Assembly: GCA_948466735.1 (NCBI GenBank)
Contig: CAOKBR010000010.1
Span: forward strand, 1-32,452
Reading direction: 5' to 3'
Source of the DNA: an uncultured Mycoplasmatota bacterium
GTDB taxonomy: Bacteria > Bacillota_I > Bacilli_A > RF39 > UBA660
Length of the DNA: 32,452 bases
Shown: one piece after another, positions 1 through 32,452 of the stretch
Layout of the letters: each line of letters begins with the position of its first letter
How positions within the stretch are numbered: position 1 is the first letter of the stretch
Program-made: the position numbers and the translations under genes
The notes under the pieces: generated by a model
What the model was told of the DNA's origin: nothing
What the model saw: only the letters and a program-made list of their open reading frames with translations
Database searches by the model: none

Positions 1-777
1 ATATTATATAATGGTATTAATGACGTAAAGAGTTATGGAAATGATTATTTAATCTTAAATATGACTATATTAAATATTTTGGATATATCAACTTTAGAAC
101 AACAGCAGGAAAATATTGGAAAAAATACGATTACATCGGAAAGTATAATTGATTCATCAAAAAATATGACTTCTATTATGAATGAAAAAAAAGTTGTTCA
201 AAGAAATGATGATTTGTTAAAAGAAAAGAAAGAATCATTGGAAACAAATGAAATTTCAGAAGCGAAAAAAATCAATTGGGTAGCTATAGATATTAAAATA
301 CGTAATATTTTTATTTCAGCGTCAAAAAATTATTTAATACAAATTAAAGAATTGTGGCAAAAACTTAATGAATATACTTTTGATTTAGAAATAGGATATT
401 ATATTTGTCTATTATTGGATGCTGAAGTATCATTGTGTAGTGAAAAAACTATAGTATTAGTTTATGAATATCCTTCGGCTGTAGAAAAAAGTTATATTCA
501 AATTGATAAATTAACTGATATAGTCGAAAAAATATTTGATTGTAAATATGAATTAATATTTATTGATCAAAAGAATTGGCTACGCTTAAAAAATCAATAT
601 ATTCAAGATCGAAAAAATAATATTATTTATACATACGAAAAAGAGTTGCCAATATATCGTTCAAATGGTATTATTGCAGATATAGAGCAAAAAAAACAAG
701 AAGAAAAAGATAGTAGTTTATTGAATGAAGCGATAGCCTTATTTGGTAAAGATATTGTAGAGAAAAGTGAGGAATAA
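1..777 (+). CDS. dnaX: DNA polymerase III subunit gamma/tau, C-terminal part (5' end outside window)
   Basis: The frame is open from base 1, so the first visible ATG at 61 is probably internal and this is the last 258 residues of a longer protein. The AAA+ clamp-loader core is not in the window. What remains is a charged linker (about residues 40-95) and a compact C-terminal domain beginning near NWVAIDIKIRN, resembling the tau/gamma C-terminal region of Firmicutes DnaX. The ending ALFGKDIVEKSEE resembles the usual LFG(x)xxVxx ending. The neighbours ybaB and recR follow at once, the classical dnaX-ybaB-recR order, which is the strongest support. The protein would join HolA and HolB to load the sliding clamp. 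The sequence match alone is moderate. Confidence 0.85.
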   Translation: MLYNGINDVKSYGNDYLILNMTILNILDISTLEQQQENIGKNTITSESIIDSSKNMTSIMNEKKVVQRNDDLLKEKKESLETNEISEAKKINWVAIDIKIRNIFISASKNYLIQIKELWQKLNEYTFDLEIGYYICLLLDAEVSLCSEKTIVLVYEYPSAVEKSYIQIDKLTDIVEKIFDCKYELIFIDQKNWLRLKNQYIQDRKNNIIYTYEKELPIYRSNGIIADIEQKKQEEKDSSLLNEAIALFGKDIVEKSEE

Positions 778-782
778 TAATT

Positions 783-1073
783 ATGAATATGCAAGCAATT
801 ATGAAACAAGCGCAGGCAATGCAAAAAGAAATGATAAAGACTAAGGAAGAAATTGATAATACTGAATTTATAGGAACATCATCTTTTGTTAAGGTTTATG
901 TTATGGGAAATAAAAAGGTTAATAAAATAGAAATATCTGAATCTGATATTGATGATAATGAATTATTATGCGATGTGATTACAGTTGCAATTAATAATGC
1001 TATGGATCAAATTGATGCTGAAATAGAAAGAAAAATGGGTAAATATGGAAATTCTTTACCTGGATTATTTTAA
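783..1073 (+). CDS. ybaB: YbaB/EbfC family nucleoid-associated protein
   Basis: A 96-residue protein of the YbaB/EbfC family, small dimeric DNA-binding proteins almost always found between dnaX and recR, as here. The N-terminal helix (MNMQAIMKQAQAMQKEM) is Met/Gln/Lys-rich, the middle has the beta-strand VYVMGNKKVNKIEI, and the end NSLPGLF matches the family's (x)PGLF ending. Its precise role is unsettled in the family; nucleoid organisation and repair have been proposed. A GTGAGG ribosome site at about 767 serves the ATG at 783, five bases after the dnaX stop; a second in-frame ATG at 789 is a possible alternative. The recR start follows five bases after the stop, so the three genes are co-transcribed. 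Confidence 0.93.
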   Translation: MNMQAIMKQAQAMQKEMIKTKEEIDNTEFIGTSSFVKVYVMGNKKVNKIEISESDIDDNELLCDVITVAINNAMDQIDAEIERKMGKYGNSLPGLF

Positions 1074-1078
1074 AGAGT

Positions 1079-1675
1079 ATGTATCCTAAGAGTTTGAGGG
1101 ATTTAATAGAATCATTAAAATTTTTGTCAGGTGTTGGAGAAAAAACAGCAGTGAGATATGCATTTAATATTCTTAATTTATCCGAAGATAAAATGTTGTT
1201 TTTAGAAGAAAGTTTAAAAGCTGCGAAAAATAATATCAGAAAATGTCAAATTTGTAATCATCTTTGCGAAGGAGATATCTGTGATATATGTCAAGATACT
1301 TTAAGAGAAGATAACGTTTTATGCGTAGTGGAAGATCCTAAAACAATATTTTTATTTGAAAACTCTAGCATCTATCATGGAAAATATCATGTTTTAGAAG
1401 GATTAATTTCGCTTAACAATCAATATAATCCAGAAGAAATAGGATTAGATAGGTTATTAGATAGAATTAGAAAAGAAAATTATTCTGAAATTATTTTAGC
1501 ATTAAAAGCAAATATTGATGGAGAAACAACGTCGTTATATATAAAAAAAATATTAGAAGGAATGCCCATTACAGTGACAAAATTAGCAAGCGGAATTCCT
1601 TTAGGTGCGGATATTGAATATATTGACAATCTTACTTTAGCGCGTGCGATAAAAGATAGAAAGAAAATTTCATAA
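1079..1675 (+). CDS. recR: Recombination mediator protein RecR
   Basis: A 198-residue RecR, the normal length. It works with RecF and RecO to load RecA at single-stranded gaps. A helix-hairpin-helix lies at about residues 10-30 (LKFLSGVGEKTAVRYA), followed by a four-cysteine zinc finger at C56, C59, C68 and C71, and a TOPRIM domain starting near VLCVVEDPKTIFLFE and ending in the Walker B-like segment around ASGIPLGADIEYID. The start ATG lies five bases after the ybaB stop. There is no strong ribosome site, so coupling to ybaB is likely. All expected motifs are present and the identification is secure. Confidence 0.97.
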   Translation: MYPKSLRDLIESLKFLSGVGEKTAVRYAFNILNLSEDKMLFLEESLKAAKNNIRKCQICNHLCEGDICDICQDTLREDNVLCVVEDPKTIFLFENSSIYHGKYHVLEGLISLNNQYNPEEIGLDRLLDRIRKENYSEIILALKANIDGETTSLYIKKILEGMPITVTKLASGIPLGADIEYIDNLTLARAIKDRKKIS

Positions 1676-1698
1676 AATGATTAAAAAATCCATATTGT
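1670..1698 (+). promoter_or_regulatory. Mother-cell (sigma-E-like) promoter for bofA
   Basis: TCATAAA at 1670-1676, a 14-base spacer, then CATATTGT at 1691-1698. The sigma-E -10 in B. subtilis is close to CATACAnT. The same layout lies before yabP (20070-20098) and yabG (18620-18648), and the bofA and yabP copies share TCATAAAATG. The predicted start site is only about 10 bases before the bofA ATG. The -10 is imperfect, and the -35 begins in the last codons of recR. Confidence 0.5.
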
Positions 1699-1715
1699 CT
1701 ATTAGGTGATCAAAT

Positions 1716-1901
1716 ATGGATAATATTATAAAAGTAGTAAAGAAAGTAGCCTTTTCCTTTTTTAGTTTATACGGTTATAATTTAATTGCGATACAATTTA
1801 ATTTGCTAGTACCAATTAATATTATTACTGTACTATTGGTTAGCATCTTGGGAATGCCAGGATTAGTATTACTAATTTTATTGAAATATCTATATTTTTG
1901 A
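1716..1901 (+). CDS. bofA: BofA-like inhibitor of pro-sigma-K processing (short form)
   Basis: A 61-residue membrane protein directly downstream of recR, where B. subtilis has bofA. The C-terminal half carries the BofA signature: LVPINIITVLLVSILGMPGLVLLILLK aligns with the family's VPIN(x)(x)T ... GI(L)G(I/M)PG pattern and ends in a hydrophobic helix. In B. subtilis, BofA holds the SpoIVFB protease inactive in the outer forespore membrane. This version is shorter than the usual 85-90 residues and appears to lack the first membrane helix. An in-frame TGA at 1707-1709 rules out a start further upstream. The AGGTGAT ribosome site at 1704-1710 fits the ATG at 1716. A sporulation-type promoter is placed just upstream, though read-through from recR is also possible. 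Confidence 0.82.
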   Translation: MDNIIKVVKKVAFSFFSLYGYNLIAIQFNLLVPINIITVLLVSILGMPGLVLLILLKYLYF

Positions 1902-1916
1902 AAAGAAGGTGTTAGA

Positions 1917-2792
1917 ATGGACAAGTGGAAAGAAGAATATCCCTTATTTTATCAGACTTTGATAAATGAGTTGCAATCACAAACATTGTCTCATTCTTAT
2001 TTGTTCGAATATGATAACTTAGAAAAAGCACAATCTTTTTTAAAAGATTATATCAAAAGCCTATTATCTACTAACTATTTTAATGGAACAACTTTATCAG
2101 AAGATGAGGAAAAAATGTGTTATCAGATTGATCATGATTTATATGATGACTGTATTTGGATATATCCTGATGGTAATTGGATAAAAAAAGAACAACTTAA
2201 TAAATTGCAGCATATTTACCAAACTAAATCTTTACATAATAGGTTTAGAATTTATGTTATTGTTGGTGCAGAAAGATTAAATACTAATTCTGCTAATACC
2301 ATTTTAAAATTTTTAGAAGAACCTAGTGAAGGAATAATTGCATTATTGTTAACTACTAATAAATACGAAGTCTTAAATACGATTTTTTCTAGATGCCAAT
2401 TTTATAATTTAAAAAGTAAGGAAATTGCGGAGGAGTCCTCTGTTTTGCCGATATATTTTGAATTAGTAGAAGTCATAGAAAAAAAAGAAAAAAACGCACT
2501 AATTGATATTTATGTGAAATTTTTATCGTTGTTTGAAAATAAAGAAAAGTTTATAGAAACCATTGATATTTTAAAGAAAATATATACAAAAATTGTGTTA
2601 AAAAATATCAATAATAATCACAATTTAATAATGGACGAAGACCTCTTAAATATAATTTATTCTAAAAATAATGTACCTCGTTTGACTAAAAAAATAGAAA
2701 TGTTAATAATGGCAAAAAAAATTTTATTAACTACTAATGTGAATATTAAAAATTATTTAGAAAAATTTATAATAGAATTTGCGGAGGATTAG
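1917..2792 (+). CDS. holB: DNA polymerase III subunit delta'
   Basis: A 291-residue clamp-loader delta' subunit. It has the AAA+ fold without a functional Walker A site, as expected for HolB. The conserved segment AERLNTNSANTILKFLEEPS (about residues 118-137) followed by the S-R-C-Q motif (IFSRCQF, about 157-163) is diagnostic. The N-terminal region SHSYLFEYDN corresponds to the usual (x)HAYLF(x)G but lacks its glycine-rich loop. The start at 1917 has an AAGAAGGTG ribosome site. It sits between bofA and ricT, as holB does in B. subtilis (recR-bofA ... holB-yaaT). The C-terminal third is poorly conserved and Lys/Asn-rich. Confidence 0.92.
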   Translation: MDKWKEEYPLFYQTLINELQSQTLSHSYLFEYDNLEKAQSFLKDYIKSLLSTNYFNGTTLSEDEEKMCYQIDHDLYDDCIWIYPDGNWIKKEQLNKLQHIYQTKSLHNRFRIYVIVGAERLNTNSANTILKFLEEPSEGIIALLLTTNKYEVLNTIFSRCQFYNLKSKEIAEESSVLPIYFELVEVIEKKEKNALIDIYVKFLSLFENKEKFIETIDILKKIYTKIVLKNINNNHNLIMDEDLLNIIYSKNNVPRLTKKIEMLIMAKKILLTTNVNIKNYLEKFIIEFAED

Positions 2793-2794
2793 AA

Positions 2795-3577
2795 ATGAAA
2801 AAGGTATATGGTGTAAAAATTTTAAATACAAATAAAACAATATATTATGTTTCTGAGGAATTCTTTTATGTACATGATTATGTTATTGTTTTGGTTAACA
2901 AAAATACACAATTAGGAGAAATAATTAAAGATTGTGTTAAGATCAAAGAAGAAAGAATAGATCAGTTTGAAGAAATTTTAAATAAAGCCACGAATCAAGA
3001 TAAAGAAAAATTTGAAAGAAATAAGGAAGAAGCGTCACGTGCTTTGATAGATGCTATAAAATTATCACAACAGTTAAATTTATCTATGAAATTTTTGAAT
3101 GCTTATTTTTCATTTGATCGCAGTCAATTGTTATTTAATTTTATAGCTGATGATCGTGTTGATTTTCGCGAATTAGCAAAGAAATTAGCACAATTATATA
3201 AAACTAGGATTGAATTAAGGCAATTGGGAGTCAGAGATAAAGCAAAAAGTGTTGGAGGAATTGGGCCATGTGGTCTTTCTCTTTGCTGTCATACATTTTT
3301 AAAATCATTTGATAGTGTTTCAATTAATATGGCCAAAAATCAATCATTATCGTTAAATCCAATAAAAATTAACGGATTATGTGGACGTTTATTATGTTGC
3401 TTAAAATATGAAGATGATACTTACACAGATTTAAAATCAAAAATGCCAAAAGTGGGTTCATCAATTAAAACAAAATCAGGTGTCGGACAAGTTGTATCTA
3501 TTGACATTTTCAAGAATTCTGTTAAAGTAGATATTCCTAAAAAAGGAATTGTTGAGGAATTGGTAGATAAATTATGA
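2795..3577 (+). CDS. ricT: PSP1 domain protein RicT (YaaT)
   Basis: A 260-residue PSP1-family protein. In B. subtilis, RicT (YaaT) forms the RicAFT complex with YlbF and YmcA, carries iron-sulfur clusters with them, and affects RNase Y-dependent mRNA maturation, competence, sporulation and biofilm formation. The cysteine-rich centre (about residues 155-205) is conserved: GGIGPCGLSLCCHTF and INGLCGRLLCCLKYE. The FDRSQLLFNF(x)ADDRVDFRELAK segment before it is also typical. A GGAGG ribosome site at 2783-2787 lies inside the end of holB. The stop overlaps the next gene's ATG by four bases. yabA, which follows yaaT in B. subtilis, is absent here. Confidence 0.94.
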   Translation: MKKVYGVKILNTNKTIYYVSEEFFYVHDYVIVLVNKNTQLGEIIKDCVKIKEERIDQFEEILNKATNQDKEKFERNKEEASRALIDAIKLSQQLNLSMKFLNAYFSFDRSQLLFNFIADDRVDFRELAKKLAQLYKTRIELRQLGVRDKAKSVGGIGPCGLSLCCHTFLKSFDSVSINMAKNQSLSLNPIKINGLCGRLLCCLKYEDDTYTDLKSKMPKVGSSIKTKSGVGQVVSIDIFKNSVKVDIPKKGIVEELVDKL

Positions 3578-4317
3578 AAAGGTTAGATGATTTACTGTCA
3601 TATCGGAATTTAAAAATTTATCAAGACGATCAATATTTTTGTTTTTCTTTAGATTCTGTACTTTTAGCTAATTTTGTTCGGTTAGGATACGGTAATAAGA
3701 AAATCATTGATTTGGGAACAGGGACATTACCAATTCCTTTGATTTTGTCAACTAAGACGAACAATAAAATATATGCTATTGAAATTCAAAAAGAGTTATA
3801 TGATTTAGCAAAAGAAACGTTGGACTATAACCAGTTAAGTCATCAGATTAATTTAATAAATGATGATATGAAAAAGTTATCTAAGTATTTTTCTAATGAT
3901 TTTTTTGATATTATGATTGTTAATCCGCCGTATTTTGATACACTTACTAAAAAGTTAAAAAATGAAATAATGCAAAAAGCAATTGCTCGTCATGAGCAAG
4001 AAATCAAATTAGAAGAAATCCTTCTTTTAGCTAAAAAACATCTTAAAAATAATGGCTATTTTTATATGGTACATCGTCCCAGTAGAATGATAGAAATTAT
4101 TCAATTATTTAAAAAGTTCAATATTCAAATTAAGTCAATTCAATTAGTATATCCTAATAGAGAAAAAGATGCTAATATTATGTTAATTGAAGGTACCAAA
4201 AATGGAAAAGTAGGTCTTAAAATTCATCCCCCGTTATACATTTATGATCACTTAGGAAATTATACAGAGGAAATCAAAAAAAGATTTACTAATGAGGTAG
4301 AATATGAAACAAATTAG
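3574..4317 (+). CDS. trmN6: tRNA1(Val) adenine-37 N6-methyltransferase family (YabB-like)
   Basis: A 247-residue class I SAM-dependent methyltransferase. The SAM-binding motif I is IIDLGTGTLPIPLIL (about residues 44-58) and the amino-methylating catalytic motif is NPPYF (about 117-121), characteristic of N6-adenine methyltransferases of the TrmN6/YabB group. Position also supports it: yaaT, yabA, yabB, yazA, rsmI is the B. subtilis order, and here yabB sits directly between ricT and rsmI with yabA and yazA missing. Its start overlaps the ricT stop by four bases, so translation is coupled. The exact tRNA substrate is inferred from the family. Confidence 0.88.
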   Translation: MKRLDDLLSYRNLKIYQDDQYFCFSLDSVLLANFVRLGYGNKKIIDLGTGTLPIPLILSTKTNNKIYAIEIQKELYDLAKETLDYNQLSHQINLINDDMKKLSKYFSNDFFDIMIVNPPYFDTLTKKLKNEIMQKAIARHEQEIKLEEILLLAKKHLKNNGYFYMVHRPSRMIEIIQLFKKFNIQIKSIQLVYPNREKDANIMLIEGTKNGKVGLKIHPPLYIYDHLGNYTEEIKKRFTNEVEYETN

Positions 4318-5143
4318 TTACGATAATCGACCGAGTTTATATCTAATTCCTACTCCAATTGGAAATATGGAGGATATGACAATACGCTCTATTAATACTC
4401 TAAAAATGGTAGATTTATTGTTATGTGAAGATACAAGAGTGGGAATACAATTACTATCAAGTTTAGATATCGATGGTAAGAAAAAAGTTAGTTGCCATAA
4501 TTTTAATGAAGAATCTACAAAAACAATAGTTTTACAATATTTAAAAGATAACAAAAATGTAGGATTAATTACTGATCGTGGAACGCCAGTGATTAGTGAT
4601 CCTGGATATAAAATTGCTAAAATTGTAATTGAACAAGGATATAACGTAATTGGGTTACCTGGTCCTACGGCTTTAATTCCAGCATTGATTACTTCTGGCA
4701 TAGAACCGTCTCCTTTTTTATTTTATGGATTTCTAAATGCTAAAACATCAAAAGCAAAAAAAGAACTTTTGTTGTTAGAGAATTTTCCTTATACCATAAT
4801 ATTTTATGAAGCGCCTCATCGTTTAATAGATACAATAAAGTTATTAAAGGAAATATTAGGAAATAGAAAAATAAGTATTCATCGTGAAATTTCAAAAAAA
4901 TATGAATCAATCTATCGAAATGATTTAGATCATATATTAGAAGATATTGATATTGTAAAAGGTGAGTATGTTATTATTATTGAAGGAAACAGAAAGCAGA
5001 TTGATTATTCTAAAATCACTTTAGAAGAACATGTTCGCTTATATCAACAAACAGGATTAACAATTATGTCTGCAATCAAACAAGTAGCTAAAGATAGGAA
5101 TATGACCAAACAAGAAGTTTACAAAAAAGTACAAGGAAAGTGA
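4304..5143 (+). CDS. rsmI: 16S rRNA (cytidine-1402-2'-O)-methyltransferase
   Basis: A 279-residue RsmI of the tetrapyrrole-methylase fold. It methylates the ribose of C1402 in the 16S rRNA decoding centre. Visible signatures are LYLIPTPIGNMEDMTIRSI near the N-terminus, LLCEDTRVG, the SAM-binding loop DRGTPVISDPG (about residues 91-101) and GLPGPTALIPALITSG. The usual DAGTP is DRGTP here, a single change in an otherwise intact motif. The C-terminal helix ends MTKQEVYKKVQGK, the usual short helical tail. The ATG at 4304 lies 14 bases inside the previous gene with a GAGG ribosome site just before it. Confidence 0.96.
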   Translation: MKQISYDNRPSLYLIPTPIGNMEDMTIRSINTLKMVDLLLCEDTRVGIQLLSSLDIDGKKKVSCHNFNEESTKTIVLQYLKDNKNVGLITDRGTPVISDPGYKIAKIVIEQGYNVIGLPGPTALIPALITSGIEPSPFLFYGFLNAKTSKAKKELLLLENFPYTIIFYEAPHRLIDTIKLLKEILGNRKISIHREISKKYESIYRNDLDHILEDIDIVKGEYVIIIEGNRKQIDYSKITLEEHVRLYQQTGLTIMSAIKQVAKDRNMTKQEVYKKVQGK

Positions 5144-5727
5144 TGAAAATGAAATTAATAGTAGGATTAGGTAATCCAGGAAAAGAATATATTCAAACAA
5201 GACATAATATTGGTTTTATGGTATTAGATGATTATTTGCAAAGAAATAACGTTAAGATTGATCAAAAAAAGTTTAACGGAGAATATACAATATATCGCAT
5301 GAATCAAGAATCTGTTCTTTTTTTAAAGCCATTATCTTATATGAATCTTTCGGGAGAGGTGATTGAAAAATTCATCCATTTTTATCAAATAAAAATTGAA
5401 GATATTTTTATCATTCACGATGATTTAGACTTGCCAATAGGAACATTTAAATTAAAAATAAAAGGAAGTAGTGGCGGACATAACGGCTTAAAAAATATAG
5501 AATATTTATTATCTACACAGGAGTATAAACGATTAAAAATTGGAATATCAAATGATAAAAACATAGATACAAAAGATTACGTATTAGGAAAATTTTCTTT
5601 AGATGAATTAAAAAAAATTCAGTTATTGATGGATCAATTTGAGCAAATTATAGACCAATTTATCAATAATATATCATTTGATAAAATAATGAATCAATTT
5701 AATCGTCATGGGAAGTGTGAACAATGA
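5143..5727 (+). CDS. pth: Peptidyl-tRNA hydrolase
   Basis: A 194-residue Pth, which recycles peptidyl-tRNA dropped from ribosomes. The GLGNPG motif opens the protein, the catalytic histidine is H21 in TRHNIGF, and the substrate-binding residues appear in YMNLSG, DDLDLPIG and GSSGGHNGLK. The start is uncertain: GTG at 5140, ATG at 5143 and ATG at 5149 are in frame. The AGGA at 5134-5137 is best spaced for 5143, and the protein proper begins MKLIVGLGNPG. In B. subtilis pth lies next to mfd, and it does so here: its stop overlaps the mfd ATG by four bases. Confidence 0.96.
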   Translation: MKMKLIVGLGNPGKEYIQTRHNIGFMVLDDYLQRNNVKIDQKKFNGEYTIYRMNQESVLFLKPLSYMNLSGEVIEKFIHFYQIKIEDIFIIHDDLDLPIGTFKLKIKGSSGGHNGLKNIEYLLSTQEYKRLKIGISNDKNIDTKDYVLGKFSLDELKKIQLLMDQFEQIIDQFINNISFDKIMNQFNRHGKCEQ

Positions 5728-8700
5728 ACTTAGATGTATCAATGATTTCAAATGATTTGTTGAAAAAGAATACAGTATGGAATGGTCTTACGAATGAAGC
5801 ATTTTCTTATGTAATTAACCAATATTTTAAACAGCAACAGGAAAATATCTTAATTATTACACCGACACTTTATGAAGCAAATCAAATTTATGATTCTTTA
5901 GTAAACTATACCGATGCAGTTTACCTTTTTCCTATGGATGATTTTTTAACAAGCGAAGCAGTTGCTATTAGTCCAGATTTAAAAATCACACGATTAGATA
6001 CTATAAACCAAATACTAAAACAGCCGAAATCTATTGTTATTACACATCTAATGGGATATTTACGTTTCCTTCCGACACCATCTTGTTATAAAAATCATAT
6101 TTTACAATTAAATAAAAATACATCGTATCAACATGATGAATTATTAGAAAAAATATATTGTTTAGGATATCATAGAGAATCTATGGTTACGCAAACAGGA
6201 GAATATGCTGTAAGGGGTTATATTTTAGACATATTTCCATTAAATGTGGAACATCCAATTCGTATTGAGTTTTTTGACGAGGAAATTGAATCGATTCGTT
6301 ACTTTGATGAATCAACCCAAAAGTCATTAGAAATAGTAGACTCAATTGTTATTTCACCATATACAGAATATTTATTAGATGAACAAAACCCTATAGAAAT
6401 ATTAAATCAAAAATACTTAAAGCAAAATAGTAAGAAAATTGCATCTTTGGGCGATTATTTACCTAATCATTTAACAGTTTTTAAAGACGAACCTCGTTTA
6501 ATTGAACAATATCGTCATTTAATGGAGGAAGTTTTAACCTATAAAGCAAATAACGATCTATCTTATCAGGGAGAGTATTTTCATCAACTTGAAAACCTTG
6601 TAGAAAAAGATGTTATTTATTATCAAACCATTGATAATCTTTCTCAAAAAAAGTTTTCTCAAATCAATTTTAACAGTAAAACAATAAACCAATTTAATGA
6701 AAATATTGATTTACTTACTAAATATTTAGATAATGCCATAAATCATCAAAAAACGGTTATTTTGAGTTTGAAACCACATCAATTACAGAGTATCAAAAAA
6801 TATGTACATATGACAAATTTCAATTCAATTGTTAACCAAATTAAGGAAAATGCTATTAATGTAACTGATTTTTTATTTCTAGAAGGATTTGAGATGAATT
6901 CTTATATTGTCTTAACAGCAAAGGAGATCTTTAATCAACATATTAAGAAAAAGGTGTATCAAACTAAATATAAATATAGCTCAAAAGTAAAAGATGTTAA
7001 CAAATTACAAATTGGTGATTATGTTGTGCATTATGTTCATGGTATTGGTGTATATAACGGAATTAAAACTTTAGAATCAAATCATATTAAAAAGGATTAT
7101 TTAGAATTACTATATTATGGTACAGATAAACTTTATATTCCTGTAGAAAAAATTGAATATATTAGTAAATTTTCAGGAAAAGAGGGTATTGTACCTAAGA
7201 TTAATAAACTAGGTGGAAATGAATGGGAAAAAACAAAAAATCGTGTTCGAAAAAGAGTAAAAGATATTGCTGAAAAACTTTTGAAGATATATGCAGCAAG
7301 AGAGTTGCAAACAGGATTTAAGTTTAGCAAGGATAGTGAATTTCAAACTAAATTTGAAGAAGAATTTCCATATTCACCGACGAAGGATCAATTAATTGCT
7401 ATTCAACAAATAAAAGAAGATATGGAAAGTTCTTCCCCAATGGACAGGCTACTTTGCGGAGATGTTGGTTATGGAAAAACAGAAGTAGCTTTTCGTGCTA
7501 TTTTCAAAGCTATTATGGATAGTAAACAAGTAATCTACTTATGCCCAACAACGATTTTATCTAACCAGCAATATAAAAATGCTAAAACTAGATTTGCTAA
7601 TTATCCAGTTAGAATTGCTTTATTAAATCGTTTTACAACGACTAAAGAAACGAAAGAAATATTAAAGCAATTTCACGAAGGACAAATTGATTTATTATTT
7701 GGTACACATCGTTTATTAAGTAGCGATGTAGTTCCTAAAGATTTAGGATTACTTGTGATTGATGAAGAACAAAGATTTGGTGTATCGCACAAAGAAAAAA
7801 TAAAAGAATATAAAACAAATATAGATGTATTAACATTAACTGCTACACCAATTCCTAGGACTTTGCAATTATCATTAGTAGGTATTAGAAGTATGTCTTT
7901 AATTGAAACTCCGCCCATTGATCGATATCCTGTACAAACTTATGTGCTAGAGGAAAATGATTTAATTATAAAAGATGCAATATATAAAGAGTTAGCACGA
8001 AATGGTCAAGTATTTCTTTTATATAATTCTGTTGAAAATATAGAGCAAAAGGCAAATCAAATTCAAAACTTAGTAAAAGAAGCAAGAATAAATTATGCAC
8101 ACGGTCAAATGAGTAAAGAGGAACTTGAAAATACTATGCTTCATTTTATTAATCATGATTTTGATGTATTAATTTGTACCACAATTATAGAAACAGGAAT
8201 TGATATTCCCAATGTAAATACCCTAATTATTTTATCCGCTGATCATTTTGGGCTAAGTCAATTGTATCAAATTCGCGGACGTGTTGGACGAAGTAATAAA
8301 ATTGCATATGCGTATTTAATGTATAGTAAAAATAAATTGTTAAGTGATACTGCAATAAAAAGGTTAACAGCAATTAAAGAATTTACAGAATTAGGAAGCG
8401 GTTTTTCCATTGCAACTAGAGATTTATCTATTCGCGGGGCAGGGGATATCTTAGGTAGTGAACAAGCAGGGTTTATTGATACCATTGGAATAGATTTATA
8501 TTTAAAAATGATAAATCAAGAAGTCGAGAAATTAAAAAATGGTCAAAATAATAGCGAATATGATGAAATAATGGATGATTCTTATCAAGAAGAACAAGTT
8601 GAAGAACGACCATTATTAAACGTTACTACTCATATTGATGATGAATATGTACAAGATACAGATATAAAGATAGAAATTCATCAATTAATTAATAAAATTG

Positions 8701-9053
8701 ATTCGTATGATACATTATTAGAAATAAAAAATCAATTAATTGATCGTTTCGGAAAAGTGACTGATGATATGGATGTTTATATGCATGAAGAATGGTTTGA
8801 AAAAATATCAAGAAAATTAGGTGTTAAAAAAGTAGTACAGACAAGAAATTCTGTAGAAATGCATTTTAGTGAAGTATCATCATCGACCATTAATACAGAA
8901 AAATTATTTGTAGATGCTTACAAAATTACTAATATGTTTAGATTTCAATATAAAGACAAACACTTGATTGTAATTTTAGATATTATTAAGTTAGAAAAAC
9001 ACTTTGTATACTATTTAGTAGAGTTATTGAATATGATGAATCAATCGGAATGA
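5724..9053 (+). CDS. mfd: Transcription-repair coupling factor Mfd
   Basis: A 1109-residue Mfd, a little shorter than the usual 1150-1180. It releases stalled RNA polymerase at DNA lesions and recruits the UvrABC system. Domains in order: a UvrB-like N-terminal module (about 1-300); the CarD-like RNA-polymerase-interaction domain (about 425-490, with GDYVVHYVHGIGVYNG); the RecG-like translocase with Walker A GDVGYGKTE (about 580), DEEQRFG (about 680), TATPIPRTL (about 704) and QIRGRVGR; and a C-terminal TRCF domain. The acidic linker NSEYDEIMDDSYQEEQVEE lies before the last domain. The start overlaps pth by four bases. Confidence 0.97.
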   Translation: MNLDVSMISNDLLKKNTVWNGLTNEAFSYVINQYFKQQQENILIITPTLYEANQIYDSLVNYTDAVYLFPMDDFLTSEAVAISPDLKITRLDTINQILKQPKSIVITHLMGYLRFLPTPSCYKNHILQLNKNTSYQHDELLEKIYCLGYHRESMVTQTGEYAVRGYILDIFPLNVEHPIRIEFFDEEIESIRYFDESTQKSLEIVDSIVISPYTEYLLDEQNPIEILNQKYLKQNSKKIASLGDYLPNHLTVFKDEPRLIEQYRHLMEEVLTYKANNDLSYQGEYFHQLENLVEKDVIYYQTIDNLSQKKFSQINFNSKTINQFNENIDLLTKYLDNAINHQKTVILSLKPHQLQSIKKYVHMTNFNSIVNQIKENAINVTDFLFLEGFEMNSYIVLTAKEIFNQHIKKKVYQTKYKYSSKVKDVNKLQIGDYVVHYVHGIGVYNGIKTLESNHIKKDYLELLYYGTDKLYIPVEKIEYISKFSGKEGIVPKINKLGGNEWEKTKNRVRKRVKDIAEKLLKIYAARELQTGFKFSKDSEFQTKFEEEFPYSPTKDQLIAIQQIKEDMESSSPMDRLLCGDVGYGKTEVAFRAIFKAIMDSKQVIYLCPTTILSNQQYKNAKTRFANYPVRIALLNRFTTTKETKEILKQFHEGQIDLLFGTHRLLSSDVVPKDLGLLVIDEEQRFGVSHKEKIKEYKTNIDVLTLTATPIPRTLQLSLVGIRSMSLIETPPIDRYPVQTYVLEENDLIIKDAIYKELARNGQVFLLYNSVENIEQKANQIQNLVKEARINYAHGQMSKEELENTMLHFINHDFDVLICTTIIETGIDIPNVNTLIILSADHFGLSQLYQIRGRVGRSNKIAYAYLMYSKNKLLSDTAIKRLTAIKEFTELGSGFSIATRDLSIRGAGDILGSEQAGFIDTIGIDLYLKMINQEVEKLKNGQNNSEYDEIMDDSYQEEQVEERPLLNVTTHIDDEYVQDTDIKIEIHQLINKIDSYDTLLEIKNQLIDRFGKVTDDMDVYMHEEWFEKISRKLGVKKVVQTRNSVEMHFSEVSSSTINTEKLFVDAYKITNMFRFQYKDKHLIVILDIIKLEKHFVYYLVELLNMMNQSE

Positions 9054-9066
9054 ATTTAACTTTTTC

Positions 9067-9095
9067 TTGACTTAATAGAAAAACATTGTTATTCT
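9067..9095 (+). promoter_or_regulatory. Vegetative-type promoter for the 216-residue unknown gene
   Basis: TTGACT at 9067-9072, a 17-base spacer and TATTCT at 9090-9095 make a good sigma-A-type promoter about 30 bases ahead of the start at 9125. The -35 sits next to the loop of a 7-bp inverted repeat (TTTTTCT at 9061-9067, AGAAAAA at 9077-9083) whose role is unknown. Confidence 0.55.
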
Positions 9096-9124
9096 GATAT
9101 TGAAAATAGAAGAGAGTGTTGATC

Positions 9125-9775
9125 ATGAAAGATACAATCAATCAGTATCATAAGCAGCATTATTCGAATTATGTTTTAGCAATTAAAGAGACAGTAATTA
9201 ATAATACCAATAGTTTAATAGAAGAAGATTTATTGTCTTTTTTCAATAAGCCGCCATTAGATTCTATGGATGTTATTAAAAATAAAATGCTAAGCTTAGC
9301 GAAAGAAAATGAAATTATTTTAGATTCAAATCAATTAGATCAATTTTTAATGGAATATCGTACACAAGCATTGGGGATTTTAAAAGAAGTGATCAAAGAA
9401 CGTTCAACGAGAGTATTAGCAACTTTTGATAAAAATAATGAAGAAGAAAAAGTGTATCGCTTATCTGTTAGTACTTTAGAAAGAATTACTAATCCGTTAA
9501 TAAAGCTTGTTGATACCTCTATAAGGTCATTGATCTTATCAATAGTAGATGAAAAAATTACCCAAATTATTGCTATGGAAAATATAGAAAAAGAAAAAAT
9601 TAAAAATTTCAAAATATCGGTAATTCAATATTTGAAATCAGTATATCTACCAAATTTAAAGACAGATATTAAACAAAAATTCTTAATTCGAGATTATATA
9701 TTAATTAATGTAATTAAGGAGCAAGGGAATCGTTATCTTTTTACAGAAAAGCATTCTAGAATATATCAAGTATAG
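9125..9775 (+). CDS. Unrecognised soluble, mostly helical protein
   Basis: I do not recognise this 216-residue protein. It lies between mfd and spoVT, which are adjacent in B. subtilis. It has no predicted signal peptide or membrane segment, no cysteine and no tryptophan, and is rich in Lys, Ile, Leu and Glu with long amphipathic stretches (for example about 60-110 and 125-180), suggesting an all-helical fold. I chose ATG 9125 because AAGAGAG lies at a suitable distance before it; earlier in-frame GTG (9116) and TTG (9119) codons fall in that ribosome site. It has its own promoter (9067-9095) and terminator (9779-9803), so it is probably a single-gene unit. No function can be assigned. Confidence 0.8.
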   Translation: MKDTINQYHKQHYSNYVLAIKETVINNTNSLIEEDLLSFFNKPPLDSMDVIKNKMLSLAKENEIILDSNQLDQFLMEYRTQALGILKEVIKERSTRVLATFDKNNEEEKVYRLSVSTLERITNPLIKLVDTSIRSLILSIVDEKITQIIAMENIEKEKIKNFKISVIQYLKSVYLPNLKTDIKQKFLIRDYILINVIKEQGNRYLFTEKHSRIYQV

Positions 9776-9778
9776 CGC

Positions 9779-9803
9779 AAGGAACCAAAGTGGTTCTTTT
9801 TTT
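9779..9803 (+). terminator. Rho-independent terminator
   Basis: GAACCA at 9782-9787 pairs with TGGTTC at 9791-9796 over a three-base loop, extendable outward by a G-T and two A-T pairs. Seven T follow at 9797-9803. It ends the transcript of the 216-residue gene before spoVT. Confidence 0.85.
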
Positions 9804-9878
9804 GATATGGGATAAATTACCAATGTAAAAGTGCGAATATACATATTATAATATTAGTAAATATTTCAAGTAAAACGT

Positions 9879-9907
9879 GTATAAGTTTTCATTATTAGGC
9901 AAAAATA
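9879..9907 (+). promoter_or_regulatory. Possible forespore (sigma-F-like) promoter for spoVT
   Basis: GTATA at 9879-9883 and GGCAAAAATA at 9898-9907 match the two halves of the B. subtilis sigma-F pattern (GYATA ... GGnnAnAnTA). The 14-base gap is shorter than the usual 15-16. A TATAAT at 9847-9852 upstream has no good -35. The call is tentative. Confidence 0.3.
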
Positions 9908-9935
9908 ATGTTAGATACGAAAGTGAGGAAAAATA

Positions 9936-10466
9936 ATGAAATCAACTGGTGTTGTAAGAAGAATAGATGAATTAGGTAGAATTGTTATTCCTAAAGAAAT
10001 AAGGCGTAATTTAAGAATTAAAGATGGCGAAGCGTTAGAAATCTTTGTCGATAGTGATTTAATCGGTTTGAAGAAGTTTTCTCCAATGAATGATTTAGAG
10101 TCTATTGCAAAGGCTTTAGTAGAAAGTGTATATATGTCTTCAAAAAGGGATATGATTATTACTGATCGTGATAAGATAATTGCTGCTTCTATCAATCTTA
10201 GAAAAAAATATTTAGGTTTAACGATTAGTTCTACAGTAGAGGATTTTCTTGATAATCGTCAGACTTTAGTAAAAAATGAGCCGTATGAAATTAGTTTGAC
10301 TGAAGGAAAAAGTGAATGTTGCCCTTTATTAATTAATCCTATTGTCGTTAATGGAGATTGTATAGGTTTAGTGATTACTTTAGCAATAGAAAAACCATTA
10401 GATGAATTTGATGAGAAAGTTGCTGAATTAATAACTCAATTTATTAGTAAAAATATTGAAGATTAA
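9936..10466 (+). CDS. spoVT: Stage V sporulation protein T (AbrB-family regulator)
   Basis: A 176-residue regulator, almost the length of B. subtilis SpoVT (178). The N-terminal 50 residues are a swapped-hairpin AbrB DNA-binding domain (MKSTGVVRRIDELGRIVIPKEIRRNLRI). The rest is a GAF-like sensor domain, which separates SpoVT from AbrB itself, which lacks it. SpoVT adjusts forespore (sigma-G-controlled) gene expression during spore maturation. Its place downstream of mfd agrees with B. subtilis. A GTGAGG ribosome site precedes the ATG. AbrB-family proteins favour AT-rich palindromic DNA, and such sites occur near spoVG and ftsH in this window, but a link is inference. Confidence 0.94.
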   Translation: MKSTGVVRRIDELGRIVIPKEIRRNLRIKDGEALEIFVDSDLIGLKKFSPMNDLESIAKALVESVYMSSKRDMIITDRDKIIAASINLRKKYLGLTISSTVEDFLDNRQTLVKNEPYEISLTEGKSECCPLLINPIVVNGDCIGLVITLAIEKPLDEFDEKVAELITQFISKNIED

Positions 10467-10484
10467 AAAATGATGTGCTATAAT
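10456..10484 (+). promoter_or_regulatory. Extended -10 promoter for metG
   Basis: TTGAAG at 10456-10461, a 17-base spacer, and TGC followed by the perfect -10 TATAAT at 10479-10484. The -35 overlaps the spoVT stop. Transcription would begin near 10491, about 88 bases before the metG ATG, and must pass the hairpin at 10542-10561. Confidence 0.7.
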
Positions 10485-10541
10485 GATATCGAACTTCAAG
10501 TAGATGGATATAGTGCTAAAATTTTTAATTATTTGTATTAT

Positions 10542-10561
10542 GTCCTATAAGGACTTTTTTT
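10542..10561 (+). terminator. Short hairpin terminator or attenuator ahead of metG
   Basis: GTCCT at 10542-10546 pairs with AGGAC at 10550-10554 over a three-base loop, followed by seven T at 10555-10561. It would end spoVT transcripts, but it also lies inside the leader made from the promoter at 10456-10484, with no room for another promoter before metG. No T-box or SAM-box motif is recognisable in the short leader. Confidence 0.6.
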
Positions 10562-10578
10562 ATTAAGGAGGATATTTT

Positions 10579-12102
10579 ATGAAAAAGTATTACATTACCA
10601 CTCCAATTTATTATCCTAGTGCTAGTTTTCATATCGGTCATTGCTATACTACAGTAAGTGCTGATGCGATTGCTAGATATAAACGATTAACTGGATATGA
10701 TGTTTATTTTCAAACAGGAACTGATGAACATGGCCAAAAAATTGAAAGAAAAGCAAATGAAGCCAATGTTAGTCCAAAAGAGTATGTAGATGAAATTGTT
10801 AGAGATACTAAAGATTTATGGGAAAAGTTAAATATTTCTTATAATCGTTTTTATCGTACAACCGAAGAAGATCATATAGAAATTGTCCAAAAAATTTTTT
10901 CTTATTTATATCAAAAGGGTGATATTTATAAAGGAGAGTATAAAGGGTTATATTGTACCCCGTGTGAAGCATTTTGGACGGTTACTCAATTAGTAGACGG
11001 AAAGTGTCCAGACTGCGGTAGAGAGGTAGAAGAAGTAAAAGAAGAAAGCTATTTTTTTCGTTTATCTAAATATCAAAAGCAGTTAGAAAACTATTTTGAA
11101 AAACATCCAAATTTTATTCAACCAGTTTCTAGAAAAAACGAAATGATTAATAACTTTTTAAAACCAGGATTAGAAGATTTGTGCGTATCAAGAACAACAT
11201 TTAATTGGGGAATTCCCGTTAAAGAAGACCCAAAACATGTAGTGTATGTATGGATTGATGCTTTAACTAACTATATTACATCCCTTGGATATATGAAAGA
11301 TCATGATGAAATGTTTCAAAAATATTGGCCAGCTGATTTGCATTTGGTAGGAAAAGAAATTATTAGATTTCATACGATTATTTGGCCATCAATTTTGATG
11401 GCATTAGATTTAGAATTACCTAAGCAAATTTTCGGACATGGTTGGTTAATGATTGATGGAAAAAAAATTAGTAAATCCCTTGGAAATTATAAAGACCCAA
11501 GAGAATACATTAACGATTATGGTGTTGATGCTGTTCGCTATATTATTTTAAGAGAAGTTCCTTTTGGAAATGATGGAAATTTTACTGTAGAGGGTATGAT
11601 TAATCGAATTAATGCTGATTTAGCCAATAATTTAGGAAATTTAGTCAATCGCACGTTAAGTATGTTAGATAAATATTTTGATGGCATAATTCAAAAACCA
11701 ACAAAGCAAGAAGAAGTGGATAACGATTTAATTCAAATGTCTTTATCATTACCTAGACAAGTAGAAGATAAGATGGAGCAATTAAAAATAAGTGAAGCGT
11801 TAACTGATATTTTTGACTTATTAAAAAGTGCTAATAAGTATATTGATGATACTATGCCTTGGGTATTAGCGAAAGATGATAGTAAAAAGGAAAGATTAGG
11901 AACAGTTTTATATAATTTGCTAGAAGTAATTCGTTTTGCTGCTGTGTTGTTGCAAGCATATTTACCTGATACTGCTGAAAAAATATTAAATCAGCTAAAT
12001 ACAAAAGAAAAGGATATTTCTACATTAACAAAATTTGGTGGATTAAAAGATCAGGTGAAAATTAACGAACATGTTCCATTATTTTTAAGAATTGAGAAAT
12101 AA
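10579..12102 (+). CDS. metG: Methionyl-tRNA synthetase
   Basis: A 507-residue class Ia synthetase that charges tRNA-Met. The HIGH motif is residues 18-21 (FHIGHCYT), the KMSKS loop is KISKS at about 296-300, and the knuckle carries four cysteines in CTPCEAFW and CPDCGREV (about 127-148), which would bind zinc. The catalytic core and anticodon-binding helical domain are complete. The protein ends there, without the C-terminal Trbp111-like tRNA-binding domain that makes the B. subtilis enzyme about 660 residues long. An AAGGAGG ribosome site precedes the ATG. tatD starts immediately after its stop codon. Confidence 0.97.
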   Translation: MKKYYITTPIYYPSASFHIGHCYTTVSADAIARYKRLTGYDVYFQTGTDEHGQKIERKANEANVSPKEYVDEIVRDTKDLWEKLNISYNRFYRTTEEDHIEIVQKIFSYLYQKGDIYKGEYKGLYCTPCEAFWTVTQLVDGKCPDCGREVEEVKEESYFFRLSKYQKQLENYFEKHPNFIQPVSRKNEMINNFLKPGLEDLCVSRTTFNWGIPVKEDPKHVVYVWIDALTNYITSLGYMKDHDEMFQKYWPADLHLVGKEIIRFHTIIWPSILMALDLELPKQIFGHGWLMIDGKKISKSLGNYKDPREYINDYGVDAVRYIILREVPFGNDGNFTVEGMINRINADLANNLGNLVNRTLSMLDKYFDGIIQKPTKQEEVDNDLIQMSLSLPRQVEDKMEQLKISEALTDIFDLLKSANKYIDDTMPWVLAKDDSKKERLGTVLYNLLEVIRFAAVLLQAYLPDTAEKILNQLNTKEKDISTLTKFGGLKDQVKINEHVPLFLRIEK

Positions 12103-12103
12103 T

Positions 12104-12865
12104 ATGTTATTAATTGATACGCATTGTCATATTGAACCATTGGAAAACAAAATTATAGATAAATTAAAAGAAGCAACGGAGCATCAAGTAGGAATTTTAA
12201 TCATTAGTTATTGTGAAATAGAGGAAATCAAAAAATATTTCTTGTTGAAAAAGAAAATAGATGGTATTTATTATACATTGGGATACCACCCTTCAGAAGC
12301 AAGTAAAATAAAAGAAGAGGATTTATCTTTTTTAAAAAAAATGTTATTTGAAAATCATGTAATTGGAATCGGTGAAATCGGATTGGATTATCATTACGGA
12401 AAAGAAAATAGAATGTTACAACTTGATTTATTTAAAAGACAACTTTCTATTGCAGAAAGCGAAAATTTACCAGTAATAATTCATTCAAGAGATGCTACAT
12501 TAGATACAATAAAAGCATTAAAGGAATATCGTGTTCGTGGAATTATCCATTGTTTTTCAGGTAGTTTAGAAACTGCAAGAGAATATATCAAAATGGGTTT
12601 TTATCTTGGCATAGGGGGAGTTGTTACTTTTTCAAATAGTAATTTAAAAGATGTGATAAAAGAAATTCCATTAACTTCTATTGTATTAGAAACAGATAGC
12701 CCTTATCTAGCACCAGTTCCATTTAGAGGTAGTGAAAATTCATCAAAAAATATTTTTGTTATTGCTAGTTATATTGCTAAGGTGAAAGAAGTGTCAAGTG
12801 AAGAAGTAGCACAAATAACTACAAATAATGTTTTGCAAATATTTGACCATAAGATAAAAATATGA
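12104..12865 (+). CDS. tatD: TatD family metal-dependent hydrolase/DNase
   Basis: A 253-residue TIM-barrel hydrolase of the TatD family, linked to 3'-5' exonuclease and DNA-quality roles. Metal ligands are visible in IDTHCHIE (H7, H9), GIGEIGLDYHYG, IIHSRDA, IIHCFSG and LETDSPYLAP. The ATG at 12104 begins directly after the metG TAA, so translation is coupled. An upstream in-frame TTG at 12092 would overlap metG and is unlikely. metS-tatD (yabD) is also the B. subtilis order, followed there by yabE; here a shorter 3D-domain protein follows. Confidence 0.94.
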   Translation: MLLIDTHCHIEPLENKIIDKLKEATEHQVGILIISYCEIEEIKKYFLLKKKIDGIYYTLGYHPSEASKIKEEDLSFLKKMLFENHVIGIGEIGLDYHYGKENRMLQLDLFKRQLSIAESENLPVIIHSRDATLDTIKALKEYRVRGIIHCFSGSLETAREYIKMGFYLGIGGVVTFSNSNLKDVIKEIPLTSIVLETDSPYLAPVPFRGSENSSKNIFVIASYIAKVKEVSSEEVAQITTNNVLQIFDHKIKI

Positions 12866-12871
12866 TACGAT
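12843..12871 (+). promoter_or_regulatory. Extended -10 promoter for the 3D-domain protein gene
   Basis: TTGACC at 12843-12848, a 17-base spacer, and TGA then TACGAT at 12866-12871. It lies across the tatD stop and about 25 bases before the start at 12895. Confidence 0.5.
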
Positions 12872-12894
12872 AAATTTGTTAATAAAGGTGAAGA

Positions 12895-13494
12895 ATGAAA
12901 AAATTAATAAAAAAAATCCTTGAATATTTTTCCTTTGTTTTGTGTATTGAATTGATGATCTTAATTGTCATTAGCGGAAATAAAAGATATTCAGTTACGA
13001 CAACAAATACAAATATAGTAAAATCAATTGAAGCAATTCATATTGTTAATAAATATGAATCTATTTTATCTGCTAAAGAAGATTCAATAGTAATTCCTGT
13101 TTACGAAAACTTCGATGAGTTAGTAGCTAACGGAGCAAATGGTCCTGTATCTTTTATTGGAACGATTACTGGTTATGGTCCTGATTGTGAAGGATGTGGA
13201 GGTAGAACTGGTTGTCCTCCTAGACAGGATGTGCGAAATGGAAATATTTATTATGATGACGATGAATATGGAACCATTAGAATTGTGGCTACGGATAAAA
13301 GAATTCCTTGTGGAAGTATTGTAAAAATTTCCAATTATCATTTTGCTGATGAGCCGATTATTGCGATTGCTCTTGATCGAGGAGGCGCAATTAAGAATAA
13401 AACTATGGATTTACTTTATAATTCAGAAGAAGAGACAATTCCAATTGGTAGACAGTGGGATATAAAATTTGACATTATACGTTGGGGATGGTAG
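12895..13494 (+). CDS. Secreted or membrane-anchored 3D-domain protein (YabE slot)
   Basis: A 199-residue protein with one N-terminal membrane or uncleaved signal helix (about residues 12-27) and a C-terminal 3D domain (about 105-199). The three conserved aspartates appear in IVATDKRIPCG, IALDRGG and KTMDLLYNSEEE. The 3D domain is a double-psi barrel resembling lytic transglycosylases of the MltA type, so a peptidoglycan-related role outside the membrane is likely. A cysteine-rich segment (CEGCGGRTGCPP, about 99-110) precedes it. The gene takes the place of yabE, but the DUF348 and G5 domains of YabE are missing. The AAAGGTG ribosome site is good. Catalytic activity is not proven from sequence. 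Confidence 0.85.
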   Translation: MKKLIKKILEYFSFVLCIELMILIVISGNKRYSVTTTNTNIVKSIEAIHIVNKYESILSAKEDSIVIPVYENFDELVANGANGPVSFIGTITGYGPDCEGCGGRTGCPPRQDVRNGNIYYDDDEYGTIRIVATDKRIPCGSIVKISNYHFADEPIIAIALDRGGAIKNKTMDLLYNSEEETIPIGRQWDIKFDIIRWGW

Positions 13495-13562
13495 TCTTCA
13501 ACTTTTTATTTACTATTGAGAGATAATTTTTTGCGATTATTAGAAAAAAATCCGTTTGTTTC

Positions 13563-13591
13563 TTGAATAAGAATTTCGAATATGTTAATAT
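13563..13591 (+). promoter_or_regulatory. Extended -10 promoter for the first TasA-like gene
   Basis: TTGAAT at 13563-13568, a 17-base spacer and TGT then TAATAT at 13586-13591. The same -10 form occurs before the second TasA-like gene. The block TATGTTAATATAT at 13581-13593 recurs exactly at 15206-15218 ahead of the signal peptidase gene. Confidence 0.6.
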
Positions 13592-13621
13592 ATTAATAGA
13601 ATATTGTAGGTGGAGGAAACT

Positions 13622-14290
13622 ATGGTAAGAGAAAATAATAGTAATGTCAGGAATTTGGTTATTTCTTTAGTTGGTATTTTTGTATTGATTGTTGTTGCAA
13701 TATGTACAAGTTATGCTGCATTTACGTTTAGTAAAACGGGAGATAAAGTAAATACGATTACCACTGGTTCAATAACATTTTCCTATAATGAAACAAGTAA
13801 TGGCATATCGATTGTAAATGCTCAACCAATGACTGATGCTGCTGGAAAAACTTTAATAGCTCAATCATCAGAAAATGGAATTAATCAAGGTTATTTTGAT
13901 TTTAATGTCAGTGGAACAATACGAGGAAATAAAACTATTTCTTATGAAGTTTATGGATTAATGGATAGTGCAAGTACACTTGAACCGCAATATGTAAAAG
14001 TATATCTTACAGACGGAGAGTTGACTGATGCTCCTTTAGCAGGATATGATGGTGCAGTAGTACCTGTTTATAATAGTTTACCTGTTGCAACTAGTGATAG
14101 TAATGGAAAAAGGTTATACTTGGGGACTTTTAATAATACTGATTCGGTAAAAAATTTTCGTTTAAGAATGTGGGTGGCAGATACTTATCAAGGTGATAAG
14201 CAAACAACTATTGATCCTGATACAGGAATCACTTCATCAGGAACAGTAAAAAAGAACTTTTCTATGACGGTAAATGTTAAAGGAGCTTGA
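13622..14290 (+). CDS. TasA/camelysin-like secreted protein 1 with SipW-type signal
   Basis: A 222-residue exported protein. A hydrophobic segment (residues 12-32) ends in TSYAAFTFSKTG, like signal peptides processed by SipW-type peptidases (the SYAYFT-type end), with likely cleavage after A32 or A33. The mature part is beta-rich and Thr/Ser/Gly-rich and shares with the next gene the stretches TTGSITFSYNETSNGI, QPMTDAAGKTL and FRLRMWVAD. By family it should be a TasA/camelysin-like surface or matrix subunit. GGAGG at 13612-13616 sets the start at ATG 13622; the in-frame GTG at 13610 lies in the ribosome site. No clear terminator follows, so some transcripts may run into the next gene. Confidence 0.82.
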   Translation: MVRENNSNVRNLVISLVGIFVLIVVAICTSYAAFTFSKTGDKVNTITTGSITFSYNETSNGISIVNAQPMTDAAGKTLIAQSSENGINQGYFDFNVSGTIRGNKTISYEVYGLMDSASTLEPQYVKVYLTDGELTDAPLAGYDGAVVPVYNSLPVATSDSNGKRLYLGTFNNTDSVKNFRLRMWVADTYQGDKQTTIDPDTGITSSGTVKKNFSMTVNVKGA

Positions 14291-14500
14291 TAAGAATATA
14301 CTTTTCTTTTATGGGAAGGCATTTTTCTTGACATTTTTTTACACTTTTAAAATTGTTTTCACTTTGTTTATTTTTACCATAGTGTTCGTTTTTTTAAATA
14401 TTTTTAAAAATTCGTAAAATATTTAGATAAAATAAAAAAACTTATTGCTTTTTTTTTCTAGCTTTGATAATATGGATATTGTAAAGGAGGTTAGAAACAT
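14291..14500. other. 210-base intergenic region upstream of TasA-like gene 2
   Basis: This is the longest gap inside the island. It has long T runs, an AT-only perfect inverted repeat (AAATATTTT at 14396-14404, AAAATATTT at 14416-14424) and a promoter at 14445-14473. Possible weak promoter elements occur upstream (TTGACA at 14328 without a well-spaced -10). I see no ORF of note, no strong terminator and no known riboswitch. Confidence 0.5.
14445..14473 (+). promoter_or_regulatory. Extended -10 promoter for the second TasA-like gene
   Basis: TTGCTT at 14445-14450, a 17-base spacer, and TGA then TAATAT at 14468-14473. It matches the promoter at 13563-13591 in spacing and -10 form. An AT inverted repeat lies 20 bases upstream of the -35. 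Confidence 0.6.
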
Positions 14501-15124
14501 ATGAATAACAATTCAAAACAAATTTTATTATCAGTTCTTGGTGTTGCCATTTTAGTTGTTGCAGTAGTAGGTGTATCATTTGCTGCTTTCACATTTAGTC
14601 AAGAAGGACAAGTTGAAAACTACATTCAAACTGGAACAATTACAATGACTTACACAGAAGGTTCAACAGGAATCACTTTAACAGAAGCACTACCTATGGC
14701 AGATGCTCAAGGTAAACTTTTATCAGGTGAAGGACAAAAATTTGATTTTTCAGTACAAGCAACATTATCATCTGCTACAACAATCAATTATGAAATCACA
14801 GCAATCAAACAAGCAATCACAGGTGAAGGAATTACTCAATTAAAAGATACAGATGTTAAATTGTACTTAGAAAAATCAGTAGGAGATACTGCTAATTATA
14901 CTCAAACAATGGCTCCTACTAACTTTACTCCAATTACTAGTGATAGCGCAACTGGTTCACCATCTGGTTCAATGGTTCTAGAAAGTGGATCATTTACTAC
15001 TCAAGGAACAACGATTCACAATTATCGTTTAAGAATGTGGATGGATCAAAATGCACAAGTTACTGGAACAACTCAAAAATATTCAGTAAAAGTAAATGTG
15101 TATGCTAAACAAGTAGTTGAATAG
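14501..15124 (+). CDS. TasA/camelysin-like secreted protein 2 (probable major subunit)
   Basis: A 207-residue exported protein paralogous to its upstream neighbour. The signal segment (residues 8-29) ends GVSFAAFTFSQEG, with likely SipW-type cleavage after A28 or A29. Conserved with the neighbour are TGTITMTYTEGSTGI, LPMADAQGKLL and YRLRMWMDQ near the C-terminus. The mature chain is Thr/Gln/Ser-rich with no cysteine, as in fibre-forming TasA-like proteins. The gene uses more AAC, ATC and TTC codons than its neighbours and has a strong AAAGGAGG ribosome site and its own promoter and terminator. This suggests high expression, possibly as the main building block. Function is inferred from family and context. 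Confidence 0.85.
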   Translation: MNNNSKQILLSVLGVAILVVAVVGVSFAAFTFSQEGQVENYIQTGTITMTYTEGSTGITLTEALPMADAQGKLLSGEGQKFDFSVQATLSSATTINYEITAIKQAITGEGITQLKDTDVKLYLEKSVGDTANYTQTMAPTNFTPITSDSATGSPSGSMVLESGSFTTQGTTIHNYRLRMWMDQNAQVTGTTQKYSVKVNVYAKQVVE

Positions 15125-15129
15125 GATTA

Positions 15130-15165
15130 AAAAAAGGACTTAAATGCAAGTTCTTTTTTCTTTTT
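15130..15165 (+). terminator. Strong Rho-independent terminator after TasA-like gene 2
   Basis: A 12-bp stem with one G-T pair: AAAAAAGGACTT at 15130-15141 pairs with AAGTTCTTTTTT at 15148-15159 around a six-base loop, followed by further T. It separates the two subunit genes from the signal peptidase unit. Confidence 0.9.
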
Positions 15166-15178
15166 ACCTAAAATTTTG

Positions 15179-15208
15179 TTGAAAAGATTCTCAATTTTAT
15201 GATATTAT
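15179..15208 (+). promoter_or_regulatory. Promoter for the signal peptidase unit
   Basis: TTGAAA at 15179-15184, an 18-base spacer, and TGA then TATTAT at 15203-15208. A second possible -10, TGT then TAATAT (15211-15216), lies within the 13-base block shared with 13581-13593 but lacks a good -35. Either would leave the ATG at 15217 too close to the start of transcription. Confidence 0.5.
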
Positions 15209-15243
15209 GTTAATATATGAGAATAATAAGACAGGTGAGTACA

Positions 15244-15903
15244 ATGAAGGTGGAAAAATGGAAGGATGAAAAGAAAAAAAGTTTTTTTAATCGAGAACTT
15301 TTTGAAAAAGTTAAGAAAACTTTGCATTTTATTACATCAATATTCATGTATGCAATTTTAGGAATTTTAGTAATTGCAGGAACAATGATGTTAATTTATT
15401 TCATTGATATTAAAATTAATGTAGCAAAAGGAACTTATACAGCGCCAATTTATGGGGCATACATTATCATCAGTGAAAGTATGGTTCCAACGATTCAAGT
15501 ACAAGACGCTATTGTAATAAAGAGAGTAGAAGGAGAAGACATTAAGGTAGGCGATATTATTACTTTTACTTCTACAGATACTAGATTTCCTGGAGTTACG
15601 ATTACCCATCGTGTTGTGGAAATAACAAAAGATGAAAAGGGAAAATATTTATTTAGAACTAAGGGTGATCATAATAATACGGCTGATTTTACTTTGATTG
15701 ATGAAGATCATGTCAATGGAAAAGTAGTATTAAAAATTCCTAAAATTGGATATATTCAATATTTTTTAACGCAATCATATGGATGGATTATAGCCGTTGT
15801 TATTCCTTGTTTGGGAATTGTAATTTATGATATTATGAAATTGTGTAAAGTAATTAAAAATAACATTAAACCAAAAAAGAAAATTGTATCAAAAAAAGGA
15901 TAA
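15244..15903 (+). CDS. sipW: SipW-type (ER-type) signal peptidase I
   Basis: A 219-residue membrane signal peptidase. A helix at about residues 30-54 precedes the catalytic domain, and a second helix lies near the C-terminus (about 180-200). The nucleophile is S79 in SESMVPTI. The usual bacterial catalytic lysine is replaced by H122 in ITHRVVEI, with D142/D148 in KGDHNNTAD, so this is the Ser-His-Asp class shared with SipW, archaea and eukaryotic ER enzymes. In B. subtilis, SipW cleaves TasA and TapA, matching the neighbours here. The ATG at 15244 follows AGGTGAG; an in-frame ATG at 15217 overlaps the promoter. It heads a four-gene unit. Confidence 0.93.
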   Translation: MKVEKWKDEKKKSFFNRELFEKVKKTLHFITSIFMYAILGILVIAGTMMLIYFIDIKINVAKGTYTAPIYGAYIIISESMVPTIQVQDAIVIKRVEGEDIKVGDIITFTSTDTRFPGVTITHRVVEITKDEKGKYLFRTKGDHNNTADFTLIDEDHVNGKVVLKIPKIGYIQYFLTQSYGWIIAVVIPCLGIVIYDIMKLCKVIKNNIKPKKKIVSKKG

Positions 15904-15915
15904 AGAGGTAAACAA

Positions 15916-16443
15916 ATGAAAAAATGGATATTTACTATAATAGGCGGTGTAGTGTTAATTGGTTTTGTCATTATTACTTCTATTGCTTGGTATCATTTCT
16001 TTGCTAAGGAAGAAGTCTTATTAACAAATTTTCAAGTATTTAGTAGCAATAGTACAGAATCAATAACGAATCAAGTTCCTATGAGTGACGATGTTGCAAT
16101 AAAGGATTTACCGCCGTATGAAGTAAAAATTAAAAATAATGGAACAGGTTCAGGTTCTTATAAAATGTGGTTAGAAGAATTAAATTCGTCTATGGTAGAT
16201 GATGGATGCAATGACAATCAATTATTAGATAAAAGTCAATTGCGATATCAAATTACATTAAATGGTGTTGAACTTGCAATAGGTGAGTTAAGTGAAAAGG
16301 AAAATAACATTTTAGATATTGAAAATTTAGCTCCAGGGGAAGAAAACGTTTATCAAATTCGAATTTGGGTTGCTGAAAGAAGTGAACAGTCGAATTGGTG
16401 GAATAAACATTTTCATTATAAAATTAGGGTTAATTCTATATAA
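15916..16443 (+). CDS. Divergent third member of the TasA-like island
   Basis: A 175-residue exported or anchored protein. A helix at residues 5-23 is followed by SIAWYHFFAKEE, a divergent form of the SYAAFTFS signal end seen in the two upstream proteins, so cleavage by the peptidase is less certain. It keeps the same two landmark motifs: VPMSDDVA (compare LPMADAQG) and YQIRIWVAE (compare YRLRMWMDQ). NNGTGSGSYKMWLEEL gives it an extra Ig-like strand pattern. One cysteine (DDGCNDN) is present. I infer a minor, tip or anchoring subunit, parallel to TapA, but no function is proven. An AAAGAGG ribosome site lies in the 12 bases after the peptidase stop. Confidence 0.7.
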   Translation: MKKWIFTIIGGVVLIGFVIITSIAWYHFFAKEEVLLTNFQVFSSNSTESITNQVPMSDDVAIKDLPPYEVKIKNNGTGSGSYKMWLEELNSSMVDDGCNDNQLLDKSQLRYQITLNGVELAIGELSEKENNILDIENLAPGEENVYQIRIWVAERSEQSNWWNKHFHYKIRVNSI

Positions 16444-16455
16444 GGAGAGAGAAAT

Positions 16456-17127
16456 ATGAGAGAATTTATAAATCAATATATTAAATTAATAGCATCAGCA
16501 TTAACAGGATTAATTTTTGCTTATGCTTCATTTTATTTAATTCTAAATATTTATCATCAACAAGAAATTGCTAGGGTGATGAAAGTTGATGTGCAATCAT
16601 TAAGTAGTTATACGACTATTCAAAAAAACTTAGATGAAGTAGCAGAAAACATTAAATTTACACCAAATACTTATAAAGGACCATATGATACTACAATGCT
16701 ATTATCTATGCAAGGAGCTATTTCTATATGTCGAAATTATATTATGAACGATACATTTAAAGATTTAACTACTCATCAGGAAATTGGTATTGTTGATATA
16801 GAAAATTTCCGCTCATCATTTCAAAATGATGTGGTAAACAAATGTATGATTGAACAATTATATTATTTCACTTCAGATCGTCCAATTTTAAAGGAAATTC
16901 GACCATTTATTAAATCAAATATTCAATTGTTTATTGATTCAGACATGTACATTAAGCGTGATATCTTTAATAATAGTAGCTATTTCTTTAATTCAGATCA
17001 TACCGATAATACTTATCGTAGTTCAGTAAAAGATGCATTTGCCCATGTGATGAATCATTATAAATCAGCATCAGATTTCTTATTAGAAGTTTCTAGATGG
17101 TATAAAGATAGAGTGGAGGAACGCTAA
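16456..17127 (+). CDS. Unrecognised single-pass membrane protein of the SipW island
   Basis: I do not recognise this 223-residue protein. One membrane helix at residues 9-33 is followed by an external (inferred) soluble domain of about 190 residues, mostly helical, with two cysteines (C92 and C130) that could form a disulfide. It lacks the AAFTFS signal end and the RIW motif of the fibre proteins, so it is not another subunit. It has an AGGAGAG ribosome site, and its stop overlaps the next start by one base, so the two membrane proteins are made together. A role in assembly, anchoring or folding of the island's secreted proteins is a guess from position. Confidence 0.75.
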   Translation: MREFINQYIKLIASALTGLIFAYASFYLILNIYHQQEIARVMKVDVQSLSSYTTIQKNLDEVAENIKFTPNTYKGPYDTTMLLSMQGAISICRNYIMNDTFKDLTTHQEIGIVDIENFRSSFQNDVVNKCMIEQLYYFTSDRPILKEIRPFIKSNIQLFIDSDMYIKRDIFNNSSYFFNSDHTDNTYRSSVKDAFAHVMNHYKSASDFLLEVSRWYKDRVEER

Positions 17128-17744
17128 TGAAAAATATAGTAAATAAAATATTTTATGTTTTAAAATTTATCCTATTGATTTTATCCTTTGCCTTATCTTT
17201 ATTAATTATTGTAAAAATGTATGAACGTCTTGGAAAAAGTTTAAAGGAATCGTTATCATTCTTTTTACCTTTTTTAGCAATATTTATTGTATTTTCCATA
17301 AATATGGTAGCTGATCAAAAAGCAGTGAAAGACAATATGTTTTTTAACATTACTTCTTGTTTGGTATTATTAGTAATTACCTATATTGGATATCGTACAA
17401 TATTTGATAAAAATATGATTATTAATAGCTATATGGGTTATGGTATGAGTTTTAATTATTATTCTGAAGCCGTTCCTTCGATTAAAATGTTATTATACGG
17501 TTTAGTAATTACAGATATTTTCTTAATGTTTATTAAAGAAGAGAAAAAGCCTATTCCTATTAAGCTTGAGAGTAAAGAACCTATTATAGAAAAAGAAGAA
17601 AAGCAAGAAACGGTGGTAAAAGAAGAAAAAGAATTAAAAACTCCACTAAAGAAAAAAAGTACATATACCCCTAAACCTTCGTCAAGAAAAAGAAATGAAC
17701 AATATACATCAAAAAATAAATATACTGATAAGAAGAAACGTTGA
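17127..17744 (+). CDS. Unrecognised four-helix membrane protein with charged tail
   Basis: A 205-residue protein I do not recognise. Four hydrophobic segments (about 7-28, 41-61, 71-93 and 116-135) are followed by a Lys/Glu-rich then Lys/Ser/Thr/Arg-rich tail (about 137-205), which should be cytoplasmic if the N-terminus is inside. Such tails are often disordered. The gene begins on the last base of the previous stop, with GTGGAGG before it, and closes the SipW unit; its stop lies inside the terminator stem at 17731-17760. An export accessory or membrane scaffold is possible, but nothing in the sequence identifies a function. Confidence 0.75.
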   Translation: MKNIVNKIFYVLKFILLILSFALSLLIIVKMYERLGKSLKESLSFFLPFLAIFIVFSINMVADQKAVKDNMFFNITSCLVLLVITYIGYRTIFDKNMIINSYMGYGMSFNYYSEAVPSIKMLLYGLVITDIFLMFIKEEKKPIPIKLESKEPIIEKEEKQETVVKEEKELKTPLKKKSTYTPKPSSRKRNEQYTSKNKYTDKKKR

Positions 17745-17763
17745 TATTTGTGTTTCTTTTTTT
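17731..17763 (+). terminator. Rho-independent terminator closing the SipW island
   Basis: AAGAAAC at 17733-17739 pairs with GTTTCTT at 17752-17758, extendable by weak pairs, and a T run reaches 17763. The stop codon of the four-helix protein lies in the loop. Confidence 0.75.
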
Positions 17764-17784
17764 GTAGCTTTTTAGTAATTCATT

Positions 17785-17793
17785 TGATATGAT
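17785..17793 (+). promoter_or_regulatory. Extended -10 element for rsmA
   Basis: TGA then TATGAT at 17788-17793, just downstream of the island's terminator. The -35 at 17 bases (TAGCTT) is poor. Transcription would start near 17800, supporting the rsmA start at 17813 rather than the in-frame ATG at 17789. Confidence 0.45.
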
Positions 17794-17812
17794 AATAGAT
17801 ATTGGTGATATT

Positions 17813-18607
17813 ATGGAAAATTTTATATTTAAGAAATCGTTAGGACAAAATTTTTTAACAGATACAAATATTGTAAAAAAAATTGTTGAAGTAGCAGGAT
17901 TAACCAATGAAGATTTGGTTATTGAAATTGGGCCTGGAAGTGGTGCTTTAACTATTGAATTAGCTAAGCAAGCTAAGTTTGTGTTATCTTATGAAATTGA
18001 TGAGCGATTAGAAAGTATTTTAGATGAAAATTTAAAAGAGTTTTCTAATGTCGAAATTATTTATTCTGATTTTTTGAATAGAATAGTAAAAGAAGATATC
18101 AAAAAATATTCTTTTAAACGTTTATTTGTAGTAGCAAATTTGCCTTATTATATTACAACGCCAATTATTGAAAAAATAATTGAGGAAGATTTATCCATTG
18201 AAAAAATTGTTGTTATGGTACAAAAAGAAGTAGGGGATCGTTTTTCTGCTAAAACAGGAACAAAAGATTACAATTCTTTATCAATATTTTTACAATATCA
18301 TTATGAAGTGAAAAAGGAATTTATTGTTAGTAGAAATTGTTTTATTCCAAAACCTAATGTAGATAGTGTGATTGTATCTTTCACCAAAAGAAAATATAAA
18401 GAGGAAATTCACCATATAGAAAATTTTGAACAATTAATAAGAGATAGTTTTCGTTATAAAAGAAAAAATTTAAGAAACAATTTAAAGAGTTATCCATTAG
18501 CACTTATCAATGAGGTATTATCGAAGTATGGGTTAGATTTAACTACTCGCGCTGAGCAAATTTCTTTAGAAATATTTATTGATTTAGCAAATACATTATT
18601 TCCTTAA
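17813..18607 (+). CDS. rsmA: 16S rRNA adenine-1518/1519 N6-dimethyltransferase (KsgA)
   Basis: A 264-residue KsgA/RsmA, which dimethylates two adjacent adenines near the 3' end of 16S rRNA late in 30S assembly. The N-terminal KKSLGQNFLTD, the SAM motif IEIGPGSGALT and the catalytic NLPYYITTPI are all intact, as is the C-terminal helical domain (FRYKRKNLRNNL). The ATG at 17813 follows GGTGAT. In B. subtilis, rnmV (RNase M5) lies just upstream and yabG downstream; here the SipW island occupies the rnmV side while yabG is retained. Confidence 0.97.
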   Translation: MENFIFKKSLGQNFLTDTNIVKKIVEVAGLTNEDLVIEIGPGSGALTIELAKQAKFVLSYEIDERLESILDENLKEFSNVEIIYSDFLNRIVKEDIKKYSFKRLFVVANLPYYITTPIIEKIIEEDLSIEKIVVMVQKEVGDRFSAKTGTKDYNSLSIFLQYHYEVKKEFIVSRNCFIPKPNVDSVIVSFTKRKYKEEIHHIENFEQLIRDSFRYKRKNLRNNLKSYPLALINEVLSKYGLDLTTRAEQISLEIFIDLANTLFP

Positions 18608-18619
18608 TGTATTTTTTAT

Positions 18620-18648
18620 TCATTTTTTTAAACTTTTATTCATAAGAT
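18620..18648 (+). promoter_or_regulatory. Mother-cell-type promoter for yabG
   Basis: TCATTTT at 18620-18626, a 14-base spacer and CATAAGAT at 18641-18648. The spacing equals that at bofA and yabP. The CATA core is common to sigma-E and sigma-K; B. subtilis yabG depends on sigma-K, but no clear sigma-K -35 is seen. The start codon is 16 bases beyond the -10. Confidence 0.4.
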
Positions 18649-18663
18649 GTCTTGGTGATAATT

Positions 18664-19440
18664 ATGCATTTTAAGATTGGTGATTGTGTAACGAGAAAAT
18701 CTTATCAAAATGATATTATGTTTATAATTATTGATATTGTTGATGATATAGCACTATTAAAAGGAATTGATGTGCGACTAATTGCAGATAGTGAATTAAA
18801 TGATTTGGAAAGGGTAGAAAGTTTAGAGGATACAAAGAGGGAAGATATCAATATTTTAAATCGCATAAAAGAAGAAAATACACTTGATCGTTCAGAATAT
18901 TTTTATCTTCCTGGTAAAGTATTACATATTGATGGTGATTTTGAATATCTAAATCGTTGTATGAGTTTTTATCGTTCAATGAATATCAATGCTTATGGTG
19001 TAAAAATAAAAGAGGATGAAATAGCTACTCGTCTACCAATCATGTTAGAAAATATAAAACCAGATATTGTTGTTATCACAGGTCATGACTCTAGACAAAA
19101 AAGAAATGGGAAATATGTGTATAAGAATTCAGAAAATTTTATTTCTGCAGTAACTGCCGCTAGAAATTATGAAAGGAATCAGGATAAATTAATGATTATT
19201 GCGGGAGCTTGTCAGTCAAATTATGAAGAATTAATTAAAGCAGGCGCTAATTTTGCATCAAGTCCAAAAAGAATAAATATTCATGCTCTAGACCCAGCAA
19301 TTGTTGCCGTATCTATTGCTTTAACAGAAAAGAGGAAAGAGATAGATTTGATTAATATATTAGAAAAAACGAAATATGGAACAGACGGAATGGGAGGAAT
19401 CATTACGAACGGTTGTATGTATGTGGGGTATCCTAGATGA
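18664..19440 (+). CDS. yabG: Sporulation-specific cysteine protease YabG
   Basis: A 258-residue YabG, shorter than the 290 residues of B. subtilis. YabG processes spore coat proteins during and after coat assembly. Recognisable blocks are HFKIGDCVTRKSY at the start, LPGKVLHIDGD, the histidine segment IVVITGHDSR (about residues 137-146), the cysteine segment IAGACQSNYEELI and the ending GTDGMGGIITNGCMYVGYPR. ATG 18664 follows GGTGA; in-frame TTG and GTG codons at 18652-18657 lie in the ribosome site. rsmA-yabG-veg is the B. subtilis order. The veg start overlaps the yabG stop by four bases. Confidence 0.94.
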   Translation: MHFKIGDCVTRKSYQNDIMFIIIDIVDDIALLKGIDVRLIADSELNDLERVESLEDTKREDINILNRIKEENTLDRSEYFYLPGKVLHIDGDFEYLNRCMSFYRSMNINAYGVKIKEDEIATRLPIMLENIKPDIVVITGHDSRQKRNGKYVYKNSENFISAVTAARNYERNQDKLMIIAGACQSNYEELIKAGANFASSPKRINIHALDPAIVAVSIALTEKRKEIDLINILEKTKYGTDGMGGIITNGCMYVGYPR

Positions 19441-19667
19441 TGATGTTAGATAAAATAAGAACAGAAATTGAGCAAAATAAAGGAAAGTTGATTTCTTTTC
19501 GTTTTAATGGCGCAAGAAATCAGATAGAAGTTTTCGATGGAATGATTGTAAATACTTATAAATATGTATTTTTGGTAAAAGTAAATAATGCTAGTCAATC
19601 TATTCGATCTTATACTTATACCGATATATTAATTGACAATTTGGAAATTATTCACGAAAACTCTTGA
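19437..19667 (+). CDS. veg: Veg family protein
   Basis: A 76-residue Veg protein (DUF1021), slightly shorter than the 86 residues of B. subtilis Veg, which promotes biofilm matrix gene expression there by opposing SinR. Family features: KGKLISFRFNGARNQIE, YKYVFLVKV and SYTYTDILIDNLEI. In B. subtilis, veg has one of the strongest vegetative promoters, separate from yabG. Here the ATG (19437, with further ATGs at 19440 and 19443) overlaps the yabG stop, and I see no convincing promoter in the end of yabG. The Veg link to biofilm is of interest because a TasA/SipW island lies nearby. Confidence 0.9.
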   Translation: MMMLDKIRTEIEQNKGKLISFRFNGARNQIEVFDGMIVNTYKYVFLVKVNNASQSIRSYTYTDILIDNLEIIHENS

Positions 19668-19692
19668 TAATTCATAAATAATATTATAAAAT
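19664..19692 (+). promoter_or_regulatory. Vegetative-type promoter for spoVG
   Basis: TTGATA at 19664-19669 (overlapping the veg stop), a 17-base spacer and TAAAAT at 19687-19692. No sigma-H motif, the B. subtilis form for spoVG, was found. The -10 is embedded in the palindromic repeat at 19678-19700. Confidence 0.6.
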
Positions 19693-19700
19693 AATATTAT
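19678..19700. repeat. Two copies of the palindrome ATAATATTAT over the spoVG -10
   Basis: ATAATATTAT occurs at 19678-19687 and again at 19691-19700, separated by AAA. Each copy is its own reverse complement, so the block is both a direct and an inverted repeat. It overlaps the -10 at 19687-19692 and could be an operator; B. subtilis spoVG is controlled by AbrB at an AT-rich upstream region. Confidence 0.6.
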
Positions 19701-19734
19701 ATAAAGTCATCAGACTTTAGAGGGAGGAAAGCAC

Positions 19735-20037
19735 ATGAAAATTACATCAGTCAGTGTACGGAAAATAGAAAAAGAAGGATCTAGAATGAAAGGAATTGCA
19801 TCAGTTCTATTAGACGATAGCTTTGCCGTTCACGATATTCGTATTATCGAAGGAGATAATGGATTATTTATCGCTATGCCAAGTCGTAAGATTACTGCAA
19901 GAGGAGAAGGAGAAGTTGATAGATATCGTGATATTGCCCATCCTATAAATCCTGAAGTTCGTTCTATGTTTGAACAAGCAATTTTTGAAGCATACAAAAA
20001 CGCTGAAGATGAACCTGTTGATACAGAAGAAGAATAA
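19735..20037 (+). CDS. spoVG: Septation/sporulation regulator SpoVG
   Basis: A 100-residue SpoVG, the normal length. It is a small nucleic-acid-binding regulator involved in asymmetric septation in B. subtilis and in virulence or envelope gene control elsewhere. The N-terminus [24 protein letters not shown] and the central [13 protein letters not shown] and FIAMPSRKI blocks are diagnostic; the acidic tail DEPVDTEEE is typical. An AGGGAGG ribosome site precedes the ATG. A promoter and a terminator flank it, so it is a single-gene unit. Confidence 0.98.
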
Positions 20038-20042
20038 ATATT

Positions 20043-20068
20043 AAAGTAGGCCTGTGCCTATTTTTTTT
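20043..20068 (+). terminator. Rho-independent terminator after spoVG
   Basis: TAGGC at 20047-20051 pairs with GCCTA at 20056-20060 over a four-base loop, with outer G-T and A-T pairs and eight T at 20061-20068. Confidence 0.85.
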
Positions 20069-20069
20069 A

Positions 20070-20098
20070 TCATAAAATGCTTAGTTCTTGCATACATT
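20070..20098 (+). promoter_or_regulatory. Sigma-E-type promoter for yabPQ
   Basis: TCATAAA at 20070-20076, a 14-base spacer and CATACATT at 20091-20098, a full match to the CATACAnT sigma-E -10. yabP and yabQ belong to the sigma-E regulon in B. subtilis. Transcription should begin about 12 bases before the GTG start. Confidence 0.7.
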
Positions 20099-20116
20099 TT
20101 ATTGGGAGGAATGTAT

Positions 20117-20407
20117 GTGGATAAAAATGATGGAATCAATAATTACAATCATGGTGTTAGTGTTATTGAAAGAAAAAACTTACTAGTAACTGGTGTAAAA
20201 AAAATTGATAGTTTTGACGATGAAGAATTCTATATGGATACAGTAATGGGATATTTAATCGTTAAAGGCGAAGGATTAGAATTAATAAAGTTAGACACTT
20301 TACAAGGAAATGTATCAATAAAAGGTTTAATTAAAAGCTTTTCTTATGCAGAAAACGCGAAAGAAAAAGAAAAAGACAATGGTTTATTCACAAAATTGTT
20401 TAAATGA
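20117..20407 (+). CDS. yabP: Sporulation protein YabP
   Basis: A 96-residue YabP, needed with YabQ for spore cortex formation in B. subtilis. The blocks GVKKIDSFDDEEFYMDTVMGYLIVKGEGLELIKLD and the ending GLFTKLFK match the family closely. I prefer the GTG at 20117 because GGGAGGA (20104-20110) directly abuts the ATG at 20111 and is well spaced only for the GTG; longer versions would run back through the promoter and terminator. The sigma-E-type promoter upstream gives mother-cell timing. yabQ overlaps the stop by four bases. Confidence 0.93.
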   Translation: MDKNDGINNYNHGVSVIERKNLLVTGVKKIDSFDDEEFYMDTVMGYLIVKGEGLELIKLDTLQGNVSIKGLIKSFSYAENAKEKEKDNGLFTKLFK

Positions 20408-20679
20408 TTAATTTAGAAATACAAATTCAATCATTATTAATCTCCTTTGTTTATGGAATGTTTATTGCTTTTTTATATAATTATCACTATAAATTTATTT
20501 ACTATAAGAAAAAATGGTTACGTTTTCCTTTTTCCTTAGTATTTTGTTTAGACGCTACACTTTTGTTTTTCATTTTAATGTTAAAAATTAATTATGGACT
20601 TATTCATTTATATTTTATTTTAAGTGCAATTTTAGGTTTTATATTAGGAAATTTAAAAACAAAATCTATTCGAAGATGA
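20404..20679 (+). CDS. yabQ: Spore cortex biosynthesis protein YabQ (short form)
   Basis: A 91-residue membrane protein with about three hydrophobic segments (10-25, 40-60 and 65-83), matching the core of YabQ. Its start overlaps yabP and its stop overlaps the frame upstream of divIC, the order yabP-yabQ-divIC found in B. subtilis. B. subtilis YabQ is about twice as long; many Firmicutes have short versions. Assignment rests on hydrophobic pattern (QIQSLLISFVYGMFIAFLYN) and position more than on motifs. Confidence 0.85.
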   Translation: MINLEIQIQSLLISFVYGMFIAFLYNYHYKFIYYKKKWLRFPFSLVFCLDATLLFFILMLKINYGLIHLYFILSAILGFILGNLKTKSIRR

Positions 20680-20707
20680 TTGAATTTTGTTTTTTTTTTG
20701 TTATACT
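20680..20707 (+). promoter_or_regulatory. Extended -10 promoter for divIC
   Basis: TTGAAT at 20680-20685, a 16-base spacer with a long T run, and TGT then TATACT at 20702-20707. It lets the division gene be made during growth, independently of the sporulation unit yabPQ. Confidence 0.6.
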
Positions 20708-20729
20708 GAATTTAAATAGGATGATGAAA

Positions 20730-21008
20730 ATGAAAATAGGTGGAAGAGTTGTAGTTTTTGGATTAGTTAGTGCTGTTGCTATATTTCTAATGGTAAGTAC
20801 AATTACCAATTACTGGGTAGAAATATATCAAAAATATAAACAAAAAGATGAATTAGAGGAACAATTAGTAGAGTTAGAAGAAGAAGAAGAAAGGCTTAAA
20901 GTTGATGTCGATCGATTACAAGATATAGATTATATAGCAAGATATGCTAGGGAAAAGTATCTTTATTCTAAAGAAGGAGAACTTATTTTTCGTTTGCCAA
21001 AAGAATAA
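20730..21008 (+). CDS. divIC: Septum formation initiator DivIC/FtsB family
   Basis: A 92-residue bitopic division protein. A short basic N-terminus is followed by one membrane helix (about residues 5-24), a Glu/Leu-rich coiled coil (KYKQKDELEEQLVELEEEEERL) and the family ending DIDYIARYAREKYLYSKEGELIFRLP. DivIC works with FtsL and DivIB at the septum. In-frame ATGs occur at 20721, 20724 and 20730; AGG at 20718-20720 is best spaced for the last. Longer starts would cross the promoter. In B. subtilis yabR and spoIIE follow; here they are absent. Confidence 0.92.
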   Translation: MKIGGRVVVFGLVSAVAIFLMVSTITNYWVEIYQKYKQKDELEEQLVELEEEEERLKVDVDRLQDIDYIARYAREKYLYSKEGELIFRLPKE

Positions 21009-21078
21009 ATTTAGATAAAATTCTTTATCCGACAAAATAAATTAAAATCTTATAGTATATTATCCCGTGGTGATAATG

Positions 21079-21372
21079 ATGATAAGATATATTTTGTGTA
21101 TTTTATTAAGTATTACAATTTTTGATTTTTTAAGTGAATTTTTAATATTAATAGGTGCAAAAAAAATAAAGTATGATAAAATAGGATTAGTGGCCTTAAT
21201 TATTGGTAATATTATTACTAAATATTTTACGGTGACTGATTTTTATAGCGCTTACATTTTTGAATATATATGGTATGGTTTATTCTTATATGGAGCGTTT
21301 ATGATTCTAAGAGAATTATCAAAAAAAATATGGATGAGAATAAAACGAGAACGACGGAGGAAAAATGCTTGA
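21079..21372 (+). CDS. Unrecognised small membrane protein
   Basis: A 97-residue protein with about three hydrophobic segments (3-20, 33-49 and 58-76) and a strongly basic C-terminus ([16 protein letters not shown]), so the tail should face the cytoplasm. I do not recognise the family. GGTGAT at 21069-21074 precedes ATGs at 21076 and 21079. Its end overlaps the tilS start by eight bases, with the tilS ribosome site inside its last codons, so the two are co-translated. It occupies the place held by yabR and spoIIE in B. subtilis, but is not similar to the parts of SpoIIE or YabR I know. Confidence 0.75.
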   Translation: MIRYILCILLSITIFDFLSEFLILIGAKKIKYDKIGLVALIIGNIITKYFTVTDFYSAYIFEYIWYGLFLYGAFMILRELSKKIWMRIKRERRRKNA

Positions 21373-22690
21373 TTTAACACAATATTTTGATAAAAAATTA
21401 AAAGTTAACGAAAAAGATATTATTGTTGTCGGATGTTCTTATGGTCCTGATTCCATGGCCTTATTACATCAGTTAGTCACTTATCGGAAAAAAGTTCCGT
21501 TTAAAATTGTATGTGCCCACGTAAATCATCAAATAAGAAAAGAAAGTAATGAAGAAGAAAAAAAATTGGAAGAATATTGTAAAGATAACCAAGTTTATTT
21601 TGAACTACTAAGAATTGAAAAATATGGTGATGATAATTTTCATCATTCAGCGCACGGAATTCGATATCATTTCTTTCAAGAAGTAATAAAAAAGTATCAA
21701 GCGCAGTATTTGATGACTGCTCATCATGGAGATGATTTGATAGAGACTATCCTTATGCGGTTAGTTAGAGGTTCTAGTATAAAAGGATATAGTGGTTTTG
21801 AAGAAATTGTAGAATATCCTACTTATAAAATTGTTCGACCATTTATTTATTATACAAAAGAAGATTTGATCTCTTATGATCTATCAAATCGAGTTCCTTA
21901 TGCGATTGACTCATCGAATGCAAAACGAGTATATACTAGAAATCGCTATCGTATGGAGTTACTTCCTTTCTTAAAAGAAGAAGATAAAAACGTACATGAA
22001 AAGTTTTTAAAATTTAGCTTACTTTTAAAAGAATGTGACTATTTTATTGAGAAACAATCGAAAAAATGTTTAAAAAATGTGTTTCAAAATCAATGTTTAG
22101 ATATTATAAAATATAAAGAGTTAGATGAATTTTTGCAAAAAAGGGTTATTTTTTTGATTTTAGAAGAAATTTATCAAAATGATTTAAACATTATTTCGAC
22201 CCGACATGTGAACCTTTTATCTGATTTAATTTATTCTAAAAAAGCAAATGCTAGGATTTATTTACCAAATCATGTTATGGCGATAAAAAGTTATCATCAA
22301 TTAATAATAGAAAAAGAAGAAAAAGAGCTATTAGAATCTTATGATGTTCAATTGTTTGATTATTTAAAATTACCTAATGGTAAAAATTTGCAAATTGTGT
22401 TATCATGTGATAGCAATGGAAATGATATTTGTAGGTTAAATAGCAGTGATATTTCTTTGCCACTTTATGTTAGAACAAGAAAAATGGGAGATAAAATACT
22501 CTTACGAAATTCAGGACATAAAAAATTAAAAGATATTTTTATTGATTCGAAGATTCCAAGTCGTTACCGTGATAATTGGCCAGTGTTAGTAGACTCTAAA
22601 GGAGAGGTTCTTTGGTTACCAGGATTAAAAAAATCAAAAAAAGCTCGTAAAATTAATGAAGAGTGTGATATAATAATAAAATATTATTAA
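21365..22690 (+). CDS. tilS: tRNA(Ile)-lysidine synthetase
   Basis: A 441-residue TilS, which converts the wobble C of tRNA-Ile(CAU) to lysidine so that it reads AUA codons, abundant in such AT-rich genomes. The PP-loop is S25-Y26-G27-P28-D29-S30 where SGGxDS is normal, so the second glycine-loop residue is tyrosine. Other motifs are intact: [29 protein letters not shown] and [15 protein letters not shown], and the C-terminal domain is present ([11 protein letters not shown] ... [21 protein letters not shown]). ftsH follows, as in B. subtilis but without hpt between. An ACGGAGG ribosome site precedes the ATG. Confidence 0.95.
22669..22689 (+). promoter_or_regulatory. Extended -10 promoter for ftsH with AT inverted repeat
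   Basis: TGA then the perfect -10 TATAAT at 22669-22674, inside the 3' end of tilS; the -35 is poor. A perfect 7-bp inverted repeat, TAATAAT at 22671-22677 and ATTATTA at 22683-22689, overlaps the -10 and the likely start site, recalling the arrangement at spoVG. Confidence 0.5.
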
Positions 22691-22703
22691 AGGAGGAGAT
22701 TTT

Positions 22704-24665
22704 ATGAACAAAAGAAATATGAAGAAAAACATTATTCCATATCTTGCCTTAGCCCTTATCTTAATGGCTATTTTCTATGGATTTAATGTATTAAATAAAA
22801 AGGTGAATGTATTTTCTTATGATGAATTTATTAAAAATGTAAACCAAGGTAGTGTTGTAGAAATTGTGGTAACACCAAGGGATAGAGCACAAACTTACGA
22901 AATTGTTGGAAAATTAAAGGATTATAAAGAAAATGAAACGTTTTTTGTACGCGTGCCCCTTTCTAATGAAATGATGAAAAAGATTATGGAAGCATCAGAA
23001 AGATATGATTTTAAATTTGTTACTCACGATGATCCAGAGTCTAGTTCCTTATTGTTGATTTTAGTCAACGTTGTCCCTATATTACTTTTAGTAGGTGGTG
23101 CCTTTTTCTTATTCACAAGACAAATGGGTGGAGCTAATAAATCTATGGATTTTGGCAAAAGTAAAGCTAAATTAAGTAGTGATAAAAATAAAGTTACGTT
23201 TAACGATGTAGCAGGATTAAAAGAAGAAAAAGAAGAAGTAAAAGAATTAATCGATTTCTTAAAAAGTCCAAAGAAATTCCAAAAATTAGGAGCACGTATT
23301 CCAAAAGGTGTACTATTATTTGGGCCTCCAGGAACAGGAAAAACGTTACTTGCTCGTGCTGTAGCAGGAGAAGCTAATGTACCATTTTACTATATTAGTG
23401 GTTCAGACTTCGTAGAACTATTTGTCGGAGTAGGAGCAAGTCGTGTTCGAGATATGTTTCAACAAGCCAAAAGGAATGCTCCATGCTTAATTTTTATTGA
23501 TGAAATCGATGCAGTAGGTCGCCAGCGTGGAACAGGTTTAGGCGGTGGACATGATGAACGTGAACAAACACTAAATCAATTATTAACTGAGATGGATGGT
23601 TTTGGCGAAAACGAAGGAATCATTATCATAGCAGCTACTAATAGACCTGATGTATTAGATCCAGCCTTATTAAGGCCAGGAAGATTTGACCGTCAGGTGA
23701 CAGTTAACTTACCAGATATTAAAGGTCGAGAAGAAATTTTAAAAGTTCATGCTAGAAACAAGATTTTATCTAAAGGTGTAACACTAGAAAACTTAGCCAA
23801 GAGAACGCCTGGGTTTAGTGGAGCAGATCTTGAAAACTTATTAAATGAAGCAGCCCTTTTAGCTGTTCGTCGTAATAAAGAATCAATTACGATGAGTGAA
23901 ATTGATGAAGCAACAGATCGTGTATTAATGGGACCTGCTAAAACAAGTAGAAAATATAGTGAAGAAGATCGTAAAATGGTATCTTATCACGAAGCAGGAC
24001 ACGTTGTTTTAGGATTAAAATTAAATGATGCAAATGATGTACAAAAAGTAACGATTATTCCTCGTGGTCCAGCGGGGGGATACGCGATGATGGTACCTAA
24101 AGAAGAACGAATGAATGCCACAAAAGACGACTTGTTAGAAGAAATCACAGGATTATTAGGTGGTAGAGTATCAGAAGAATTGATTTTCAATAAAATTACA
24201 ACAGGTGCGCAAAACGACTTTGAAAAAGCTACTAAAATAGCTCGATCAATGGTTACTGAATATGGTATGAGTGACTTAGGTCCAATGCAATTAGAACAAC
24301 AAGAAGGTGCTGCCTTCCTTGGAAGAGATTATAACAAAGTACGTAATTTCTCTAATGAAGTAGCGCATGAAATTGATATCGAGATGCGTAAAATTATTGA
24401 TAGTTGCTATGTTAATGCAAAAAAAATTCTTGATGAAAATCGTGATTTATTAAAATTAATTGCTGATGCTTTATTAGAATATGAAACATTAACAAAAGAA
24501 CAAATCGAATATTTAGTAGAAAATGGACATATGGAGGAAGAAGAAGAGAATTATGAGCGTATGCCATTAACTAAATTACGAGAAATTGCTGAGGAAATGG
24601 GCATTGAGAACTATGACAAATTGAATAAAGCTGATTTAATTAAGGAACTAAATGAACGTCAATAG
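22704..24665 (+). CDS. ftsH: ATP-dependent zinc metalloprotease FtsH with Rho_N-like tail
   Basis: A 653-residue membrane AAA+ protease that degrades misfolded and regulatory membrane proteins. Two membrane helices (about 8-27 and 111-136) flank a small external domain. The AAA+ module has Walker A GPPGTGKT (about 206-213), Walker B IFIDEID (about 264-270) and the second region of homology [19 protein letters not shown]. The zinc motif is H429-E430-A-G-H433. Unusually, after the acidic linker MEEEEENYE, residues 620-653 ([14 protein letters not shown], then a Lys-rich helix ending LIKELNE) look like a Rho N-terminal/SAP-like helix-extended-loop-helix. The ribosome site AAAGGAGG is strong. A terminator stem overlaps the stop. 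Confidence 0.97.
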
Positions 24666-24676
24666 TTCCTTTTTTC
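24642..24676 (+). terminator. Terminator overlapping the ftsH stop codon
   Basis: AAGGAACTA at 24642-24650 pairs perfectly with TAGTTCCTT at 24663-24671, enclosing the last ftsH codons, and a T run continues to 24675. dusB begins 15 bases later with no visible promoter, so this may be only partial. Confidence 0.75.
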
Positions 24677-24689
24677 TAGAGGTGAAAAA

Positions 24690-25670
24690 ATGAAATGGTA
24701 TATTGGAAATGTTGAAATAAAAAACAAAATAGTTTTAGCCCCGATGGCAGGAATTTGTAATTCTGCGTTTCGTCGTATCGCCAAGGAAATGGGCGTTGGA
24801 TTAATTTATGCAGAAATGGTAAGTGATAAAGCAATTGTCTATCATAGTAAAAAAACGCTCGATATGCTTTATATGACTGAGGAAGAACGTCCTATTGTTC
24901 AACAAATTTTTGGTGCTGATAAAGAAACTTTTAAGGAAGCGGCTAAATTTGTTGAAGAAAATATGAAACCTGATATTATCGATATTAATATGGGGTGTCC
25001 TGTTCCTAAAGTTGCTCTAAGAGCACAAGCAGGTTCTGCATTATTGAAAGATAAAAATAAAATTTATGATATTGTAAAAGCTGTTGTAGATGAAGTATCT
25101 ATTCCAGTGACTGTTAAAATTCGTAGTGGTTGGAGTCAGGAAAATATTAATGCTGTTGAAGTAGCACAAATCTGTGAAAGGGCTGGAGCTAAAGCCATTT
25201 GTATTCATGCTAGAACAAGAAGTCAAGGATATAGCGGAAAAGCAGATTGGAATATAATTAAACAAGTAAAAGCAGCAGTAAAAATTCCTGTCATTGGAAA
25301 TGGAGATGTTACTAGTTGTTATCTTGCTAAAAAAATGTTAGATGAAACTGGGTGCGATGCTATAATGATAGGTAGAGGTGTTCTAGGAAATCCTTGGTTA
25401 ATTAAAGAAGTTATTGACTATCTTGAAAAAGGAATTGAACCCCAAAAAATTAGTAAAGAACAAAAAATAGAAATGTGCTTACAACATTTAAATTACTTAA
25501 GGCAAATAAAAGAAGAACATATTGCAGCAGCAGAAATTAGAAGTCATGTAGCCTGGTATTTAAAAGGAATTCCTAATTCGACAGAAATAAAAAATAAAAT
25601 CTACCAAACAAAAGAAATTGATGATATAATTTTAATATTAAATCAGTACAAAAAAGAAAAAGGAGTATAA
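24690..25670 (+). CDS. dusB: tRNA-dihydrouridine synthase DusB family
   Basis: A 326-residue FMN-dependent TIM-barrel enzyme that reduces uridines in the tRNA D-loop. Motifs: the opening LAPMAGICNSAFRRIAKEMG, the catalytic cysteine in DINMGCPVPKV (about residue 103), KIRSGW, CIHARTRSQGYSGKADW, VIGNGDV and MIGRGVLGNPW. In B. subtilis, the yacF (dusB) gene also lies upstream of lysS, with folate genes in between that are absent here. An AGAGGTG ribosome site lies before the ATG. An RDD membrane protein follows, one base after the stop. Confidence 0.96.
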   Translation: MKWYIGNVEIKNKIVLAPMAGICNSAFRRIAKEMGVGLIYAEMVSDKAIVYHSKKTLDMLYMTEEERPIVQQIFGADKETFKEAAKFVEENMKPDIIDINMGCPVPKVALRAQAGSALLKDKNKIYDIVKAVVDEVSIPVTVKIRSGWSQENINAVEVAQICERAGAKAICIHARTRSQGYSGKADWNIIKQVKAAVKIPVIGNGDVTSCYLAKKMLDETGCDAIMIGRGVLGNPWLIKEVIDYLEKGIEPQKISKEQKIEMCLQHLNYLRQIKEEHIAAAEIRSHVAWYLKGIPNSTEIKNKIYQTKEIDDIILILNQYKKEKGV

Positions 25671-25671
25671 A

Positions 25672-26295
25672 ATGAGAGCATATTTTCTACAACGTTTAGG
25701 AGCATATTTAATTGATGTCGTATTAGTTGTTTTAGCAGTATCTTTAATTGCAACATTTTTTCCTGAAAACAATAATTTAGTAAAATTAAATCAAGAAATG
25801 AAAAATTTAACAGAGGAATATTTAGAAGGAGAAATTAGCGCGAAAGATTACTTAGTAAAATCAAGTGATATCAATTACGATATTGCTTATCAACAAGTTT
25901 TTTTAACTATTATGAATATTAGTGCATTTATTCTTTACTTTATTATCTTTCAGTATTATAATAAGGGACAAACTGTTGGAAAGAAGCTATTAAAAATTAG
26001 AACTACGCGAATAGACGGAAAAGAATTACAAATCAACGATTTGGCACTACGTTCATTGGTTGCACATTCTCTTTTAATTGATATGATATTATTAGCCGTT
26101 ATTTTGTTTGCTAATAGGGAAGTATACTTTTACAGTAGTAATATTCTAGAGGTGCTTCAATCCATTGTATTGATAGTGACAGTAATTATGGTAATTTACC
26201 GAAAAGATGGTCGAGGACTACATGATTTAGTAGGAAACACTATAGTTGTTTTAGATAATCCAAAAAAGGAGTTGGTAGTATGCGAGGAGAATTAA
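25672..26295 (+). CDS. RDD family membrane protein
   Basis: A 207-residue membrane protein of the RDD family, with about four helices (10-28, 82-100, 127-145 and 155-174). The signature is [13 protein letters not shown] at the N-terminus and [16 protein letters not shown] near the C-terminus, with the arginine and two aspartates of the name. [12 protein letters not shown] in the middle is also typical. Family function is poorly defined; ion or small-solute transport has been proposed for a few members. AAGGAG spans the dusB end. It overlaps lysS by 16 bases, so it is part of the dusB-lysS operon. Confidence 0.88.
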
Positions 26296-27770
26296 CAGAA
26301 CAAGAATTAGTAAGACGAGAAAAGGCAGAAGAATTAAGAGAAAAAGGAATAGATCCTTATGGACATCGTTTCGATGTGACGACAAATTCAAAAGAAATTA
26401 ATGAAAAGTATGCTAGTTATGATAAAGAGCAATTACATGAAATGGAAATTCCTGTTATTATTGCTGGTAGAATTATGACAAAACGTAGCAAGGGAAAAGT
26501 TGGATTCATGCATATTCAAGATAAGTATGGTCAAATTCAAATTTATGTTAGAAAAGATGTTATTGGTGAAGATGAGTATGAATTGTTTAAAAAAGCCGAT
26601 ATTGGAGATATCGTTGGTATTAAAGGAAACGTCTTTAGAACTGATATGGGTGAATTAACTGTTAAAGCAATGGAATATATTCACTTAGTAAAAGCACTAC
26701 GTCCACTTCCTGAAAAATTCCACGGTTTAAGTGATGTAGAAGAGCGCTTTCGTCGCCGTTATGTTGATTTAATTATGAATGAAGAAGCGAGAAAAATTGC
26801 GTTTATGCGGCCTAAAATCATTCGTTCTATTCAACATTATTTAGATTCACTAGACTATACAGAAGTTGAAACACCAGTATTAGGAACCATTTTAGGAGGA
26901 GCTAGTGCTAAACCATTTGTAACTCATCACAATACACTAAATATCGATATGTATTTACGTATTGCAACAGAACTATCCTTAAAACGTCTACTAGTTGGTG
27001 GAATGGATGGGGTATATGAAATTGGTCGATTATTTAGAAATGAAGGAATGGATAGAACCCATAACCCAGAGTTTACAACAATAGAAGTTTATAAAGCTTA
27101 TAGTGATTTAGAAGGAATGATGGATTTAGTCGAAGGGATGATTAGTAACACAGCAATGGAAGTTTTAGGTACTTGTGATATTACCTGGAAAGGACATGAA
27201 ATTTCTTTAGCACCTCATTATAAAAGAATTCACATGGTAGATGCGATTAAAGAGAAAACGGGAATTAATTTCTTTGAGATTACTTCTTTTGAAGATGCTA
27301 AAAACTTAGCTATTGAACATCACATTGAAGTAGAAGAACATTTTCAATTTGGACATATTGTTAATGCATTCTTTGAAAAATATGTCGAAGAAGAAATAAT
27401 TGAACCAACGTTAATATACGGTCATCCTATTGAGATTAGTCCATTAGCAAAAAAAGATCCAAAGGATCCTAGATTTACGCAACGTTTTGAATTATTTATT
27501 TGTGGTAATGAATATGCTAACGCCTTTACTGAGTTAAATGATCCAATTGATCAAGAGGAAAGATTTAAAGCTCAACTGCAAGAGAAAGAGTTAGGAAACG
27601 AAGAAGCAAATGAAATGGATATTGACTTTGTAGAAGCACTAGAATATGGAATGCCACCAGCTGGAGGATTAGGTATGGGAATTGATCGTTTAGTCATGAT
27701 GTTAACGAATAACGAAAGCATTCGAGAGGTTATCTTATTCCCAACAATGAAAATTAAGGAAAAAGATTAG
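26280..27770 (+). CDS. lysS: Lysyl-tRNA synthetase, class II
   Basis: A 496-residue class II LysRS. An OB-fold anticodon domain (about 55-150, [27 protein letters not shown]) precedes the catalytic domain with motif 1 ([11 protein letters not shown]), motif 2 ([18 protein letters not shown]) and motif 3 ([14 protein letters not shown]). All are intact and the length is normal. The ATG at 26280 has AAGGAG nine bases before it, inside the RDD gene. B. subtilis also has lysS a little upstream of the clpC operon, though an rRNA operon lies between there and none is present here. Confidence 0.98.
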
Positions 27771-27790
27771 TAATACTTTTTCTTTTTTCT
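27756..27790 (+). terminator. Terminator overlapping the lysS stop
   Basis: GAAAAAG at 27759-27765 pairs with CTTTTTC at 27776-27782, extended by G-T and two A-T pairs, followed by T. It closes the dusB-lysS operon. Confidence 0.75.
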
Positions 27791-27815
27791 ATTTTGTCAA
27801 ATTTATGTAAAGTAT

Positions 27816-27844
27816 TTGTTTTCTTCCTTATTTGATTGTATAAT
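27816..27844 (+). promoter_or_regulatory. Promoter for the DcuC/YfcC-type permease
   Basis: TTGTTT at 27816-27821, a 17-base spacer and the perfect -10 TATAAT at 27839-27844, 18 bases before the ATG with GGGAGGAG between. Confidence 0.65.
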
Positions 27845-27861
27845 AACCTTGGGAGGAGAAA

Positions 27862-29271
27862 ATGAAAAAATATAATTGGTTGAAGTGGGTATTACTATCT
27901 TTATTACTTGTTGTGTTACTTTCATGGATTGTACCAGCGGCTCAAATGCAAGGAAATTTAATCGAATTAGGAAGAACACAAGTTGGTATATTTGATTTAG
28001 GAACATATCCACTAGTATGTTTGATGTATTTTGGCTATATTGCTATATTTATGTTATGTGTAGGCGGATTTTATGGCATATTGAATCAGACTGGAGTTTA
28101 TCGAAAATTATTAGATAAAGTTACCGAGATGTTCAAAGGACGCGAAACCATTTTTTTAATAGCTAGCATCCTAATTATTGCTATATTAACATCTATCACA
28201 GGGCTAACCGTTGGATTATTTTTAATATTTCCATTAATCATTTCCCTTGTTTTATTGATGGGATATAATAAAATTGTTGCTGCTAGTGTAACAGTAGGGA
28301 GTATGGTAATTGGAATTTTTGGGAATTTATTTGGAAGTACTACTAGTAATTTGAATGAGATTTTATCACTAAAATACACTGATGAAATTGTTACAAAAAT
28401 CATTCTTTTGGTAATAGGATTGGTATTGTTAATTTATCATACTATCTCTTATGCGAAAAAAGTTAAATCTGATTCAATTACAGAATCTAGAGAATACATT
28501 CCAGAAAAGGTGGAAACAAAAAAGAAAATTTGGCCGATGGTTGTGATGTTTGATTTATTAGTCATTTTTGTCATTTTAGCATTAACTGATTGGCAAGGCG
28601 CATTCAATATCAATTTATTTAGTGATATTACAAAAAAAGCTGCTGAATTTGAAGTTGGAGGATTCCCTATTTTTGCTAAAATTTTAGGTTCTAACTTATT
28701 AGGAACAACGCCACTTGCTTTTGGAGAATGGACACTACGTGAAGTTATTCCAGTTATCGTCATTGTAAGCTTAATATTAGTTGCAATTTATCGTATTAAA
28801 ATGAAAGACGCTTTAGATGGTTTTGCTACAGGAATGAAAAAAGCCCTTTATCCAGCGTTATTAGTGTCTATTATTTATATGATATTAATTGTTACTACGT
28901 ATCACCCATTCCAATTGATTATTTATAAATCAATATTTAGTTTAGCAAATGGGTTTAATGTGTTAACAACATCTTTAGTAGCAATTTTATCTTCATTCTT
29001 TAATCCAGAATTACTTTATGGTTCTGAATCTAGCTTACGTTATTTTGTTAGTATCATTACCAATAAAGAATTATATCCAGTTGTAGAAATTATTTACCAA
29101 ACATTATATGCGTCTACCATGTTAATTGCACCAACGAGTGTAGTTTTAGTAGGAACCCTATCTTATTTAAAAGTTCCATACAAAAATTGGTTAGGCTATG
29201 TTTGGAAGTTACTGTTAGAACTTGTGGTTATAGCCTTTATAGTCTTTACCATTTTAACCGTAGTAAATTAG
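27862..29271 (+). CDS. DcuC/YfcC-type membrane permease
   Basis: A 469-residue polytopic protein with about 11-12 hydrophobic segments. The opening WVLLSLLLVVLLSWIVPAA and the stretch GGFYGILNQTGVYRKLLDKVTEMFKG resemble the YfcC/DcuC group of the ion-transporter superfamily, which carries C4-dicarboxylates, basic amino acids or related anions. GLTVGLFLIFPLIISLVLLMGYNKI is also typical. A charged cytoplasmic loop (about 195-225) divides the protein. The substrate cannot be told from sequence. It has its own promoter and terminator and stands alone between lysS and clpC, where B. subtilis has rRNA genes and ctsR-mcsA-mcsB, so it is probably an insertion in this lineage. Confidence 0.7.
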   Translation: MKKYNWLKWVLLSLLLVVLLSWIVPAAQMQGNLIELGRTQVGIFDLGTYPLVCLMYFGYIAIFMLCVGGFYGILNQTGVYRKLLDKVTEMFKGRETIFLIASILIIAILTSITGLTVGLFLIFPLIISLVLLMGYNKIVAASVTVGSMVIGIFGNLFGSTTSNLNEILSLKYTDEIVTKIILLVIGLVLLIYHTISYAKKVKSDSITESREYIPEKVETKKKIWPMVVMFDLLVIFVILALTDWQGAFNINLFSDITKKAAEFEVGGFPIFAKILGSNLLGTTPLAFGEWTLREVIPVIVIVSLILVAIYRIKMKDALDGFATGMKKALYPALLVSIIYMILIVTTYHPFQLIIYKSIFSLANGFNVLTTSLVAILSSFFNPELLYGSESSLRYFVSIITNKELYPVVEIIYQTLYASTMLIAPTSVVLVGTLSYLKVPYKNWLGYVWKLLLELVVIAFIVFTILTVVN

Positions 29272-29489
29272 AGCATTTGCTCTTTTTTTTCATCCATTTT
29301 TTTCGTTACTAAATTTGTTAAATACCAATCCACATCTAATTCACTTTTTAGATCTTCCTTTTTCACATCTTCATTAAAAAGTTTTTGTTCAAAACAAAAA
29401 TCAATTAGTTCTTCCAATGTTTGAAATTTGCGATTAACAATATCCGAATATCCGACATAAACGTTAGGTTTTTTCTCTAATTTATACAT
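29268..29489 (-). CDS. Unrecognised small acidic protein
   Basis: A 73-residue, charged soluble protein (MYKLEKKPNVYVGYSDIVNR at the start) that I do not recognise. It is the only convincing complete minus-strand gene in the window. Reading its strand, AAGGAGAG lies seven bases or so before the ATG and TATAAT (29507-29512 on the + strand, reversed) lies further upstream, so it has both signals of a real gene. It converges with the permease, their ends overlapping by a few bases, and diverges from clpC. One cysteine (DFCFEQK) and one tryptophan (DVDWYLTN) are present. No function can be given. Confidence 0.7.
   Translation of the reverse strand: MYKLEKKPNVYVGYSDIVNRKFQTLEELIDFCFEQKLFNEDVKKEDLKSELDVDWYLTNLVTKKMDEKKEQML
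29270..29290 (+). terminator. Rho-independent terminator after the permease
   Basis: AGAGC at 29270-29274 pairs with GCTCT at 29279-29283 over a four-base loop, then a run of T to 29290. The stem overlaps the permease stop and abuts the stop of the converging minus-strand gene. Confidence 0.85.
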
Positions 29490-29506
29490 AAAACTCTCCT
29501 TATAAT

Positions 29507-29512
29507 TCTATT
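29507..29512 (-). promoter_or_regulatory. -10 box for the minus-strand small gene
   Basis: Read on the minus strand, TATAAT occurs about 20 bases ahead of the ATG at 29489, followed by AAGGAGAG. The -35 at 17 bases (TAACTT) is poor. Confidence 0.4.
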
Positions 29513-29559
29513 ATAGCCAAATTTTAGAAAAAAAGTTAGTATTTTGTCATTTTTTTGGT

Positions 29560-29600
29560 GGTATAAATCTTTGCCTTTAATACCAAAATTCGCATAGAAT
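29560..29600 (+). promoter_or_regulatory. clpC promoter with an inverted repeat over the -35
   Basis: TTGCCT at 29571-29576, an 18-base spacer and TAGAAT at 29595-29600. An imperfect inverted repeat (GGTATAAA at 29560-29567, TTTAATACC at 29576-29584, one bulged A) brackets the -35. Neither a CtsR heptamer repeat nor a CIRCE element is seen, so the repressor, if any, is unknown. Confidence 0.45.
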
Positions 29601-29626
29601 AGAATTGTAGATGGAGGAATTAGAAT

Positions 29627-31945
29627 ATGTTTTCTAAATTTGATGAAGATGCACAAAAAATTTTAATTAATGCAAGAAAAGAAATGACTTTACTAAAACA
29701 TCCTTATGTAGGTAGTGAACATTTATTACTTGCGATGTTAGCGATTCCCTCACTAGAAATTACAAAAAGATTAAAGGAATATCAGCTAACTTATGATAGT
29801 TTTCGTGAACAATTAATAGAAGTCATTGGCATAGGAAGTGATGCAAATGATTGGTTTTTATATACTCCATTATTGAAGCGAGTAATGGAAACTGCTATTT
29901 TAAATAGCAAAGAAGTATCTGATGGAATAGTAAGTCCAGAACATCTTTTTTTAGCATTATTAGAGGAAAGTGAAGGAGTAGCTATTCGAATTATGTTAGG
30001 AATGAATGTTGATTTAGATAATCTTTATGAAGAAATATCTAATCAATTTACCTCTCGTTCTAAAAGAAAGGTGAAAAAACTTTATGTGGATGAATTTGCT
30101 GTTGATTTTAGCAAAAAAGCAGCCAATAATGAAATTGATCCAGTAATAGGCAGAGAAGATGAAATCGCTAGAATTATTGAAATTTTGTTAAGAAGAACCA
30201 AAAACAATCCTTTACTCTTAGGAGAAGCTGGAGTAGGAAAGACAGCAATTGTTGAAGGACTAGCTCAAATGATTTATGAAAAACAAGTTCCCGATCATTT
30301 AAAAAATAAACGCATTTTGTCTTTGTCTATGGCATCTTTAGTAGCAGGAACCAAATATCGAGGAGAATTTGAAGAGCGAATCAATAAAATTCTAAAAGAG
30401 TTAGAGGATGCTAATGATGTGATTGTCTTTATTGATGAAATTCATACCCTTGTTGGAGCAGGAGGAGCAGAAGGTGCAATAGACGCTTCAAATATTTTAA
30501 AACCTGCCTTAGCCCGTGGAAAAATCAAGCTAATTGGGGCAACGACAAGTGATGAGTATAAACAATTTATTGAAAAGGATAAAGCCTTAGCAAGAAGGTT
30601 TCAATTAGTGGAAATTTTAGAGCCAAATAAACAAAAAGTGTTAGATATTATTACTAACTTAAAACCTATTTATGAAAGTTTTCATAACGTAGAAATTCCT
30701 AATGATCTGTTACCTTTTATTGTAGAGTTATCCAATAAGTATATAAAGAACGCACACCAACCTGATAAAACAATCGATATTTTAGATGAGGTTTGTGCCA
30801 AGGTATCACTTGTGCAAGATAAAAATGACCAAAGGTTAGAAAGCTTGTTAGAAAAAAAGAAGACTCTTGCTATGAAAAAAAACAATGCTATAGTCAATCA
30901 AGACTTTAACTTAGCATCAAAAATTAAAAGTGAAGAACAACAAATTGAATCAGAAATTAATAAATTAGAACTCCTTCGCTTTAAAAACGCCAAGAAAAAG
31001 CAAGTAACAAAAGAAATGATTGCTAAAGTGGTATACTTAAAGACCAAAATTCCTGTATATGAAGTGTACCCAGGTCAATTAGAAAAAATCAATCAAAGTA
31101 AACAGATATTAAAAGAAAAGATTTTAGGACAAGATGAAGTAGTTAATCGTTTGTGTGATGTGACAAAGCGTATTTTACTTGGTTTAAAAGTAGAAAATCG
31201 ACCTTCTTCCTTTTTACTAGTAGGTCCATCGGGCATAGGAAAGACAATGCTCGCTAAAGAGTATGCTAAAGAATTTTTCAATAATCAAATTATTCGTATT
31301 GACATGAACGAATTTAAGGAGGCTCATAGTATTAGTAAAATTATAGGAGCACCTCCAGGATATGTAGGATATGATAATAATCGAAATATTTTAGAAAAAG
31401 TTCGCGATAATCCTTTTTCTGTTATTTTACTAGATGAAATTGAAAAAGCTCATCCCGCAGTAATTTCTTTATTTTTACAAGCTTTAGATGAAGGACATTT
31501 AGTAGATGCTACAGGAAAATTAGTAAATTTTGAACATGTGATTTTTTTAATGACTTCCAATCTTGGATTTAATCATCACAGTTTAGGATTTTCAAGTGAA
31601 AAAACGAATCAAATTAAAAGAAAATTAAATGATACATTTAGTATTGAATTTATGAATCGAATCAATGAAGTTTTTATCTTAGATTATTTGAATCAATCTA
31701 CTATAGAACAAATTATTAAGAAAGAATTAAAAAATACACAGAAGCGTTTTAAAGAAAAGGATGTTCAAGTGAGATTTTCTAAAGAGATTGTAAATGAGTT
31801 ACTCACTTTGTCTAATTATAGTGAGTATGGTGCTAGAAAAATTAGAAGGTTAATTGAAGAGAAGATTGAAAGTCAAATTATTGATTTTGTAATGATGGGA
31901 AAAAAGAATTTATGCATTCAAAAGTTGGATATGGTTACCGAATGA
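29627..31945 (+). CDS. clpC: Hsp100 ATPase ClpC
   Basis: A 772-residue ClpC, a little shorter than the 810 of B. subtilis. It unfolds proteins for ClpP and acts in stress response and regulated proteolysis. Order: two Clp-N repeats (about 1-145), AAA-1 with GEAGVGKT (about 199-206) and VFIDEIHTLVGAGGAEGAIDA, a UVR-type middle segment (about 405-446, NLASKIKSEEQQIESEINKLE), AAA-2 with GPSGIGKT (about 533-540), IGAPPGYVGYD and ILLDEIEKAHP, and a C-terminal domain. A GATGGAGG ribosome site lies before the ATG. B. subtilis has it in ctsR-mcsA-mcsB-clpC; here it stands alone with a private promoter. Confidence 0.96.
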   Translation: MFSKFDEDAQKILINARKEMTLLKHPYVGSEHLLLAMLAIPSLEITKRLKEYQLTYDSFREQLIEVIGIGSDANDWFLYTPLLKRVMETAILNSKEVSDGIVSPEHLFLALLEESEGVAIRIMLGMNVDLDNLYEEISNQFTSRSKRKVKKLYVDEFAVDFSKKAANNEIDPVIGREDEIARIIEILLRRTKNNPLLLGEAGVGKTAIVEGLAQMIYEKQVPDHLKNKRILSLSMASLVAGTKYRGEFEERINKILKELEDANDVIVFIDEIHTLVGAGGAEGAIDASNILKPALARGKIKLIGATTSDEYKQFIEKDKALARRFQLVEILEPNKQKVLDIITNLKPIYESFHNVEIPNDLLPFIVELSNKYIKNAHQPDKTIDILDEVCAKVSLVQDKNDQRLESLLEKKKTLAMKKNNAIVNQDFNLASKIKSEEQQIESEINKLELLRFKNAKKKQVTKEMIAKVVYLKTKIPVYEVYPGQLEKINQSKQILKEKILGQDEVVNRLCDVTKRILLGLKVENRPSSFLLVGPSGIGKTMLAKEYAKEFFNNQIIRIDMNEFKEAHSISKIIGAPPGYVGYDNNRNILEKVRDNPFSVILLDEIEKAHPAVISLFLQALDEGHLVDATGKLVNFEHVIFLMTSNLGFNHHSLGFSSEKTNQIKRKLNDTFSIEFMNRINEVFILDYLNQSTIEQIIKKELKNTQKRFKEKDVQVRFSKEIVNELLTLSNYSEYGARKIRRLIEEKIESQIIDFVMMGKKNLCIQKLDMVTE

Positions 31946-31961
31946 TAAAAAGGAAACGTAC

Positions 31962-31990
31962 TATAATGAAGTGAACCTCATTTTGTTCAC
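31962..31990. other. -10-like box and GTGAAC/GTTCAC inverted repeat downstream of clpC
   Basis: TATAAT at 31962-31967 is followed directly by a perfect 6-bp inverted repeat, GTGAAC at 31971-31976 and GTTCAC at 31985-31990, with an eight-base gap and no T run. No suitable -35 and no gene follow before the IS remnant. Its nature is unknown. Confidence 0.35.
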
Positions 31991-32014
31991 AAGAAAAAAG
32001 GAACGAATAAGCGA

Positions 32015-32070
32015 AAGTGAGTGTGACCTAAAATCTGTGTAAATGATAACTTTCCATGATTGAAGCAACA
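32015..32070. repeat. IS end, copy 1
   Basis: This 56-base block matches 32397-32452 at all but four positions and contains AATCTGTGTAAATGATAAC, like IS256-family ends. It lies downstream of the transposase stop when read on the minus strand, so it is the element's 3' end. Confidence 0.75.
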
Positions 32071-32089
32071 AAATATTTTGCTTCTTTTT
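32061..32089 (+). terminator. Hairpin with T run in the IS end, possible clpC terminator
   Basis: GAAGCAA at 32062-32068 pairs with TTGCTTC at 32078-32084, followed by five T at 32085-32089. It is the first terminator-like structure downstream of clpC. The inner CAAAATATTTTG is itself a palindrome. Confidence 0.55.
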
Positions 32090-32130
32090 GTTATTTAAAT
32101 AATAACATGAGTTTTAAAATTGTCAAAGAA

Positions 32131-32396
32131 CTAAATCCTACCATCAAACATTATGGATAGTTCCGATAATATTGGACCCCAATTTTGATAAGGAGCAGTC
32201 CATTTTTTAGTAATATTTTTTGTTGATAAATATAGGCATTTTAATAAGGACATATCTGTTGGAAAAACAGATTTCGTTTTTGTATATTTTCTAAATTGTC
32301 GGTTTAAAGATTCGATAGTATTCGTAGTATACATTATCTTTCTTATTGATTCTGAAAATTGGAAAAATGGACAAATTGCATCCCAATTTTCTTCCC
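32131..32396 (-). pseudogene. IS256-family (Mutator-type) transposase, C-terminal remnant
   Basis: About 88 residues remain, from TWEENWDAICPFFQF to the stop, of a DDE transposase normally near 400 residues. IRKIMYTTNTIESLNRQFRKYTK, SVFPTDMSLLKCLYL, KKWTAPYQNWGPILSELSIMFDGRI are the characteristic C-terminal blocks, with the catalytic glutamate in NTIESLN. The N-terminal DNA-binding part and both catalytic aspartates are missing. The frame runs on to an ATG at 32437-32439, but those 14 residues are encoded by the adjoining IS end, not by the transposase, so this is a chance chimera. Confidence 0.85.
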
Positions 32397-32452
32397 AAGT
32401 GAGTGTGTCCAAAAATCTGTGTAAATGATAACTTTCCATGATAGAAGCAATA
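32397..32452. repeat. IS end, copy 2 (cut by window edge)
   Basis: A direct repeat of 32015-32070 in the same orientation, four mismatches in 56. It interrupts the transposase reading frame and probably begins another IS copy or marks an assembly join. Confidence 0.75.

Follow-up and report, generated by a model that had tools for sequence, protein, structure and literature searches.

The window, a stretch of 32,452 nucleotides from contig CAOKBR010000010.1 of an uncultured Mycoplasmatota bacterium, contains a block of putative surface-protein genes at positions 13622-17744, inserted among core genes in the order tatD, 3D protein, fibA, fibB, signal peptidase, fibC, M1, M2 and rsmA. The upstream flank consists of tatD (12092-12865) and a gene on the positive strand encoding a YabE/SpsC-like 3D-domain protein (12895-13494; PF06725, 28.5 bits, above the cut-off). 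The block genes are also on the positive strand, as is the downstream flank rsmA (ksgA; 17789-18607; TIGR00755, 258 bits). This gene content and order, with two TasA-like proteins, a peptidase, a divergent third protein and two membrane proteins ahead of rsmA, is as an earlier reading made from the sequence only had described it. All block genes are under purifying selection, with dN/dS values of 0.02-0.19 relative to a sister species.

The first two genes encode the putative secreted subunits FibA (13622-14290), which has a SipW-type leader and is assigned by alignment and a score of 204 bits against the FibAB profile, and FibB (14501-15124), the proposed shaft protein, supported by alignments and an AlphaFold2 (AF2) model. 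For fibA, the ATG at 13622 is preferred as the start over the GTG at 13610, with the ribosome-binding sequence GGAGG located just 5′ of this ATG. A terminator-like hairpin with a 12-pair stem and a T run (15130-15165, positive strand; fold z −2.57) follows fibB. On the same strand, a promoter-like site (15179-15208; TTGAAA-18-TATTAT with TG ahead of the second hexamer) precedes the peptidase gene, matching the consensus at 10/12 positions in a scan in which such sites were no more common across the whole region than in shuffled sequence. The open reading frame of the peptidase is listed from the ATG at 15217, only 9 bases past the promoter-like −10 box, and the ATG at 15244 is preferred as its start. 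A search of the window against Rfam gave no match.

The signal peptidase (15244-15903) matches the archaeal/ER-type signal peptidase I model of the SipW type (TIGR02228) with 103.4 bits against a cut-off of 51.85. It has a Ser-His-Asp arrangement instead of the bacterial Ser-Lys, and Ser88, His131, Asp151 and Asp157 are invariant in eight relatives. The score against the equivalog model for Bacillus SipW (NF046067) is 82.5 bits, below the cut-off of 190; by these profile scores the enzyme is classed as a relative and not as an equivalog.

The assignment of FibA, FibB and FibC to the TasA/camelysin superfamily follows a chain of profiles. None of the three directly matches any TasA model of Pfam or NCBIfam, FibB has no match to PF12389, and two to three of 66 relatives match PF12389 or a TasA model directly, and weakly. 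The chain runs through an intermediate member encoded in a relative (L049, 2923-3525), which is matched by the FibAB profile at 3e-23 and by the FibC profile at 1e-19, and which itself exceeds the PF12389 cut-off narrowly (24 versus 22.5 bits), which supports membership through this narrow link. FibC (15916-16443), the proposed membrane-anchored base, aligns with FibAB in hhalign with a probability of 98.6 and an E-value of 5e-16. The cleavage context of FibAB, A|AF, is the same as that of TasA, in which the P2′ residue is Phe (PMC10269814). Among relatives the cleavage motif is present in 160 of 211 FibAB sequences versus 6 of 49 FibC sequences, and the site is also missing from FibA/FibB in some relatives (L039).

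The AF2 model of FibB (pLDDT 89) predicts a helix and a beta-sandwich, with an N-terminal strand of low confidence (pLDDT 53). Its match to the TasA fibre structure 8aur, one among matches to many beta-sandwiches, is weak (E-value 2e-3, probability 0.97, TM-score 0.38), with an E-value no better than those of other beta-sandwiches. The FibAB profile searched against the PDB gave weak matches, with E-values from 0.001 upwards, mostly to archaeal pilins and DUF973, possibly reflecting similarity of the leader helix; the same search with the PF12389-type protein returned nothing. No gene of the block matches a TapA model or was identified as a TapA-like starter with an AFHDI-like N-terminus, in agreement with the earlier statement that the set lacks TapA. 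FibC is a functional candidate for a TapA-like starter, albeit one that lacks a cut site.

The two genes downstream of fibC encode M1 (16456-17127) and M2 (17127-17744), neither of which matches a Pfam family. M1 is predicted to have one membrane helix and a helical ectodomain (AF2 pLDDT 90); it has invariant residues, conserved C92 and C130, and a dN/dS of 0.019 relative to the sister species. Assignment of M1 to a known fold was rejected, as PDB searches by structure and by sequence were both empty, and no other family within the class Bacilli yielded M1 beyond two marginal matches. M2 is a hydrophobic protein with about four membrane helices, as judged by eye in the alignment, and a basic C-terminal tail, and its gene always adjoins M1. 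Because M1 and M2 match nothing known, the suggestion that the block may encode a distinct fibre assembly system is a fair one, and the two constitute protein families without known relatives.

The block has a fixed position among the core genes within one family of uncultured Bacilli, in 15 of 79 genera sampled. When M1 was used as the sole starting point, M2 lay behind it in 30 of 30 loci and sipW ahead of it in 29 of 30, and second, unlinked copies contain the same five genes. Most family members have an empty tatD-3D-rsmA site, and the 3D gene is also present at 40 of 47 empty sites. On the tree, the block is found in one main clade with two changes of presence, and it is vertically inherited (Mantel r 0.66-0.89). 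The recurrence of the same block in the same place across genera, together with purifying selection on all of its genes, argues for an arrangement beyond chance and bears out the sequence-only reading that a SipW/TasA-type set was built into the core cluster, where it is conserved between the 3D gene and rsmA.

The FibB domain also forms the N-terminus of many proteins encoded outside the block, fused to leucine-rich repeat, lectin-like or repeat domains. The genome containing the window carries 12 further dispersed FibB-domain genes or fragments, several of them fused to BspA-type leucine-rich repeats, and block-bearing relatives carry up to 28 copies with other adhesin-like tips. Of nine genomes with M1/M2, eight also carry copies outside the block, whereas none of six genomes lacking M1/M2 does (p 0.0014; kinship is ignored, and the FibB profile has lower sensitivity in the short-block lineages).

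In two relatives (G078 and G090), template/target repeats show a diversity-generating retroelement (DGR) that mutates the C-terminal tip of a FibB-domain protein. All mismatches fall at template adenines (23/23 over 98 bp and 28/28 over 162 bp, respectively), and the target gene lies beside a reverse transcriptase gene (RVT_1, 1e-19 and 2e-15, above the cut-off) and a gene for a bAvd-like protein (3e-7 and 7e-9, short of the curated cut-off). A third relative probably has a DGR of this kind. The search for template/target repeats was negative for G005 (L339), whose target gene runs off the end of its contig, and for a further locus of G078 (C33, L344), and in G103 (L337) template/target-like repeats lie by a reverse transcriptase while the target lacks a FibB domain. 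The genome with 28 dispersed copies, G104, has copies that vary most at the C-terminus, with a codon-position pattern of 0.83 versus 0.5-0.7 elsewhere, a difference that does not decide the matter. A DGR was rejected for both G104 and the genome containing the window for want of a reverse transcriptase, RVT_1 being absent from the latter, a 92.8% complete draft.

Taken as a whole, the block may encode machinery for a SipW/TasA-type surface fibre with exchangeable adhesin subunits that are sometimes diversified by a retroelement, a reading to which we give a probability of roughly 55%. FibA and FibB carry SipW-type leaders for export and would be cut by the linked peptidase; the N-terminal strand freed in this way (AFTF...) would, as happens in TasA, fill in the beta-sandwich of the neighbouring subunit, allowing the fibre to grow. 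Since FibC almost always lacks the cleavage site, it would stay membrane-bound and serve as both base and starter, and M1 and M2 may form a platform in the membrane on which FibC and the shaft are held or loaded. The dispersed FibB-domain proteins would then supply this fibre with exchangeable adhesin subunits. The earlier proposal of a surface fibre or matrix system stands as regards the conserved set of TasA-superfamily and SipW-type genes, while fibre formation is something we infer. A more specific version, slightly less probable than not, is that the block represents an undescribed counterpart of adhesive pili in single-membrane bacteria, in which a conserved SipW-FibC-M1-M2 platform encoded in the core cluster serves many dispersed FibB-domain subunits. 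Their tips (leucine-rich repeat, lectin-like or repeat domains) would be exchangeable and, in some lineages, DGR-mutated, giving these small-genome gut bacteria a variable surface.

An alternative without any fibre, in which the FibB domain would serve as a monomeric module for surface display, SipW solely as its dedicated peptidase, M1/M2 as factors that retain or check displayed proteins, and the dispersed proteins as single adhesins, is unlikely but would suit the common FibB-domain fusions of 480-890 amino acids, the failure of direct TasA model matches and the weak fold match. However, stand-alone FibA/FibB copies occur in tandem, two to six per block, and bear no tip that could be displayed; the missing cleavage site of FibC is what would be expected of a base; and relatives of the same superfamily form fibres with SipW (PMC9674648). 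It is more doubtful still that the block makes fibres of the spore surface or coat, as might be supposed from its proximity to yabG, spoVG, yabP and spoVT, the presence of spoIVA in the genome and the first description of TasA as spore-associated. The yabG gene follows rsmA in 39 of 45 rows with the block versus 17 of 44 empty rows, but with no more than two changes of block presence on the tree this association has almost no independent support; moreover, block-less family members have the same core cluster, and yabG is missing from two rows in which the block includes M1/M2 and from four in which it does not. Displacement of rnmV by the block is very improbable. The earlier reading proposed that rnmV was displaced or lost, given the order tatD, yabE, rnmV, rsmA in B. 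subtilis, and the block does occupy the place that rnmV takes directly 5′ of rsmA in ten other Bacilli families. As a general statement displacement was mistaken, as rnmV is missing family-wide, also where no genes lie between tatD-3D and rsmA: there is no rnmV in the interval between the 3D gene and rsmA, and TIGR00334 exceeds its cut-off in 0 of 41 family genomes (with a positive B. subtilis control), with no rnmV above the cut-off in any of at least 19 members in a further scan.

The proposed fibre machine most closely recalls tapA-sipW-tasA of B. subtilis, which builds a donor-strand TasA fibre (PMC9674648, PMC10151520), in linking a SipW-type peptidase to secreted TasA-superfamily proteins and in its A|AF cleavage context and predicted beta-sandwich subunit. 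It differs in lying at another locus without TapA, and in having at least two paralogous subunits, a FibC that is apparently not cleaved, M1, M2 and dispersed adhesin-like fusions. The sipW-tasA/calY system of Bacillus cereus with CapP (BC1280) likewise has no tapA, and has two TasA paralogues and an accessory assembly protein and is sortase-independent, according to the available part of the source (PMC13082335). M1 and M2 can be set beside CapP by description only; that part of the source describes no dispersed adhesin fusions or DGR, in contrast to the block-bearing clade. In the BsaA-SipW matrix system of Clostridium perfringens, an anaerobe, SipW is likewise linked with a matrix protein, a likeness by description (PMC7395162); within the class Bacilli, M1 was found in the family described here, the two marginal matches aside.

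Type V pili of Bacteroides share the same logic of anchor, stalk and tip, with DGR-mutated tips bearing C-terminal binding domains; however, their machinery is unrelated, with lipoprotein pilins and an outer membrane there and SipW-type leaders in single-membrane bacteria here (PMC12632263). Should the fibre model hold, variable fibres would have been reached twice in gut bacteria. The DGRs of the relatives resemble known ones in having a reverse transcriptase, a bAvd-like protein, a template repeat by the target and adenine-only changes, and differ in a target protein that starts with a SipW-type fibre-subunit domain. This provides a concrete link between such subunits and retroelement-driven variation; a literature search found no paper pairing "diversity-generating retroelements" with "TasA". 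The clade consists of small-genome gut bacteria, mostly known from sequence, for which the block is a conserved candidate system for holding surfaces or hosts, and the FibB profile also offers a way to detect adhesin repertoires of this sort in draft genomes.

The gene order assigned to this region by the sequence-only reading was borne out: tatD and a gene encoding a 3D-domain protein are followed by genes for two TasA-like proteins (fibA and fibB), a signal peptidase (sipW), a divergent third protein (fibC) and two unnamed membrane proteins (M1 and M2), and then by rsmA. Ribosome-binding and promoter-like sequences place the probable translation starts of FibA and SipW at ATG 13622 and ATG 15244, respectively. 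The gaps upstream of fibA and fibB span 127 and 210 bases, a terminator-like hairpin lies 3′ of fibB (fold z −2.6), and sipW, fibC, M1 and M2 are tightly packed with spacings of no more than 12 bases; separate transcription of the shaft genes fibA and fibB is plausible. The dS of fibB relative to the sister species is 0.28 (14501-15124 against 3002-3625 of locus L027), compared with 0.59 to 1.25 for the other block genes, which may reflect either strong codon bias or recent conversion.

That reading had treated these genes as a unit, and the block proved to be conserved between the 3D gene and rsmA in relatives sampled from sipW, from rsmA and from M1. Placement between tatD/(3D) and rsmA was seen in most of 80 named loci of the sipW-started set, which is biased towards sipW, while the sample drawn by rsmA, independently of the block, contained it in 9 of 60 loci; adding the loci read earlier, the block occurs in 15 of 79 genera. 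In 30 loci found through M1, M2 lay behind M1 in all and sipW before it in 29, the sole exception being a locus whose contig ends 178 bases upstream; FibC was present in 25 and rsmA in 26. Within the class, M1 was detected in this family alone, except for two marginal partial matches. A short form of the block, consisting of fibAB copies, sipW and rsmA without M1 and M2, was also found, as were complete fibAB-sipW-fibC-M1-M2 modules distant from rsmA at seven loci (L101, L102, L110, L113, L121, L132 and L148). These are second copies, six of which are followed by an ORF of approximately 200 aa; the single ORF of this kind that was scanned has a YetF C-terminal domain. Three loci (L149, L155 and L163) carry sipW between the 3D gene and rsmA with no recognised Fib gene.

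In a tatD+rsmA tree of 97 rows, block-bearers fall into a single group (SH-aLRT 88) and one additional lineage, requiring two changes in block presence. Distances of sipW, FibC, M1 and M2 track those of host genes (Mantel r 0.66-0.89; 0/999 permutations), and dN/dS against the sister species ranges from 0.02 to 0.19, lowest in M1. In one genome (G005, locus L028 2936-6696 and 11511-12665), the block contains foreign-looking genes: a transposase-like ORF separates fibAB copies, and four ORFs lie between M2 and rsmA.

The proposal that the island displaced rnmV, the RNase M5 gene, fails. This gene directly precedes rsmA in ten other families and is present in 94 of 149 genomes of the class sample, including none of the at least 19 members of this family, and none of 41 family genomes scored above the cut-off for it. 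In most family members, tatD, the 3D gene and rsmA follow one another with little or nothing in between. The loss of rnmV therefore preceded, or was independent of, the arrival of the island.

The block peptidase belongs to the archaeal/ER type (TIGR02228, 103 bits; cut-off 51.85), matches SEC11A/C in profile comparison, and has invariant Ser88, His131, Asp151 and Asp157. Its score against the Bacillus SipW equivalog (82.5 bits against a cut-off of 190) makes it a relative rather than a member. Elsewhere in the same genome, a SipW-like peptidase domain is fused behind an apparent Cro/C1-type helix-turn-helix domain (contig C1, L048 9327-10124; A5 profile match 1e-22), and two more SipW-type peptidases are encoded alongside large secreted proteins, one of which has cadherin-like domains, in what is probably another export cluster (contig C7, L047 6912-17906).

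FibA and FibB have a SipW-type cleavage site, small-x-Ala followed by one residue and then an aromatic or aliphatic residue, a motif found in 160 of 211 relatives of these two proteins (the FibAB family) but only 6 of 49 FibC proteins. In genome G014, both Fib proteins lack it (L039 7615-8814). FibC and FibAB are homologues (hhalign 98.6%, E 5e-16). Direct searches with TasA models gave no good match for FibA, FibB or FibC; the Fib profiles match two other proteins of the genome (1e-29 to 1e-19), and one of these intermediates narrowly exceeds the PF12389 cut-off. The predicted FibB structure comprises a membrane helix and a beta-sandwich (pLDDT 89), with a TasA fibre among its weak structural matches. 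M1 is confidently predicted as a membrane-anchored helical bundle (pLDDT 90) with two conserved cysteines, its model having no PDB match, and the M2 sequence is that of a hydrophobic membrane protein whose tail is basic.

Searched with a FibAB profile, the genome gave 28 matches spread over 15 contigs; 12 are strong and lie outside the block. These dispersed genes (L264-L277; contigs C1, C3, C4, C5, C13, C14, C15, C19, C21, C22, C36, C38 and C52) encode proteins, or remains of them, with a leader and an N-terminal FibB domain; in several, BspA-type leucine-rich repeats come next (LRR_5 matches of 1e-28 to 1e-74 among the longer proteins), and some are broken. The array on C3 is mostly broken, and copies C3c and C19 share a TAA at the identical codon. 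The C5 and C36 copies share 98% identity across the 748 bp that span the upstream stretch and FibB domain, compared with approximately 66% in the LRR part, a step that looks like cassette-type recombination. Tip domains vary among relatives: DUF285/LRR and InlB-type repeats in G028, Listeria-Bacteroides repeats in G103, and FGE/lectin-like tips in G104 (28 dispersed copies counted, 13 aligned), where the FGE label denotes motif resemblance, with a Pfam match of just E 0.04. At a threshold of E ≤ 1e-30, all 15 block-bearing genomes among 79, and no others, have the FibAB family, a co-occurrence that is partly circular because FibAB is part of the block. A comparison free of this circularity is that copies outside the block occur in eight of nine genomes with M1/M2 and none of six without (Fisher p 0.0014, ignoring kinship; profile sensitivity is lower for short-block lineages).

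A reverse transcriptase (RT) search covered nine block genomes. In G078 (L336 3819-6191), a FibB-domain protein (2309-3988) is followed by a template repeat (4100-4197), a small ORF, a bAvd-like ORF and the RT (5088-6191). The C-terminus of the FibB-domain protein contains the target repeat (3819-3916), and 23 of 98 bases differ, every one at a template adenine. The same held for 28 of 28 changes over 162 bases in G090 (L342 5079-8354), whose FibB-domain target is truncated by the contig end, and for 12 of 12 over 87 bases in G015 (L341 157-2724), whose target gene is cut before its N-terminus. When the scan took each base in turn as the site of change, only adenine passed (thymine if the gene was on the opposite strand). 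All three are diversity-generating retroelements (DGRs) beside FibB-domain or lectin-like target genes, and two have a FibB-domain target. No RT match was found in the window's genome or G104, and the repertoire there must therefore vary by other means.

Gene content, conservation, linkage, domain fusions and retroelement signatures were observed directly. In the most likely mechanism, which is inferred, SipW would cut FibA and FibB, and these would then polymerise through exchange of strands in the manner of TasA (PMC9674648, PMC10151520). Uncut FibC would serve as a membrane-bound starter held or loaded by M1 and M2, and the large FibB-domain proteins would enter the fibre as adhesin subunits. 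The main rival, less likely but plausible, is that the FibB domain is a monomeric display module forming no fibre. The closest counterpart of the block in organisation is the B. cereus system, likewise without tapA (PMC13082335), and in logic the Bacteroides type V pilus, whose tip pilins are diversified by a DGR (PMC12632263). A literature search found no paper combining DGRs and TasA; priority is not proven, because preprints and many subscription papers lay outside its reach.

The genome is a draft of 1.06 Mb in 58 contigs and contains spoIVA. The relatives that carry names are MAGs of uncultured Bacilli/Tenericutes, Candidatus Onthousia and Ca. Scybalousia; record names place several of them in animal guts. 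These names and the genome size suggest a family within or close to RF39. At the contig end, a partial transposase-like ORF was noted by eye only on the minus strand (32131-32439).
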